Positions 1 to 64,000 of a stretch of 64,000 nt of DNA are shown here, one piece after another. The notes under the pieces are model-generated. The model saw only the letters and a list, made by a program, of their open reading frames with translations, made no database searches and was not told the DNA's origin. Position numbers and translations under genes: made by a program. Numbering within the stretch: position 1 is the stretch's first letter; each line of letters starts with the position of its first letter. The stretch is taken from assembly GCF_900111375.1 (NCBI RefSeq), contig NZ_FOHB01000003.1, positions 62,001 to 126,000 of the forward strand. The letters run 5' to 3'. The stretch comes from Pedococcus cremeus (lineage in GTDB: Bacteria; Actinomycetota; Actinomycetes; Actinomycetales; Dermatophilaceae).

Positions 1-602
1 CCGTCGGCCCGGACCAGGCTGCCGACGCCGTGAAGAAGGCTCTTCAGATGGGCGCCGACAAGGGCGTGCACGTCAACGACGAGGCCATCCACGGCTCCGA
101 CTCCGTCGCCACCTCGCTGGTGCTCGCCGAGGCCATCAAGAAGATCGGCGACGCCGACCTCGTGCTCACCGGCATGGCCTCGACCGACGGCACCATGAGC
201 GTCGTCCCCGCGATGCTCGCCGAGCGCCTGGGCCTGCCCCAGGTGACCTTCGCCTCCGAGCTGACCGTCGACGGCCAGCAGGTGACGATCCGCCGCGACG
301 GCGACGCCGCCTCCGAGACCATCGTCGCGTCGCTGCCGGCCCTGGTGTCGGTGACCGACCAGATCAACGAGCCGCGCTACCCCTCGTTCAAGGGGATCAT
401 GGCCGCGAAGAAGAAGCCGGTCGAGACCTGGGGCCTCGCCGACCTCGGTGTCGACGCCTCGCAGGTCGGCCTGGACGCCGCTTGGACGAAGGTCGAGTCC
501 TTCACCAAGCGCCCGCCGCGCCAGCAGGGCCAGATCGTCACCGACGAGGGTGACGGTGGCACCAAGCTCGCCGAGTTCCTGTCCGCGCAGAAGTTCATCT
601 GA
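1..602 (+). CDS. etfB: electron transfer flavoprotein beta subunit (5'-truncated by window edge)
   Basis: The reading frame is already open at base 3, so the gene begins upstream of the window and about the last 200 residues are visible. EtfB carries the structural AMP and forms a heterodimer with EtfA, passing electrons from acyl-CoA and other dehydrogenases to the quinone pool through ETF:quinone oxidoreductase. The visible part has the family signature region (VLTGMASTDGTMSVVPAMLA, followed by a GLPQVTFASEL-type strand) and the conserved end of the beta subunit (EPRYPSFKGIMAAKKKP), which carries the recognition-loop area. The stop at 600-602 is followed 29 bases later by etfA, so the two are co-transcribed. 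Assignment is by recognisable family sequence and pairing with etfA. Confidence 0.95.
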   Translation, partial: VGPDQAADAVKKALQMGADKGVHVNDEAIHGSDSVATSLVLAEAIKKIGDADLVLTGMASTDGTMSVVPAMLAERLGLPQVTFASELTVDGQQVTIRRDGDAASETIVASLPALVSVTDQINEPRYPSFKGIMAAKKKPVETWGLADLGVDASQVGLDAAWTKVESFTKRPPRQQGQIVTDEGDGGTKLAEFLSAQKFI

Positions 603-631
603 GCCGACCAGCAGAGAAGGAGTAGACAGAC

Positions 632-1591
632 ATGGCTGAAGTTCTCGTCCTGGTCGACCACGCCAACGGGACCGTCCGCAAGACGACCGCCGAGCTGCTG
701 ACCATCGCCCGCCGCCTCGGCGAGCCCTCCGCCGTCTTCGTCGGCGACGGATTCGACGCCGCCAAGGAGACGCTGGCCAAGTACGGCGCGGAGAAGGTCT
801 ACCGCGTCGAGTCCGCCGACGTCACCGACTACCTCGTCGCACCGCAGGCCGAGGTGCTGGCCCAGCTCGTCGAGAAGACCTCGCCCGCCGCGGTGCTCAT
901 CCCGAGCAACAGCGCCGGCAAGGAGGTCGCGGCCCGCCTCGCGATCAAGACGGAGTCGGGCCTGGTGACCGACGCCGTCGACGTGCAGCCGAAGGACGGC
1001 GGCGGTGTGCTCACCACCCAGTCCGTCTTCGCCGGCTCCTACTCGGTCTCCGCGACCGTCACCAAGGGCACGCCGATCGTCACGGTGAAGCCGAACTCCG
1101 CCGCCCCCGAGGAGGCTGCGGGTGCGGCCGCCGACGAGGTCGTCGAGGTGGCGGTGTCCGACGCCGCCAAGACCGCCCGGATCACCGAGTCCAAGCCCAA
1201 GGAGGCCACCGGCCGCCCCGAGCTCACCGAGGCCGCCATCGTCGTTTCCGGTGGCCGTGGCACCGGCGGTGACTTCTCCAAGGTCGAGGACTTCGCCGAC
1301 AGCCTCGGCGCCGCGGTGGGTGCCTCGCGCGCCGCCGTCGACGCCGGCTGGTACCCGCACACCAGCCAGGTCGGCCAGACGGGCAAGCAGGTCTCCCCGC
1401 AGCTCTACGTCGCCTGCGGCATCTCCGGTGCCATCCAGCACCGCGCGGGCATGCAGACGTCCAAGACGATCGTCGCGATCAACAAGGACGAGGAGGCGCC
1501 GATCTTCGAGCTCGTCGACTTCGGCGTCGTGGGCGACCTCTTCAGCGTGCTGCCGCAGGCCACCGACGCGGTCAAGGCCGCACGGGGCTGA
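632..1591 (+). CDS. etfA: electron transfer flavoprotein alpha subunit
   Basis: This 319-residue protein is the FAD-binding partner of EtfB. The N-terminal half is the adenine-nucleotide alpha-hydrolase-like fold. The C-terminal FAD domain (from about residue 195) shows [20 protein letters not shown], then the conserved stretch [20 protein letters not shown] and [10 protein letters not shown], residues that contact FAD in known ETFs, and it ends with [15 protein letters not shown]. The ATG at 632 is preceded by AGAAGGAG at good spacing, which fixes the start. It forms an operon with etfB and is followed by a strong hairpin terminator at 1661-1696. Confidence 0.97.
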
Positions 1592-1660
1592 CCAAACGCG
1601 AGCTGACCTGACGACAGGCGCTCGCGTCCGGCCCGCTGCCGGGCAGCGCCCCGTGCGAGA

Positions 1661-1696
1661 AGCCCCCGTATGCCGTGCACACGGCATACGGGGGCT
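1661..1696. terminator. bidirectional hairpin terminator between etfA and a convergent gene
   Basis: A perfect 16-bp inverted repeat (AGCCCCCGTATGCCGT and its complement) surrounds a GCAC loop. It lies between the 3' ends of the convergent genes etfA and the small membrane protein at 1736-2122. The stem carries the recurrent octamer GTATGCCG in both orientations. Confidence 0.85.
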
Positions 1697-1735
1697 CTTG
1701 CGTTTCCGGGCGCCCCGGAGGAGGCCCGGCGGGTC

Positions 1736-2122
1736 CTAGAAGACCAGCTCGAGCACCGGTGCGTTGAGCAGGGTGGCGAGAGCCAGGATCACGACGGGAT
1801 AGGCCACCGGCGGCACCCGGACGGGCAGCCGGGCCGCCACGAGGGCGACGAGGCCACCGCCCAGGACCAGCGGGGCGACATAGGTCAGGGCGGTGAACGG
1901 ACGGCCCATCGTCACGAGGACGAGCAGCAGGGCCACCCACAGCGCGGCGGCGGAGATGAACCCGTACCGCCAGGCCGACGCGTTGGGTCGGCGGTCTGCC
2001 ACGGCGTCGGAGGAGCCGACGGATGGGCTCACCGGTGCCGTGACGGGTGCGACGGGTGCGCGGGTGACGGGTGTCGTCACGGTCGCGTTGACGGGTGCTG
2101 CGACGGCCGGCTCGGCTGCCAT
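1736..2122 (-). CDS. small membrane protein of unknown function
   Basis: A 128-residue protein. The first 45 residues are rich in Ala, Pro, Val and Thr and look disordered; the underlying DNA is an imperfect tandem of GTGACGGGT-like units near 2038-2100. Three hydrophobic segments follow: about residues 50-70 ([19 protein letters not shown]), 76-98 and 105-122. An upstream in-frame ATG at 2152 is open, but the ATG at 2122 has a textbook Shine-Dalgarno (GGAGGAGGGGACC) and a TAGCCT -10-like hexamer lies about 30 bases upstream, so I chose 2122. I do not recognise the family. It is a predicted integral membrane protein and nothing in the context suggests a role. Confidence 0.7.
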
Positions 2123-2242
2123 GGTCCCCTCCTCCGAGGTGGCGGTCGCCATTCAGGCTAGGGCTGGGTTCGCGGAAGCGCGCGTTGCGCGGGCGGGACA
2201 CGCAGGCGTCCGCCTCGCCCGCGCGCCCGGAGGCGCACCGGA

Positions 2243-2278
2243 AGGGGCGGCCCCGGACACTGCTCCGGGACCGCCCCT
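2243..2278 (-). terminator. hairpin terminator downstream of the subtilase gene
   Basis: A 15-bp stem with one mismatch (AGGGGCGGCCCCGGA against TCCGGGACCGCCCCT) and a short loop lies 50 bases past the subtilase stop on the minus strand. Confidence 0.7.
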
Positions 2279-2329
2279 CCGCGCGGGCTCAGCGGCGCGC
2301 GCGCCTCGCCCGTGCCGCGGTGGAACCTC

Positions 2330-3814
2330 TCACTTCACCGCTGCGGCCGCGGCGACGACGTCGACGAGGCCGTGGCCCTTGTCGTAGGACGTCGTGCCGT
2401 TCGGGTCACCGCCCTCGTAGGCGGCGCCGTCGGCGTACTTGTACGCCGTGGACTCGATGGCCGCCTCGATCTGCGCCGGGGTGGCGGAGGGGTTGGCCTG
2501 GAAGAGCTGCGCCACGATGCCGGAGATGTGCGGTGTGGCCATCGAGGTGCCCGAGATCGTGTTGTAGTCGCCGCCGTCCTTCGGGTCGAGCCCGGTCGAG
2601 CAGACCGGCAGGTAGACCCGGCACGAGGAGGTGATGTCCTCACCGGGCGCGGAGATGTCGGGGTACGTCGACAGGTCGCCCTTCTTGCCGCGGGAGGAGA
2701 AGTCGGAGACGGTGCCGTCACGGGTGCCGGTGTTCTGGTCGAAGAACGACGCGACGCTGATGATGCCCGGGGTGGGGTCCATGCCGGGCGGGTTGGACAT
2801 GCTCTGCGAGCCGTCACCGCCGTCGTTGCCGTTCGCCCAGACGGTCACCACGCCGTCCTTGACCAGCTCGCGCTGCAGCTTCACGGTGGCCGAGTTCGGG
2901 TCGAACGCGCCGCCGCCACTGGGGCCGTAGGAGTTCGACGTCACCTTGATCGGCGGGCACTGGGCCGCCGGCACGCCCGCGCCACACGGGGCGTCGTGGT
3001 GCTCGAGCACCCAGTTCAGGGCCGCGTCGGCGCCGATGATGAACAGGACCGCGCCGGTGCTGATGCTCACCAGGCTCGCGCCCGGGGCCGCGCCGTGCAT
3101 CTTGGTGCCGTCCGAGAGGGTGACGTCGCGACCGGCCACGATGCCGTTGACGTGCATCCCGTGCCCGCCGCCGGAGACGAGGTCGGTGTCGGCCGAGCCG
3201 GCGTCGACCGGCGCACAGGTGCTCTCCGTCAGCGGCTCGCACACCATCTTGAGGTTCTTGACCACGGCAGAGGTGCCGTCCGCGTTCTGCAGGAACGGGT
3301 GGGTCGGGTCCACGCCGGAGTCGATGACGGCCACCGAGACACCCTTGCCGTCGAGCGAGGTGCCGTCGGCCCCGGTGAGGGTGCTGCGCGCCTCGTCACC
3401 CCGGGTCGCCTTGTTGGAGGTCGCGAGCGAGAAGGCGATGGGCTGGTTGCCCTCGACGTAGGTGACCCCGGGCTGGCTGCGGACCAGCTGCACCTGCGCG
3501 GGCAGCCCCGTCGCGACGACGACGCCGATGCGGTCGAAGGTGGTGTTGGTCGTCAGCCCCGCCGCTCGCACCGCGCTGCGGGCCGCCTCGAGGTCGGTGC
3601 CGTGCACGAGCACCGTGGTCGGGGTGGCTGCGTCGAGCACGTCGAGCTGCCGGGAGAGCCACGGTTGCACCGGGGCGAGCACTCGATCTCCGCTGAGGAC
3701 ACCGCCGCTGAGGGCGTCGCCGCCGGGCAGCACCGATCCCGATGCGGGGGCGGCCAGGGCGAGGAGGGTCAGGCCTGCGGCCGCCACGGCGACCGGTCTC
3801 TTCAGGTTGCGCAT
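2330..3814 (-). CDS. secreted S8 family serine peptidase (subtilase)
   Basis: A 494-residue subtilisin-like protease. The start at 3814 gives a Sec signal peptide (RNLKRPVAVAAAGLTLLALA, cleavage near AAPASG) and is preceded by GAGAGG. A much longer in-frame extension to 5110 runs antisense through the cysteine desulfurase gene and is spurious. A propeptide/inhibitor_I9-like region spans about residues 55-135. The catalytic triad is complete: Asp165 in VAVIDSGVDPTHP, His218 in GGHGMHVNG, oxyanion Asn294 in VTSNSYGPSG and Ser424 in SGTSMATPHISG. Four Cys in the 190-285 region may form disulfides outside the cell. There is no C-terminal anchor, so it is probably released. It is transcribed alone and divergently from the cysteine desulfurase gene. 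Confidence 0.93.
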   Translation of the reverse strand: MRNLKRPVAVAAAGLTLLALAAPASGSVLPGGDALSGGVLSGDRVLAPVQPWLSRQLDVLDAATPTTVLVHGTDLEAARSAVRAAGLTTNTTFDRIGVVVATGLPAQVQLVRSQPGVTYVEGNQPIAFSLATSNKATRGDEARSTLTGADGTSLDGKGVSVAVIDSGVDPTHPFLQNADGTSAVVKNLKMVCEPLTESTCAPVDAGSADTDLVSGGGHGMHVNGIVAGRDVTLSDGTKMHGAAPGASLVSISTGAVLFIIGADAALNWVLEHHDAPCGAGVPAAQCPPIKVTSNSYGPSGGGAFDPNSATVKLQRELVKDGVVTVWANGNDGGDGSQSMSNPPGMDPTPGIISVASFFDQNTGTRDGTVSDFSSRGKKGDLSTYPDISAPGEDITSSCRVYLPVCSTGLDPKDGGDYNTISGTSMATPHISGIVAQLFQANPSATPAQIEAAIESTAYKYADGAAYEGGDPNGTTSYDKGHGLVDVVAAAAAVK

Positions 3815-3912
3815 GCTTTCCTCTCGGGGAACGGCGGCGGCGTCGTTGCCGGTCGCCTGCCCGGGCCAACGAGGCTCCCCGGGGCGGGTTACGGCTGGAC
3901 GGGTCAGGGATC

Positions 3913-3927
3913 GGCCAACGGTTGGCC
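3913..3927. promoter_or_regulatory. palindrome in the subtilase / cysteine desulfurase divergent region
   Basis: GGCCAACGGTTGGCC is a 15-bp inverted repeat sitting 100 bases upstream of the subtilase start. Further CCAACGAGG copies flank it (near 3864 and 3948). It is a candidate operator; the regulator is unknown. Confidence 0.4.
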
Positions 3928-4000
3928 AACCCCTGGACAACAGCCCGCCAACGAGGATCCGGGACCGGTCGGCAGCCGCAGGCGCCCGCGCGCCGCGACG

Positions 4001-4006
4001 TAGACT
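4001..4006 (+). promoter_or_regulatory. -10 element of a leaderless promoter (cysteine desulfurase)
   Basis: TAGACT is followed by exactly 6 bases and then the GTG start at 4013. There is no Shine-Dalgarno, so the transcript probably begins at or next to the start codon. Confidence 0.65.
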
Positions 4007-4012
4007 CGCCCG

Positions 4013-5200
4013 GTGACCGCCTACCTCGACCACGCCGCCACGACGCCGATGCTCCCGTCGGCCGTCGCGGCCATGGCCGAGCAGCTCTCGGTGGTCGGCA
4101 ACGCCTCCTCGCTGCACACCTCCGGCCGGTCGGCCCGCCGGGTGGTGGAGGAGTCGCGTGAGCGGCTGGCGAAGGCGATCGGAGCCCGCCCCTCCGAGGT
4201 GGTCTTCACCTCGGGTGGCACCGAGTCGGACAACGTCGCCGTCACCGGGGCCTTCCAGTCCCGACGCGAGCAGGACCCCGCACGCACCCGGCTCGTCGTC
4301 AGCGCCATCGAGCACCACGCGGTGCTCGACTGCGTGGAGCACCTGGTCGCCCGCGAGGGCGCCACGGTCACGTGGGTCGAGCCCGATGCCCGCGGGGTGG
4401 TCATCGCCGACGCGGTGCGGGCCGCCATCGAGGAGGACCCCGGCTCGGTGGCGCTCGTCAGCGTGATGTGGGCCAACAACGAGGTCGGCACCGTGCAGCC
4501 GGTGCGCGACATCGTGCGCGCGGCGCACGAGCACGGCATACCGGTGCACAGCGACGCGGTGCAGGCGCTCGGGCACGTGCCCGTTCACTTCGCCGAGAGC
4601 GGCCTCGACCTCATGACCGTCACGGCGCACAAGGTCGGCGGCCCGCTCGGGGTCGGCGCGCTCGTCGTCAAGCGCAGCATGGCCCTGGTGCCGCAGACCC
4701 ACGGCGGCGGCCAGGAGCGGCAGGTGCGCAGCGGCACGCTCGACACCCCGGCCATCCGGGGGTTCGCGGTGGCGGTCGAGGAGTCCGTCGGCCGCCTCGA
4801 GGAGGAGGCCGTGCGCGTGGCGGCGCTGCGCGACCGGCTGCTCACCACCGCCCTCGGCCTCGGCTACGGCATCACCGTGAGCGGGGCCTGGGAGCCGGGC
4901 GACACGACCCGGCGGCTGCCCGGGAACGCCCACCTGCTGGTGCCCGGCTGCGAGGGTGACTCGCTCCTCTACCTGCTCGACGCCGCCGGCGTGGAGTGCT
5001 CCACCGGCTCGGCGTGCCAGGCCGGGGTGCCGCAGCCCAGCCACGTGCTGCTGGCGATGGGTGTCCCGGAGCAGGAGGCGCGCGGTGCCCTGCGGCTGAC
5101 CCTGGGCCACACGTCGACCGACGCCGACGTCGACGCCTTCCTCGCCGCCCTGCCCGCGGCGGTCGAGCGGGCCCGCCGCGCCTCGGGGATGGCGAGCTGA
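4013..5200 (+). CDS. cysteine desulfurase (class V aminotransferase fold)
   Basis: A 395-residue PLP enzyme that moves sulfur from L-cysteine onto an active-site Cys as persulfide. It begins YLDHAATTP, the family signature. HH at 101-102 is the PLP-stacking region, Lys207 in [12 protein letters not shown] forms the Schiff base, and the mobile loop [10 protein letters not shown] places the catalytic Cys at 335. The loop is of IscS/NifS type. The stop codon overlaps the ATG of mnmA (TGATG), so the two are translationally coupled. The likely job is to supply sulfur for tRNA 2-thiouridine, although Fe-S assembly is possible. The transcript appears leaderless. Confidence 0.95.
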
Positions 5201-6285
5201 TGCGCGTCGTCGCCGCCATGAGCGGGGGAGTGGACTCCGCGGTCGCCGCGGCCCGGATGCTCGACGCCGGCCACGAGGTCGTGGGGGTGCACCTCGCGCT
5301 CTCGCAGAGCGCCGCCACGTTGCGCGAGAGCGCCCGCGGCTGCTGCACCATCGAGGACGCCGGCGACGCCCGCCGGGTGGCCGACATGCTCGGCATCCCC
5401 TTCTACGTGTGGGACATGGCGGCCCGCTTCAAGCGCGACGTCGTCGAGGACTTCGTCGCCGAGTACTCCGCCGGCCGCACCCCCAACCCGTGCCTGCGCT
5501 GCAACGAGAAGATCAAGTTCGCCGCGCTGCTCGACAAGGCGGTCGCGCTGGGCTTCGACGCGGTCGCGACCGGGCACTATGCCCAGGTCGTGGAGCGGCC
5601 CGACGGCGGCCGTGAGCTGCACCGCGCGGTGGACCCCGCCAAGGACCAGTCCTACGTGCTCGGCGTGCTGACCGCCGAGCAGCTGGCCCGTTCCTTCTTC
5701 CCGCTCGGCGACAGCACCAAGCCACAGGTGCGGGAGGAGGCGAAGGATCGCGGGTTCTACGTCGCCTCCAAGCCCGACTCCCACGACATCTGCTTCATCG
5801 CCGACGGCGACACCCGACGCTGGCTGACCGAGCGGCTCGGCGAGCAGCCGGGTGACATCGTCGACGCCGGGTCCGGCCAGGTGGTGGGTGCGCACGCCGG
5901 CGCCTACGGCTACACCGTGGGCCAGCGCCGCGGCCTCGGCCTGCCCCGGCACAGCCAGGACGGGCAGCCCCGCTACGTCGTCGACGTCGACGCCCGCACC
6001 AACACCGTCGTCGTCGGCACCGCGGACCTGCTGGGGGTCAACGCCCTCACCGGCGACCACGCCCGGTGGTGCGGACCGGCTCCCGAGGGCGTGATCGAGG
6101 TCGGCGCCCAGGTGCGTGCCCACGGCGAGGAGGTACCGGCCACCGCCTGGGCCGACGGCGACCGCGTCGAGGTGCGGCTCTCCGAGCGGGTCCGCGGCGT
6201 CGCGCCCGGGCAGTCCGTGGTGCTCTACGAGGGGACCCGCGTGGTCGGCTCCGCGACGATCGGCGCGGCGACGCTCGAGCGCTGA
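5200..6285 (+). CDS. mnmA: tRNA-specific 2-thiouridylase
   Basis: A 361-residue enzyme that adenylates U34 of tRNA-Lys/Glu/Gln and replaces O2 with sulfur. The PP-loop SGGVDS sits at residues 8-13. The catalytic pair is Cys98 ([13 protein letters not shown]) and Cys198 ([10 protein letters not shown]), followed by the C-terminal beta-barrel domains. The ATG overlaps the cysteine desulfurase stop by one base. Length and motifs match the family. Sulfur would come from the desulfurase made just before it. Some longer upstream in-frame starts exist, but they lie inside the desulfurase gene and are rejected. Confidence 0.96.
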
Positions 6286-6286
6286 C

Positions 6287-6378
6287 CGGTATGCCGCGCC
6301 TGCCGCGCGGGCGTCCGGTAAGGGCGCCGCTCGGGCGGCGGGTGAGGGCGCCGCTGGGGTGGGCGAGCGGCATACCCG
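6287..6378. repeat. intergenic inverted and direct repeats after mnmA
   Basis: The mnmA / esterase convergent gap is bounded by CCGGTATGCCGC and its near-complement GCGGCATACCCG. Between them lie two copies of AGGGCGCCGCT (around 6319 and 6345). It could act as a weak bidirectional terminator. Confidence 0.4.
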
Positions 6379-6386
6379 TGCCCGCG

Positions 6387-7661
6387 CTAGGGCTTCGGCG
6401 CGAAGCCCGGCAGCGTCTTCCCCAGCCAGGTGAGCGTCGAGGGCAGCAGGGCCTGCCAGATGCCGACCCGGTGACCGGCGTGCCGCAGGACGACGGCCTC
6501 GATCGCCAGCGGGGGGCGTGCCGCCTTCAGGAAGGCTGCGCTCGAGCTGTAGGACGTGGCGTCCGCGTGGGACGTCTCGAGCCACATCGCGGCCGGCGGT
6601 GGCTTGCGACGCGCGAGGGCCACGAGGTCGTAGCGGCGGGCCAGGGCGCTCTGGGGAGGGTAGGGCTCGTACAGGCCGAACTCGGGCCGGAAGTAGCCGC
6701 CGAGCACGACCGCCCCGCCGTACTGGGCGGGGTGCAGCATGCTGGCCATCGCCGCGCACCACCCGCCGGTGGACAGGCCCATCGCGGCCCAGGAGCCACG
6801 GTCGGTGCGCACCCGGAAGGTCTTGGCGACCCAGTTCGGCACGTCGACCGTCAGCCAGGTCTCCAGCTGCGGCCGCCCGGGGCGGCCGTTGACGCACTCG
6901 GTGTCGAACCCACGGGGGATCTCCACCTGCGGCGAGACGATGAGGGCCGGGGCGATCTCGTGCGCCGCGACCTTCTGGTCCATCACGGTCGGCAGGTTCA
7001 TGCTGTCGGACGCCAACCAGCGGCTGGGCGAGCTGGGGTACCCCTGGAAGGTCTCGATCACCGGGTAGCGGGTGCCGGCGTTCGCCGCGGCGGTGTAGCC
7101 CTGGGGGAGCTGGACGATGACCGTGTTGACGATCCCGCTGGCCGGGCCGTGCACCGTGTAGGAGATCGGCTGGGCCGACGACGCCCCGGCGGGCAGCGGG
7201 GGCAGGGTCGAAGCGGCCTTCGCCGCCCGACCGTGGACCGTGGCCCGCCCGGCCTGCGTGGCGTTGCCTCCTCGCTTGAGTCCGGTGGTGGTGACGGTGC
7301 CCGTCAGCGCTCCCTTGAGGTCGGTCCAGTCGGCGAAGAAGAGGTACTGCGCGTTGAGCTGGGTGGCGGCCGTCAGCAGCACGAGGGCGTTGACCACGAG
7401 CAGCGTCCCCACCCTGGCCGCGACCTTCCCGGGGCTGGGGCCGGCCAGCGCCGGCCACTCCGCGACGACGACGAGGAAGGCCAGGACCGTCAGCGCGATG
7501 ACCAGCCCGAGGAAGGCGCCGCCGGTCAGTGACACGGGGTGCCACCGGAGCGCAGTGCGGACGCTGCCGTCATGTGTCAACGGTAGGTCGACCCGCTCGG
7601 AGGACGCTGGATGTCGGCTGAGAACCTGCTGCACGGCACCGCGGGGTTCAGGGCGTGGCAC
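6387..7661 (-). CDS. membrane-anchored esterase (PF00756-like alpha/beta hydrolase)
   Basis: Up to 424 residues, with two N-terminal transmembrane segments (about 46-66 and 84-103) and then an extracytoplasmic alpha/beta-hydrolase domain. The nucleophile elbow is MGLSTGG with Ser297, and the HAGHRVGIWQ stretch near residue 395 carries the likely catalytic His. The layout resembles actinobacterial esterases related to the antigen 85 mycolyltransferase/esterase D fold, often annotated 'esterase family protein'. The substrate cannot be told. The start is uncertain: GTG at 7661 lacks a ribosome-binding site, and later GTG or TTG codons before the first membrane segment are possible. It is convergent with mnmA and divergent from the MetE-like gene. 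Confidence 0.8.
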   Translation of the reverse strand: MPRPEPRGAVQQVLSRHPASSERVDLPLTHDGSVRTALRWHPVSLTGGAFLGLVIALTVLAFLVVVAEWPALAGPSPGKVAARVGTLLVVNALVLLTAATQLNAQYLFFADWTDLKGALTGTVTTTGLKRGGNATQAGRATVHGRAAKAASTLPPLPAGASSAQPISYTVHGPASGIVNTVIVQLPQGYTAAANAGTRYPVIETFQGYPSSPSRWLASDSMNLPTVMDQKVAAHEIAPALIVSPQVEIPRGFDTECVNGRPGRPQLETWLTVDVPNWVAKTFRVRTDRGSWAAMGLSTGGWCAAMASMLHPAQYGGAVVLGGYFRPEFGLYEPYPPQSALARRYDLVALARRKPPPAAMWLETSHADATSYSSSAAFLKAARPPLAIEAVVLRHAGHRVGIWQALLPSTLTWLGKTLPGFAPKP

Positions 7662-7668
7662 GCGCGAC

Positions 7669-7674
7669 TAGGGT
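7669..7674 (+). promoter_or_regulatory. -10 element of a leaderless promoter (MetE-like gene)
   Basis: TAGGGT is followed by 6 bases and the GTG start at 7681. No ribosome-binding site is present. Confidence 0.6.
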
Positions 7675-7680
7675 CAGGGC

Positions 7681-8664
7681 GTGACACGCGCAACCGGCAT
7701 CGGATCCTGGCCCGGCACCGACCTGCGCGAGGCGCTGCGGACGGTGCAGGGGCTGCTCGCGGAGGAGGGGCTCCCGTACCTCCCCGAGGCACCGGCACGG
7801 GGTCCCGGGGCCGACATGGTGGGCCGCGCAGCCGGCCTGCTCGTCGACCTCACCGTCGACCTCCAGCCCTCGGGCTGGCGCTTCGTCGACCGCCCCGGCC
7901 GCGACGCGGGGCGCACGGCGTCGTTCTGGCGGCGCGACCTCGACGACCTCGCCGAGGTCTTCGACGGCTACGAGGGCGAGCTCAAGCTCGCGGTCGCCGG
8001 CCCCTGGACCCTCGCCGCGAGCCTCCAGCTGCACCGGGGCGAGCGGGCCCTCGCCGACGAGGGCGCGGTGCGCGACCTGACGGGGTCGCTGGCCGAGGGC
8101 GTGCGGGGCCACCTGGCCGACGTCGAGCGCCTCGTGCCCGGCGCGCAGCTCGTGCTCCAGGTCGACGAGCCGTCGCTGCCGGCCGTGCTGGCCGGCCGCC
8201 TGCCGACGGCCTCCGGCTACGGGCACCTGCGCCCGGTCGACCCGCAGGTCGCCCGGCAGGGGCTCGAGGAGGTCCTGGCCGCGGCGGGGGAGCGACCCAC
8301 CGTGGTGCACTGCTGCGCGCCCGACGCCCCGCTGCCGCTGCTGCGCTCCACCGGGGCGGGTGCCCTCGCCATCGACACCACGGCGCTCACGCCGGCCCGC
8401 TGGGAGTCCGTGGCCGCCACCGTCGAGGCAGGCACCACGCTGTATGCCGGGTGCCTGCCCACCGATGGCAGCGGCACCTCGGCGGGCGCGTGGCGCCAGA
8501 TCGTGCAGGCCTGGCAGAGAACGGGGTTACCGCTGTCGGCGCTCGCTGACATCGTGGTCAGCCCGGCCTGCGGACTGGCCGGGCTCACACCTGCGGGGGC
8601 CCGCGACGTTCAACGGTCGGCCGTCGAGGTGGCCAGAGAACTGTCCGAACGCGCAGAGGGCTGA
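7681..8664 (+). CDS. MetE-like zinc protein (vitamin B12-independent methionine synthase C-terminal domain family)
   Basis: A 327-residue single-domain protein of the UROD/MetE-like superfamily. It opens with TGIGSWPGTDLREAL, as in the actinobacterial family annotated 'methionine synthase'. The zinc-site pattern of MetE is kept: His210-x-Cys212 in VVHCCAPD and Cys297 in VVSPACGLAG. It lacks the N-terminal half of true MetE (which is about 750 residues), so activity with methyltetrahydrofolate is not assured. Methyl transfer to a thiol is the safest statement. It is followed at short distance by a DMT-family exporter on the same strand. Confidence 0.8.
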   Translation: MTRATGIGSWPGTDLREALRTVQGLLAEEGLPYLPEAPARGPGADMVGRAAGLLVDLTVDLQPSGWRFVDRPGRDAGRTASFWRRDLDDLAEVFDGYEGELKLAVAGPWTLAASLQLHRGERALADEGAVRDLTGSLAEGVRGHLADVERLVPGAQLVLQVDEPSLPAVLAGRLPTASGYGHLRPVDPQVARQGLEEVLAAAGERPTVVHCCAPDAPLPLLRSTGAGALAIDTTALTPARWESVAATVEAGTTLYAGCLPTDGSGTSAGAWRQIVQAWQRTGLPLSALADIVVSPACGLAGLTPAGARDVQRSAVEVARELSERAEG

Positions 8665-8700
8665 CCGGCCCCCACCGGTGAGCAGAGAGTCGAGGAGCCC

Positions 8701-9747
8701 ATGACCACCGCCACAACCCCCGTCCTGCCGGTCCCGTCGGTCCGCGTGGGCCGGGTGCCGTGGCAGGTGAAGTTCCTGCTGCTCGCGGGCATCTGGGGGT
8801 CGAGCTTCCTGCTCATGAAGCTCGGCCTGCGTTCGCTGGCGCCGCTGCAGATCGCCGGGCTGCGCATCCTGGCCGGCGGCTCGACGCTGCTCCTGCTGCT
8901 CCGCCTCACCAAGGGCTCGCTGCCCCGGGGGCGCGCGATCTGGGGCCACCTGATGGTGACCGGCTTCTTCCTCGGGACGCTGCCGTTCTCGCTCTTCGCC
9001 GCCAGCGAGGAGCGGGTCTCCTCGGCGCTCGCGGGCATCGGCAACGCCACGACCCCGCTCGCGACGGTGCTGTTCTCCCTGCTCCTGCTGCCGGGCGAGC
9101 GGCTCCCGGGCCGCAAGCTGGCCGCCGTGCTGGCCGGCTTCGTGGGCGTCCTCGTCATCCTGCAGCCGTGGCAGGCCGTGGGCCGCCCCGACCCGGTCGG
9201 CTTCGCCATGACGCTGGTGGCCGGTGCCTCCTACGGCCTCGGCTGGACCTACGTGCGCCGCAACCTGTCCAAGGCCGACCTCGGGGGCCTGGCGATGCCG
9301 ACCGCGCAGCTCCTCGCCTCGTCGGCGCAGATCGTGCTCGTCCTGCTCGGCTGGTGGCTGCTGCACCGCGAGACCGTCTCGGCGCCGTGGTCGGTGCGGC
9401 CCGACGCCACGAGCGGCTCCGCGGTCTGGCCGCTGGTCGCCGTCGTGGCCCTCGGTGTGGTCGGCACAGGGCTGGCCTACACCCTGCAGTTCGACGTCGT
9501 CCGCGCCGCCGGCGCCACCGTGGGCAGCACCGTCACCTACCTGATCCCGGTGGTCTCCGTCGTGCTCGGTGTGGCCCTTCTGCACGAGCGCCTCGCGTGG
9601 CCCCAGGTGCTCGGTGCCGGCGTCGTCCTCGCCTCCGCGGTCGTCATCGGCCTGCCGGCCCGGCGCCGGTCCCGGGCGGCCGCGCCGGTGGAGCGCCCGG
9701 TGGAGCGCCAAGTGGAGCACTCCGAGCCCGACGCCGCCGCCGGCTGA
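8701..9747 (+). CDS. EamA/DMT family transporter
   Basis: A 348-residue protein with about ten transmembrane helices in two EamA repeats. The first repeat starts at FLLLAGIWGSSFLLMKLGL (about 24-42) and the second near residue 160 (FAMTLVAGASYGLGWTYVRR). It is a drug/metabolite exporter-like permease of unknown substrate. GAGGAG precedes the ATG. The last 30 residues form a charged cytoplasmic tail with a repeated VERPVERQVE-type element. It is probably co-transcribed with the MetE-like gene 37 bases upstream. Confidence 0.9.
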   Translation: MTTATTPVLPVPSVRVGRVPWQVKFLLLAGIWGSSFLLMKLGLRSLAPLQIAGLRILAGGSTLLLLLRLTKGSLPRGRAIWGHLMVTGFFLGTLPFSLFAASEERVSSALAGIGNATTPLATVLFSLLLLPGERLPGRKLAAVLAGFVGVLVILQPWQAVGRPDPVGFAMTLVAGASYGLGWTYVRRNLSKADLGGLAMPTAQLLASSAQIVLVLLGWWLLHRETVSAPWSVRPDATSGSAVWPLVAVVALGVVGTGLAYTLQFDVVRAAGATVGSTVTYLIPVVSVVLGVALLHERLAWPQVLGAGVVLASAVVIGLPARRRSRAAAPVERPVERQVEHSEPDAAAG

Positions 9748-9757
9748 CGGGCGCCGG

Positions 9758-9774
9758 GCTCGGCCCAGCCGAGC
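9758..9774. terminator. short hairpin between convergent genes
   Basis: GCTCGGC CCA GCCGAGC, a 7-bp stem, lies between the DMT transporter and the convergent acyl-CoA ligase. Neighbouring GCCGGG repeats could extend it. Confidence 0.4.
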
Positions 9775-9786
9775 GCCGGGCTCAGC

Positions 9787-13556
<3,770 letters not shown>

Positions 13557-13571
13557 AGAGAAGGAGGCACA

Positions 13572-14048
13572 GTGCGCGACGATCTGCTCCGGTACTGCGA
13601 CGAGGCGCTCGTCGCGATGCGGGACATGGTGGTGGAGCTCCGCGACCAGCTCGCCAACCGGCGCCCCGACCTGCCCGGTGCCAACAGCCCGTTCGCGATC
13701 CTCACGCACTGCCTCGGCGTGTGCGGGTACTGGGCCTCGAGCGTGAACCTGGGGCGGGTGGTGCCGCGTGACCGCGACGCCGAGTTCACGGCCACCGGGC
13801 CCGTGGCCGACCTCGCCGCCCGCACGGACGCGCTGCGGTCCGACCTCGCGGACTGGTTCGCGGCGGCGGACGTCGACCGACCGCCCGCCAACCCACCCGG
13901 GGGCCTCGGCGACGACCGGGACCGCGCCATCGTCGCGACGCAGGGTTCCGTGCTGCTGCACGTCTACGAGGAGCTCGCCCAGCACCGCGGGCAGCTGGAG
14001 ATCACCCGCGACGTCCTCCGTGCCGGGGCGTCCGGGCCGGCCGCCTGA
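13572..14048 (+). CDS. DinB/DUF664 family protein (mycothiol-dependent enzyme superfamily)
   Basis: A 158-residue protein with a four-helix DinB-like fold. It shows ILTHCLGVCGYW near residue 40 (a metal-ligand His as in DinB/YfiT proteins) and LLHVYEELAQHRGQLEITRD near residue 130, which supplies further His ligands. Actinobacterial members of this superfamily include mycothiol-dependent maleylpyruvate isomerase and mycothiol S-transferases, so a mycothiol-linked detoxification role is a reasonable inference, with the substrate unknown. An AAGGAGG ribosome-binding site precedes the GTG. It follows ligA by 15 bases and may be co-transcribed with it. Confidence 0.8.
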   Translation: MRDDLLRYCDEALVAMRDMVVELRDQLANRRPDLPGANSPFAILTHCLGVCGYWASSVNLGRVVPRDRDAEFTATGPVADLAARTDALRSDLADWFAAADVDRPPANPPGGLGDDRDRAIVATQGSVLLHVYEELAQHRGQLEITRDVLRAGASGPAA

Positions 14049-14094
14049 CGGCTGCTCGGCGGTCGCCGGTTCGGGGGAGGGGGCCGTGCTGCCG

Positions 14095-14100
14095 TAGTGT
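14095..14100 (+). promoter_or_regulatory. -10 element of a leaderless promoter (prfB)
   Basis: TAGTGT is followed by 8 bases and the GTG at 14109. There is no ribosome-binding site. Confidence 0.6.
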
Positions 14101-14108
14101 TGTGCCTC

Positions 14109-15224
14109 GTGGCAGTCGACTTCACCCAAGAGATCAAAGAGCTCCGCGCGACCATGGACTCGGTCCGCGGCGTGACCGACCTCGACACCCTGCAGGCCCG
14201 GATCAAGGACCTGGAGGCGCAGGCGTCGGCCCCCGATCTCTGGGACGACCCCGAGAAGGCCCAGCAGATCACCTCCGCCCTGTCGCGGGCCAACAGCGAG
14301 CGTGACCGCGTGGTCGGCATGGACGCCCGGGTCGAGGACCTCGAGGCGCTCGTCGAGATGGCCACCGAGGACGGCGGCGACGCCGACACCCTGGCCGAGG
14401 CCGAGCGCGAGCTCGTGGCCATCAAGAAGGCCCTCGGAGAGCTCGAGGTCCGCACCCTGCTGTCCGGCGAGTACGACGAGCGCGAGGCCGTCGTCACCAT
14501 CCGGTCCGGAGCCGGCGGGGTCGACGCCGCCGACTTCGCCGAGATGCTGCTGCGCATGTACCTGCGCTGGGCCGAGCGTCACGGCTACCCGACCAAGGTC
14601 ATGGACACCTCCTACGCGGAGGAGGCCGGCCTGAAGTCGGTCACCTTCGAGGTCAACGTGCCCTACGCCTACGGCAACCTCTCCGTCGAGGCCGGCACCC
14701 ACCGCCTCGTGCGAATCAGCCCGTTCGACAACCAGGGCCGCCGCCAGACGAGCTTCGCGGCCGTCGAGGTCATCCCGCTCATCGAGTCGACCGACAGCAT
14801 CGAGATCCCCGAGAACGAGATCAAGGTCGACGTCTTCCGCTCCTCGGGCCCGGGCGGCCAGAGCGTCAACACCACGGACTCCGCGGTCCGCATGACGCAC
14901 ATCCCCACCGGAATCGTGGTCTCGATGCAGAACGAGAAGTCCCAGATCCAGAACCGGGCCGCCGCCCTGCGCGTGCTCCAGTCGCGCCTGCTGCTGCAGA
15001 AGAAGGCCGAGGAGGCCGCCGAGCGCAAGGAGATGGCCGGCGACGTCAAGGCCAGCTGGGGCGACCAGATGCGCTCCTACGTCCTGCAGCCGTACCAGAT
15101 GGTCAAGGACCTGCGAACCGAGCACGAGGTCGGCAACCCCAGCGCGGTGTTCGACGGCGACATCGACGACTTCATCGAGGCCGGCATCCGCTGGCGCAAG
15201 GAGCAGGAGAAGGCGAACGCCTGA
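14109..15224 (+). CDS. prfB: peptide chain release factor 2
   Basis: A 371-residue RF2 that recognises UGA and UAA. The discriminator tripeptide SPF is at residues 204-206 ([10 protein letters not shown]), which marks RF2 rather than RF1. The catalytic GGQ is at 249-251 ([14 protein letters not shown]). The frame is continuous through the region where E. coli prfB has its autoregulatory +1 frameshift, so that control is absent here. It begins the conserved actinobacterial run prfB-ftsE-ftsX-(M23)-smpB. Confidence 0.97.
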
Positions 15225-15298
15225 CCCGCGCCTCGGCCGGTCGGCCGGTTCGCAACGCCGAGGGTCCTCGGCTGCCGGGTTTGGGCGGAACCGCGACT

Positions 15299-15304
15299 TA
15301 TCCT
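15299..15304 (+). promoter_or_regulatory. probable -10 element upstream of ftsE
   Basis: TATCCT lies 95 bases before the ftsE ATG and no convincing -35 is seen. If used, it gives a leader of about 90 bases for the ftsEX operon. Confidence 0.35.
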
Positions 15305-15399
15305 CGACGGTGCGCCACGCGCGTCCGCCGGTGTCGTGAGGCCGGAGGCGGGCGTGGCTCGTCGTCGACGTCCCCCAGCCGCGAAGGCCTCCCTGCCGC

Positions 15400-16089
15400 A
15401 TGATCCGTTTCGAGAACGTCACCAAGGTCTACCCGCGCTCGTCGCGGCCGGCGCTGCACGACATCAACCTCGAGGTCAACCGCGGCGAGTTCGTCTTCGT
15501 GGTGGGGCAGTCCGGCTCCGGCAAGTCCACCCTGCTGCGGCTGGCCCTGCGTGAGGAGCAGGCGACCCGCGGCACGGTGCTGGTCGCCGGCCACGAGCTC
15601 GGCCGCCTGCCGCACCGCAAGGTGCCGCGCCTGCGCCGCGAGATCGGCACCGTCTTCCAGGACTTCCGCCTGCTGCCGAACAAGACCGTCTACCAGAACG
15701 TCGCCTTCGCCCTGCAGGTGCTCGGCCGCTCCGGCCACGCCATCCGCCAGGTCGTCCCCGAGACGCTCGAGATGGTCGGGCTGCAGGGCAAGGAGAAGCG
15801 CCTGCCGCACGAGCTCTCCGGCGGTGAGCAGCAGCGCGTCGCCATCGCCCGCGCGTTCGTCAACAAGCCGGCCATCCTGCTCGCCGACGAGCCCACCGGA
15901 AACCTCGACCCCACCACCAGCCTCGAGATCGTGCGCCTGCTCGACCGGATCAACCGGACCGGCACCACGATCGTCATGGCCACGCACGACGACGACATCG
16001 TCAACCAGCTGCGCAAGCGGGTGGTCGAGCTCGACAACGGCGAGGTCATCCGCGACGAGAACCAGGGCGTCTACGGCGCCGCGCGCTGA
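15400..16089 (+). CDS. ftsE: cell division ATP-binding protein FtsE
   Basis: A 229-residue ABC ATPase. The Walker [10 protein letters not shown] is near residue 36, the Q-loop is [17 protein letters not shown], the signature [14 protein letters not shown] near 140 and Walker [14 protein letters not shown]. The [11 protein letters not shown] stretch is typical of FtsE. With FtsX it forms a type VII-like mechanotransmission complex at the divisome that activates peptidoglycan hydrolases rather than transporting a solute. It lies 68 bases before ftsX. Confidence 0.96.
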
Positions 16090-16157
16090 CCGGCGCCCCA
16101 CGACGACCCGACCACCCGGCATACCGACGACACACGAGCACACGAGAGACGTCACTG

Positions 16158-17066
16158 ATGCGACTGCAGTTCATCCTCAGCGAGATCTGGATCGGCTTGC
16201 GCCGCAACCTGTCCATGGCCATCTCGGTGGTGCTGGTGACGATGGTGTCGATGTACCTGCTCGGCCTGGGCCTGCTCGCCCAGCGCCAGGCGGACACCTT
16301 CAAGGGCTACTGGTACGACCGGGTCCAGGTCACGATCTTCATGTGCACCGAGGACTCCGGCGAGCCCGCCTGTGACAAGAAGGCGGTCACCGAGGAGCAG
16401 AAGAACGCGATCAAGGCTCAGCTCGACCAGATGCGCCCGCTGGTCAAGAACGTCTACTACGAGTCCGAACAGCAGGCCTACGACCGGTTCCAGAAGCAGT
16501 TCCGCAACAGCCCGCTCGCCGGCAACGTGCGGGTCGGCGACATCCCGCAGAACTTCCGCGTGCAGCTGAGCGACCCGACGAAGTACGAGGTGATCGTCAG
16601 CTCGTTCGAGGGGGCGCCCGGCGTCGGCGCGGTGCAGGACCAGAAGAAGGTGCTCGACAAGTTCTTCAAGGGCATCAACTACATCACCATCTTCTCGTTC
16701 GTCCTCGCCGCCCTGATGGTGCTGTGCGCGGTGCTGCTCATGGCCACGACCATCCGCCAGGCGGCGTTCAGCCGGCGGCGTGAGACGGGGATCATGAAGC
16801 TCGTCGGCGCCTCGAACTTCACCATCCGGTTCCCGTTCATGATGGAGACGCTGCTCAGCTCGCTGCTAGGGGCGGCCGCCGCCACCGGCCTGCTGTGGGC
16901 GACGGCGAACTACGGGTTCAACCGCTACCTCAACCAGCTCATCCTCGACCAGGCCTTCATCGGTGTCTCCGACGTCTGGGCCATCACGCCGTGGATGGTC
17001 GTGGGCGTGGCCGTGCTGTCGATCGGCACCTCCTGGGTCACCCTGTGGCGCTACCTGCGCGTCTGA
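16158..17066 (+). CDS. ftsX: cell division protein FtsX
   Basis: A 302-residue permease-like protein: cytoplasmic N-terminus (RLQFILSEIWIGLRRNLSMA), TM1 about 22-43, an extracytoplasmic domain of about 130 residues with a Cys pair (CTEDSGEPAC, actinobacterial FtsX style), then three more TM helices (about 175-198, 230-250, 273-295). It follows ftsE in the same transcript. The external domain is where FtsX binds its hydrolase activator; the next gene, encoding a coiled-coil M23 protein, is the obvious partner. Confidence 0.95.
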   Translation: MRLQFILSEIWIGLRRNLSMAISVVLVTMVSMYLLGLGLLAQRQADTFKGYWYDRVQVTIFMCTEDSGEPACDKKAVTEEQKNAIKAQLDQMRPLVKNVYYESEQQAYDRFQKQFRNSPLAGNVRVGDIPQNFRVQLSDPTKYEVIVSSFEGAPGVGAVQDQKKVLDKFFKGINYITIFSFVLAALMVLCAVLLMATTIRQAAFSRRRETGIMKLVGASNFTIRFPFMMETLLSSLLGAAAATGLLWATANYGFNRYLNQLILDQAFIGVSDVWAITPWMVVGVAVLSIGTSWVTLWRYLRV

Positions 17067-17196
17067 CCGCCCCGGCACAGGGGAGCGGCGCACCCGGCGG
17101 TGATCGGCCGATCGACCCACGCCGTGGTCACCATTCCCGTCACATCCCCGCCACAATCCCCAGAAACTGGTGGTGACTGTGTTACGAATGGGGCCT

Positions 17197-18540
17197 ATGA
17201 GTGCGAACCAGCCCCGCCGCGCCGTGTCGCGCCGCGTGCGCCTCGTGACGGTGGGTACCGCCCTCGCCTGCGCTGTCACCCTCATGGCACCGCCCATGGG
17301 GGCCACGGCAGCCGACCCGAACGACCAGAAGCGCAAGGTCGACCGCGAGATCTCCCAGCTGAAGGACCAGCTGCACGACACCTCGGCAGACCTCGCGGCC
17401 GCCTTCATCGCGCTACGGCGCACGCAGGCCGCCCTGCCGGTCGCCCAGGCCAAGCTGGACCGGGCCAACGCGGCGCTGGCCAAGGCCGACCGCCACAACG
17501 ACGAGATGGCCGTCGCCCTGCAGGTCGCGCAGGCCAACGAGGCGCGGGCCGTGGATGCCTTGGCACGCACCGACGCCGACATCGCCGACACCCGCTCGCG
17601 GGTCGCGCACTTCGCCGCCCAGATGTACCAGGACCAGGGCATGGGGCAGCTCTCGGTGGCGATGAGCGCCACCAGCCCCGACGACTTCGCCACCAAGCTC
17701 GCCATGGCCGACACGGTCATGAGCGTGCAGAACTCCTCGCTCCAGCGGCTCTCGACCGTGCAGGCCGCGGCCACCGCGCAGAAGGCCCACGTCGAGGCGC
17801 TGCGCCGCGACTCCGCCCGCGCGAAGGTCGCCGCCGAGAACGCGCTCAAGGCGGCGACGGCCGCTCGCGCCCAGGCCCAGACCGCCAAGGTCCACCTCGA
17901 CCAGCTCGCGGCCCAGCAGCGAAGCCAGGCCGCCCAGGTCGCCGCCCGCAAGGCCGCCGAGCAGCGCAAGCTCACCGGCATGCAGGCGGAGTCGGACCGC
18001 CTGACGAGGGTGCTGGCCGCCCGCGCCCGCGCCGCGAGGATCGCCGCCGCCAAGGCCCGCGCAGCCCGCGAGGCCGCGGCCCGGGCCGCCGCCCGCAAGG
18101 CGAAGCGCCGCTACGTGGCCCCGCCGCCGCCCCCGGCCGAGCGGTCGGGTGGCTACCTCTCCGCCCCCAGCACCGCGCCGATCTCCTCCGAGTTCGGGAT
18201 GCGCTACCACCCGATCCTGCACTACTGGCGCCTGCACGCCGGTCGCGACTACGCCGCCAACTGTGGACAGCCCATCTACGCCGCGGCGCCGGGCACGATC
18301 ATCTCGGCCGGCGTCGCCGGGGGCTACGGCAACCAGATCGTCATCGACCACGGCCTCCACGGCGGGGTCGACCTCGCCACGACCTACAACCACATGACGC
18401 GGTTCGCCCGCACCGGCGGCTACGTCAACCGGGGCCAGGTCATCGGCTACGTCGGCACGACCGGGACCTCCACGGGCTGCCACCTGCACTTCGAGGCGCG
18501 GGAGAACGGCACCCCGGTCGACCCGCGCAAGTGGCTCTGA
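17197..18540 (+). CDS. coiled-coil M23 family metallopeptidase, EnvC-like partner of FtsEX
   Basis: A 447-residue secreted protein. The signal peptide (VRLVTVGTALACAVTL) is followed by long Ala/Lys/Glu-rich coiled coil (about 45-300, broken by a segment near 145-185), a Pro-rich hinge (APPPPPAERS) and a C-terminal M23 domain. The zinc-site motifs are intact: WRLHAGRDYAA (H-x3-D) and GCHLHFEARENG (HxH), so unlike E. coli EnvC it may be catalytically active. Domain order matches EnvC/PcsB-type proteins that FtsEX recruits. I chose the ATG at 17197; an in-frame GTG at 17170 is possible. Position directly after ftsX supports a septal peptidoglycan-splitting role. Confidence 0.85.
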   Translation: MSANQPRRAVSRRVRLVTVGTALACAVTLMAPPMGATAADPNDQKRKVDREISQLKDQLHDTSADLAAAFIALRRTQAALPVAQAKLDRANAALAKADRHNDEMAVALQVAQANEARAVDALARTDADIADTRSRVAHFAAQMYQDQGMGQLSVAMSATSPDDFATKLAMADTVMSVQNSSLQRLSTVQAAATAQKAHVEALRRDSARAKVAAENALKAATAARAQAQTAKVHLDQLAAQQRSQAAQVAARKAAEQRKLTGMQAESDRLTRVLAARARAARIAAAKARAAREAAARAAARKAKRRYVAPPPPPAERSGGYLSAPSTAPISSEFGMRYHPILHYWRLHAGRDYAANCGQPIYAAAPGTIISAGVAGGYGNQIVIDHGLHGGVDLATTYNHMTRFARTGGYVNRGQVIGYVGTTGTSTGCHLHFEARENGTPVDPRKWL

Positions 18541-18671
18541 CGGCCGAGCCGGGCCGGACGCCCGCTGCCAGAGAACACCTCGGCGCCGCCAGGCGTTGAG
18601 CGGGTAGCGTGGCCCCGCACGGCAGGGCGCCGTGCAGCCGCACGGCAGCAGAGCAAGGACGGACGACAGCA

Positions 18672-19145
18672 GTGGCCAAGGAGCAGGGGCGCAAGCTCGT
18701 CGCGAGCAACCGCAAGGCGCGCCACGACTACCTCATCGAGGACACCTACGAGGCGGGCCTGGTGCTCACGGGCACCGAGGTGAAGTCGCTGCGCATGGGC
18801 CGGGCGTCGCTGGTCGACGGGTACGCCACGTTCTACGGCGACGAGCTGTGGCTCGAAGGCGTGCACATCCCCGAGTACCTCAACGGCACGTGGACCAACC
18901 ACACGCCGCGCCGGCGCCGCAAGCTGCTGCTCAACCGCATCGAGCTCGACAAGCTCGCCGCCAAGACCCGTGAGAGCGGCCACACGATCGTGCCACTGGC
19001 GCTGTACTTCAAGGACGGCCGGGCCAAGGTCGAGATCGCCCTCGCCAAGGGCAAGAAGGCCTACGACAAGCGCCACGCGCTGCGGGAGCGGCAGGACGAG
19101 CGCGAGGTGCAGCGCGCGCTGCACTCCCGAGGCCGGGACGTCTGA
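18672..19145 (+). CDS. smpB: SsrA-binding protein SmpB
   Basis: A 157-residue partner of tmRNA in ribosome rescue. It is recognised by [20 protein letters not shown] at the start, the core [16 protein letters not shown] and the basic C-terminal tail [15 protein letters not shown], which enters the mRNA channel. GTG at 18672 is the sensible start; the earlier in-frame GTG at 18609 adds a non-conserved Arg-rich extension. Its RNA partner ssrA is also in this window (31638-32004). It ends 2 bases before the DUF2207 gene. Confidence 0.96.
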
Positions 19146-19147
19146 GG

Positions 19148-21136
19148 GTGCGACCAGCGGGGGGTATGCCGCGGGCTGCCCGCGGCGGGGTGCGGCTCGG
19201 TGCGCTCATGGCTGTCCTACTGGTCTTGGCCACCCTGGGGGCTGCTCCGGCGTCGGCAGCCGGGTCCGAGGACAAGGCGACCCGCTTCCACGTCGACTTC
19301 GAGCTCAAGGCCGACGGCTCGGTCGACGTCACCGAGAACATCACCTGGCAGTTCCCGAGCGGCGAGGAGCGGCACGGGATCGAGCGGCTCATCAAGGTGC
19401 GCGCCGGCTACCAGGACCGCCAGGACACCTACCGGCTCTACGACATGAGCAGGGTCTCGGCGCAGTCGCCCTCGGGCGCGCCGTCGGACGTCAGCACCAG
19501 CTCGTTCGGCGCCTACGAGCGGATCCGCGTCGGCGACCCCAACCGCACCGTCTCGGGCACCCAGACCTACGTCGTGCGCTACACCCTCGCCCACTACGTC
19601 AACGGCTTCCCCGACCACGCCGAGCTCTACTTCAACCTCGTCGACACCTCGAACGAGAACACCTACGAGAACGTCTCGGCCACGGTGCACGGCCCGGCGC
19701 CGGTCGACCGGACCGACTGCTTCTACGGCGAGCTCGGGTCGACCCAGCGGTGCCAGTCGTCGCCGGGGGAGTCGGCCTCGTTCTCGGCGGGCACCGTGGC
19801 TCCCCGGCAGGCCGTCTCGATCCTGGCGTCCCTGCCGCGCAGCGCGTTCGGCTCGCTCGAGCCCGACCTGCGCGAGGGTGCCGTGACCGACAGCGGCGAG
19901 GTCGTCGCCACCGGCACCGCCCGGGCCCTCGGCGCGCTGAGCATCGGGGCAGGGGTCGTGCTCCCGGTGCTCGCCGCGGCGCTGATGGGCTTCCTGGTCT
20001 GGACCCGCGGACGCGACGAGCGCTACGCCGGGCTCACCCCCGGCCTGACCCCGGGCCTGACCCCGGGCCTGACCCCGGGCCTGACCCCGGGGATGGCTCC
20101 GGGCACGGCTCCTGGCGCCGGGCAGCAGGCGCAGGTCGTGCGCGGTGCCGCTCCCACCGTGGCGGTGCAGTTCACGCCCCCGGCGGGCGTCCAGCCGGGC
20201 ATGCTCGGCACCGTCATCGACGAGACCGCCAACACGGTCGACGTGGCGGCGACGGTCGTCGACCTCGCGGTGCGCGGGCACCTGACCATGGAGGAGAGGG
20301 ACCGGAGCGGCTTCGGACACCACGTCGACTGGATGCTCAGGCGCACGGAGAGCACCCGTGAGGACCGGTCCGCGCTGCACCTCTACGAGCGCCGGCTGCT
20401 CGACGGCATCTTCGCCGGCCGCGACGCGGTGCTCCTCTCGGAGCTCAAGAACGAGTTCAAGCCCACCCTCGACAGCGTGCAGTCGGCGATGTACGACGAG
20501 GTCGTCGCGCGAGGCTGGTTCCGGCGCTCACCCCGGGCCCAGCGGGCCGTGTGGACCGGCCTCGGCCAGGTCCTGGTCTTCGGCGGCATCCTCGGCACGT
20601 TCTGGTTCGGCAGTGGCCTGTCCTCGATGATGGCCGGGAGCGGCTACCCGGTGCCGCCTGCCCTGGCGCTCGCGGTCGGCGTCGTGCTCGCCGGAGCCAT
20701 CTTCTGGCTGCTCGGTCGCCGGATGGCCGCCCGCACGGCCGAGGGCAGCGCGGTGCTCGCGCAGTCGCTCGGCTTCCGGGAGTACCTCGTGACCGCCGAG
20801 GCCTCGCAGATCCGCTGGGAGGAGGCCCAGGAGGTCTTCAGCCGCTACCTGCCGTACGCGATCGTCTTCGGCGTGGCGGAGAAGTGGGCCAAGACGTTCG
20901 AGCAGGTGGCCGCGGCAGCCGCAGCCGCCGGCCACACCATCGTCGCGCCGTGGTGGTACGCCGGCCCCGGCGGCTTCGGCAGCTTCACCCACCTCGCCTC
21001 GGGCATGGACTCGTTCGCCACCACGGCGGGCGGCACCTTCACGAGCACGCCCGGCTCCTCGGGCTCGAGCGGCTTCTCCGCCGGGGGCGGCTTCTCGGGC
21101 GGCGGTGGCGGGGGCAGCTCAGGCGGCTCCTGGTAG
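19148..21136 (+). CDS. DUF2207-family membrane protein with GLTP repeats and Gly/Ser-rich tail
   Basis: A 662-residue protein: a signal peptide (GALMAVLLVLATLGAAP), then an extracytoplasmic DUF2207 domain (about 38-240; VDFELKADGSVDVTENITW is typical), TM1 about 257-282, and a run of GLTP repeats (about 297-320) that spell out four exact 12-bp DNA repeats. A cytoplasmic region with a winged-helix-like segment, a TM pair (about 470-530) and a cytoplasmic domain follow, with a Gly/Ser tail ending GGSSGGSW. The function of DUF2207 is unknown; members are often single-copy envelope proteins in actinobacteria. It starts 2 bases after smpB, so it is probably co-transcribed. Confidence 0.85.
   Translation: MRPAGGMPRAARGGVRLGALMAVLLVLATLGAAPASAAGSEDKATRFHVDFELKADGSVDVTENITWQFPSGEERHGIERLIKVRAGYQDRQDTYRLYDMSRVSAQSPSGAPSDVSTSSFGAYERIRVGDPNRTVSGTQTYVVRYTLAHYVNGFPDHAELYFNLVDTSNENTYENVSATVHGPAPVDRTDCFYGELGSTQRCQSSPGESASFSAGTVAPRQAVSILASLPRSAFGSLEPDLREGAVTDSGEVVATGTARALGALSIGAGVVLPVLAAALMGFLVWTRGRDERYAGLTPGLTPGLTPGLTPGLTPGMAPGTAPGAGQQAQVVRGAAPTVAVQFTPPAGVQPGMLGTVIDETANTVDVAATVVDLAVRGHLTMEERDRSGFGHHVDWMLRRTESTREDRSALHLYERRLLDGIFAGRDAVLLSELKNEFKPTLDSVQSAMYDEVVARGWFRRSPRAQRAVWTGLGQVLVFGGILGTFWFGSGLSSMMAGSGYPVPPALALAVGVVLAGAIFWLLGRRMAARTAEGSAVLAQSLGFREYLVTAEASQIRWEEAQEVFSRYLPYAIVFGVAEKWAKTFEQVAAAAAAAGHTIVAPWWYAGPGGFGSFTHLASGMDSFATTAGGTFTSTPGSSGSSGFSAGGGFSGGGGGGSSGGSW
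20042..20089 (+). repeat. 12-bp tandem repeat inside the DUF2207 gene
   Basis: GGCCTGACCCCG is repeated four times exactly, with a degenerate fifth copy before it (from 20030). It encodes the GLTP run just after the first transmembrane helix. The 12-bp unit keeps frame, so copy-number change would alter linker length only. Confidence 0.9.
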
Positions 21137-21180
21137 CTGCCAGGCACCGCGGGGCCGCGGCGGTGGAACGGGACGGCACA

Positions 21181-21220
21181 CGACGAGGGGGCGGGTCCAC
21201 GCGGACCCGCCCCCTCGTCG
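21181..21220. terminator. strong bidirectional hairpin terminator
   Basis: A perfect 18-bp stem (CGACGAGGGGGCGGGTCC and its complement) with a 4-base loop lies between the DUF2207 gene and the convergent csbD-like gene. Confidence 0.85.
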
Positions 21221-21230
21221 CACCGGACGG

Positions 21231-21404
21231 TCAGTCCTTGAACGCGTCCTTGACCTTCTCACCGGCCTGCTTCACGTCGGCCTTGGACTGGTCCATCTGG
21301 CCCTCGGCCTCGAGGCTCTCGTCGTCGGTCGCCTTGCCGGCGGCCTCCTTGGCCTTGCCCTGCATGTTCTCGGAGGTGTTCTCGATCTTGTCGCCGAGTC
21401 CCAT
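21231..21404 (-). CDS. CsbD family stress protein
   Basis: A 57-residue, highly charged, Cys-free protein reading MGLGDKIENTSENMQGKAKE at the N-terminus and QAGEKVKDAFKD at the end, the CsbD-like pattern (PF05532). Relatives are general-stress or dehydration-induced and intrinsically flexible; the biochemical role is not known. CAGGAGAGTGCC precedes the ATG. It is too short for most automated calls. It is convergent with the DUF2207 gene and sits downstream of pyc on the same strand. Confidence 0.88.
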   Translation of the reverse strand: MGLGDKIENTSENMQGKAKEAAGKATDDESLEAEGQMDQSKADVKQAGEKVKDAFKD

Positions 21405-21522
21405 GGCACTCTCCTGTCAGTCGGTGTCGGGTTGCCGCCGCCCCTCGTGGAGCCGGCGTCACCGCCACGCTAACCCCGCTCGCCGAAATCGGCAGTTCGA
21501 GCGGAGCCGGCCCGCGAGGGCC

Positions 21523-24500
21523 TCAGCCGGCGACCACCAGCAGCAGGTCGCCGCCCTCCACCTGCTGTTGGGAGCCGATGGCGAGCCGCTTGACGGTGCC
21601 GCCGACCGGGGCCGTGATGTTGGCCTCCATCTTCATGGCCTCGATGGTGGCCACGACGGCTCCGGCCTCGACCGTGGCGCCCTCCCCGACGGCCAGGCTC
21701 ACCACGCCGGCGAACGGTGCCGCGACCTGGCCCTTGTCGGTGGGGTCGGCCTTCTCCGCCGAGCGGACCTGCACCGACACCGACTCGTCGCGCACCTGGA
21801 GGGGTCGCAGCTGGCCGTTCAGCGTGCACATCACAGTGCGCATGCCCCGCTCGTCCGGGTCGGAGATGGCCTGCAGGCTCAGCAGCAGACGCTTGCCGGG
21901 CTCGAGGTCGACCTCGTGCTCGACGCCGAGCTCGAGGCCGTGCAGGAACTCGCGCGTGCCGAGGACCGCCAGGTCGGAGTACGCCTCACGTGAGTGCAGG
22001 AAGTCCTTGGTCGGCCCCGGGAAGAGCAGCCGGTTGAGGGTGCTGCGGGGCTGCCGTCGCAGGGCCTCCTCGTCCTCGTCGGCGAGCTCGGTCACCCGCG
22101 GCTTGGTCGTGCGGCCCTGCAGCGCCTTGGTGCGGAACGGCTCCGGCCAGCCGCCGGGCGGGTCGCCGAGCTCGCCGTTGAGGAAGCCGATGACCGAGTC
22201 CGGGATGTCGTATGCCGTGGGGTCGGCCTCGAACGCGTCGGGGTCGGCGCCGGCGCCGACGAGCGCCAGGGCGAGGTCGCCCACCACCTTGGAGCTGGGC
22301 GTCACCTTGACGATGTTGCCCAGGATCCGGTTGGCGGCGGCATACGTGTCCTCGATCGACTCGAAGCGCTCGCCGAGCCCGAGGGCGATGGCCTGCTGGC
22401 GCAGGTTCGACAGCTGGCCGCCGGGGATCTCGTGGGTGTAGACCCGCCCGGTGGGGGAGGGCAGGCCCGACTCGAAGGGGGCGTAGAGGTGGCGCACGGC
22501 CTCCCAGTAGGGCTCGAGGTCGCACACCGCCTGGAGGTCGAGCCCGCTGGCCCGCTCGGTGCCGTCGGTCGCCGCCACGAGCGCCGACATCGACGGCTGG
22601 CTCGTGGTGCCCGACATCGACGCGCTCGCGACGTCGACCGCGTCGACGCCCGCGTCGATGGCGGCCAGCAGGGTGCCGAGCTGTCCACCGGCGGTGTCGT
22701 GGGTGTGCAGGTGCACGGGGAGGTCGAAGCGCTCACGCAGCGCCGTGACGAGGGTGCGCGCTGCCGGGGCGCGCAGCAGGCCGGCCATGTCCTTGATGGC
22801 GAGGATGTGGGCGCCCGACTCCACGATCTGCTCGGCGAGGTGCAGGTAGTAGTCGAGGGTGTAGAGCTTCTCGCCCGGGCTGGTGAGGTCGCCGGTGTAG
22901 CAGAGGGCGACCTCGGCGACCGCCGTGCCGGTGTCGCGCACGGCCTCGATGGCCGGCCGCATCTGCCCGACGTCGTTGAGGGCGTCGAAGATGCGGAAGA
23001 TGTCGATGCCCGTGTGGGCCGCCTCGTGCACGAAGGCGTCGGTCACCTTGGTCGGGTACGGCGTGTAGCCGACGGTGTTGCGGCCGCGGAGCAGCATCTG
23101 CAGCGGCAGGTTGGGCATCGCCTCGCGCAGCGCGGCCAGCCGTTCCCACGGGTCCTCGGAGAGGAAGCGCAGGGCGACGTCGTAGGTGGCACCTCCCCAG
23201 GCCTCGACGCTCAGCAGCTGGGGGGTCATGCGGGCGACGTACGGCGCCACGTGCAGCAGGTCGCGGGTGCGCAGCCGGGTGGCGAGCAGCGACTGGTGGG
23301 CGTCGCGGAAGGTCGTGTCGGTGACGGCCACGGGCACCTGCTCGCGCAGCGACCGGGCGAAGGCCTCGGGGCCCTGCCGCACCAGGCGGTCACGGGCACC
23401 CGGCTGGGGCGGCGCCTCGAGGTCGAGGGCGGGCAGCTTGCCCTGCGGGGACGCGTGGGTGCGGGCGGGACCGTGGGGCTGGTTGACGGTGACCTCGGCG
23501 AGGTAGGTCAGCAGCTTGGTGCCGCGGTCGGCCGGCACCCGGGCGGTGCGCAGCTCGGGCCGCTCGTCGATGAAGGCGGTGCTGAGCCGCCCGGCCTGGA
23601 AGTCGGGCTCGTCGAGGAGCGCCTGGAGGAACGGGATGTTCGTGGACACGCCACGGATGCGGAACTCGGCCAGGGCCCGCCGGGCGCGGCGCACGGCCGT
23701 GGGGAAGTCGGCGCCGCGACAGGTCAGCTTGACCAGCATGGAGTCGAAGTGCGCCCCGATCTCGGCGCCGACGAAGACCGTGCCGCCGTCGAGGCGCACC
23801 CCCGCACCGCCTGCCGACCGGTAGGTCGTCACGCGACCGGTGTCGGGACGGAAGCCGTTGGCCGGGTCCTCGGTGGTGATGCGGCACTGCAGGGCGGCGC
23901 CGCGGATCCGCAGCCGGTCCTGTGACAGCCCGAGGTCGTCGAGCGTCTCGCCGCTGGCGATCCGCAGCTGCGCACCGACGAGGTCGACGTCGGTGATCTC
24001 CTCGGTGACCGTGTGCTCCACCTGGATGCGGGGGTTCATCTCGATGAAGACGTAGCGCCCGTCCGGGGCGAGCAGGAACTCCACCGTGCCGGCGTTGACG
24101 TAGCCGATCTCGCGGGCGAAGGCGACGGCGTGGGCGCAGATGCGCTCCCGCAGCTCAGGGTCGAGGTTGGGGGCCGGCGCGATCTCGACCACCTTCTGGT
24201 GGCGCCGCTGCACCGAGCAGTCGCGCTCGAAGAGGTGGATGACGTTGCCGGCGGCGTCGGCGAGGATCTGGACCTCGATGTGCCGCGGGCTGACGACCGC
24301 CTCCTCGAGGAAGACGGTCGGGTCGCCGAACGCGGACTCCGCCTCGCGCATGCACGCCTCGATGGCGTCGCGCAGCTCGGAGGGCTGCTCGACCCGGCGC
24401 ATGCCGCGCCCGCCACCACCGGCCACGGCCTTGACGAAGACCGGGAAGCCGATCTCGTGCGCGGCCGCCTCGAGCGTGTCGACGTCGGTGCCCGGCTCGG

Positions 24501-24903
24501 CGCTGCGCAGCGTCGGCAGTCCGGCCTTCTTGGCGGCGGCGATGGCGCGAGCCTTGTTGCCGGTCAGGTGCAGCACGCTGGCGGGCGGCCCCACGAAGGT
24601 GACGCCCTGGGCGGCGCACTCCTCGGCCAGGTCGGGGTTCTCGCTCAGGAAGCCGTACCCCGGGTAGACCGCGTCGGCCCCGGCGTCCACCGCGGTACGG
24701 ACCACGGCGGCCGGGTCGAGGTAGGCCCGCACGGGGTGCCCGGGCTCGCCGATCTGGTAGGCCTCGTCGGCCTTGAGCACGTGCTCGGACTTGCGGTCCT
24801 CGTAGGGGAAGACGGCGACCGTCTTGGCGCCGAGCTCGGTGGCGGCGCGGAAGGCGCGGACTGCGATCTCGCCGCGGTTGGCGACCAGGACCTTGCTGAA
24901 CAC
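21523..24903 (-). CDS. pyc: pyruvate carboxylase
   Basis: A 1126-residue biotin enzyme making oxaloacetate from pyruvate, bicarbonate and ATP (anaplerosis). Domains in order: biotin carboxylase (about 1-450, with GGGGRGMRRV and FIEMNPRIQVEHTVTEEITD), carboxyltransferase (about 525-800, with TTFRDAHQSLLATRLRT, the metal/pyruvate site), the allosteric linker domain, and the biotinyl domain with Lys1091 in EAMKMEANI. AGGAGGTCCCCCT before GTG 24903 is an excellent ribosome-binding site. Full length, no disruption. With the NAD-malic enzyme at 38.9 kb it covers the pyruvate/C4-acid node. Confidence 0.97.
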   Translation of the reverse strand: MFSKVLVANRGEIAVRAFRAATELGAKTVAVFPYEDRKSEHVLKADEAYQIGEPGHPVRAYLDPAAVVRTAVDAGADAVYPGYGFLSENPDLAEECAAQGVTFVGPPASVLHLTGNKARAIAAAKKAGLPTLRSAEPGTDVDTLEAAAHEIGFPVFVKAVAGGGGRGMRRVEQPSELRDAIEACMREAESAFGDPTVFLEEAVVSPRHIEVQILADAAGNVIHLFERDCSVQRRHQKVVEIAPAPNLDPELRERICAHAVAFAREIGYVNAGTVEFLLAPDGRYVFIEMNPRIQVEHTVTEEITDVDLVGAQLRIASGETLDDLGLSQDRLRIRGAALQCRITTEDPANGFRPDTGRVTTYRSAGGAGVRLDGGTVFVGAEIGAHFDSMLVKLTCRGADFPTAVRRARRALAEFRIRGVSTNIPFLQALLDEPDFQAGRLSTAFIDERPELRTARVPADRGTKLLTYLAEVTVNQPHGPARTHASPQGKLPALDLEAPPQPGARDRLVRQGPEAFARSLREQVPVAVTDTTFRDAHQSLLATRLRTRDLLHVAPYVARMTPQLLSVEAWGGATYDVALRFLSEDPWERLAALREAMPNLPLQMLLRGRNTVGYTPYPTKVTDAFVHEAAHTGIDIFRIFDALNDVGQMRPAIEAVRDTGTAVAEVALCYTGDLTSPGEKLYTLDYYLHLAEQIVESGAHILAIKDMAGLLRAPAARTLVTALRERFDLPVHLHTHDTAGGQLGTLLAAIDAGVDAVDVASASMSGTTSQPSMSALVAATDGTERASGLDLQAVCDLEPYWEAVRHLYAPFESGLPSPTGRVYTHEIPGGQLSNLRQQAIALGLGERFESIEDTYAAANRILGNIVKVTPSSKVVGDLALALVGAGADPDAFEADPTAYDIPDSVIGFLNGELGDPPGGWPEPFRTKALQGRTTKPRVTELADEDEEALRRQPRSTLNRLLFPGPTKDFLHSREAYSDLAVLGTREFLHGLELGVEHEVDLEPGKRLLLSLQAISDPDERGMRTVMCTLNGQLRPLQVRDESVSVQVRSAEKADPTDKGQVAAPFAGVVSLAVGEGATVEAGAVVATIEAMKMEANITAPVGGTVKRLAIGSQQQVEGGDLLLVVAG

Positions 24904-25225
24904 AGGGGGACCTCCTGTGGGCGGGGCAGGCGTGTGCCGCGAGCCTAGTGACCTGTCCCGCCACGTGAGATGTCACGACCGTCATACGGACACCGCCCAG
25001 CGGGCCGGGCCGTCGCCACACCGCGCCCGACGCAGCCCGACGAGTTCCTGCGAGGTCCCCGCGCACCTGCGCGAAAAGACGTAGAAGGCGGGCCCATCGC
25101 CTCTGGGCACTTGTTACCGGTCAGTAGAGCGTGGTGGTGGACCGAGAGCCGCCGAGCGGCACCGGCCACCCAGGGCTCCCGGCTCACGGTGCCACCACGG
25201 CACCGGGACCTCGAAAGGGGGCGTC
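24904..25225. other. 322-base intergenic region between divergent pyc and surface-protein island
   Basis: No gene is seen. It must hold the pyc promoter (minus strand) and the promoter of the 25226 gene (plus strand). A TAGAGC hexamer at 25125-25130 is a possible plus-strand -10, and the last bases GAAAGGGGGCGTC form the ribosome-binding site of the 25226 gene. No repeat or RNA structure stood out. Confidence 0.5.
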
Positions 25226-26011
25226 ATGAGAGACGGACGCACAGCACCGGTGACCTACAGGGTCCACCTCACCCGGCCTGCTCTGCTCGTCGCCGCGTTG
25301 GGGGTCCTCGCCCTCGGCGTGGGCTTCCTCGCGCCGCTGTCGGCGGAGGCGGGCGACCACCAGGGCGGCGGCGTCGACGTGGGCGCCAAGCCGTGGGTCT
25401 GCCACCCCGTCGAGGGCGCCGGTGAGGCCAGCTCGGGCTGGAACCTCATCGACCCGTCGAAGGCGTCGTCGCACATCGACGAGGCGACGGGGGCCGGCAA
25501 GCACACCCGCAAGGACGGCAGCACCGACGTGTATGCCGTGTGGACCGACGGGACGTGGACGTGCCCCGGCTCGGTGCCGCCGACGACCACCACTGCCACG
25601 ACATCGACCACGACAACCACTCCGCCGACGACTGAGCCTCCGACGACCGAGCCTCCGACGACGAGTGAGCCGCCGACCGCCACGACCACCGCACCGTCGA
25701 CGGAGACCCCGGGCACCGGTGCGACCGTGCCGTCGACGACGTCGTCGAACCCGCTGGTCCCCGGGACGACAGAGGGGGAGACGCCCGAGGAAGGCGCCAC
25801 CGTGGCACCCACCACGCCCAGAACGGCTGCTGGCCCCGAGGTGGGGGCGGTTCAGGAGAACGCCGTGCCGCAGGCCCACACCGACGGTGCCGACCTGGTC
25901 GGCTCGTCCGGTGGCTGGACCGGGCTGCAGGCGGCCCTCGTGGGGGCCGGGCTGCTGATGGTGGCCTCCGGTGGCCTGATGACCGTCCGACGGGAACCGG
26001 TCGACCGGTAG
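25226..26011 (+). CDS. Thr/Pro-rich cell-surface protein 1 with sortase-like C-terminal signal
   Basis: A 261-residue secreted protein. The Sec signal (ALLVAALGVLALGVGFLAPL) is followed by a globular segment of about 75 residues containing KPWVCHPVEGAG, SSHIDEATGAGKHTRKDG and a second Cys (WTCPGS), then a Thr/Pro/Glu stalk (about 115-205). The C-terminal tail has NAVPQAHTDGADL (212-224), a hydrophobic segment (TGLQAALVGAGLLMVASGGL) and a basic end (RREPVDR). That tail is built like a sortase signal, but the motif is VPQAHTDG, not LPxTG. The same tail occurs in two nearby proteins, and a sortase gene starts 28 bases downstream, which is the main functional clue. Ligand unknown. Confidence 0.8.
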   Translation: MRDGRTAPVTYRVHLTRPALLVAALGVLALGVGFLAPLSAEAGDHQGGGVDVGAKPWVCHPVEGAGEASSGWNLIDPSKASSHIDEATGAGKHTRKDGSTDVYAVWTDGTWTCPGSVPPTTTTATTSTTTTTPPTTEPPTTEPPTTSEPPTATTTAPSTETPGTGATVPSTTSSNPLVPGTTEGETPEEGATVAPTTPRTAAGPEVGAVQENAVPQAHTDGADLVGSSGGWTGLQAALVGAGLLMVASGGLMTVRREPVDR

Positions 26012-26039
26012 GACCCATCGAAGGCGGGAGTGAGGCTCC

Positions 26040-26714
26040 GTGAGGACCGGCCGACACCGGGTGACCGGTGCGACCACCGGCCGGGCGGCCGCCGCCACCG
26101 TGCTGGTGGCGGCGGCAGCCGCCCTGCTCGCCACGACGCCGCAGCAGGTGGGTGAGCAGGGCCGGGCCAGCGGCATACCGGATGTGGCGGTGACGGCGCC
26201 GGCCACCGTCGCACCGGCACCGCCGCAGTCGTCGTCGCGTCCGGCGCGGGAGGCGAGGGCGTACGTGCCCGAGAGCCCGCCGGTGCTCCTCGAGGTGCCG
26301 ACGATCGGGCTACGCGTCACCGTCACACCGTGGGGCGAGCAGCAGGTCGCGGCCCACGGCGGAGCGGTCATGCCCTCCTCCCTCTGGGATGTCGCGTGGT
26401 GGACCGGGGGAGGCACCCCGGGCAGCCACGCCGCCAACACCGTCTACCTCTACGGGCACACCTGGACCGCGCCGGCGGTCTTCAACCGGGTCAAGGAGCT
26501 CCGGCTCGGTGACGCGGTGGTGGTGACCACCCGAGCCGGACGGCTCGCCTACGTCGTCGAGCAGTCGTTCACCGTGGCCAAGGCCGACCTCGACGACCAC
26601 CCGCTCGTCCGCGACGCGCATCCCGGGCGGCTCCTGCTCATCGGCTGCTTCCGGGAGACGGGCCGGGAGGAACGCACCACCCGCAACGTGGTGGTCGTCG
26701 CCCAGCTGGGATGA
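26040..26714 (+). CDS. class F-like sortase 1
   Basis: A 224-residue transpeptidase with one N-terminal membrane anchor (about 14-32) and a Pro-rich linker to the sortase barrel. The catalytic triad is visible: His140 in VYLYGHTW, Cys203 in LLIGCFRETG and Arg215 in RTTRNVVV. The short barrel and TLYLYGHT-like strand fit the actinobacterial class F group as I remember it. It should cut a signal in the neighbouring surface proteins and link them to the cell wall or to each other. GTG start, weak GGAG upstream. It lies between surface proteins 1 and 2; a second sortase at 29005 shares its layout and much of its sequence. Confidence 0.88.
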   Translation: MRTGRHRVTGATTGRAAAATVLVAAAAALLATTPQQVGEQGRASGIPDVAVTAPATVAPAPPQSSSRPAREARAYVPESPPVLLEVPTIGLRVTVTPWGEQQVAAHGGAVMPSSLWDVAWWTGGGTPGSHAANTVYLYGHTWTAPAVFNRVKELRLGDAVVVTTRAGRLAYVVEQSFTVAKADLDDHPLVRDAHPGRLLLIGCFRETGREERTTRNVVVVAQLG

Positions 26715-26928
26715 GGGTGCTGGGGTGGGCCAAGCACGAAGGGCCAACCCACGTCGTCCTTCCGGGTTACGACAAGCATGGAGGGAGTAGGACGGATGCG
26801 TCTGTGCTGTCGAGTCGACCGGGCTCGATCCTGACAAAAGGGCCGGGAGCCGCCGCGGGGGCAGCGGGTCTCTCGGGACTCTCGGCTCCGGTGCCGTGCA
26901 CCGCACCGCCTTCGGAAAGGGGGACGTC

Positions 26929-27765
26929 ATGCAGAAACATCAAGCCGCCCCGGTCGTCGTCAGGTTCCGTCCCACCCGCGCAGCACTCCTTGCGGCGTTG
27001 GCGGGGCTCGTCGCGGTGGCCTTCGGGCTGTTCGCTCCGCTCTCGGCGCAGGCGGGTGACCACAGCGGCAACGGGAGAGGCGGTGACAAGCCGTGGATCT
27101 GCCACCCCGTCGAGGGCAAGGGCGAGAGCGGCGCCGGCTACAACGTCATCAACCCGAACGCGCACTCCAGCCACATCAACGAGCAGAATGGCGCCGGCAA
27201 GCACACCCGCAAGGACGGGCGCACGGACACCTACGCGTCCGGTGGCAAGGACTGTGCCCAGGGCTACCCGACGCCGACCCACACCAAGACCCACCACCCG
27301 AAGCCGCACCCGACGACGACCTGCCCCACCACCTCCACGACGTCGTCGACGAGCACGACCACCACGAGCACGACGACCTCATCGACGACGAGCTCGTCCA
27401 CCACGAGCTCGTCCACGACCAGCTCGTCCACGACTCCGTCCACCGGGGCCACCTCGTCGTCGACGACGAGCTCGACGCCGGTGACCCCGGCCACGCAGAC
27501 CACGCCGCCGTCGGTGGCGCCGTTCCAGCCGCCGTCGCAGGCTCCGGCCGCCCCGGCCGAGGCCGCCGTCGTGGCGCCGGCCGCCCAGGCACCGCAGCAG
27601 GCCGCCGTGGTGCAGAACGCCGTGCCGCAGGCGGCCACCGATGGTGCCGACCTGCAGCCGCAGGGCGCTGGCTCGACCGGCCTGCAGCCGATGCTCATCG
27701 GCGCTGGGCTGCTCCTGCTGCTCGCCGCCGGCCTGTTCTCGGCTCGTCGGACGCCGACCAGCTGA
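26929..27765 (+). CDS. Thr/Ser-rich cell-surface protein 2 with sortase-like C-terminal signal
   Basis: A 278-residue paralogue of the 25226 protein. The N-terminal globular part is closely similar (KPWICHPVEGKGESG and SSHINEQNGAGKHTRKDGRT, with a second Cys in GGKDCAQGY). The middle is a Ser/Thr stalk coded by tandem 15-bp repeats (27391-27435). The tail has NAVPQAATDGADL (230-242), a hydrophobic stretch (MLIGAGLLLLLAAGLF) and ARRTPTS. The start at 26929 is set by GGAAAGGGGGACGTC, almost the same ribosome-binding site as gene 1; the in-frame ATG at 26896 has none. 214 bases of non-coding DNA separate it from sortase 1, so it may have its own promoter. Confidence 0.8.
   Translation: MQKHQAAPVVVRFRPTRAALLAALAGLVAVAFGLFAPLSAQAGDHSGNGRGGDKPWICHPVEGKGESGAGYNVINPNAHSSHINEQNGAGKHTRKDGRTDTYASGGKDCAQGYPTPTHTKTHHPKPHPTTTCPTTSTTSSTSTTTTSTTTSSTTSSSTTSSSTTSSSTTPSTGATSSSTTSSTPVTPATQTTPPSVAPFQPPSQAPAAPAEAAVVAPAAQAPQQAAVVQNAVPQAATDGADLQPQGAGSTGLQPMLIGAGLLLLLAAGLFSARRTPTS
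27391..27435 (+). repeat. 15-bp tandem repeat in surface protein 2
   Basis: Three near-identical 15-bp units beginning AGCTCGTCCAC encode the STTSS-type stalk. In-frame unit length allows stalk length variation by slippage. Confidence 0.8.
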
Positions 27766-27793
27766 CCCGGTCACGGTCACATCGAACCGCGAA

Positions 27794-27833
27794 CCGCTGC
27801 TGCCGCCGCCCACCGTGGCGGCGGCAGCAGCGG
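27794..27833. terminator. hairpin terminator after surface protein 2
   Basis: A 17-bp perfect stem (CCGCTGCTGCCGCCGCC and its complement) with loop CACCGT lies 29 bases past the stop of surface protein 2. Confidence 0.8.
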
Positions 27834-28043
27834 GGTCCGGGCAGGCCGAGGGCGCACCTCTGCGCACACCACTGCATTCGTCCTACGGCACACGGCGCAG
27901 ACCACGTAGAACTCCTGCATCTGTGCCTCGTGCACCTGCATGCCGACTCTGGGAGGAGGTCGCTACGTCTGGGGTACTCGCGCCTGCGGGTGGCGACCTC
28001 GTGCAACAGGCGGACCTCGTCCGCCTGAGGAGTGAGGGGTGCC

Positions 28044-28991
28044 ATGCAGGAGAAGAAGGCAGCGCCGACGGTCTACACGTTCCGTCTCAGTCGTCCGTCC
28101 ATGGTGGTGGGGCTGCTGGGCCTGGTCGCGGTGGTGGTGGGCTTCGTGGCCCCCGCCCAGGCGACTCCGCCAGACCCGGCCCACAAGGACTACGTCTGCA
28201 AGTACGTCGGGAAGCCGGGGGTGGACGAGCGGCTCCAGACCGGCCAGAACCCGATCTGGGTCGACACGGCGGCCACGCAGGGCACCTGGTTCAACGACCG
28301 CCAGGGCCGGTCCTACGTCCTCATCGCCGACACCCTCAAGCTCGACCCCGAGCCGGACGTGAGCCAGTGCCCGCCGCCGCCCCCACCCCCCACCACCTCG
28401 ACGACCAGCTCCTCCTCGAGCAGCTCCTCCTCGAGCACGACGTCCGGCACGGGAACGCACACGGAGACGCACACCACGCCGCCGACGTCGACGACCTCGC
28501 ACACGGAGACGCACACCACGCCGCCGACGTCGACGACCTCGCACACCGGGACGCACACCACCCCGCCGACGCACACCACGTCGACCTCGGGCACGGGGAC
28601 CTCCACGGAGACCTCGAGCACGACCACCTCGAGCACGACCTCGAGCACGACGTCGACCACCTCCACGGAGACCCCGAGCACCGGTGCCACGTCGCCGACC
28701 TCCTCCACCAGCGCCCCGGCGCCGGAGACCCCCGCCACGGAGACTCCGAGCACCGAGGCACCCGAGGTGCCGGCAACCGAGGCGCCCACGACGCCGGCTG
28801 CGCCGGGGGCGGGGCAGCCCGAGCTGGGGGCGGTCAACGAGAACGCCGTGCCCCAGGCGGCCACCGACGGTGCCGACCTGATGGGCGGCGACAGCACCTG
28901 GGGTGGCCTGCGCTACGGGCTCGTCGGATCGGGGGCACTGCTGCTCCTGGCTGCCGGCCTGATGTCCATGAGGCGCCGTCACACCTTCTAG
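28044..28991 (+). CDS. Thr/Ser-rich cell-surface protein 3 with sortase-like C-terminal signal
   Basis: A 315-residue protein: signal peptide (MVVGLLGLVAVVVGFVAPAQ), then a different N-terminal domain from proteins 1 and 2, with DYVCKYVGKPGVDERLQTGQ near residue 50 and a second Cys in VSQCPPP. I recall CKYVGxPG-type segments from other actinobacterial surface proteins but cannot name the family. The long stalk includes a 14-residue repeat THTETHTTPPTSTTS encoded by 42-bp DNA repeats. The tail has NAVPQAATDGADL (267-279), a hydrophobic segment (LVGSGALLLLAAGLMSM) and RRRHTF. GAGGGGTGCC before ATG 28044 favours this over GTG 28032. Sortase 2 follows 13 bases later, so the pair is an operon. Confidence 0.8.
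   Translation: MQEKKAAPTVYTFRLSRPSMVVGLLGLVAVVVGFVAPAQATPPDPAHKDYVCKYVGKPGVDERLQTGQNPIWVDTAATQGTWFNDRQGRSYVLIADTLKLDPEPDVSQCPPPPPPPTTSTTSSSSSSSSSSTTSGTGTHTETHTTPPTSTTSHTETHTTPPTSTTSHTGTHTTPPTHTTSTSGTGTSTETSSTTTSSTTSSTTSTTSTETPSTGATSPTSSTSAPAPETPATETPSTEAPEVPATEAPTTPAAPGAGQPELGAVNENAVPQAATDGADLMGGDSTWGGLRYGLVGSGALLLLAAGLMSMRRRHTF
28458..28541 (+). repeat. 42-bp tandem repeat in surface protein 3
   Basis: Two exact 42-bp units starting CACACGGAGACGCACACCAC are followed by a degenerate third copy (from 28542). They encode the stalk repeat THTETHTTPPTSTTS. Confidence 0.9.
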
Positions 28992-29004
28992 GAGCGGGGA
29001 GCCC

Positions 29005-29721
29005 GTGAGGTTCCGCAGCAACGCACCGACCGGCCGGTCCAAGAGGTACCGGCCGGTCGGGTGGGCGACCGTCGCCGCCACCGTCCTGGTGGCGGCGGCG
29101 GTCGCCCTGCTCGTGGCCGGAGTGGTCGGGCTCAGCGGGTGGCCGGACCTGTTCCCGGGTGGTCGCGGCGTCGCAGCAGCGTCCACCGCCTCGGCACCAC
29201 AGACCTCGCACGGCGTCGACCCGGCGCCGCCACAGTCGTTCTCGCGGCCCGCCGACGAGTCGCGCCCGTACGTGCCCAGCAGCGAGCCGCGGCTGCTGGA
29301 GGCGCCGGCGATCCGGCTGCGCGCCGCCGTGACCCCGTACACCCCCGAGCAGGTGGCAGCGAACGACGGGGCCGTGAAGCCCTCGAGCCTGTGGGAGGTG
29401 GCGTGGTGGACCGGGGGAGGCATGCCCGGCAGCCATGCCGGCAACACGGTCTACCTCTACGGGCACACCTGGAAGGAGCCGGCCGTCTTCAACCACATCA
29501 AGGAGCTCCGACGCGGTGACTCCGTCTACGTCACCACCCGCACCGGCCGCCTGCGCTACGTGGTCGACAGCTCCTTCACCGTCGCCAAGACCGACCTCAG
29601 CAAGACCCCTGCCGTCGCTGCCGGGATCCCCGGGCGCCTGCTCCTCCTCGGGTGCTACCGGGCCACCGGCCACGAGGAGCACACCACACGGAATGTCGTG
29701 GTCATAGCCCACCTCGCGTAG
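29005..29721 (+). CDS. class F-like sortase 2
   Basis: A 238-residue paralogue of sortase 1. TM anchor about 20-42, linker, then the barrel with His154 (VYLYGHTW), Cys217 (LLLGCYRATG) and Arg229 (HTTRNVVV). Long identical blocks with sortase 1 (WDVAWWTGGG/WEVAWWTGGG, PGSHAxNTVYLYGHTW) show they arose by duplication. GTG 29005 is preceded by GGAGCGGGGAG. It sits directly behind surface protein 3, as sortase 1 sits behind surface protein 1, giving two substrate-sortase pairs in tandem. Whether the two enzymes differ in substrate cannot be read from sequence. Confidence 0.88.
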   Translation: MRFRSNAPTGRSKRYRPVGWATVAATVLVAAAVALLVAGVVGLSGWPDLFPGGRGVAAASTASAPQTSHGVDPAPPQSFSRPADESRPYVPSSEPRLLEAPAIRLRAAVTPYTPEQVAANDGAVKPSSLWEVAWWTGGGMPGSHAGNTVYLYGHTWKEPAVFNHIKELRRGDSVYVTTRTGRLRYVVDSSFTVAKTDLSKTPAVAAGIPGRLLLLGCYRATGHEEHTTRNVVVIAHLA

Positions 29722-29766
29722 GGTGTCGGCCCGTCCGAGCCAGATGGACGGTTTGCGAGGTATGAC

Positions 29767-30579
29767 ATGGCACGGCACCGGGCCGTACCCACCAGTTCAC
29801 GACAGCGACTTCTCGGAGTGGTGGCCGTCGCCGCGCTCCTGGCCGGGAGCGCGGGCGCCGTGATGGCGTTCGGTCGCGAGAGCAGCTCCCCGACGAGCGG
29901 CTCCACGGTCGCAGCACCCCCGACGACCCCGTCGTGGAGCCCGACGAGTCCCCCCACCACCCCGACGACGCGGGTCAGCACGACCGCCCCCACCCGGGCC
30001 GTGCCGACGACCACGACCCAGACCACGGCCGCGCCGACGCCCACGCGCACACCGGCCCGCACCACGACGACGCCGAAGGCGCCGTCGCAGACGGCTGCAC
30101 CCAAGCCGGTGCAGGCGGCGCCCAAGCCGTCGCCGCAGGCCACGACGGCGCGCGCGACCAGTACGCCGAAGCCGTCTCCGAAGCCGGTCACCGCCTCCAG
30201 TGGGGTGGCCGCGCAGGTCCTGACCCTCGTGAACGCCGAGCGCGCGAAGGCCGGCTGCGGCGCCCTGGCCACCAGCTCCGCGCTGCAGCGGGCCGCCCAG
30301 GGCCACAGTGCCGACATGGCGGCGAACGACTACTTCTCGCACACCAGCCAGGACGGCCGCACCTTCGCCGACCGGATCCGTGCTGCGGGCTACACCGGCG
30401 GTGCCATCGCCGAGAACATCGCGGCAGGCCAGGCCACGGCCACCGCCGTCATGACGAGCTGGATGAACAGCCCGGGCCACCGCGCCAACATCCTCAACTG
30501 CGCCTACCGCTACCTCGGCGTGGGCTACGCCAAGGGCGGCACCTACGGCACGTACTGGACCCAGGACTTCGGCGGCTGA
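29767..30579 (+). CDS. secreted CAP-domain (SCP/PR1-like) protein
   Basis: A 270-residue protein: signal peptide or anchor (LLGVVAVAALLAGSAGAVMA), a Thr/Pro/Lys-rich low-complexity region (about 40-145) and a C-terminal CAP domain (150-270) with VLTLVNAERAKAGCGAL, the conserved His in SHTSQDGRTFADRI, AENIAAG and SPGHRANIL. Bacterial CAP proteins are extracytoplasmic; a general activity is not settled. GAGGTATGAC precedes the ATG, and TAGGGT overlapping the sortase 2 stop (29719-29724) is a possible -10. The last codons are duplicated downstream as 13-bp repeats. It could be cargo or stress-related; its link to the sortases is only positional. Confidence 0.88.
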   Translation: MARHRAVPTSSRQRLLGVVAVAALLAGSAGAVMAFGRESSSPTSGSTVAAPPTTPSWSPTSPPTTPTTRVSTTAPTRAVPTTTTQTTAAPTPTRTPARTTTTPKAPSQTAAPKPVQAAPKPSPQATTARATSTPKPSPKPVTASSGVAAQVLTLVNAERAKAGCGALATSSALQRAAQGHSADMAANDYFSHTSQDGRTFADRIRAAGYTGGAIAENIAAGQATATAVMTSWMNSPGHRANILNCAYRYLGVGYAKGGTYGTYWTQDFGG

Positions 30580-30605
30580 TTTTGGCGGCTGATTTTGGCG
30601 GCTGA
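30567..30605 (+). repeat. 13-bp tandem repeat spanning the CAP gene stop codon
   Basis: The final codons plus stop (CTTCGGCGGCTGA) are followed by two exact copies of TTTTGGCGGCTGA. Each copy carries a TGA. Confidence 0.9.
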
Positions 30606-30645
30606 CGAACGCCACCGGAGCGTGGCATGACGGAGCGTGACATGA

Positions 30646-30682
30646 CCGTGGGCCGGCTCCCAGTGGGGGAGCCGGCCCACGG
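30646..30682. terminator. bidirectional hairpin terminator between CAP and fasciclin genes
   Basis: A 16-bp perfect stem (CCGTGGGCCGGCTCCC and its complement) with loop AGTGG lies between convergent genes. Confidence 0.85.
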
Positions 30683-30696
30683 CTGTGCCGGGCCCG

Positions 30697-31353
30697 TCAG
30701 GGCAGGTTCACCGGCCGGAGCACGCGGTCGATCCCGTGGGCGATCTGCCGGTTGCCCTTGTTGATGTCGGGCTGGACGACCCGCGGGTTGCGGGCGTCAG
30801 GGTCGGCATCGACGAGGAAGATGCGCTTGCCGTGACGCACGTCGACGGTGATCGTCCCGCCCTGGGCGGTCTTGAGCTTGGCCCCGTCGCTGCGCAGGGC
30901 GGTCCGCGCGTCGATGGTCGCACCGGGCACCACGTGGTAGAGCAGGACGGTCTCGACGGTCGGGATGCCCAGGCTGGCAACGGCCGCGAAGACGGCCTTC
31001 TCGTTGGTGTACCGCTTGTGGGTGAGATCGGTGGCCAGGATGCGGAAGGCCTGGTCGGTGGGGAGGAACGCCGTCAGGGGGACCTTGCCGTCGGCCAGCA
31101 CCTTGACGGGGCTGTTCGGCTTGGCCTTCAGGACGGCGCCGACTGCGGCCGTGACGATGTCGTAGTCCCTCCAGTTGCGGTCGAAGCCCGACCGGTCCGA
31201 GGCCAGGACCGCTGCCAGGCTGCGCGTCCCCAGGGTCGGTGGCTTGGGGCAGTGCTGGCGTTCGTGCGCGGAGGCGCCCGAGGCGGTGGCGAGGCCTGCC
31301 ACGGAGGCGAGGCCGGCGGCGGCGATGACCGCGAGTGTGCGTCGAGTCGTCAT
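30697..31353 (-). CDS. secreted fasciclin-domain protein
   Basis: A 218-residue protein: Sec signal (RRTLAVIAAAGLASVAGLATA), then a single FAS1 domain. Typical FAS1 features are FLPTDQAF (the H1-like box with the TAFLPTDQAF pattern), ETVLLYHVVPGATID (the YH motif) and the end box PDINKGNRQIAHGIDRVL. FAS1 domains mediate adhesion at the cell surface. CAGGAGCAACCCC precedes the ATG at 31353, and further in-frame upstream codons lack support. It is transcribed alone, divergent from ssrA. Confidence 0.9.
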   Translation of the reverse strand: MTTRRTLAVIAAAGLASVAGLATASGASAHERQHCPKPPTLGTRSLAAVLASDRSGFDRNWRDYDIVTAAVGAVLKAKPNSPVKVLADGKVPLTAFLPTDQAFRILATDLTHKRYTNEKAVFAAVASLGIPTVETVLLYHVVPGATIDARTALRSDGAKLKTAQGGTITVDVRHGKRIFLVDADPDARNPRVVQPDINKGNRQIAHGIDRVLRPVNLP

Positions 31354-31458
31354 GGGGTTGCTCCTGCATGGTGTTGGCGTGTCGATGAGGCCCCCCGCTG
31401 CGGGTCCGCCACGTCCGCTCCCCGGCTGTCGGACGTGGTTCGGACCTCCCTGGAGGGC

Positions 31459-31526
31459 GGATGGGCCATGCGGGTGACCATTTCCGAGACTCGGATGGAC
31501 CATGCCGGTGACCAGCTCGGGAAATG
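31459..31526. promoter_or_regulatory. direct and inverted repeats upstream of ssrA / fasciclin gene
   Basis: Two 22-bp direct repeats differing at two positions (GGATGGGCCATGCGGGTGAC at 31459 and its copy at 31493) overlap an imperfect inverted pair, CATTTCCGAG (31479) and CTCGGGAAATG (31516). This is the only patterned part of the 284-base gap between the fasciclin gene and ssrA. It is a candidate operator region. Confidence 0.45.
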
Positions 31527-31593
31527 ATTTGGGCCCCGTCGGCGTTGCAGGCAATACTGGGCGAGCAGCATGAGACGCTGTGCGAACAGCAGC

Positions 31594-31599
31594 TTGACA
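31594..31599 (+). promoter_or_regulatory. candidate -35 box of ssrA
   Basis: TTGACA, a consensus -35, lies 39 bases before the mature tmRNA 5' end. I see no convincing -10 at 16-18 bases, so the promoter assignment is tentative. A short 5' leader removed by RNase P would be expected. Confidence 0.4.
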
Positions 31600-31637
31600 A
31601 GTGAACAGCGTGATGTGGACACCCCGTGCGGGAGCAT

Positions 31638-32004
31638 GGGGGTGATCGGTTTCGACATTGGTCGGCATACCAGGGGAAGCGGGTCGAGGATGCAGGGTCA
31701 TCTCGTCAACGCCCCCTGCAAACCAATAGGTGCCAATTCCAAGCGCACCGACTTCGCCCTCGCCGCCTGAGCGAGCCTCGAAGTCCGTCAGCCTGAGCTA
31801 GTTCTCGACTCAGTGTCTGGCGTCAGCTAGAGAACTTGCTGCGCAGTCATGTCGGGGGGCTGTGCGGGACTCTTACTCGACTGGGCCTGTCAGAGGACGT
31901 GTGCGCGCGAGCTCTGGGGCCGAGAAACTCCACAGCGCACTGCACCCGGAGAAGCCCTGGTTTCCCGTCAATGGACGCGGGTTCGATTCCCGCCACCTCC
32001 ACCA
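31638..32004 (+). ncRNA. ssrA: transfer-messenger RNA (tmRNA)
   Basis: A 367-nt RNA that rescues stalled ribosomes with SmpB. The 5' end GGGGGTG pairs with CACCTCC just before the encoded ACCA at the 3' end, with one G-U pair, giving the tRNA acceptor stem. The TTTCGAC that follows and the T-arm GGGTTCGATTCCC near 31978-31990 are conserved tmRNA elements. The tag frame runs 31732-31767 with a TGA at 31768 and encodes ANSKRTDFALAA, ending in the ALAA degron expected for ClpXP. Nothing suggests a permuted form. Confidence 0.95.
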
Positions 32005-32032
32005 TCGTGGCCACATCACGCGACTCACCGAC

Positions 32033-32063
32033 AAGGGCCCCGCCGGTTTCCGGCGGGGCCCTT
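32033..32063 (+). terminator. hairpin terminator of ssrA
   Basis: A 14-bp stem AAGGGCCCCGCCGG / CCGGCGGGGCCCTT with a TTT loop lies 28 bases after the tmRNA 3' end. Confidence 0.85.
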
Positions 32064-32148
32064 CGGCGTGCCCCGCCGACAGCGTCGTGCCCGGCAGGCA
32101 GCGCGCGTCGGAGGCGGGCTCGCGCGCAGGCCCGGTATGCCGCGGGCC

Positions 32149-33318
32149 TCAGCGGGCGCGCGCCTCACCCACCAGCGCCGCGAGGGCTGCGACCTGGTCG
32201 GCGACCGGCCAGTCGAGCGTGGCGTCCCCGGCGGTCAGCTCGGTGACCGACCAGCCGGGGACCTCGCTCGCCCGCCACCGGGGGGTCAAGGCCACCCGGT
32301 CGCGCTCCATGACCTCCAGCGCCACGGCCTCGAGGGCCTCGACGGGTGCGTCGGCGAACAGGCGGAAGGCGTTGGTGTGCGGCGGTTCCGGCAGCACCCG
32401 CACCCCCTCGACCGCGGCGAGGCCGGCGGCCAGCTCCCGAGCCCGCTCGACGTAGCCGGCCATCCGTGGCAGCCGGGTGGCGAGGCCGTGGCGTGCCGCG
32501 ACGGCATACGGCAGCAGGGTGAACAGGGTGCCGCCGTGGCGGGTGCGCCAGCGGCGCGCCTGGGCCACGAGGTCCTCCGGCCCGGCGAGGGCCGCGCCGG
32601 CCAGGCCGCCCAGGCCCTTGTAGAACGAGACGTAGACGGAGTCGGCCAGTCCCGCGACCTCGTGGAGGGGCCGGCCGTAGAACGGCTGGCTCTCCCAGAG
32701 CCGGGCGCCGTCGAGGTGCAGGGGCACCTCGCGCTCGCGGGCCCGGCTGCTGAACGCCACCAGCTCCTCCCACGAGGGCAGCAGGTAGCCGGCGTCGCGC
32801 AGCGGCAGCTCCAGGCTGAGCGCGGCGAGCGGGCCGGGCAGCGCGTCGAGGTCGGCGACGGTCGCCGGTCGCGGCTCCGCGGTCAGCTGCTGCACCCGCA
32901 GCCGGTGCAGCTCGGGCAGGGCGTCGAGCTCGTGCAGCACGAAGTGCGAGAGCCCGTGCACGGCCACGGCGTCGGTGGGGGAGCGCTCGACCCACGACCG
33001 CAGCGCGGTCTGCTGGGCCATCACCCCGCTGGGCATGAACGCGGCGGCGGGCATGCCGAGCAGCTCGGCCACCTCGCGCTCGAGCGCCTCGACCTCGCCA
33101 CCCTCGCCGTAGCGGTCGAGGTCCTGTTCCGTGGCGGCGTCGGCGACCTCCTCGAGCCAGGCCTGCGGCGTGACGTCGCCGTGGCCGACGAGCCACCGGG
33201 TGCAGCCGCGCCGGGCGACGGCCCGCCGCGCGGCGAGGTCGGGTGAGGCGAGGTCCGGTGCGTCGAGGTCGGGTGCGGCGGTCGCGGCGTGGTCGGTCGT
33301 GGTCGGCTCGCTCGGCAT
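32149..33318 (-). CDS. threonine aldolase / beta-eliminating lyase family PLP enzyme
   Basis: A 389-residue fold-type I PLP protein of the aromatic beta-eliminating lyase/threonine aldolase group. PLP-site features are FMPSGVMAQQTALR, LHLDGARLWES (the Asp that contacts the pyridine N) and the Schiff-base lysine in YVSFYKGLGGLAG. Family members split L-threonine or related beta-hydroxy amino acids; the exact substrate is not evident. The first 25 residues contain an acidic repeat (LDAPDLASPDLA) coded by near-repeats in the DNA. The start at 33318 has a leaderless-type -10 (TACCGT) 6 bases upstream. Upstream in-frame codons overlap the divergent PAP2 gene and are rejected. Confidence 0.85.
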   Translation of the reverse strand: MPSEPTTTDHAATAAPDLDAPDLASPDLAARRAVARRGCTRWLVGHGDVTPQAWLEEVADAATEQDLDRYGEGGEVEALEREVAELLGMPAAAFMPSGVMAQQTALRSWVERSPTDAVAVHGLSHFVLHELDALPELHRLRVQQLTAEPRPATVADLDALPGPLAALSLELPLRDAGYLLPSWEELVAFSSRAREREVPLHLDGARLWESQPFYGRPLHEVAGLADSVYVSFYKGLGGLAGAALAGPEDLVAQARRWRTRHGGTLFTLLPYAVAARHGLATRLPRMAGYVERARELAAGLAAVEGVRVLPEPPHTNAFRLFADAPVEALEAVALEVMERDRVALTPRWRASEVPGWSVTELTAGDATLDWPVADQVAALAALVGEARAR

Positions 33319-33324
33319 GGCCCC

Positions 33325-33330
33325 ACGGTA
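33325..33330 (-). promoter_or_regulatory. -10 element of a leaderless promoter (PLP lyase gene)
   Basis: On the minus strand TACCGT is followed by 6 bases (GGGGCC) and the ATG at 33318. Confidence 0.6.
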
Positions 33331-33376
33331 GGGCCGCACGACGCGCCGAGCCCGGACAGCCTGGTGAGAATGGGGC

Positions 33377-34273
33377 ATGCGACTTCGCGACCACACGCCC
33401 GACGAGGAGCGGATCGGGCAGCGCGACCTGGCGCAGTGGCGTTCCGAGCCCGGCCGGTGGCTGGTGCGCGTGGCGTTCGCCCTCGTCCGGTGGACAACGG
33501 CTCGCGGCGTGCTGGTGGCAACGGCGGTCGTCGGCGGCGTGCTGGCGGTGCTGCTGACCACCGCGTCGGCCGAGGTCTACGACGCGGTCACCGAGAACGA
33601 CGGGGTGGCCGGCCTCGACCAGCCCGTGCTCCACCAGGCCGTGCAGTGGCGCAGCCCGGGGCTCGACACCGCGGTCACCGCCTTCACCGACGTGGGCGGC
33701 ACCGCCGGCATGCCGGTGCTCGTGGCAGTGGTCCTGCTGGTCATGGTGCTCGCCTGGCGCTCGTGGACCCCGGTGGTGCTGACGCTCATCGCTGCGGCCG
33801 GCTCGCTGGCCATGACCACCGCCGGCAAGGACCTGATCGGCCGGGCCCGCCCGCCGCTGAACCTGGCCGTCCCGCCCTACGAGCACTCGCCGTCGTTCCC
33901 CAGCGGCCACACGCTGAACTCGACGGTGCTCATCGGGGTGCTCGTCTACGTCGCGCTGCTGCACCTCTCGAGCCGATGGGCCCGCACGGCCGTCGTCGTG
34001 GCGGGTTCGGTGTTCGTCGTCGCGATGGGGCTCAGCCGGGTCTTCCTCGGGCACCACTGGCTCACCGACGTCATGGTGGGCTGGACCCTCGGCCTGGCCT
34101 GGCTCAGCGTCGTGGTGACGGCCCACCGGCTCTTCCTCACGGTCCGACGGGCCCGGCGCGAGGAGGCGACGGCAGCGACAGCGCCCGGCAGCCCGGGCGC
34201 GGGTGGAGCCGGTGGTCAGACCAGCTCTGCGGTCCAGGAGTCGCCCTCGCGGGTGAACCCCAGGCGCTCGTAG
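33377..34273 (+). CDS. PAP2-family membrane phosphatase
   Basis: A 298-residue integral membrane protein with about six helices. The three phosphatase motifs are complete: KDLIGRARPP, PSFPSGHTLNS and SRVFLGHHWLTD. Such enzymes remove phosphate from lipid phosphates (undecaprenyl pyrophosphate, phosphatidate or phosphatidylglycerol phosphate); the particular lipid is unknown. The N-terminus is cytoplasmic and Arg-rich. Its last 58 bases overlap the 3' end of the convergent 34216-34833 gene, and the overlapping C-terminal tail is low-complexity and non-conserved looking. Confidence 0.9.
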   Translation: MRLRDHTPDEERIGQRDLAQWRSEPGRWLVRVAFALVRWTTARGVLVATAVVGGVLAVLLTTASAEVYDAVTENDGVAGLDQPVLHQAVQWRSPGLDTAVTAFTDVGGTAGMPVLVAVVLLVMVLAWRSWTPVVLTLIAAAGSLAMTTAGKDLIGRARPPLNLAVPPYEHSPSFPSGHTLNSTVLIGVLVYVALLHLSSRWARTAVVVAGSVFVVAMGLSRVFLGHHWLTDVMVGWTLGLAWLSVVVTAHRLFLTVRRARREEATAATAPGSPGAGGAGGQTSSAVQESPSRVNPRRS

Positions 34274-34833
34274 TAGGGGTTGACCATCCCGGGCGGGGTC
34301 ACGATGCGCCGGAAGCCGCGCTCGGTGAACAGCCCGCTGCGCCGGTAGACGAACTCGCCGGGGGAGAAGTCGCGGAAGCGCGGGGTCACGTAGTCGAGCT
34401 CGACCTGCGCCACCCCTCCGCCCGCGTCGCGGACCACCACCGCGCCGACCGTCTCGTCACCGCGCAGCACGAGGTATGCCGTGCGGTCACCGGCCGGGGC
34501 CGCCGCACCGAGGTGCGGGAAGTACCGCGCGATGTCACCGGCGTGCACCTGCAGGAAGTGCTGCAGGTAGGTGTCGTCGGCGGCGACCTGCAGCACCGTG
34601 TAGGCCTGGTCGTCGGTGCGGTCGGCCAGCAGCCGGCGGATGAACCACAGGTTGATGACGGCCAGCACGACGTTCATCGCGACCATCGGCCAGATGTGCA
34701 GGACCGCGTTGAAGACCACGAGGATCAGGCAGGCGAGCAGGTTCAGCACCCGGAAGCGCAGCACCCGCGCCTGCAGGATCGAGAAGACGAGCAGCGCCGA
34801 GCCGGCCCAGCCGAGCGCCTGGACCCAGCTCAC
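34216..34833 (-). CDS. YgjV-like membrane region fused to a GNAT-like domain
   Basis: A 205-residue protein. Residues 1-68 form three short TM helices in the YgjV/'inner membrane' pattern (LGWAGSALLVFSILQ, RFRVLNLLACLILVVFNAVL, WPMVAMNVVLAVINLWFI). The rest resembles a GNAT N-acyltransferase core with AYLVLRGDETVGAVVVRD and a final YYERLGFTREGDSW, which is typical of the GNAT end. The domain pair suggests a membrane-tethered acyltransferase, but the acceptor is unknown. It lies 18 bases after trxA on the same strand and overlaps the PAP2 gene tail-to-tail. Confidence 0.7.
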   Translation of the reverse strand: MSWVQALGWAGSALLVFSILQARVLRFRVLNLLACLILVVFNAVLHIWPMVAMNVVLAVINLWFIRRLLADRTDDQAYTVLQVAADDTYLQHFLQVHAGDIARYFPHLGAAAPAGDRTAYLVLRGDETVGAVVVRDAGGGVAQVELDYVTPRFRDFSPGEFVYRRSGLFTERGFRRIVTPPGMVNPYYERLGFTREGDSWTAELV

Positions 34834-34851
34834 CGCGCGCTCATCGCGGGC

Positions 34852-35259
34852 TCAGGCGCCCGGGGTGGCGTCGCCGCCCTGGCCGGCGCCCTGCTCGGTG
34901 CCCTGGTCGGCGGCGATCTCGGCGCGGATGGCGTCCATGTCGAGGCCGCGCACGCCGTCGATGACCTGCTGCAGCGCGGAGGCGGGCAGGGCACCCGGCT
35001 GGGCGAAGACGAGGATGCCGTCGCGGAAGGCCATCAGGGTCGGGATCGAGGTGATGTTGGCGGCCGCGGCGAGGGCCTGCTCGGCCTCGGTGTCGACCTT
35101 GCCGAACACGATGTCGTCGTGCTCCTCCGAGGCGGCCTCGAAGACGGGCGCGAACTGGCGGCACGGGCCGCACCACTCCGCCCAGAAGTCGACCAGGACG
35201 ATGTCCTCGCCGAGGACGGTCTTCTCGAAGTTGTCAGCGGTCAGGGTCGTGCTCGCCAT
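34852..35259 (-). CDS. trxA: thioredoxin
   Basis: A 135-residue cytoplasmic protein with the active site WAEWCGPCRQF (Cys30 and Cys33), followed by KVDTEAEQALAAAANITSIP with the cis-Pro region and TLMAFRDG. It reduces protein disulfides with thioredoxin reductase. A C-terminal extension of about 25 residues rich in Gln, Gly and Ala (DQGTEQGAGQGGDATPGA) goes beyond the usual 105-110 residue fold and is likely disordered. It is in the same direction as, and 6 bases downstream of, the SIMPL gene, so they probably share a transcript. Confidence 0.92.
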   Translation of the reverse strand: MASTTLTADNFEKTVLGEDIVLVDFWAEWCGPCRQFAPVFEAASEEHDDIVFGKVDTEAEQALAAAANITSIPTLMAFRDGILVFAQPGALPASALQQVIDGVRGLDMDAIRAEIAADQGTEQGAGQGGDATPGA

Positions 35260-35265
35260 GTTGTG

Positions 35266-35913
35266 TCACCAATCCCATCGGACCACGACGGTCGCGGTCA
35301 CCGTGTTCTCTCCCAGCTCCACCGGCAGGGCGCCGGGGGAGCCTGCCCGTGCGGCCATGAGCTCGTAGCGGGGCTGGGCACCACCCTGCACAACGTCGGT
35401 GAGGGCTGTCACCTTCCCGAGCGTCCGTCCGGCGAGGTCGGCGTACTGCTCCGCCTTCGCCCGGGCGTCCGCGAAGGCCGCCTGGCGGGCCCGGGCGCGC
35501 AGCGGCTCGGGGTCGCCGACCTCGAGCGAGATGCGGTCGACGGCCAGCGCGTTGCCCGCCACCCCGGCGAAGGCCTCGACCAGCGCCCCGAGACGTCCGG
35601 GGTCGCGGACGGCGAGGCTCAGCCCCTGGTGGGCCGTGTAGCCGACGACCTCGACGCCGTCGCGGTCGTGCCGGGGCCGCACGCCTGCTCCGGTCGTCTG
35701 CACGTCGCGTCCCTCGACGCCGTGGTCGCGAGCGGCCTCGGCCAGCGCGGTGGCCCGGGCACCGGCGTCGGCCAGGGCCCGCGCGACGTCCTCGGCGTCG
35801 CAGCGCACCGTCACGTCCAGCCGCACGACATCGGGCACGGCGCTCGCCGCGCCGACACCGCTGACCTCGACGTGGGCCGCGCCACCGGCCGCTCGTTCCT
35901 CGTTGCCCGGCAC
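35266..35913 (-). CDS. SIMPL domain (DUF541) protein
   Basis: A 215-residue protein of the SIMPL/oxidative-stress-defence family. It has VEVSGVGAASAVPDVVRLDV at the start, a central GRDVQTTGAGVRPRHDRDGV segment and YTAHQGLSLAVRD, ending ENTVTATVVVRWDW. No signal peptide is visible, unlike many Gram-negative homologues. The function of the family is poorly defined. It lies directly upstream of trxA, which fits a redox-stress link but does not prove one. Confidence 0.82.
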   Translation of the reverse strand: MPGNEERAAGGAAHVEVSGVGAASAVPDVVRLDVTVRCDAEDVARALADAGARATALAEAARDHGVEGRDVQTTGAGVRPRHDRDGVEVVGYTAHQGLSLAVRDPGRLGALVEAFAGVAGNALAVDRISLEVGDPEPLRARARQAAFADARAKAEQYADLAGRTLGKVTALTDVVQGGAQPRYELMAARAGSPGALPVELGENTVTATVVVRWDW

Positions 35914-36028
35914 GGGGGCCAGCGTAGGGGCGGGGGAACCGCGGCGTCTCGCGTCCGCCCGGCCCCGCGTGGTGGGATGTCAGGGCCGCCACCCGCCAAC
36001 GGTGCGGCGGGTCTCGACGAGGAGAGGC

Positions 36029-36676
36029 ATGAACGCCGAGCAGATCGCGCAGTACTGGGACGAGTACGCCGCCGAGTACGACCAGGAGCCCGACCACGGC
36101 CTGCTGGACTCCGACACCCGGGCGGCCTGGAAGGACCTGCTGCGCATGTGGCTGCCACCGCAGCCGAGCGACGTCGTCGACCTCGCCTGCGGCACCGGCA
36201 CCCTCACCGCGCTCGCCGCCGAGCTGGGCCACCGGGTGCGTGCCTACGACCTCTCCGGCGAGATGGTCCGCCGGGCCACGGCGAAGACCGCCCACTTCGG
36301 GGCCGCGGTGGAGGTGCACCAGTCCGACGTCAGCGCGCCACCCCTCGCGCCGGCCAGCGTCGACGCCGTGCTGGCGCGGCACATCCTGTGGACCCTGCCC
36401 GACCCGCATGCCGCGCTCGTCGCGTGGGCCCGGGCCCTGCGCCCGGGGGGCCGGCTGGTGCTCGTCGAGGGGCGGTGGAGCTCGGTCGGCGACGACAGCT
36501 TCGACGACCCGGACCGTATGCCGTGGGCCGGCGGCGTGCGCGCCGACGACCTGCGCGCGGCGGTCGCCGAGGTCGCCGAGGACGTGCACGTCGTGCAGCT
36601 GACCGACCCCGTCCTGTGGGGCCGCGACATCGACGACGAGCGCTACCTCCTCGCGGCGCGGGTGCCATCAGCGTGA
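36029..36676 (+). CDS. class I SAM-dependent methyltransferase
   Basis: A 215-residue protein with the Rossmann methyltransferase motifs: motif I VVDLACGTGTLTALAAELG, the acidic loop RAYDLSGEM, post-I DVSAPPLAPASVDAVLARH and post-II ALRPGGRLVLVEG. The opening IAQYWDEYAAEYDQEPDHG is the small-molecule methyltransferase type (UbiE/COQ5-like). Acceptor unknown. GGAGAGGC precedes the ATG. Its TGA overlaps the GTG of the next gene (GTGA), so translation is coupled. Confidence 0.85.
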   Translation: MNAEQIAQYWDEYAAEYDQEPDHGLLDSDTRAAWKDLLRMWLPPQPSDVVDLACGTGTLTALAAELGHRVRAYDLSGEMVRRATAKTAHFGAAVEVHQSDVSAPPLAPASVDAVLARHILWTLPDPHAALVAWARALRPGGRLVLVEGRWSSVGDDSFDDPDRMPWAGGVRADDLRAAVAEVAEDVHVVQLTDPVLWGRDIDDERYLLAARVPSA

Positions 36677-37287
36677 CCACGCACCTCCCCGACGACCCGC
36701 GCGCCGACTCGACCGACTCGACCGGCTCGACCGGCTCGACCGACGTGACCGGCGCGACCGGCTCGACCGGTGGCCCGGCCGAGCCGGTGAGCGCCCCCCC
36801 CACCGTGCCGGTCGAGGGCTCCGTCGACGTGCCGGTGCCCGGGAGCCTGGCACCGGCTGCCGGACGGATGGTCGCGGTCGGCTGGGTGTTCGCGGTGCTG
36901 GCCGCCCTGATGGTGCCGTGGACGGCATACCTCGCGCTCGCCCTCCCGGGATCCCACCAGGCGGCGCACTACGACCTCGCCTGGGGCGGGTTCGACGTCG
37001 GGCTGCTCGCGGTGCTGGCGGCCACCGCCATCGCCGCGGTGCGGCGCAGCCGTTGGCTGCCGGTGAGCTCCGCGGCCCTGGCGACGATGCTGCTCGTCGA
37101 CGCGTGGTTCGACGTCGTGACGGCACCGACGCGGGACGAGCAGCTCGCCGCGCTCGCCATGGCGCTGCTGGTGGAGCTGCCCCTGGCGGCGGTCTGCGGC
37201 TGGCTCGCCGTCCGGGGCCAGAGCCTGCTCGAGCACCGGATCGCGCTGCGTGCGCGGCGTCGCCCCGGTTTGCGTCATCCGTCCTGA
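36673..37287 (+). CDS. four-helix membrane protein with acidic Ser/Thr repeat N-terminus
   Basis: A 204-residue protein. The first 60 residues are disordered, with a (S/T)-T-(D/G) repeat encoded by 9-bp DNA repeats (36706-36773). Four hydrophobic helices follow (about 66-90, 102-120, 126-145, 157-180) and then a basic tail. GTG 36673 overlaps the methyltransferase stop. I do not recognise a named family, though the four-helix core resembles small uncharacterised actinobacterial membrane proteins. Confidence 0.75.
   Translation: MTTHLPDDPRADSTDSTGSTGSTDVTGATGSTGGPAEPVSAPPTVPVEGSVDVPVPGSLAPAAGRMVAVGWVFAVLAALMVPWTAYLALALPGSHQAAHYDLAWGGFDVGLLAVLAATAIAAVRRSRWLPVSSAALATMLLVDAWFDVVTAPTRDEQLAALAMALLVELPLAAVCGWLAVRGQSLLEHRIALRARRRPGLRHPS
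36706..36773 (+). repeat. 9-bp tandem repeats (TCGACCGGC-type)
   Basis: About seven degenerate copies of a 9-bp unit encode the STDSTGSTGSTDVTGATGST segment of the membrane protein. Confidence 0.75.
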
Positions 37288-37305
37288 TTCCGCCACCCTG
37301 CTCGG

Positions 37306-38835
37306 ATGAGCAGAACGGTCACGAACCAGGACAACGGCGCCCTGACGGACTCCACTGACACCCCGTCCACGGGCCTCGACGCCGGGCTGAAGCCGCGGCA
37401 CATCACGATGATCTCCATCGCCGGCGTCATCGGCGCCGGCCTCTTCGTGGGCTCCGCGAAGGCCATCGCCACGGCCGGTCCGGCCGTGCTCATCTCCTAC
37501 GCGCTGGCCGGCTCGCTGGTCGTGCTCGTCATGCGGATGCTCGGCGAGATGGCGACCGCCCAGCCCGACACCGGGTCCTTCTCGACCTACGCCGACCGCT
37601 CGCTCGGTCGCTGGGCCGGGTTCTCCATCGGGTGGCTCTACTGGTGGTTCTGGGTCATCGTCATCCCGGTCGAGGCGACCGCCGGTGCGCTGATCCTCGG
37701 CGACTGGTTCCCGGCCGTGCCGCAGTGGGCCTTCGCACTGCTGATCACCGCGCTGCTCGTGGGCACGAACCTGTTCAGCGTGGGCAACTACGGCGAGTTC
37801 GAGTTCTGGTTCGCCCTCGTCAAGGTGGTCGCGATCGTCGCGTTCATCGCCCTCGGCGTCGCCGCCATCCTCGGCCTGCTGCCGGGGTCGCAGACGTCCG
37901 GCGTCGGCCACCTGTGGCAGGACGGCGGCTTCATGCCCAACGGGCTGGGGTCGGTGTTCGCGGCCATGCTCATCACGATGTTCACGTTCATGGGCACCGA
38001 GATCGTCACCATCGCGGCCGCCGAGTCGCCGCACCCCGAGGCGGGCATCCGCAAGGCCGTGAACTCGGTGATCTGGCGCATCAGCCTCTTCTACCTCGGC
38101 TCCATCTTCGTGGTCGTCTCCCTCGTCGCCTGGAACGCCAAGGACCTGGCCTCCGGCGCCTCGGGCTCCTACCAGTTCACCCTCGAGCAGATGGGCCTCG
38201 GCCGACTGACGACGGTGCTGGAGTTCGTCATCCTCACCGCGGTCGCGTCCTGCCTGAACTCGGCGCTCTACACCGCCTCGCGGATGGCGTTCTCGCTCTC
38301 CTCGCGCGGCGACGCCCCGGCGTCGTGGTCGCGCACCACCGCCCGCGGCGTCCCGGCGGCGGCGATCATCGCCAGCTCGGTCGTGGGCTTCCTCGGTGTC
38401 ATCGGCAACTACCTGCTGCCCGAGGCGATCTTCGGCTACCTGCTCGCCACCTCCGGCGCCATCGCGCTGTTCGTCTACCTCGTCATCGCCCTGTCGCAGC
38501 TGCGGATGCGCCGCCAGCTCGACCGCGCCGGCCACACCCCGCAGGTGAGGATGTGGCTCTACCCGTGGCTGACCTGGCTCACGATCGGGTTCATCGGCTT
38601 CGTGCTGGTGCTCATGCTCGTGCAGGAGGGACACCGCCTCGAGCTCGCCCTGAGCCTGGCGCTGGCGGCCGTGACGGTGGTCTTCGGCCTCTCGCGCCAC
38701 GGACGGACGCGCGCCGACGTGCCGGCCGCCGCACCCGCGAACGCGCCGGCGAATGCCGGACCTGGCACGGAGGCCGGCGTAGCAGACCGCGGTGGTGAGA
38801 CGGCGGCGGCCCCGGTTCGGTCTACCGAGCGGTAG
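37306..38835 (+). CDS. APC family amino acid permease (GabP/AnsP-like)
   Basis: A 509-residue transporter with twelve TM helices. The start is typical of the amino acid transporter subfamily: LKPRHITMISIAGVIGAGLF (TM1, GVIGAGLF motif), SYALAGSLVVLVMRMLGEMA (TM2), and a YADRSLGRWAGFSIGWLYWW stretch before TM3. This is close to GABA, aromatic or basic amino acid permeases of the YAT group; the substrate is not certain. The N-terminal 25 and C-terminal 45 residues are cytoplasmic and low-complexity. It is transcribed alone between a small membrane protein and malic enzyme. Confidence 0.9.
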   Translation: MSRTVTNQDNGALTDSTDTPSTGLDAGLKPRHITMISIAGVIGAGLFVGSAKAIATAGPAVLISYALAGSLVVLVMRMLGEMATAQPDTGSFSTYADRSLGRWAGFSIGWLYWWFWVIVIPVEATAGALILGDWFPAVPQWAFALLITALLVGTNLFSVGNYGEFEFWFALVKVVAIVAFIALGVAAILGLLPGSQTSGVGHLWQDGGFMPNGLGSVFAAMLITMFTFMGTEIVTIAAAESPHPEAGIRKAVNSVIWRISLFYLGSIFVVVSLVAWNAKDLASGASGSYQFTLEQMGLGRLTTVLEFVILTAVASCLNSALYTASRMAFSLSSRGDAPASWSRTTARGVPAAAIIASSVVGFLGVIGNYLLPEAIFGYLLATSGAIALFVYLVIALSQLRMRRQLDRAGHTPQVRMWLYPWLTWLTIGFIGFVLVLMLVQEGHRLELALSLALAAVTVVFGLSRHGRTRADVPAAAPANAPANAGPGTEAGVADRGGETAAAPVRSTER

Positions 38836-38839
38836 TCGG

Positions 38840-38845
38840 GACAAT
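38840..38845 (+). promoter_or_regulatory. -10-like element of a leaderless promoter (malic enzyme)
   Basis: GACAAT plus 7 bases leads to the ATG at 38853. An ATG also overlaps the box itself (38844). Confidence 0.4.
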
Positions 38846-38852
38846 GGCCGCC

Positions 38853-40271
<1,419 letters not shown>

Positions 40272-40376
40272 CCGGGGTGGGCCCTCCGGTGCGCTGCCCG
40301 GCCGCCACCTCGCCGCCCAGGCGAAGGTTCAGGCAGCTGCTGGTGCGCGGCAGCTCGCGCCGCCATGATGAACCGC

Positions 40377-41174
40377 ATGACCGGCACCTGGTCGGACGGC
40401 GCGGCCTACGAGCGCTTCATGGGCCGGTGGAGCCGGCTGCTCGCCGACGGGATGGTGCGCCGGCTCGACCCCGAGCCCGGGGCGCGGTGGGTCGACGTCG
40501 GCAGCGGCACCGGAGCCCTGACCGAGGCGGTGCTGCGCAGGGCTGCTCCGGCGCAGGTGACGGCGGTCGACCCCACCGCGGTGTTCACCGAGCACGCCCG
40601 GGCGCGGCTGGGGGACGAGCGCGTGGTGGTGCGCACCGGTGCGGCCGAGGACCTGCCGCTCGACTCCGGCACGGCCGACTACGTCGTCTCGAGCCTCGTG
40701 CTGAACTTCGTCGGCGACCCGGTGCAGGCCCTGCGCGAGATGGCCCGGGTCGCCCGCCCCGGCGGCACGGTCGCGTGCACGGTCTGGGACTACGCCGACG
40801 GCATGCAGATGCTCCGCCACTTCTGGGACGCCGCCGTGGCGCTCGACCCTGCGGCGGCCGAGCTCGACGAGGGCCGGTTCCCGCTCTGCCGTCCCGACGC
40901 CCTGCTCGAGGCGTTCCGCTCCGCCGGGCTGCGTGACGTGGAGGTCGGCGAGCTCACCGTGCCGACCGTCTTCGCCGACGTGGACGACTACTGGCAGCCG
41001 TTCCTGGGTGGTCAGGGCTCGGTGGCCGGCTACGTCGCCGGGCTCGACGACACGGCGCGGCAGGCGCTGGGCGAGGAGGTGCGACGGCGGCTGCCCGTCG
41101 ACGACGACGGCACGGTGCACCTCACCGCGCGGGCCTGGTGCGCCCGCGGCGTCACCGAGGTCAGCGCGGGCTGA
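40377..41174 (+). CDS. class I SAM-dependent methyltransferase (type 11)
   Basis: A 265-residue protein. Motif I WVDVGSGTGALTEAVLRRA, acidic residue in VTAVDPTAVFTEHAR, ADYVVSSLVLNFVGDP, and ARVARPGGTVACTVWDYADG with the C-terminal aromatic-rich region seen in this subgroup. Acceptor unknown. Several ATG codons are available (40365, 40368, 40377); MTGTWSDGAAYERFMGRWSR is the conserved-looking start. It is convergent with the LLM oxidoreductase gene and overlaps it by 14 bases at the stop. Confidence 0.82.
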   Translation: MTGTWSDGAAYERFMGRWSRLLADGMVRRLDPEPGARWVDVGSGTGALTEAVLRRAAPAQVTAVDPTAVFTEHARARLGDERVVVRTGAAEDLPLDSGTADYVVSSLVLNFVGDPVQALREMARVARPGGTVACTVWDYADGMQMLRHFWDAAVALDPAAAELDEGRFPLCRPDALLEAFRSAGLRDVEVGELTVPTVFADVDDYWQPFLGGQGSVAGYVAGLDDTARQALGEEVRRRLPVDDDGTVHLTARAWCARGVTEVSAG

Positions 41175-42180
41175 GCCCGAACTCGCCGGCGAGCAGCTCG
41201 AGGCTCCGCAGCTTGGCGTCGTGGTCGGGGGTCGGGCACACCAGGGTGAGCTCGTCGGCGCCGGCCTCCTTGGCCAGGGCGGTCAGGCCCTCGCGCACCT
41301 CGTCGGGGCGGCCGGCGAAGACCCGGCCGGCCAGGCTCGGTGCGAGCCGGGCCCACTCGTCGCTGCGGCGGAAGGCGCGGACCTCCTCGAGCGTGGGGCG
41401 GGTCGTGTCACCGCTGCGGATCCGCCGCATCCCGAGCGCCCAGCCGGCCCGGAACTCCTCGGCGACCTCGGGGTCCTCGCTCGCCAGGGCCAGCGCGGAG
41501 ACGATGACCCGGGGCTCGCTGCCGAGGTCCGACGGCACGAAGTTCTCGCGGTAGGCGCGCAGGGCGGCGACCGCGAGCTCCGGGCTCATGTGGTGGGCGA
41601 AGACCGTGGTCATGCCGTTGGCGGCCGCGAAGCTGGAGCCCCAGCCACTCGAGCCCAGCATGAGCAGCTCCGGCTGGGTCTCGACCACCGGTGTGGCCTT
41701 GACCGCCTCGAACGGGTGGCCGTCGGGCCAGGTGTCGGTGAGGAAGGCGATCAGCTCGGCGGCCTGCTGCGGGAAGTCGTCGGCGGTCAGCGCCTCGCGC
41801 GAGCGGCGCAGCGCGAAGGCGGTCAGCTGGTCGGTGCCGGGCGCGCGGCCCAGCCCGAGGTCGATGCGGCCGGGGTGCAGCATCTCCAGCGTCTTGAACC
41901 ACTCGGCGACCTTCAGGGGGGAGTGGTTCGGCAGCATGATCCCGGCGGCGCCGACCCGGATGCCGCTGGTGGCCCCGGCGATGTGGCTGATGAGGATCTC
42001 GGGGGAGCTGCTGGCGAGGCCGGCGAAGCTGTGGTGCTCTGAGATCCAGAACCGCGCGTAGCCCAGGCGGTCGGCCGTCTGCGCGGTGCGCACGGTGCGC
42101 TCAATGGCCTGCGGGGCCGGCACACCGGCGGGCACGTCGACGAAGTCGAGCAGGGACAGGGGAAGGGCGGGAGCACTCAC
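41161..42180 (-). CDS. LLM class flavin-dependent oxidoreductase
   Basis: A 339-residue luciferase-like TIM-barrel protein of the MsnO8 subgroup: SLLDFVDVPAG at the start, YARFWISEHHSFAGLASSSP, the flavin-site RVGAAGIMLPNHSPLKVAEW and GRIDLGLGRAPGTDQ. It uses FMNH2 or F420H2; actinobacterial members of this subgroup are mostly uncharacterised. The GTG at 42180 (VSAPALPLSLLDF) is the natural start, as the longer in-frame extension runs antisense through the VanZ-like gene. It overlaps the methyltransferase gene tail-to-tail. Confidence 0.88.
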   Translation of the reverse strand: MSAPALPLSLLDFVDVPAGVPAPQAIERTVRTAQTADRLGYARFWISEHHSFAGLASSSPEILISHIAGATSGIRVGAAGIMLPNHSPLKVAEWFKTLEMLHPGRIDLGLGRAPGTDQLTAFALRRSREALTADDFPQQAAELIAFLTDTWPDGHPFEAVKATPVVETQPELLMLGSSGWGSSFAAANGMTTVFAHHMSPELAVAALRAYRENFVPSDLGSEPRVIVSALALASEDPEVAEEFRAGWALGMRRIRSGDTTRPTLEEVRAFRRSDEWARLAPSLAGRVFAGRPDEVREGLTALAKEAGADELTLVCPTPDHDAKLRSLELLAGEFGLSPR

Positions 42181-42256
42181 GACCGTTGCCAACGTCGCGC
42201 GCCCCGTGGGGATTCCTATCCCGGCCACGGCGGGTCTGCGCGCCGCCGGGACCACG

Positions 42257-42262
42257 TAGGGT
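42257..42262 (+). promoter_or_regulatory. -10 element of a leaderless promoter (VanZ-like gene)
   Basis: TAGGGT followed by 8 bases and the ATG at 42271. No Shine-Dalgarno. Confidence 0.5.
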
Positions 42263-42270
42263 CGGGTGCC

Positions 42271-42657
42271 ATGGGCGCGCAGGAGCTGGGGGAGACCACG
42301 ACGGAGCAACGGGGCGTCGTGCGGAGTCCCTGGCTCTGGGTGTTCCTCGTGCTCGTCGTCGCCCACCTCTGCGCGCTCTACTGGCCGCGCATTGGGGTCG
42401 AGGGCCCGGTGACCTGGACCGACAAGGTGGTCCACGTGCTCCTCTTCGCGCTGCCGGCCGCGGCCGGGCTGCTCGCCAGCCTCCGACCGGCATACCTCCT
42501 CGTGCCTCTCGCCCTGCACGCGCCGCTCTCGGAGCTGGTCCAGCACTTCCTCCTGCCGAACCGTTCCGGGGACCCGTGGGACGCCGTCGCCGACCTGTCC
42601 GGGGTCGTGGTCGGGGTCACGATCGCCGTGGTCGGGGGCACCCGGCTGCGCTGGTAG
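42271..42657 (+). CDS. VanZ-like membrane protein
   Basis: A 128-residue protein with four TM helices (about 20-36, 48-66, 70-85, 102-122). The VanZ-type pattern is WTDKVVHVLLFALPA and the acidic-aromatic LSELVQHFLLPNRSGDPWDA, followed by a helix starting DLSGVVVG. In enterococcal VanZ this fold is tied to teicoplanin resistance; most genomic homologues are not linked to glycopeptides, and nothing here suggests they are. The stop codon overlaps a TAGACT hexamer that may be the promoter of the next gene. Confidence 0.82.
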   Translation: MGAQELGETTTEQRGVVRSPWLWVFLVLVVAHLCALYWPRIGVEGPVTWTDKVVHVLLFALPAAAGLLASLRPAYLLVPLALHAPLSELVQHFLLPNRSGDPWDAVADLSGVVVGVTIAVVGGTRLRW

Positions 42658-42660
42658 ACT
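42655..42660 (+). promoter_or_regulatory. candidate -10 of the DEAD-box helicase gene with long 5' leader
   Basis: TAGACT overlaps the VanZ-like stop codon. If used, the transcript starts near 42667 and has a leader of about 215 bases, containing the hairpins GGCGCT-GGC-AGCGCC (42679-42693) and CCGGATGACA...TGTCGATCCGG (about 42756-42778). No good -35 is seen. Confidence 0.4.
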
Positions 42661-42880
42661 GTTTCTGCCCAGATCGGCGGCGCTGGCAGCGCCACGTGGC
42701 AAGGTCGCCATCGCAGTCGTCGGACATGACTGCCCCCCGAGGCCGACTGGGACCGCCGGATGACAACTGTCGATCCGGTCCGCCGGGCGCGAAGCGCCTG
42801 AGGCTCGTCTACACAGGTCGCCCTCGCCAGGTGGCTCGAGACGTGTCTACCTCGAGTCATCTGAAGTGAGTTGAACGTCT

Positions 42881-45046
42881 GTGCCCAAGAACACCTCCTC
42901 CGGCGCGCCCAAGAAGGCCCGCTGGTCTGCCTCCAAGAAGGCTGACGCCCAGCGCGGTCCTAAGAAGCCGCACCGCGGCCAGTCCGCCTCCGCGTCCTCG
43001 TCCAGCAAGACCGGGTATGCCGGCAAGGCGCCTCGCGCCGAGCGCTCGCCGCGGTGGTCCGACCGTGACGACCGCCCGGCTCGGTCCTTCGACCGTGACG
43101 ACCGGAGCCCGCGTCGCGAGTTCTCCCGCGACGACCGTCCGGCCCGTTCCTACGACCGTGACGACCGCGCCCCGCGTCGCTTCGACGACCGTCCGCGCCG
43201 CGTGGACCGCGACGGCCAGGAGAGCCGCCCGGCTCGCACCTGGAACCGTGACGACCGCGGCCCCCGTCGTGAGTCCTCGCGTGACGACCGCCCGGCTCGT
43301 TCCTTCGACCGGGACGACCGCGCCCCCCGTCGCGAGTTCTCGCGCGACGACCGCCCGGCTCGTTCCTTCGACCGCGACGACCGGAGCCCGCGTCGGGACT
43401 TCTCCCGCGACGACCGCCCGGCTCGCTCCTTCGACCGGGACGACCGCGCCCCCCGTCGCGAGTTCAACCGCGACGAGCGCCCGCAGCGCCGTGAGTTCAA
43501 CCGCGACGAGCGGCCGCAGCGCCGCGAGCTCGACAACCGCGGCCCGCGCCGTGACGTCGGCGACCGTGGTCCCCGCCGCTTCGAGCGCACCGACCGGTTC
43601 GACCGCGCACCCCGCGAGGAGTTCGTGGACCCCGAGTCCGAGCGCATGGAGGCCGACACCTGGGTGAAGGCCACCCGCAAGGAGGTCGACGGCCCCGTCT
43701 CGGTGACCGAGGACAACGGCTTCGCCGCCATGGGCCTGCCCCAGGCCCTCGTCGAGCGCCTGGCCCGCGACGGCATCACCACGCCGTTCCCGATCCAGAC
43801 CGCGACCATCCCGGACGCGCTGGCCGGCAAGGACGTGCTCGGCCGCGGCCAGACCGGCTCCGGCAAGACGCTGGCCTTCGGCCTGCCGACACTGACCCGT
43901 CTCGCCGACGGCACCAAGGCGGCTCCGCGCCGCCCCCGTGCCCTCGTCATGGTGCCGACCCGCGAGCTGGCCATGCAGGTCTCCGACGCCCTCGAGCCCC
44001 TGGTGCACGTGCTCGGCCTGCGCCACAAGCTCGTCGCGGGTGGCCTGTCCTACACCACGCAGATCAACGCCCTGAACCGCGGCCTCGACCTGCTCATCGC
44101 CACCCCCGGCCGTCTCAAGGACCTCATCGAGCGCGGTGCCGTCGAGCTCGGCGACATCGAGGTCTGCATCCTCGACGAGGCCGACCACATGGCCGACATG
44201 GGCTTCATGCCCGAGGTCACCGCGATCCTCGACCAGATGCCTGCGGGCGGCCAGCGGCTGCTCTACTCGGCCACGCTGGACAACGGGATCGACCAGCTCG
44301 TCGACCGTTACCTCACCGACCCGGTGACCCACTCCACCGACGACGCCAAGGCCTCGGTCACGACGATGGAGCACCACGTGCTGCTCATCGACCCGATGCA
44401 CAAGAAGACGATCACGGCCGAGGTCGCCAACCGCGAGGGCCGCACCGTGGTCTTCGTGCGCACCAAGCTCGGCGCCGACCGCGTGGCGCTGCAGCTGCGC
44501 GAGCAGGGCGTCTTCGCCGCGGCGCTGCACGGTGGCCTCAACCAGGGCGCCCGCAACCGTGTCCTCGGCGCGTTCCGCGACGGCACCCTGCCGGTGCTCG
44601 TGGCCACCGACGTCGCGGCCCGCGGCATCCACGTCGACGACGTCTCGGTCGTCCTCCAGGTCGACCCGCCGGCCGACCACAAGGACTACCTGCACCGCTC
44701 GGGCCGCACGGCTCGCGCCGGCGACAAGGGCACCGTCGTGACCCTGGCCCTGCCGCACCAGCGCAAGGGCATGGAGCGGATGGCCCGCGAGGCCGGCATC
44801 GACGCGATGCCGACCAAGGCCGTCCCCGGCGACGCCCGCCTGGCCGCCACCGGGGCCTCGGCCCCGAGCGGTGTCCCGGTGCCCGAGGACCAGGTGCGCC
44901 GCGTCCTCGAGGGCGAGAAGCGCGGCGGACGTCGTCCCGGCGGCCCGCGCCGTGACGGTGGCCAGCGTGGCGGCTACCGCGGTCAGGGCGGTCGTCCCGC
45001 CCCCCGCGGTGAGCGCAGCGGCGGCTACCGCGGCGCGCGGAGCTGA
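42881..45046 (+). CDS. DEAD-box ATP-dependent RNA helicase with RD-rich N-terminal repeats
   Basis: A 721-residue protein. Residues 1-60 are basic and Lys/Ser-rich, and about 60-255 is an unusual array of RDDRPARSFDRDDRAPRRE-like repeats, strongly charged and surely disordered. The helicase core follows: Q motif (FPIQTATIPDAL), motif I GRGQTGSGKTLAFG, Ia PTRELAMQ, II DEADHMADMG, III SATLD, V TDVAARGIHVDDV and VI HRSGRTARAG. The tail is an RGG-like Gly/Arg region. It probably remodels structured RNA or ribosomal particles, as RhlE/DeaD types do. GTG start at 42881 with no strong Shine-Dalgarno; long leader upstream. Confidence 0.92.
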   Translation: MPKNTSSGAPKKARWSASKKADAQRGPKKPHRGQSASASSSSKTGYAGKAPRAERSPRWSDRDDRPARSFDRDDRSPRREFSRDDRPARSYDRDDRAPRRFDDRPRRVDRDGQESRPARTWNRDDRGPRRESSRDDRPARSFDRDDRAPRREFSRDDRPARSFDRDDRSPRRDFSRDDRPARSFDRDDRAPRREFNRDERPQRREFNRDERPQRRELDNRGPRRDVGDRGPRRFERTDRFDRAPREEFVDPESERMEADTWVKATRKEVDGPVSVTEDNGFAAMGLPQALVERLARDGITTPFPIQTATIPDALAGKDVLGRGQTGSGKTLAFGLPTLTRLADGTKAAPRRPRALVMVPTRELAMQVSDALEPLVHVLGLRHKLVAGGLSYTTQINALNRGLDLLIATPGRLKDLIERGAVELGDIEVCILDEADHMADMGFMPEVTAILDQMPAGGQRLLYSATLDNGIDQLVDRYLTDPVTHSTDDAKASVTTMEHHVLLIDPMHKKTITAEVANREGRTVVFVRTKLGADRVALQLREQGVFAAALHGGLNQGARNRVLGAFRDGTLPVLVATDVAARGIHVDDVSVVLQVDPPADHKDYLHRSGRTARAGDKGTVVTLALPHQRKGMERMAREAGIDAMPTKAVPGDARLAATGASAPSGVPVPEDQVRRVLEGEKRGGRRPGGPRRDGGQRGGYRGQGGRPAPRGERSGGYRGARS

Positions 45047-45067
45047 CCCACTGCATACCTGCTGTGC

Positions 45068-45090
45068 GTTTGTCGGGTGACCCGACAAAC
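45068..45090. terminator. palindrome A with core TCGGGTGACCCGA
   Basis: GTTTGTCGGGT-G-ACCCGACAAAC, an 11-bp stem around a single base, lies just after the helicase stop. It shares its 13-base core with palindrome B at 45121. Confidence 0.65.
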
Positions 45091-45120
45091 GTGCACTTCT
45101 CCCGGGGTGGCACTTCGGGT

Positions 45121-45161
45121 GGAGCGGCCCTTTATCGGGTGACCCGATAAAGGGCCGCTCC
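45121..45161. terminator. palindrome B with core TCGGGTGACCCGA
   Basis: A perfect 20-bp stem (GGAGCGGCCCTTTATCGGGT and its complement) lies around a single G. It ends 10 bases before the -10-like box of the yqgE gene, so it could be a terminator, an operator or a mobile repeat. Confidence 0.65.
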
Positions 45162-45170
45162 CGTCTCCGA

Positions 45171-45176
45171 CAGAAT
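45171..45176 (+). promoter_or_regulatory. -10-like element of a leaderless promoter (yqgE-like gene)
   Basis: CAGAAT followed by 6 bases and the GTG at 45183. Confidence 0.45.
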
Positions 45177-45182
45177 GGGCGC

Positions 45183-45743
45183 GTGGAGAACGAGACCCTG
45201 GCCGGGCAGCTGCTGGTGGCCACCCCCCAGATCGGGGAGGGCGTGTTCCACCGCAGCGTCGTGCTGCTGCTCCACCACGACGCCGACGGCGCCCAGGGCG
45301 TCGTGCTGAACCGGCCCATGGAGGCGCCCGTCGACGCGGTGCTGCCCATGTGGCAGGAGCACGTCACCCCGCCGGCGGTCCTGTTCGAGGGGGGCCCGGT
45401 GGGCCTCGACACCGCCCTCGGCCTGGTGACCGTGCCCGGCGACAGCGAGGAGCCGATGGGGGTCAAGCGGCTCTTCGGCGGCGTCGGCCTCGTCGACCTC
45501 GACACGCCCCCACCGCTCGTGGTCCCCGAGATCGCCGGGCTGCGGATCTTCGCGGGGTATGCCGGGTGGTCACCGGGGCAGCTCGAGGACGAGGTCGAGA
45601 CGGGCAGCTGGTACGTCGTGGACGCCGAGGCCCGCGACGCCTTCAGCGACCACCCGCTCGAGATGTGGAAGCGCGTCCTGCGCCGGCAGCGTGACCACCT
45701 CGCCCTGGTCTCGACGTTCCCGCCCGACCCGGAGATGAACTGA
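45183..45743 (+). CDS. YqgE/AlgH family protein (UPF0301)
   Basis: A 186-residue protein of the UPF0301 family: AGQLLVATPQIGEGVFHRSV, VVLLLHHDADGAQGVVLNRP, LFEGGPVG, and RIFAGYAGWSPGQLEDEVETGSW. The fold is known from structures, but the biochemical role is not. Its length is normal. It is followed 30 bases later by the DUF3039 gene with its own promoter. Confidence 0.9.
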   Translation: MENETLAGQLLVATPQIGEGVFHRSVVLLLHHDADGAQGVVLNRPMEAPVDAVLPMWQEHVTPPAVLFEGGPVGLDTALGLVTVPGDSEEPMGVKRLFGGVGLVDLDTPPPLVVPEIAGLRIFAGYAGWSPGQLEDEVETGSWYVVDAEARDAFSDHPLEMWKRVLRRQRDHLALVSTFPPDPEMN

Positions 45744-45760
45744 GCCGGTCGACCAGCGCC

Positions 45761-45766
45761 TACACT
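45761..45766 (+). promoter_or_regulatory. -10 element of a leaderless promoter (DUF3039 gene)
   Basis: TACACT followed by 7 bases and the ATG at 45774. Confidence 0.6.
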
Positions 45767-45773
45767 CGGCGGC

Positions 45774-46076
45774 ATGAGCGACCCGCAGATCCCTCTGGAC
45801 GACCCGCACGCCCCCCAGGCCCAGCCCTCGACGTCGACGGCCGTGCTCGAGCGTGAGCAGGTCGAGGAGCAGCTGCAGGAGCCCGGCGACCACGAGCGCT
45901 TCTCGCACTACGTGCGCAAGGAGAAGATCCTCGAGAGCGCGCTGTCCGGCGAGCCCGTGACCGCCCTGTGCGGCAAGGTCTGGGTCCCCGGCCGCGACCC
46001 GAAGAAGTTCCCCGTCTGCCCGGTCTGCAAGGAGATCTACGACGGGCTGCGGGCACCGCAGGACGGCGGCGAGTAG
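45774..46076 (+). CDS. DUF3039 family zinc-ribbon-like protein
   Basis: A 100-residue actinobacterial protein. The conserved part starts near HERFSHYVRKEKILESALSG and ends with a Cys cluster: ALCGKVWVPGRDPKKFPVCP and VCKEIYDGL, so Cys at about 65 and CPVC at about 82-85 probably bind zinc. The function is unknown. In many actinomycetes it is found beside a DEAD/DEAH helicase, as here (47264, with a metalloprotease gene inserted between). The N-terminal 30 residues are Pro/Gln-rich and variable-looking. Confidence 0.85.
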   Translation: MSDPQIPLDDPHAPQAQPSTSTAVLEREQVEEQLQEPGDHERFSHYVRKEKILESALSGEPVTALCGKVWVPGRDPKKFPVCPVCKEIYDGLRAPQDGGE

Positions 46077-46205
46077 CTCCCGCTTTGGCGGAGTCTTTAC
46101 CGAATCCGGGGCTCCGCAAGGCCGACCTGCCGAGCAGACCGACCTAGCGTCCTTCGGGTCAGCACCGTGCCACACGATGGCGCGGCGACCCGTGAAAGGA
46201 CGCCC

Positions 46206-47159
46206 ATGTCAGCACGCGCCCGTCTCGCCCTCTCCGCCCTGCTGCTCGCCGCGGCGGGCGTGGCCGCACCGGCAGGCGCCCAGGCCGTCACCATGGCCGG
46301 CACCGACAGCGTCGCCCCCGAGTGCGCGACGCACACCGACAGCGTCAACGCGGGCCGTGCGGCCGCCGGAGGCAACCGCAAGGACCCGCACGAGCTCACC
46401 GCGGCCCAGACCAGGGCCATGGAGGCCGACCTGTCGCGGGCCCTGGCGGCCAAGGGCTACACGAAGGCCCCCAACGGCGAGGCGCGCAAGCCCGGCGGCG
46501 GTGGGGCCTTCGCCGCGGCGACCGTCAAGGTCTACTGGCACGTCATCACCGACGGCACCAACGGCAAGCTGACCTCCAGCGACATCAGCGGCCAGCTGAA
46601 CGTGCTGAACAGCGCCTACTCCAGCAGTGGCTTCAGCTTCGCGCTGGCCGGCACGGACACCACGACCAACAGCCAGTGGTACAACCTGCGCAACGGCTCC
46701 AAGCAGGAGCGCGACATGAAGCGCACGCTGCGCAAGGGCACCATGGCCGACCTCAACATCTACAGCGCCAACCTGCAGGGCGGCCTGCTGGGCTGGGCCA
46801 CCTTCCCGAAGTCGAGCTACGACGCCATGGACGGCGTGGTCATCCTCGACGAGAGCATCCCCGGCGGCTCGGCGGCGCCGTACAACCAGGGCGACACCGC
46901 GACGCACGAGATCGGGCACTGGCTCGGGCTCTACCACACGTTCCAGGGCGGCTGCACCGGCAGCGGCGACTACGTCGGCGACACGCCGGCCGAGGCCTCC
47001 GCGGCCTACGGCTGCCCGACCGGGCGCGACACCTGCTCGGCGGCCGGGCTCGACCCGATCAAGAACTTCATGGACTACACCGACGACGCCTGCATGAACA
47101 CCTTCTCCTCGGGCCAGCAGGTCCGCATGCAGAACTCGTGGGCGGCCTACCGGGGGTGA
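46206..47159 (+). CDS. secreted M43-family zinc metalloprotease (pappalysin-like)
   Basis: A 317-residue protein: signal peptide (RLALSALLLAAAGVAAPAGA), a propeptide-like N-terminal third, and a metzincin domain with the zinc site HEIGHWLGLYHTF (His234, Glu235, His238, His244) and a downstream Met-turn in NFMDYTDDACMNTF. It has the MDY turn and several Cys typical of M43B. It is an extracellular protease with unknown target. GAAAGGACGCCC precedes the ATG; TAGCGT at 46145-46150 is a possible -10 giving a leader of about 50 bases. It is inserted between DUF3039 and its usual helicase neighbour. Confidence 0.92.
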   Translation: MSARARLALSALLLAAAGVAAPAGAQAVTMAGTDSVAPECATHTDSVNAGRAAAGGNRKDPHELTAAQTRAMEADLSRALAAKGYTKAPNGEARKPGGGGAFAAATVKVYWHVITDGTNGKLTSSDISGQLNVLNSAYSSSGFSFALAGTDTTTNSQWYNLRNGSKQERDMKRTLRKGTMADLNIYSANLQGGLLGWATFPKSSYDAMDGVVILDESIPGGSAAPYNQGDTATHEIGHWLGLYHTFQGGCTGSGDYVGDTPAEASAAYGCPTGRDTCSAAGLDPIKNFMDYTDDACMNTFSSGQQVRMQNSWAAYRG

Positions 47160-47195
47160 CGAACCACCCTCGAATCCCTCTGGGATAGCACACTT

Positions 47196-47225
47196 CGGGG
47201 CCCCGCCGGTGATGGCGGGGCCCCG
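47196..47225 (+). terminator. hairpin terminator after the M43 protease gene
   Basis: A 12-bp stem CGGGGCCCCGCC / GGCGGGGCCCCG with loop GGTGAT lies 36 bases past the stop. Confidence 0.8.
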
Positions 47226-47263
47226 GCATGTCGTCCCCGGGATCCGGTTATCGTTGCCCGCCT

Positions 47264-49015
47264 ATGAGTACTGCGGCTGCCTCGAACCTGTCACCAGCGT
47301 TCCCGGAGAGGGCCGCCTGGGGGACCGCGTCGAAGCTGCGCGCCTGGCAGGCGGCCGCGCTCTCGATCTACCTCGAGCAGGCCCCTGAGGACTTCCTCGC
47401 CGTCGCGACGCCCGGGGCCGGCAAGACCACCTACGCGCTGCGGGTGGCCACCGAGCTGCTCGGTCGCGGCGAGATCACCGCCGTCACCATCGTGGCGCCG
47501 ACCGAGCACCTCAAGACGCAGTGGGCCGACGCAGCCGGGCGGGTGGGCATCCACATCGACCCACGCTTCTCGAACTCCTCGGCGCGGCACAGCCACGAGT
47601 ACGACGGCGTCGCCCTGACCTACGCCCAGGTCGCCAGCCGCCCGTCGCTGCACCGCACCCGCACCCAGGGCGAGCGGACCCTGGTGATCCTCGACGAGAT
47701 CCACCACGGAGGCGACAACCTCTCCTGGGGTGACGCCATCCGCGAGGCGTTCGAGCCGGCCGTGCGCCGCCTGGCCCTCACGGGGACGCCGTTCCGCTCC
47801 GACACCTCCCCGATCCCGTTCGTCACCTACGAGCCGGACCGTGACGGCATCCGCCGCTCCTCGGCGGACTACACCTACGGGTATGCCGAGGCGCTGCGCG
47901 ACGGGGTCGTGCGGCCGGTGCTCTTCATGGCCTACGGCGGCGGCATGCGCTGGCGCACCAAGGCCGGCGACGAGATCGCGGCCCGCCTCGGTGAGCCGCT
48001 CACCAAGGACGCCATGGCGCACGCCTGGCGCACCGCCCTGGACCCCAAGGGGGAGTGGATCCCTGCCGTCCTGGCGGCCGCCGACAAGCGGCTGACCGAG
48101 GTGCGGCGGGGCGTTCCCGACGCGGGCGCGCTCGTCATCGCCTCGAACCAGACGGCGGCCCGCGCCTACGCCAAGATCCTCGAGGGCATCACCGGCAAGA
48201 AGCCGACCGTGGTGCTCTCCGACGACGCCGGTGCCTCGGCTCGGATCGAGGAGTTCTCGGCCAGCGACGACCGCTGGATGGTCGCGGTGCGCATGGTGTC
48301 CGAGGGCGTCGACGTGCCCCGCCTGTGCGTTGGCGTCTACGCCACGTCGACCTCGACGCCGCTGTTCTTCGCCCAGGCCGTGGGCCGCTTCGTGCGGGCC
48401 CGCAAGCGCGGCGAGACCGCCTCGGTGTTCCTGCCCAGCGTGCCGGTGATCCTCGAGCACGCGGCGCGCCTGGAGGACGAGCGCGACCACGCCCTCGACC
48501 GCCCCAGGACGGAGGACCCTGAGGCGTCGATGTGGTCGGAGGAGGACGCGCTCCTCGCGGCCGCCAACCGGACGCTGAAGACCGCCGACCTCGACGCACC
48601 CGGGTTCGAGGCGCTGCAGTCCGACGCCGAGTTCGACCACGTGTTGTTCGACGCCAAGCAGTTCGGCCTCAACGCGCAGGTCGGCTCGGAGGACGAGCAG
48701 GAGTACCTCGGCCTGCCCGGTCTGCTCGAGCCCGACCAGGTCGCGATGCTCCTGCACGAGCGGCAGGCGGCCCAGAACACCCGGCGGCCCAAGAAGGCCG
48801 AGGAGCCGGTGGCCGCGCACCGGGCGCTCGCGGCGCAGCGCAAGGAGCTGAACAAGCTGGTGTCGGCGTACGCCCGCAAGACGGGTGCGCCCCACGCGGT
48901 TGTGCACACCGACCTGCGCCGGGCGTGTGGCGGGCCGGCGCTCGACGAGGCCAGCTCCGACCAGGTGACCGCCCGCATCGAGAAGATCCGCGCCTGGTTC
49001 GTCGGCCGGCGCTGA
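47264..49015 (+). CDS. DEAD/DEAH box (SF2) helicase
   Basis: A 583-residue SF2 helicase of the XPB/UvrB-like restriction-helicase style. LRAWQAAALSIYLEQAPEDF (Q-tip-like), motif I ATPGAGKTTYALR near residue 48, motif II VILDEIHHGGDN, motif III LTGTPFRSD, then the second RecA domain with MVSEGVDVPRL and QAVGRFVRARKRG (motif VI). The C-terminal ~120 residues are charged and unassigned. TATCGT about 9 bases before the ATG suggests a near-leaderless transcript, and the in-frame ATG at 47228 lies in the terminator. It is the usual partner of DUF3039 and its role is likely nucleic-acid repair or surveillance, but this is not established. Confidence 0.87.
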   Translation: MSTAAASNLSPAFPERAAWGTASKLRAWQAAALSIYLEQAPEDFLAVATPGAGKTTYALRVATELLGRGEITAVTIVAPTEHLKTQWADAAGRVGIHIDPRFSNSSARHSHEYDGVALTYAQVASRPSLHRTRTQGERTLVILDEIHHGGDNLSWGDAIREAFEPAVRRLALTGTPFRSDTSPIPFVTYEPDRDGIRRSSADYTYGYAEALRDGVVRPVLFMAYGGGMRWRTKAGDEIAARLGEPLTKDAMAHAWRTALDPKGEWIPAVLAAADKRLTEVRRGVPDAGALVIASNQTAARAYAKILEGITGKKPTVVLSDDAGASARIEEFSASDDRWMVAVRMVSEGVDVPRLCVGVYATSTSTPLFFAQAVGRFVRARKRGETASVFLPSVPVILEHAARLEDERDHALDRPRTEDPEASMWSEEDALLAAANRTLKTADLDAPGFEALQSDAEFDHVLFDAKQFGLNAQVGSEDEQEYLGLPGLLEPDQVAMLLHERQAAQNTRRPKKAEEPVAAHRALAAQRKELNKLVSAYARKTGAPHAVVHTDLRRACGGPALDEASSDQVTARIEKIRAWFVGRR

Positions 49016-49024
49016 GCCCGTCGT

Positions 49025-49084
49025 TCGCCGAGCACTTCGGCTCGCTCTGCCCATCGACTCGCCGAGCCCTTCGACTCGCTCCGC
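49025..49084. repeat. 26-bp imperfect direct repeat
   Basis: Two copies of TCGCCGAGCACTTCGGCTCG-type sequence (49025-49050 and 49059-49084) lie in the gap between the helicase and dodecin genes. They are rich in TCG/CTCG. Confidence 0.6.
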
Positions 49085-49167
49085 TCGTATCGACCCCCGC
49101 CCCGCGTGGTCGGGGCTAGCGTGGTCGGGTCGTGCCTGATCGTGGCGCGGGAGAGCGAGGACGGGAC

Positions 49168-49377
49168 ATGACCAACCACGTGTACGGCGTCTCCGAGGTC
49201 GTCGGGAGCTCACCTGACGGTGTCGAGGCGGCGGTGAACAACGCCGTCGGCAAGGCCGCGCAGACCGTGCGGCACCTCGACTGGTTCGAGGTGTCGAACA
49301 TCCGCGGCCAGCTGGTCGACGGCGCCGTCGCCCACTGGCAGGTCACCGTCAAGCTCGGCTTCCGCATCGAGGACTGA
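49168..49377 (+). CDS. dodecin family flavin-binding protein
   Basis: A 69-residue protein with the dodecin pattern VYGVSEVVGSSPDGVEAAVN, then VRHLDWFEVSNIRGQLVDG with the flavin-stacking Trp, and VAHWQVTVKLGFRIED at the end. Dodecins form 12-mers that store riboflavin, FMN or CoA. The ATG at 49168 (GAGGACGGGAC upstream) gives the normal length; the longer in-frame start at 49132 does not fit the family. TAGCGT at 49117-49122 is a possible -10. Confidence 0.9.
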   Translation: MTNHVYGVSEVVGSSPDGVEAAVNNAVGKAAQTVRHLDWFEVSNIRGQLVDGAVAHWQVTVKLGFRIED

Positions 49378-49453
49378 GCGCACCGGCCGGGCGCGTGCGC
49401 GCTGGTCGCGGCACCGCGCACGCACCCGGCGGCGTGGGGCCGCCCGGTGGTGA

Positions 49454-50077
49454 CTAGTCGCGGTCCCAGCGCTCCCGTTCACGGATGACCGGGCGCGCGT
49501 CGAGCTCCTCGGTGACGATGTCCTGCACGATCCGCATGAGCCGGTCGGCCTCACGGCGGATCTCCGGCAGCGGCCGTCCCGAGCGGGCCAGTCCGCCCAG
49601 CCTCAGCTCGACGTACTGCAGGCCCACCCGACCCACCTCGGTCAGGCGCGTGCGGCCCGGCGAGGCGACCACGACCTGGTAGGCCACGGCAAGCGTCTCG
49701 CAGCGGCGGCAGTGGTCGTTGACGGCCACGGCGAGGTTCTGGGCGTCGACGTCGGTGGGGCGGCCGTCGGCCAGCACCACCTGGAAGGAGAGGGACACGG
49801 CACGGCAGCCGTCGCAGGCGGCATAGGCCACGGCGGCGTTGCGGGCCGTGACGCGGTCGGCGTCGGTGTGGTGCACGCCGAGCCCCGACGCGCCTCGACG
49901 GGTGCCGTCGCGGGTGAGCTCCAGGACCTGCTGGTCGGTGAAGGTGACCGAGCGGGCGTCTGGTGCGGTTCCGGATGCCGCTGCCGCACTGGCCGTCGCC
50001 GGCAGCCCGGCCAGCGCGAGCGTCGCTGCCACGACGGCCGCGGCCCAGCGCAGCCGTCGGACCATCGCGCGGCTCAC
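49454..50077 (-). CDS. secreted twin-CxxC protein, last gene of the peptide operon
   Basis: A 207-residue protein: signal peptide (RWAAAVVAATLALAGLPATA) and a domain with an internal repeat. Repeat 1 is NAAVAYAACDGCRAVSLSFQ (80-99) and repeat 2 is NLAVAVNDHCRRCETLAVAY (114-133). The two CxxC pairs (88/91 and 123/126) may form disulfides or bind metal. A charged helical tail follows (about 165-207). GTG 50077 overlaps the stop of the M50-ATPase gene by four bases, so it is translationally coupled. I do not know a name for the family. Its repeats resemble the C-terminal halves of the two small peptides at the front of this operon. Confidence 0.72.
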   Translation of the reverse strand: MSRAMVRRLRWAAAVVAATLALAGLPATASAAAASGTAPDARSVTFTDQQVLELTRDGTRRGASGLGVHHTDADRVTARNAAVAYAACDGCRAVSLSFQVVLADGRPTDVDAQNLAVAVNDHCRRCETLAVAYQVVVASPGRTRLTEVGRVGLQYVELRLGGLARSGRPLPEIRREADRLMRIVQDIVTEELDARPVIRERERWDRD

Positions 50078-52770
50078 CGGGACCCCTCGACGGCCTGGCC
50101 GCGACGGGGGCGGCTGACGGCGAACGAACGGCCCACGGTGGCGGCGAGCTCGAGGTAGGCGTCACGGGTCTCCCGCCGCAGGTCGCCGAGGCTGGTGTGC
50201 GCCCCGGCCTGCAGGGTGACGTCCCAGGGAATGTGCACCACCGCGGAGCAGCGGGCGGCGAAGTGCTGGTCGATGCGGTCGAGCTCGAGGGGTCCCTCGC
50301 CGTGGACGGCGTTGACCACCGCGACGGCACCCTCGACGAGGTCGGCGTGGCCGTGCTCCTCGAGCCAGTCCAGCGTCATCGCGGCGACCCGGGCGCCGTC
50401 GAGGGCGGGCGGCATGACCACCACGATCTGGTCGGCCTCGGACAGCACGCCGCGGATGGCGCTGTCGAGGATGCCCGTGCCCGTGTCGACGAGCAGCAGG
50501 TTGTAGTGCCGGTCGAGCACGTCGATGGCCGTGCGGTAGTCGTCCTCGCCGAGGGCCTGGGTGATCCGCGGGTCGTCGTCGGACGCGACCACCTCCAGCC
50601 GGGAGTCGACCGCCTGGGAGGTGTAGCCGCGCATGTCGGCGTAGCGCTCGATGTACTGCCGCTCCTGCAGCAGGTCGGTGACCGTCGCGGGCGACTCGCG
50701 GCGCATGCGGTGCGCCAGGCTGCCGGCGTCGGGGTTGGCATCGAGCGCCACCACCCGGTCGCCGCGGTGGGTGGCGAAGGTGTGGCCGAGCATCAGAGTC
50801 GTCGTGGTCTTGCCCGCACCGCCCTTGCGCGAGAGCACCACGACGCGGCGGCAGCCGCGGATCGGTGTGCGGACCTGGGCCAGCAGGTCGATCTGCCGGC
50901 GCTCCTCGGCACCCGGGCCGAGGTTCACGGTGCCGCCGGTCACGGCATACACGCCTCGGCGCCAGCCACGGCTGGCCGGATGGGTCCGGCGGCGCAGCAT
51001 GGCCTCCTCGGTGAACTCCGACGCCGTGTGCGGGCCCGGGGCACCCCACCCCGGCTCCTGCGGAGCAGGTGCGGCAGGTGGGGGGCTCGCCGGCACCGGC
51101 GTCGGCGGTGCCGAACCCCGTGGTCCCGGTGGGCGCTCGGACTTCTGTGGTGGCGCCGCCACCCCGTGAGTGGGCGGTGGTGGGGTGGGTGGCGGCGCCG
51201 CCGGCTGGGTGGGTGCTCCCTCCATCATGGGCAGCACGGGCGCAGGCTTCGATCCGGACATCGTGACCTCCGAGGGTGGACGACCCGCGGTCGGCGGGCC
51301 GGGGACGAGGGAGGGCCGGGCGACCCGGCCCACGAGGGCCGCCAGCAGGCGGCGGCCGATGGTGAGGAGCAGCAGCGCGAGCCCCACCAGGGGCAGCGGC
51401 AGCAGCAGCACCGACAGCGTCGAGAGCACCGTCTGGGCGACGTCGCCGGAGCGCACGGCCGACAGCAGGTGCGCGACGTGCTGCTGCTCGGCGGCCCAGA
51501 CCGCGGCGAGCATCGCGGGGGCGTTCCAGACCAGCAGGCACAGGAGGACGACCATGACGGGGACGGCGGTCAGCACCCACAGGGTGACGACTGCCCGGGC
51601 CGCCGGTCGCAGCTCACGCACCCGTGGGCCGGGCTCTCGACCGGGCACCAGGCTGGCGAGGATGGGGCGGATGCGCGAGAAGAGGTCGGGCACCCCGACG
51701 CCGTCGGCCACCACGAAGTAGCCGTCGAGGCGCGCGAGCGGCAGCAGTTGCTGCAGGAGCTCGAGGTGCACGAGGGCGACCGCGAGCACGACGACGTCCC
51801 ACCCGGTCCAGGCGTGCACGCCGACGAGCCCGAGCGCGAAGAGGGCGTTGAAGTAGACGCCGCCGAGGTCGGTGCGCACCCGTCCGGCGCGGCCCAGCCG
51901 GTAGGACGCGGTGACGTCGGTGTAGAAGGCCGGGTAGACGACGTAGACGGCCATGCCGATCGCCCCCGGCTGGGCGCCGCCGTAGCGGCAGGCGGCCGCG
52001 TGGCCGAGCTCGTGGAACAGGGTCGAGGCCAGCAGCACCGCGAGGAGGGCGAGCAGCAGCGTGGGCGTCCGAAGGGTGGCGGCGAAGGCCGCACCCGGGT
52101 CGACCGACTGCAGGAGCCGCACGTCGGCGACGACCAGGGACGAGAGGGCGACCACCACGACGGCCGGGTGGAACAGCGGCGCCAGGAGGTGGGCCAGGGC
52201 CTGCACCACGGGCGCCGGCAGCAGGACGCGGCGCATGCGCAGTGCCAGCACGGGACGCGCGGTGGGCGGTGCCGCGCCGGCACCAGCAGGGTATGCCGTG
52301 CCGGCCTCTCTTCCCGGGGGCGGCGGTGCGACGGCCGGCCGCGATGTGTCATCGGCGGTTTGAGGGGACTCACTTTCCGACCGGTGCGTCGCTTGGGGCG
52401 CCTGGCCGGACAGAGGCGCCGGGTGGGCGGGTGCGGCGATGCCCATGGGGCGCAGCCGCTGCTCGAGGAGCAGGTCCAGGCCCCCTGTCGTGAGGGTGCG
52501 GCCGTACTGCGCGCTGACCCGGTCGGTGACCTGCTCGGCCGTGCGCCGGCCGTCGAGCGCCAGCGCCACCAGGAAGAGCAGGCGGCTGACCTGGAGCAGC
52601 TGCCCGTCACCGCGCTCGACCAGGTAGTGCGGCTCGGTGAAGCCCGGTCCGCCGAACTCACCGAGCAGCCGCACGCCGGCCGCCAGGCGGGGCGGGGCGG
52701 CAGCAGTCCGCGTCGGCTGGGTCGCTGACGACACCGGCTCGGCAAGCTCCCGCGACGAGCCTGCGCTCAT
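50074..52770 (-). CDS. RRE-like / M50 intramembrane metalloprotease / MinD-ParA ATPase fusion
   Basis: An 898-residue protein with three modules. (1) Residues about 33-112 look like a PqqD/RiPP-recognition winged helix: HYLVERGDGQLLQVSRLLFL then ALDGRRTAEQVTDRVSAQYG and a final RLRPMGIAA. (2) Residues about 175-480 are an S2P/M50 metalloprotease: FHELGHAAACRYGG (His253, Glu254, His257) inside a membrane helix, several further helices, and LPLARLDGYF with Asp349 as the third zinc ligand. (3) After a Pro-rich linker (490-575), a deviant Walker A ATPase of the MinD/ParA/EspI type: LSRKGGAGKTTTTLMLGHTF near 646, DANPDAGSLAHRMR, VDTGTGILDS and MPPALDGARVAAMTLDW. ATG 52770 has GAGGGGGTGTCC; GTG 52776 is too close to it. 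A second strong start lies inside at 51261. Confidence 0.85.
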   Translation of the reverse strand: MSAGSSRELAEPVSSATQPTRTAAAPPRLAAGVRLLGEFGGPGFTEPHYLVERGDGQLLQVSRLLFLVALALDGRRTAEQVTDRVSAQYGRTLTTGGLDLLLEQRLRPMGIAAPAHPAPLSGQAPQATHRSESESPQTADDTSRPAVAPPPPGREAGTAYPAGAGAAPPTARPVLALRMRRVLLPAPVVQALAHLLAPLFHPAVVVVALSSLVVADVRLLQSVDPGAAFAATLRTPTLLLALLAVLLASTLFHELGHAAACRYGGAQPGAIGMAVYVVYPAFYTDVTASYRLGRAGRVRTDLGGVYFNALFALGLVGVHAWTGWDVVVLAVALVHLELLQQLLPLARLDGYFVVADGVGVPDLFSRIRPILASLVPGREPGPRVRELRPAARAVVTLWVLTAVPVMVVLLCLLVWNAPAMLAAVWAAEQQHVAHLLSAVRSGDVAQTVLSTLSVLLLPLPLVGLALLLLTIGRRLLAALVGRVARPSLVPGPPTAGRPPSEVTMSGSKPAPVLPMMEGAPTQPAAPPPTPPPPTHGVAAPPQKSERPPGPRGSAPPTPVPASPPPAAPAPQEPGWGAPGPHTASEFTEEAMLRRRTHPASRGWRRGVYAVTGGTVNLGPGAEERRQIDLLAQVRTPIRGCRRVVVLSRKGGAGKTTTTLMLGHTFATHRGDRVVALDANPDAGSLAHRMRRESPATVTDLLQERQYIERYADMRGYTSQAVDSRLEVVASDDDPRITQALGEDDYRTAIDVLDRHYNLLLVDTGTGILDSAIRGVLSEADQIVVVMPPALDGARVAAMTLDWLEEHGHADLVEGAVAVVNAVHGEGPLELDRIDQHFAARCSAVVHIPWDVTLQAGAHTSLGDLRRETRDAYLELAATVGRSFAVSRPRRGQAVEGSR
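51259..51271 (-). promoter_or_regulatory. internal ribosome-binding site and start codon for a separate ATPase
   Basis: GGAGGT, then CACG, then ATG encodes Met504 of the fusion (MSGSKPAPVLPMM). It sits exactly at the junction of protease and ATPase, so a free 395-residue MinD-like protein could be made as well. Confidence 0.6.
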
Positions 52771-52833
52771 GGACACCCCCTCGGTCGGATGGGGGCCCGG
52801 CGCTCTCGCACCGGGCTCCCACCGGATCGGTCG

Positions 52834-53025
52834 TCAGGCCTGGCTGACCGCGACCAGCTGGTTCGCCGAGGCCCACGCCGACGACCCGAGGGAAGCGGCG
52901 TTGACGGCGATGGCGAGGTTGACCGCCGTGACGTTGGCGAAGTTGAACAGCGCGAGGGTCTCCCGTGGTGGGAGCAGCTCGACCGACGTCGCCTCCAGCT
53001 CGGCGATGGACAGGTGCTCGTGCAT
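52834..53025 (-). CDS. small leader-motif peptide 1 (possible precursor peptide)
   Basis: A 63-residue protein. The first half has VELLPPRETLALF (15-27), the second half is NVTAVNLAIAVNAASLGSSA followed by WASANQLVAVSQA, an alternating small/hydrophobic pattern with regular Asn and Gln. GGAAGGAG before the ATG is strong. Its neighbour at 53087 has the same architecture (ELLPTRETL, then NVSATNVALAMN and ATAYANQAVLVNQL). A conserved leader plus variable core beside an RRE-like domain and a membrane protease looks like a ribosomally made, processed peptide. No Cys and few Ser/Thr, so lanthionine chemistry is unlikely. I know no named family. Confidence 0.75.
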   Translation of the reverse strand: MHEHLSIAELEATSVELLPPRETLALFNFANVTAVNLAIAVNAASLGSSAWASANQLVAVSQA

Positions 53026-53086
53026 GGGTGTTGCTCCTTCCAGCCGTACAGCACTGGTGTGGTGGGCTCTTGTGGGCGTCCAGCCG

Positions 53087-53293
53087 TCAGAGCTGGTTCA
53101 CGAGGACCGCCTGGTTCGCGTACGCGGTGGCGGACGACAGGAAAGCGCCCGAGTTCATGGCCAGGGCCACGTTGGTCGCGCTGACGTTGGCCCAGTTGGT
53201 GCCGAAGAGGCCGTGCCCCAACGAGAGCGTCTCTCGCGTCGGGAGCAGCTCGACCGCCTCGTCGAGGAGCTCCTCTGAAGTGAAGGTCGTCAT
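53087..53293 (-). CDS. small leader-motif peptide 2 (possible precursor peptide)
   Basis: A 68-residue paralogue of peptide 1. VELLPTRETLSLG (14-26) matches the leader motif of peptide 1, and the C-terminal half NVSATNVALAMNSGAFLSSA then TAYANQAVLVNQL matches its core pattern. AGAAGGGGGTGAACACC fixes the ATG at 53293; in-frame codons up to 53329 have no site. It is the first gene of the operon running to 49454, 61 bases before peptide 1. It probably shares a promoter in the 353-base gap shared with the divergent BTAD regulator. Confidence 0.75.
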   Translation of the reverse strand: MTTFTSEELLDEAVELLPTRETLSLGHGLFGTNWANVSATNVALAMNSGAFLSSATAYANQAVLVNQL

Positions 53294-53646
53294 GGTGTTC
53301 ACCCCCTTCTCCTGCTCGTGTTGTGTCACGTCGTCCCATCAAGGCCTTCGGGTGTCACCAGGTCGTGCCCCGGTCGCGTCGTATCCGTCGCCGGCCCGTC
53401 CTTGCTGCGGTGCGGCGGCAGCACTGCTCCGTTGCCGTTCCGTGACCGGGGGATCGGCCGCTCTACGCCTTTCGCGGTATGTGTGCGGGGCCGGGACGCG
53501 CCATCGTGATGCGGGTAACGCGGGTTTGCCCGCGTTGGCACCGAGGAGCCCTCGTCGTGCTCGGCTCGCAGCGGAGCAGCCGTTTCGCGTAGGGATCGCC
53601 ACACCACACACACCAGCAACGAGCAGCAGCAAGGGGGTGCACCGAC
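53294..53646. promoter_or_regulatory. 353-base divergent control region between peptide operon and BTAD regulator
   Basis: No gene is convincing here. It must hold both promoters. The clearest element is AACGCGGG-TTTG-CCCGCGTT at 53517-53536, an 8-bp inverted repeat. Nearby short tandem GCAGCA/CACACAC tracts occur close to the regulator. The regulator's ribosome-binding site is AAGGGGG at about 53630. SARP-type regulators usually bind direct repeats; I could not identify a clear pair. Confidence 0.55.
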
Positions 53647-54426
53647 ATGAGCACGGGGCACAATCAGCCAGCCGGTTGGTCGCTGCGGCTGCTCGGCGGC
53701 TTCGAGCTGGTGGGTCCGCAGGGCACCGTGGAGGTGCCCCCCGGTGTGCAGAAGCTGCTCGCCTACATCGCCCTGCAGGGCCGTTCCGTGACCCGCAGCC
53801 GGGTCGCCGACGACCTGTGGCCCGAGGTGGATGCCACCCGCGCGGCGACGAGCCTCCGCTCCGCGCTCTGGCGAGTCAACCGGCTCGGGCCGTTGCTGGT
53901 GGCTGGGCCACAGACCATCCGGCTGTCGCCGGTCGTGGCCGTCGACGTCACGGACCTCGGCGAGATGGCGGCTCGGCTGCGCGACGGGGCCGTCGACGAC
54001 GCGCCCTTCCTGGGCAGCTTCAACCTCGAGCTGCTGCCCGGCTGGCAGGACGAGTGGGTCACCTTGGAACGCGAACGGCTGCGCCAGCTCGAGCTGCAGG
54101 TGCTCGACTCCCTCGTGGAGCAACGGGTCGAGCGGGGGCGGCTCGGCGAGGCGGTCGACGCGGCGATCCGGGCCATCCGGCTCGAGCCGCTGCGGGAGTC
54201 CTCCCACCGCGACCTCATCCGCATCTACGTCGCGGCCGGCAACCGCACCGCGGCGCTCACCCACTACGAGGGGTTCGCGAAGCTGCTGCACCGGGAGCTC
54301 GACATCGCCCCCGAGCCGGCGACGACGGCGCTCGTGCAGCCGTTCCTGCGCTCGCGGCCCCAGCGGCAGCGCTCGCGTGCGCAACCGCGTGGCGGAGGAC
54401 GCCCCAGTGGGTCACGACCGGCCTAG
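53647..54426 (+). CDS. BTAD (SARP-like) transcriptional regulator
   Basis: A 259-residue protein. An N-terminal OmpR-type winged helix (WSLRLLGGFELVGPQGTVEV, QKLLAYIALQGRSVTRSRVA, DDLWPEVDATRAATSLRSAL) is followed by a bacterial transcriptional activation domain made of TPR-like helices (VDVTDLGEMAARL, LEQ-type LERERLRQLELQVLDSL, HRDLIRIYVAAGNRTAALTHYEGF). The C-terminal 35 residues are basic and disordered. It has no ATPase domain, like small SARPs that switch on secondary-metabolite clusters. Divergent from the peptide operon, it is the likely activator of that operon. It ends 14 bases before the convergent Lrp gene. Confidence 0.9.
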   Translation: MSTGHNQPAGWSLRLLGGFELVGPQGTVEVPPGVQKLLAYIALQGRSVTRSRVADDLWPEVDATRAATSLRSALWRVNRLGPLLVAGPQTIRLSPVVAVDVTDLGEMAARLRDGAVDDAPFLGSFNLELLPGWQDEWVTLERERLRQLELQVLDSLVEQRVERGRLGEAVDAAIRAIRLEPLRESSHRDLIRIYVAAGNRTAALTHYEGFAKLLHRELDIAPEPATTALVQPFLRSRPQRQRSRAQPRGGGRPSGSRPA

Positions 54427-54440
54427 TCGGGCTTGCTGCC

Positions 54441-56261
<1,821 letters not shown>

Positions 56262-56281
56262 GCCGCAAGCTTTTCCGCACC

Positions 56282-56328
56282 GAGGAGCCGGTATGCCGCG
56301 TGGTCACCACGCGGCATACCGGCTCCTC
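56282..56328. terminator. very strong palindromic terminator between hppD and the permease gene
   Basis: A 23-bp perfect stem (GAGGAGCCGGTATGCCGCGT... and its complement) lies around a single C. It contains the octamer GTATGCCG on both arms and serves two convergent genes. Confidence 0.88.
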
Positions 56329-56345
56329 CTGTGTGAGGCCGGACG

Positions 56346-57845
56346 TCAGGCGGCGGGGACCTTCTCGCGCTGGGCGAGGCGGGCGTTGCGGCGCCCGTAG
56401 CTGAGGTAGAGCACCACGCCGATGACCATCCAGACGGCGAACCGCAGCCACGTCTCGACCGAGAGGTTGGTCATCAGGTAGAGGCAGGCGAGCGCCGACA
56501 GGGCGGGGATGACGGGGGAGAAGGGGACCCGGAAGGGGCGCTCCATGTCGGGCCTGGTGCGGCGCAGGATCGGCACGGCGATCGACACGATGATGAACGC
56601 GAAGAGCGTGCCGATGCTGACGAGGTTGGCGAGGGTGCCCAGCGGCACGAAGCCGGCCAGCACCGCCACGAAGACGACGGTGATCGCGGTGATGCGGTAG
56701 GGCGTGCCCCACTTCGGGTGGACCTTGGCGATGGCGGGCGGCAGCAGCCGGTCGCGGCCCATCGAGAAGCCGATGCGGCCCATCGCCACGATGTCGACGA
56801 GGATCACCGAGGTGAGCCCTGCGACCGCGGCGATGGAGATCAGCGCAGCGGCCCAGCCGGCGCCGACGGCGTCGAAGGCGCTGGCGATCGGGGCGCCCTC
56901 GTCGATCTTGCGGTAGTCGACCATCGCGGTGATGACGAACGAGACGCCCATGTAGAGCACGGTGCACAGCGCCAGGGTCCCGAAGAGGCCGACGGGCAGG
57001 TCGCGGCTGGGGTTGCGGGTCTCCTCGCCGAGGTTGGCCACCGCCTCGAAACCGGTGTAGGCGAAGAAGACGACAGCGGCGGCCGTGAGCACCCCGGCGA
57101 AGCCGAACGCCGTGGGCTCGAGGCCGAAGACCGCCTGGCTGAGCGGCTGGGCCAGCCCGGAGGTGCCCTTCTCCACCGGCTCCGAGGCGGGGATGAAGGG
57201 GGTCAGGTTGGCCTTGTCGATGAAGAAGAGGCCGGCGATGACGACGAAGGCGCAGATGGCGACCTTGACGACGACGAGGGCATTGGTGACCCGCGCGCTC
57301 TCGCGGATGCCCAGGGTCGCCACCGCCCCGAGCACCAGCACGATGGCGATGGCCCCGATGTTGACGGTGGCCTTCTCGCTGAACAGCGTCGGGGGAAGGT
57401 CGAAGAGGTTGGCGAGGTAGCCCGACCAGCCGCGGGCCACCACCGCCGCACCGAGGGCGAACTCGAGGATGAGGTCCCACCCGATGATCCAGGCGAAGAT
57501 CTCGCCGATGGTGGCGTAGGCGTAGGTGTAGGCGCTGCCGGCGGTCGGCACGGCGGAGGCCATCTCGGCGTAGCAGAGGGCGGCCAGCAGGCTGACCAGG
57601 CCGGCGATGCCGAAGGAGATCACGACTCCGGGGCCGGCGTGCTGCTTCGCCTCGACACCGGTCAGGGTGAAGATGCCCGTGCCGATGACGATGCCGATGC
57701 CGAACCCCATGAGGTCCTTGGCGGTCAGGCGTCTCGCGAGCCGGTGAACGGCCCCCTCGTGGCCCGAGCCCTCGACAGGGTCCGCGGCTTGGGCAAGGAC
57801 GTCCTCGACGGGTTTGGTCCGCAGGACCGAGTCCGTGGTGCTCAT
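56346..57845 (-). CDS. cationic amino acid transporter-type APC permease
   Basis: A 499-residue transporter of the CAT/YfnA group: LTAKDLMGFGIGIVIGTGIF (TM1 with GxGIGTGIF), CYAEMASAVPTAGSAYTYAY and the long GWDLILEFALGAAVVARGWS that marks the CAT subfamily; about 12-14 TM helices. The substrate may be a basic or aromatic amino acid; proximity to tyrosine catabolism is suggestive only. The start at 57845 has TACCGT 7 bases upstream, a leaderless arrangement. Further in-frame upstream codons have no support. It is convergent with hppD. Confidence 0.88.
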   Translation of the reverse strand: MSTTDSVLRTKPVEDVLAQAADPVEGSGHEGAVHRLARRLTAKDLMGFGIGIVIGTGIFTLTGVEAKQHAGPGVVISFGIAGLVSLLAALCYAEMASAVPTAGSAYTYAYATIGEIFAWIIGWDLILEFALGAAVVARGWSGYLANLFDLPPTLFSEKATVNIGAIAIVLVLGAVATLGIRESARVTNALVVVKVAICAFVVIAGLFFIDKANLTPFIPASEPVEKGTSGLAQPLSQAVFGLEPTAFGFAGVLTAAAVVFFAYTGFEAVANLGEETRNPSRDLPVGLFGTLALCTVLYMGVSFVITAMVDYRKIDEGAPIASAFDAVGAGWAAALISIAAVAGLTSVILVDIVAMGRIGFSMGRDRLLPPAIAKVHPKWGTPYRITAITVVFVAVLAGFVPLGTLANLVSIGTLFAFIIVSIAVPILRRTRPDMERPFRVPFSPVIPALSALACLYLMTNLSVETWLRFAVWMVIGVVLYLSYGRRNARLAQREKVPAA

Positions 57846-57852
57846 TCCGACC

Positions 57853-57858
57853 ACGGTA
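57853..57858 (-). promoter_or_regulatory. -10 element of a leaderless promoter (CAT permease)
   Basis: On the minus strand TACCGT, then 7 bases, then the ATG at 57845. Confidence 0.55.
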
Positions 57859-57994
57859 GGGGGAGGTGCTGCAGGCCGCACACGATGCGGGTCTCGGCCC
57901 AGCTCGGTGGGGCGAGCCCGGCGCGAGTCCCGGCCCGGCTCCTCAGGCGAGTCCCGGCTCCGGATCGGGCGGTGCCGCGTGAGAGGCTGGCGGC

Positions 57995-58879
57995 ATGGCG
58001 AACCCGCAGTCGCCGGGCTGGTACGACGACCCGGACAACCCGCAGCAGCTGCGGTACTTCGACGGCGTCGTGTGGACTCGGCACACGTCCCCGCGCAGCA
58101 CCCGGCCGGCTTCCGGCCCCGTCGCCCCGCAGCAGAGCGCTCCTGAGCAGCTGGCCGCCCCCCAGGGCGCCCAGTCGTGGGGACAGCACCCGCAGTACCC
58201 ACCGCAGCAGTACCCACCGCAGCAGGCGCCCGGGCAGCGGCCTCCGGGCCAGTACCCCTACGGTGAGCAGCCCCACGGCCGGGGTGGCTGGAGCAGGCCT
58301 CCGGCCCCCACGTCCTACGGCACGCAGGCGCGCACGCCCGACGGCGAGCCGCTCGCCGGCTGGTGGAAGCGGGCCGCCGCCCGGATCATCGACTGGATCA
58401 TCGTCTGGGTGGTCGCGCTGCCCCTGACCGGCTACTTCCTCTATCGCGCGTTCGCCGAGCTGTGGCCCGCCGTGCAGGACTACGCCAAGCAGGTCGAGGC
58501 CGGCAACAGCAGCGCGGTCACGCCGAGCGCGACGCCCGAGATGGTCAAGTGGCTGGTCGGCTACTCGGTGCTGCTCACCCTGGTGGCGACCGTCTACGAG
58601 GTCTTCTTCACCACGCGAAGCGGTGCGACGCCGGGCAAGAAGGCGCTCGGCCTGCGGGTGCGGCTGCGCGAGCAGCCCGGACCGCTGCCGGTGCAGGCCG
58701 CGCTGCAGCGGACGGTGATCCCCATCGGCGGAAACCTCTTCGCCAGCCTGCCGCTGCTCAGCCAGCTGGTCGGGCTGCTCCAGGTCGCCGATGTGCTGCT
58801 GCCGCTGGTCAACGAGCGCAAGCAGGCCATCCACGACCTGATGGCCAAGACCAACGTCGTCGACACCCGCAAGTACTAG
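57995..58879 (+). CDS. DUF2510-RDD family membrane protein
   Basis: A 294-residue protein. The N-terminal DUF2510 motif SPGWYDDPDNPQQLRYFDGV VW(T) is followed by a Pro/Gln-rich linker (QYPPQQYPPQQAPGQ) and an RDD domain: GEPLAGWWKRAAARIIDWII, a second helix about 184-203, and GKKALGLRVRLRE typical of RDD proteins. The family is associated with ion homeostasis or unknown transport. GAGAGG is 8 bases before the ATG. It is convergent with fahA, 51 bases apart. Confidence 0.88.
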   Translation: MANPQSPGWYDDPDNPQQLRYFDGVVWTRHTSPRSTRPASGPVAPQQSAPEQLAAPQGAQSWGQHPQYPPQQYPPQQAPGQRPPGQYPYGEQPHGRGGWSRPPAPTSYGTQARTPDGEPLAGWWKRAAARIIDWIIVWVVALPLTGYFLYRAFAELWPAVQDYAKQVEAGNSSAVTPSATPEMVKWLVGYSVLLTLVATVYEVFFTTRSGATPGKKALGLRVRLREQPGPLPVQAALQRTVIPIGGNLFASLPLLSQLVGLLQVADVLLPLVNERKQAIHDLMAKTNVVDTRKY

Positions 58880-58930
58880 CGGGCGGCGCGGGCGGCCCCA
58901 CCTGCGCGGCCGGCCGGCGCGACCGGCGGC

Positions 58931-60151
58931 TCAGCGCTGGCGAGCCGGCTGGATCGTCCCCGTCACCTCGTCGAGGCCGACGCGGCTGCCGCCGGGGCCG
59001 GGCGCCCACGCGCGAAGCGTGACGACGTCGCCGTCCTCGAGGAAGCCGCGGGTCGTGCCGTCGTCGAGGGAGAGCGGCTCGGTGCCGTTCCACGTCAGCT
59101 CGAGCAGGCTGCCGCGGGTCTCCTTCTGCGGACCCGAGATGGTGCCGGAGGCGAAGAGGTCGCCGTTGCGCAGCGAGGCGCCGTTGACGGTCAGGTGCGC
59201 CAGCATCTGCGTCGGCGACCAGTACATGTCGCGGTACTCGGGGCGCGCGACGACGGTGCCGTTGATGACGACCTCGTAGTGGATGTCGAGGCCGAACACG
59301 CTGCGCTCGTCGCCGCGCAGGTAGGGGAGCGGCTGCGGGTCCTGGCCGGGCAGCGGCACGCGCGCGGCCTCGAGGGCGTCGAGGGTCACCACCCACGGCG
59401 AGACGCTGGTGGCGAACGACTTGCCCAGGAACGGGCCGAGCGGCACGTACTCCCAGGCCTGGATGTCGCGGGCGCTCCAGTCGTTGAGCAGCGTGACGCC
59501 GAAGAGGTGGTCGGCAGCCTCGGCCACGCCGACCGGCTCGCCGAGGGCGGTGGCGCCGCCCACGACGAAGCCGAGCTCGGCCTCGATGTCGAGGCGGATG
59601 CTGGGGCCGAACGTGGGCGCCGGCTCCGAGGGCGCCTTGCGCTGGCCCTGCGGGCGCACGATGTCGGTGCCGGAGACCACGACCGTGCCGGACCGCCCGT
59701 GGTAGCCGATCGGCAGGTGCTTCCAGTTGGGCGTCAGGGCGTCCCCGTCGGGGCGGAAGATCTTCCCGACGTTGGTGGCGTGGTGCTCACCGGCGTAGAA
59801 GTCGACGTAGTCGGCGACCTCGAAGGGCAGGTGCATCCGCACCTGGTCGAGCGGCACGAGGTGCGGCTCGATCGAGTCGCGGCGGGCTTCGTTGGTCAGC
59901 TGCTCCACCAGCCAGGCCCGTCCGGCCGTCCATGCGTCGCGGCCCTCGGCGAGGAAGGCGTTGAGGCTCGGCTGCAGCCACACCTCGCCGGACTCCATGC
60001 CGCCCAGCTCGGCGGCGGCGCCCGCGTCGAGCACCCAGTCGCCGATCCGCACCCCCACCCGCGGCGTGCGGTCCGCGGTGGAGAAGACGCCGTAGGGCAG
60101 GTTGTCCACGCCGTAGGGGTGGTCGGCGGGCAGGTCCAGCCAGGTGGTCAC
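58931..60151 (-). CDS. fahA: fumarylacetoacetase
   Basis: A 406-residue enzyme that splits fumarylacetoacetate into fumarate and acetoacetate, the last step of tyrosine catabolism. The N-terminal SH3-like domain (DLPADHPYGVDNLPYGVFST) is followed by the FAH barrel: YVDFYAGEHHATNVGKIFRP (catalytic His, metal Asp), RLDIEAELGFVVGG (Glu ligands), LLNDWSARDIQAWEYVPLGP and GKSFATSVSPW. The GTG at 60151 follows directly on the stop of the 60152 gene, and the GAGGAG inside that stop region is its ribosome-binding site, so the two are coupled. Confidence 0.95.
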   Translation of the reverse strand: MTTWLDLPADHPYGVDNLPYGVFSTADRTPRVGVRIGDWVLDAGAAAELGGMESGEVWLQPSLNAFLAEGRDAWTAGRAWLVEQLTNEARRDSIEPHLVPLDQVRMHLPFEVADYVDFYAGEHHATNVGKIFRPDGDALTPNWKHLPIGYHGRSGTVVVSGTDIVRPQGQRKAPSEPAPTFGPSIRLDIEAELGFVVGGATALGEPVGVAEAADHLFGVTLLNDWSARDIQAWEYVPLGPFLGKSFATSVSPWVVTLDALEAARVPLPGQDPQPLPYLRGDERSVFGLDIHYEVVINGTVVARPEYRDMYWSPTQMLAHLTVNGASLRNGDLFASGTISGPQKETRGSLLELTWNGTEPLSLDDGTTRGFLEDGDVVTLRAWAPGPGGSRVGLDEVTGTIQPARQR

Positions 60152-61048
60152 TTACATCTCCTCGACGAGGTTGAGCTCGGACAGTTCCGTGACGGGGTCG
60201 GTGACGCCGCAGCACCCGTATGCCGTGAAGAGCGCGCGCACGCGCTCCGCGTCCGCCGCGGTGAGGGCGGCGACCTCCCGGGCCAGCGGCTCGGGGTCAC
60301 GCGCGGCCAGCAGGGGGGCCAGCGACTCGGGGTGCAGCCCGTCGACGGCGCCCGCCACGGCGCACAGCACGTTGAGCAGGCCGTGCTGCTCCTCGGCGTG
60401 GTCCTTGACCGTGTAGGTGCCCCGCACCACGTGGTGGAGCCCGCCGGTGAGCTTGAACGGCAGGCGCCGTGCGGTGGCGGCGTGGAGGAAGGCGGCCAGC
60501 TCCTCCTCGTCGGGCCACGCCCAGGCCGGGGTGGCGCCGGTGCGGAACTTGGCCAGCACCGAGCCCGAGACGGCCGTCCCGGAGGCGCCGGCCTCGGCGA
60601 GGTCGTCGAGCGCGCGGACCTGGTCGGTGCCCCGGGGCACCTCGAGCACCAGCGCAGGCACCTGCTCGAGCACGCCGAGGTCGAGGTCGCGCCACTCCGG
60701 GGTCCAGCCGACCTCGACGGCCGACACCTGCACCTGGGGGTGCTCGCGCAGCAGGTGCAGCGCGTCGGTCACCGTGTGCAGCGGGGTGCCGGGACGGGCG
60801 ATGAGGCCCACCCGCAGCGGCTCGGCGGCCTGCGGCACGAGCTCGACCAGCGCGGCCGCGTCGGAGGCGGGCACCAGCAACGGGCCGATGAGCGCGGCAT
60901 ACCGGCTGGCGCGGTGGGCACGGTGCTCGCGCACGGCGTCGGGCAGGGGCGCGAGCCCCGGTGGGAAGACGGCCGCGTCGTCGATGAGCGCTGCGAACAG
61001 GGCCGGCTCGGCAGGCGAGCTCGCGGCTGCGCCCGACAGCGGTGTCAT
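60152..61048 (-). CDS. uncharacterised protein co-translated with fumarylacetoacetase
   Basis: A 298-residue soluble protein I cannot assign to a named family. Features: ALIDDAAVFPPGLAPLPDAV at the start, a TIM-barrel-like alternation of strands and helices (VGLIARPGTP, ALVLEVPRG, LKFRTGA-type LAKFRTGATPAWAWPDEEE), LPFKLTGGLHHVVRG near residue 215 and a Cys pair in YGCCGVTDPV near the C-terminus. It starts leaderless from TAGCCT and is translationally joined to fahA, divergent from hmgA. That position makes a role in homogentisate or tyrosine breakdown likely; maleylacetoacetate isomerisation is one gap it could fill, but there is no sequence support for that. Confidence 0.75.
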   Translation of the reverse strand: MTPLSGAAASSPAEPALFAALIDDAAVFPPGLAPLPDAVREHRAHRASRYAALIGPLLVPASDAAALVELVPQAAEPLRVGLIARPGTPLHTVTDALHLLREHPQVQVSAVEVGWTPEWRDLDLGVLEQVPALVLEVPRGTDQVRALDDLAEAGASGTAVSGSVLAKFRTGATPAWAWPDEEELAAFLHAATARRLPFKLTGGLHHVVRGTYTVKDHAEEQHGLLNVLCAVAGAVDGLHPESLAPLLAARDPEPLAREVAALTAADAERVRALFTAYGCCGVTDPVTELSELNLVEEM

Positions 61049-61055
61049 GGGGGTG

Positions 61056-61061
61056 AGGCTA
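61056..61061 (-). promoter_or_regulatory. -10 element of a leaderless promoter (60152 gene / fahA)
   Basis: On the minus strand TAGCCT, then 7 bases, then the ATG at 61048. Confidence 0.55.
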
Positions 61062-61134
61062 CTAGGGTGGCGCTCGGGCACACCCCCCGCCCGGAACGAC
61101 CCATCGGCAGGCCTGACCACAGTGAGGTGGAGCA

Positions 61135-62427
61135 GTGGCGCACTACCAGCAGCAGGGCGACATCCCGCCCAAGCGGCACACCCAGCACCGGCGGCCCTCA
61201 GAGGGCGGCAACGGCGGCGAGGGCGCCAAGGGGGAGCTCTACTACGAGGAGCTCATGGGCGAGGAGGGCTTCTCCTCCGACTCCTCGCTGCTCTACCACC
61301 GCAACATCCCCTCGACCATCGCCGGCGCCCGCGAGTGGGAGGTCGGTGACCTCAGCACCACGCCGAACCACCCGCTGGTGCCCCGCCACCTCAGGCTGCA
61401 CGACCTCTTCACGGCCGAGGAGGTGGCGAGCACCGACGTCGTCACGGGCCGCCGCCTGGTGCTCGGCAACGGCGACGTGCGGATCTCGTATGCCGTCGCC
61501 GGCGCCACCAGCCCGTGGTACCGCAACGGGATCGGCGACGAGTGCGTCTACGTCGAGCGCGGTGCCGCGCGCGTCGAGACGGTCTTCGGCGCGTTCGACG
61601 TCGCCCAGGGCGACTACCTGGTCATCCCGCGCGCGACCACGCACCGCTGGATCCCCGTCACCGACGGGGAGGAGCCGCTGCGCGCCTACTGCATCGAGGC
61701 CAACAGCCACATCGCGCCGCCGAAGCGCTACCTCAGCAAGTACGGCCAGTTCCTCGAGCACGCCCCCTACTGCGAGCGCGACCTGCGACCGCCCGTGGGG
61801 ACCTTGCTGGCCGAGGACATCGGGGCGGACCCGGCCGAGGAGACCGAGGTCTTCATCAAGCACCGCGGCAACGGGCCCGGCGGCATCGTCGGCACGGTCC
61901 ACACCCTGCCGTTCCACCCGCTCGACGTCGTCGGCTGGGACGGCTGCCTCTACCCCTACGCGTTCAACCTCCGCGACTTCGAGCCGATCACCGGCCGCGT
62001 GCACCAGCCGCCGCCCGTGCACCAGGTCTTCGAGGGCTGGAACTTCGTGATCTGCAACTTCGTGCCCCGCAAGGTCGACTACCACCCGCTCGCGGTGCCG
62101 GTGCCCTACTACCACTCCAACGTCGACAGCGACGAGATCATGTTCTACGTCGACGGCGACTACGAGGCCCGCAAGGGGTCGGGCATCGGGCGCGGCTCCA
62201 TCTCGGTGCACCCGGGCGGCCACGCCCACGGCCCGCAGCCGGGGGCGAGCGAGGCCTCGCTGGGGGTCGAGTACTTCGACGAGACCGCCGTCATGGTCGA
62301 CACCTTCCGCCCGCTCGAGCTGGGCGAGGGCGCCCGTGCCGTCGACGACGGGAAGTACGCCTGGTCGTGGTCGGGCGGACGTGGAAGCGGCCCCGAGTCC
62401 GGCGGAGGCGACTTCTCCATCGGCTGA
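61135..62427 (+). CDS. hmgA: homogentisate 1,2-dioxygenase
   Basis: A 430-residue cupin-type enzyme opening the homogentisate ring to maleylacetoacetate. It starts MAHYQQQGDIPPKRHTQHR. Conserved blocks include GEEGFSSDSSLLYHRNIPST, a central YLVIPRATTHRWIP cupin strand, PFHPLDVVGWDGCLYPYAFN, a PPVHQVFEGWNFVICNFVPR segment and the iron-site stretch YYHSNVDSDEIMFYVDGDYE. GTG 61135 is preceded by GAGGTGGAGCA. It is divergent from the fahA pair with an 86-base gap that carries both promoters. Confidence 0.95.
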   Translation: MAHYQQQGDIPPKRHTQHRRPSEGGNGGEGAKGELYYEELMGEEGFSSDSSLLYHRNIPSTIAGAREWEVGDLSTTPNHPLVPRHLRLHDLFTAEEVASTDVVTGRRLVLGNGDVRISYAVAGATSPWYRNGIGDECVYVERGAARVETVFGAFDVAQGDYLVIPRATTHRWIPVTDGEEPLRAYCIEANSHIAPPKRYLSKYGQFLEHAPYCERDLRPPVGTLLAEDIGADPAEETEVFIKHRGNGPGGIVGTVHTLPFHPLDVVGWDGCLYPYAFNLRDFEPITGRVHQPPPVHQVFEGWNFVICNFVPRKVDYHPLAVPVPYYHSNVDSDEIMFYVDGDYEARKGSGIGRGSISVHPGGHAHGPQPGASEASLGVEYFDETAVMVDTFRPLELGEGARAVDDGKYAWSWSGGRGSGPESGGGDFSIG

Positions 62428-62465
62428 CCCGACCTCTCGGGCGACGCGCTGGTCGCTAAGGCCGG

Positions 62466-62510
62466 GGGAGCGCCACCAGCGCCTGCTGGGGAAGCGCCAC
62501 CAGCGCCAGG
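62466..62510 (+). repeat. short direct repeat after hmgA
   Basis: GGAGCGCCACCAGCGCC and GGAAGCGCCACCAGCGCC lie 25 bases apart in the 243-base gap between hmgA and the phosphatase gene. Each can fold on itself (GGCGC/GCGCC). It may belong to a terminator. Confidence 0.5.
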
Positions 62511-62670
62511 ACGGTTTCACCACCGCAGGTCAACGGAGGGGAAATTCTTGCCGATGTCGGTTCCCTCGCCGGGCCCCGCCGCCTAGTGTGTCCACGCGCG
62601 TGCGCCGACCAGGCCCACGCCTCTCGTGCGCCGGGTCATCCCCGGCACCCGCCTGAACTGGAGGCAACCC

Positions 62671-64000
62671 GTGTCCGACAAGTCCACCGCAGCCCTGGCC
62701 ACCCTCGCCGCGTCGGAGCACTCCCGTCGCGCGATGCTCGGCATGGCCGTCGTCGGCGGCGCCAGTGCCGCCTTCCTCTCCGCCCCGGGCCGCGCGTCGG
62801 CCGCCCAGAACAAGGGACCGGGAGGCGGTTCGGGCACCTTCCGCCTGACCGTGATGGGCACCACCGACACCCACGGCAACGTCTTCAACTGGGACTACTT
62901 CAAGGACGCGGAGTACACCGACAGCAAGAGCAACGACATCGGCCTGGCCAAGATCGCCACGCTGGTCAAGGCGGTGCGTGCGGAGCGCGGCACGGAGAAC
63001 TGCCTCCTGCTCGACGCGGGTGACACCATCCAGGGCACGCCGCTGTCCTACTACTACGCCAAGATCGACCCGATCACCGGCGGCGCGAAGCACCCCATGG
63101 CCACCGCGATGAACACCATCGGCTACGACGCGGCGGCGCTCGGCAATCACGAGTACAACTACGGCCTCGAGACCCTGCGCGCCTTCGAGGAGCAGTGCGA
63201 CTTCCCACTGCTCAGCGCCAACTCGCTCGACTGGAGCACCGGCGCCCCCGTCTTCCAGCCGCACCTCATCCGCAGCTTCAAGGTGCCCGGTGAGGCCAAG
63301 CCGGTGAAGGTCGGCATCGTCGGCCTGGTCACCCCCGGTGTGGCCATCTGGGACAAGGCCAACGTCGAGGGCCGGGTGAAGTTCGGCGGCATCGTCGAGC
63401 AGGGCAAGGTCTGGGTGCCCAAGCTGAAGCAGGCCGGCTGCGACATCGTCGTGGTGGCCTGCCACTCCGGCGCCACGCCCGGCTCCTCCTACGGCGACGC
63501 CCTGCCCTTCCCGGAGAACGCCTCCACGCAGCTCGCCCAGGAGGTGCCCGGCATCGACGCGATCCTCGTCGGGCACGCCCACGAGGAGATCATCGAGCGC
63601 GTCGTGAAGAACAAGGCCACCGGCAAGGACGTGCTCCTCACCGAGCCCCTCAAGTGGGGCATGCGCCTGGCCGTTCTCGACTTCGACATCAGCAAGGTGG
63701 GCGGCCGGTGGACGGTGGCGCACCAGCACGCCACCCTGCTGAACGCCAACACCGTCGCGGAGGACGCGCAGGTCAAGGGCCTGCTCCAGCAGGACCACGA
63801 CATCGTCGTGACCTACGTGAACTCCGTGATCGGTTCCTGCACCTCCGCCATGTCGGCGCAGACGGCGCGCTTCGAGGACACGGCAGCGCTCGACTTCATC
63901 AACTACGTGCAGGGCCTGGTCGTGCGGGAGGCGCTGGCCGGCACCCCCGAGGCGAGCCTGCCGATGCTGTCGATCGCCGCACCGTTCAACCGCGACGCGG
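62671..64000 (+). CDS. Tat-exported 5'-nucleotidase-like metallophosphatase (3'-truncated by window edge)
   Basis: The frame is open from GTG 62671 (TGGAGGCAACCC upstream) to the end of the window, about 443 residues. A twin-arginine signal is clear (HSRRAMLGMAVVGGASAAF, Arg19-Arg20). Metallophosphatase motifs: VMGTTDTHGNVFNWDYFKD, LLLDAGDTIQGTPLSYYYAK, AALGNHEYNYG, VVVACHSG and AILVGHAHEE, followed by the start of the C-terminal 5'-nucleotidase domain (TSAMSAQTARFEDTAALDFI). Known relatives are 2',3'-cyclic-nucleotide 2'-phosphodiesterases/3'-nucleotidases and UshA-type enzymes that scavenge nucleotides outside the cell. A TAGTGT at 62584-62589 is a possible -10. Confidence 0.92.
   Translation, partial: MSDKSTAALATLAASEHSRRAMLGMAVVGGASAAFLSAPGRASAAQNKGPGGGSGTFRLTVMGTTDTHGNVFNWDYFKDAEYTDSKSNDIGLAKIATLVKAVRAERGTENCLLLDAGDTIQGTPLSYYYAKIDPITGGAKHPMATAMNTIGYDAAALGNHEYNYGLETLRAFEEQCDFPLLSANSLDWSTGAPVFQPHLIRSFKVPGEAKPVKVGIVGLVTPGVAIWDKANVEGRVKFGGIVEQGKVWVPKLKQAGCDIVVVACHSGATPGSSYGDALPFPENASTQLAQEVPGIDAILVGHAHEEIIERVVKNKATGKDVLLTEPLKWGMRLAVLDFDISKVGGRWTVAHQHATLLNANTVAEDAQVKGLLQQDHDIVVTYVNSVIGSCTSAMSAQTARFEDTAALDFINYVQGLVVREALAGTPEASLPMLSIAAPFNRDA

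Follow-up and report, generated by a model that had tools for sequence, protein, structure and literature searches.

The window analyzed here (the whole stretch of DNA, 64,000 nucleotides) carries at 49454-54426 a locus that would be the class A variant of an actinobacterial system spread through the phylum. Our computational analysis revealed its parts, i.e., two small peptides, a protease fused to an ATPase, a twin-CxxC protein and a BTAD regulator, as well as an RRE fold, the protease motifs, linkage of peptides and protease, and a repeat common to the peptide cores and the CxxC protein. In the best reading, to which we give an even chance, an RRE guides the intramembrane removal of the leader, possibly with export, of unmodified or little-modified peptides that assemble at the surface with the CxxC partner. 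The predicted removal of the leader is well supported by homology.

Organization and distribution of the locus

Transcription on the minus strand proceeds from pep1 and pep2 through the RRE-M50-ParA fusion to the twin-CxxC gene, which overlaps the fusion gene by exactly four bases, while the BTAD regulator gene is divergent (Table 1). Every element described in the earlier note was found in its place through translations, Pfam and NCBIfam. Pep1 (MTTFTSEELLDEAVELLPTRETLSLGHGLFGTNWANVSATNVALAMNSGAFLSSATAYANQAVLVNQL) ends in QL and pep2 (MHEHLSIAELEATSVELLPPRETLALFNFANVTAVNLAIAVNAASLGSSAWASANQLVAVSQA) in QA, and the common ELLPxRETL motif and N/A-patterned C-terminus reported for these two tiny genes are indeed present, with order and motif recurring in four other genomes (gene calls in the relatives are heuristic). 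Pep2 is a distinct second subunit, from which the Trp of peptide 1 is absent in 5/5 loci. The locus is more than a chance arrangement, given that the peptides, their order and the motif recur in those genomes, that the changes per codon position relative to the nearest relative (18/15/27 and 12/9/21) reach their maximum at position 3, and that the DNA pattern of the peptide motif occurs, at the stringency used, at this locus only in the 4.33-Mb genome. Pfam and NCBIfam gave no real match for the peptides or the CxxC protein.

Table 1. Coordinates of the locus in the window and of small proteins adjoining peptide arrays
Feature	Position	Strand	Evidence or remark
pep1, leader peptide 1, 68 aa	53087-53293	-	Translation; orthologues in 4 other genomes; profile E=5.8e-24
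Alternative GTG start of pep1	53302	-	Possible
ELLPTRETL motif of pep1	53225-53251	-	
pep2, leader peptide 2, 63 aa	52834-53025	-	Orthologues in 4 other genomes
ELLPPRETL motif of pep2	52954-52980	-	
Fusion of RRE, M50 intramembrane protease, Pro-rich linker and ParA/MinD ATPase, 898-900 residues	50074-52776	-	
Start codon of fusion	52770 (ATG) or 52776 (GTG)	-	
RRE (PqqD-like) domain of fusion, as modelled	52402-52689	-	HHalign, AF2, PDB matches
HELGH of fusion	52000-52014	-	M50 site
RLDGY of fusion	51718-51732	-	M50 site
ParA/MinD ATPase domain of fusion	50077-51024	-	Pfam CbiA/AAA_31
Walker A KGGAGKT of fusion	50806-50826	-	ATPase domain
Secreted twin-CxxC repeat protein, 207 aa	49454-50077	-	Homologues beside or fused to RRE-M50 proteins
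SARP-type BTAD regulator, 259 residues	53647-54426	+	Pfam BTAD 2.7e-20
Divergent intergenic region	53294-53646	.	Presumed control region
Leaderless small proteins beside arrays	L080:8607-8825; L083:9828-10034; L084:1834-2064; L085:3830-3991; L127:10266-10526		

A search of 98 related genomes returned matches in 16, 13 of which are at least 90% complete. The full set of two peptides, RRE-M50-ParA, CxxC and BTAD was found in five genomes (the window and L034-L037), which constitute class A. Class B (L038-L044) consists of one substrate of 216-259 residues (ALPDKEVxS..AANANVAAPIDAAV...IDQ) and an RRE-M50 protein ending in a twin-CxxC domain instead of ParA. A second copy in the genome of the window itself (L042; G000:C6:665500-685000) is of class B, with a long substrate and RRE-M50-CxxC. 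As two relatives (L039 and L043) share its conserved flanking genes, this copy is probably the older, vertically inherited form.

When the peptide profile was run over 397 genomes of the phylum, 12 were positive at E<=1e-4, mostly from distant lineages, and most of them carry tandem arrays of 3-4 peptides (e.g., ...EALPDREAMSLIDANVAAPVNAAVAANVLSDDSLAYANAEQDVTIDQST) adjoining an RRE-M50 gene. A separate protease search of the same 397 Actinomycetota genomes gave a strong RRE-M50 match in 25, and the protease is present in 11 of the 12 peptide-positive genomes vs. 25/397 overall (hypergeometric p=6e-14). In the exception, G103, the array sits right at the edge of a short contig, and in a further genome, G261, peptides and protease are on different contigs. 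A broader profile gave an overlap of 19/21 (p=3e-25), but it was partly built from such loci and the 11/12 figure is the cleaner one. The conserved neighbourhood and the co-occurrence on which the earlier note had made its proposal depend were thus both observed, the peptide/protease/CxxC/BTAD set in five genomes and the pairing of peptide with protease throughout the phylum. In a maximum-likelihood tree of 37 protease cores, most of which adjoin a candidate leader substrate, class A (98/98) and class B (100/100) each form one clade; protease clades follow substrate classes, with the minimum possible number of label changes. In Streptomyces sp. NBC_00557 (L160) the peptide, RRE-M50 and CxxC genes lie side by side, all annotated as hypothetical.

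Leader recognition and the M50 protease

The N-terminal segment of the fusion had been considered RRE/PqqD-like, and the profile comparison that could have overturned this came out in its favour. Alignment of 19 N-terminal domains (alignment A6) with 18 PF05402 domains from related genomes gave an HHalign probability of 94.8% and a score of 42.8, the best of 30 column shuffles reaching 17.9; these values are single comparisons of shallow, A/N-rich alignments. The single-sequence AF2 model shows a bbb-aaa fold (E6-12, E21-26, E31-35, H36-47, H51-62, H68-82; pLDDT 81), and its four best PDB matches in Foldseek are all TbiB1, a lasso-peptide RRE of which the structure in complex with the leader is available (probability 0.94-0.99, E 0.014-0.06). 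Pfam PqqD was not matched by the single fusion sequence. A PDB-sequence search with the RRE profile, in which PqqD 3g2b (E=0.09) ranked below chance-like TAB1 matches, was not used as evidence. The assignment of an RRE/PqqD-type domain is well supported, and the domain is predicted to bind a leader. Conserved in the leaders are EL(E/D) and, a short distance downstream, LPx(R/K)E. The earlier note proposed that the peptides are bound through ELLPxRETL, which may be so; but since the EL(E/D) just ahead of it is conserved too and corresponds to the ELE motif by which daptides are recognised, LPxRE might as well be where the leader is cut.

The M50 site had also been claimed to be complete, and it is: HExxH and a downstream (L/N)DG lie in predicted membrane segments and NCBIfam M50-type models match, which places the protein in peptidase family M50. 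HExGH and [LF]DG are invariant in 12/12 fusions, with hydrophobic segments flanking both in a simple sliding-window hydropathy analysis. The closest named models are the daptide and the LiaK/YydH epipeptide maturation proteases, with daptide_HExxH at 2.6e-22 (79.5 bits, equivalog cut-off 300) and LiaK at 3.7e-10 (39.9 bits, equivalog cut-off 225), and in several members the daptide-model alignment extends into the RRE. A phage origin was rejected, as the RRE-M50 part was unmatched by any phage record.

In daptides, an RRE-M50 protein (MpaP/DapP) cuts off the leader, which ends in an ELExMEAP motif (PMC10036551; PMC12338566), and in epipeptides the M50 protease EpeP is sufficient for maturation and is thought to both cleave and export (PMC10885120). 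For the locus itself we infer binding, cutting, export, assembly and regulation as follows. The cytosolic RRE would bind the N-terminal leader, EL(E/D)...LPx(R/K)E, of the small peptides, and the fused M50 domain would cut it off at or inside the membrane, at a site that the daptide analogy puts close to LPxRE or immediately behind it. The M50 protein itself may then let the core out, as proposed for EpeP. Capture by the RRE and cutting by M50 are deduced from homology, and exit of the core through the same protein is suggested by the example of EpeP and the lack of an exporter. The peptides have a leader-core anatomy and a linked protease, cleavage being predicted. However, no Sec signal was found in the peptides and their hydrophobic stretches are weak in sliding-window hydropathy, which counts against this explanation, in particular against the access of M50 to the peptides and the exit of the core.

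Peptide cores, the CxxC partner and surface assembly

The peptide cores follow the pattern N.A.A.N-turn-S.A.A.A.Q.V.V.Q, with in/out alternation, and in an alignment of 30 peptides 7/7 near-invariant positions (N41, A45, N47, A55, A59, Q61, Q67) have the same parity, as would be expected for strands with one small, polar face. The CxxC protein has an N-terminal hydrophobic, signal-like segment (12-30) and two CxxC, and its repeat, N.A.A.N..C..C.A.A.A.Q.V.V, matches the cores (N.A.A.N.....A.A.A.Q.V.V.Q). The N.A.A.N-turn-A.A.Q.V pattern seen in both is typical of alternating beta strands. Comparison of the peptide core with the CxxC domain gave HHalign probabilities of 77-80% and scores of 28-29, vs. 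at most 14.8-15.8 for column shuffles of the CxxC alignment, and the array cores alone gave 61% and 25.7 vs. 16.7 when shuffled, a similarity that rests on short, A/N-rich sequence. The pep2 core also matches the CxxC-protein profile (E=2.6e-6). An AF2 model of the CxxC protein was poor (pLDDT 49) and was discarded.

The CxxC gene adjoins the protease gene in class A and some array loci, while in 12/12 class B loci the twin-CxxC domain is fused to the protease as its C-terminus. According to hydropathy, most class B proteases have one extra hydrophobic segment ahead of the CxxC domain, which would therefore sit outside the membrane; this segment is absent in class A, which would keep ParA in the cytosol, and there the CxxC protein would be secreted separately. 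The released cores would be unmodified or little modified and, together with the CxxC protein, would most likely pack outside the membrane into a beta-rich surface assembly (fibre, coat or adhesin), a step suggested by the shared repeats. The CxxC protein may act as base, template or chaperone, the unequal peptide pair of class A may provide two subunits, and the SARP/BTAD protein would switch the operon on.

The proposed products resemble chaplins (PF03777) and curli as small secreted beta-forming surface proteins, and CsgA/CsgB in their alternating N/A/Q pattern and in sharing their repeat with a partner protein. The signal peptide of chaplins is of the Sec type, whereas the leader here would be of the RRE type. 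No Pfam match to chaplin or curlin (PF07012) was obtained for the window peptides, and none to curlin for the class B substrate. That the array cores, to which the cores of this locus are most closely related, derive from chaplins is unsupported (score 11 vs. 19.9 shuffled).

RRE-M50 proteases are known from peptide-antibiotic pathways, and chaplins are a known surface amyloid. We tentatively suggest, at somewhat less than even odds, a widespread actinobacterial pathway in which RiPP recognition logic (RRE plus M50) delivers unmodified, self-assembling, beta-rich peptides to the surface rather than antibiotics; as part of the same suggestion, the CxxC repeat protein would serve as template in a curli- or chaplin-like process with a new export signal, EL(E/D)...LPxRE. 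Here the RRE-M50 machinery would serve substrates of another, far more conserved kind, in a system found in about 6% of the sampled Actinomycetota genomes as well as in Streptomyces, whose leader-motif substrates are unnamed in current family libraries. It makes testable whether M50 proteases export their own products, whether RRE leaders can direct secretion in general and whether a surface fibre or coat has gone unrecognised in many actinobacteria. The defined enzyme-substrate pair would also offer a minimal leader-removal system free of modifying enzymes.

Alternative readings and related loci

The BTAD domain of the regulator scored 73.7 bits, above the Pfam cut-off of 22.1, and a BTAD homologue was found at 5/5 class A loci. 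No convincing operator repeats for it were seen in the divergent intergenic region. SARP regulators often control antimicrobial-type clusters. This was counted in favour of a secreted antimicrobial, either a two-peptide bacteriocin or a simple RiPP, with RRE-M50 as its maturation protease and SARP as its regulator, as were the two different peptides per operon and the fact that the nearest proteases come from the daptide and epipeptide antimicrobial pathways. We nevertheless regard such a product as unlikely. No tailoring enzyme, ABC exporter or immunity gene was seen recurring near the loci in an all-by-all neighbour search, which was noisy (out-of-frame ORFs included) and could miss a weakly conserved partner; ABC-type genes near a few loci lie at varying distance and were not counted as linked. 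Moreover, bacteriocins evolve fast, whereas these Asn/Gln/Ala-rich cores are strongly conserved from one genus to the next; the class B substrate, with its length of about 230 aa, does not resemble a bacteriocin; and the flanks of the class B locus are common to three genomes of one family. Those genes flanking the locus in the window that have a match are of housekeeping or unrelated types. A helicase-like ORF at 47264-49015 partly resembles a phosphorothioation restriction protein (TIGR04095, 63/600 bits) and also flanks the locus in L034.

A second alternative is a RiPP class whose modifying enzymes lie far away or are unlinked; it would amount to a daptide relative whose tailoring genes were lost from the locus. 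As in daptides, the M50 intramembrane protease bears an N-terminal RRE, each locus has several short precursors, the leader has an E-L-E element (PMC10036551), and leader removal by the fused protease is predicted here from the genes. However, none of the ten flanking ORFs scanned was named as an aminotransferase, alcohol dehydrogenase, methyltransferase or DUF-RRE protein, and no ABC exporter was found. The invariant C-terminal Thr of daptides is absent, the cores are not aliphatic, the CxxC partner and the ParA domain are extra, and the family proteases score 79-107 bits against the equivalog cut-off of 300. Daptide membership was rejected on the missing Thr, the lack of tailoring genes in the scanned flanks and the 79.5 bits of the window protease, and we find the daptide-relative explanation improbable. 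Epipeptides (EpeX with EpeP/YydH/LiaK) likewise have a related M50 maturation protease, but the similarity is confined to the M50 core (40/225 bits) and no NCBIfam-named radical-SAM epimerase was present in the scanned flanks. Modifying enzymes could be encoded elsewhere in the genome. As none is linked, calling the system a RiPP class is premature. According to the earlier note, no described RiPP class is known to have this set of genes; likewise, no Pfam or NCBIfam model and no open-access paper that we found names the system, a search that could overlook subscription journals.

Other bacteria use M50 proteases to mature pheromones, and LuxR-like regulators lie near some array loci. Short signalling peptides, freed by the protease and sensed by a receptor, are still very unlikely, since cores of ~40 aa with a repeated internal pattern, in arrays of 3-4 similar copies, as well as the long class B substrates with their many repeats and the CxxC repeat partner, are unlike pheromones, and no linked sensor kinase was seen recurring. 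About as improbable is a regulatory site-2 protease, with the peptides as ligands controlling the protease or ParA domain, an idea that the fused ParA/MinD domain and the adjoining transcription factor would favour, but the peptides remain in all other clades, where ParA is missing, and in arrays there are often more peptides than enzymes, as is usual for products.

Regarding the ATPase domain (Pfam CbiA 7e-9, AAA_31 3e-8), its confinement to the class A clade of proteases and the related loci that do without it indicate an add-on that is inessential to the general mechanism, and the earlier suggestion that it powers or positions export is unsupported for the same reason. In the surface-assembly reading it may be a clade-specific regulator or positioner. 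Stand-alone relatives on actinobacterial plasmids, annotated as MinD/ParA family protein, are 46-50% identical to the domain, which here is fused behind an RRE-M50 protease. The contexts of these relatives are mixed, and an ESX/EspI origin of the domain is not claimed.

Further classes of core were found behind the same LPxR-type leader. Chaplin-like, Cys-containing cores (VQVPxGIAANVCG) behind LPEREM leaders occur at L090:9336-9569, L133:7668-7982 and L135:10342-10851, below the Pfam cut-off. One class C peptide, from outside the window locus, scored 15.5 bits against ChpA-C (cut-off 21, E=0.016), and the chaplin-like cores of a related clade gave 47% and 23.7 against chaplins in HHalign vs. 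17.5 shuffled; a link between RRE-M50 and chaplin-like surface proteins in non-Streptomyces actinobacteria is possible. This likeness was counted in favour of surface assembly, although it concerns a class other than that of the window locus. LPER-leader peptides found at Streptomyces-type loci (L132:7481-8908; L161:4840-5100, on a Streptomyces changanensis plasmid) are Gly/His rich in the middle, carry two Cys close to the C-terminus and are likely a further substrate class. Some array substrates (L082:9208-9642, L085:2989-3531) are extended by Gln/Asn-rich repeats (EQNNFIEQNNFE...) of prion-like composition between two copies of the core motif. Small conserved proteins free of the leader motif (KVINK...G.INAVVAANV...SSRQRIVQR) adjoin several arrays and have the core pattern in common with the peptides (HHalign 89% against the peptide core). 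Finally, peptides at L136:7543-7806 and L137:3367-3588 have a very similar C-terminus, GVSDVGVNVDTTGPGWLIGSxGSV, behind an LPxRR leader; they precede a divergent M50 protein, and a gene for a LuxR-like regulator also follows them.
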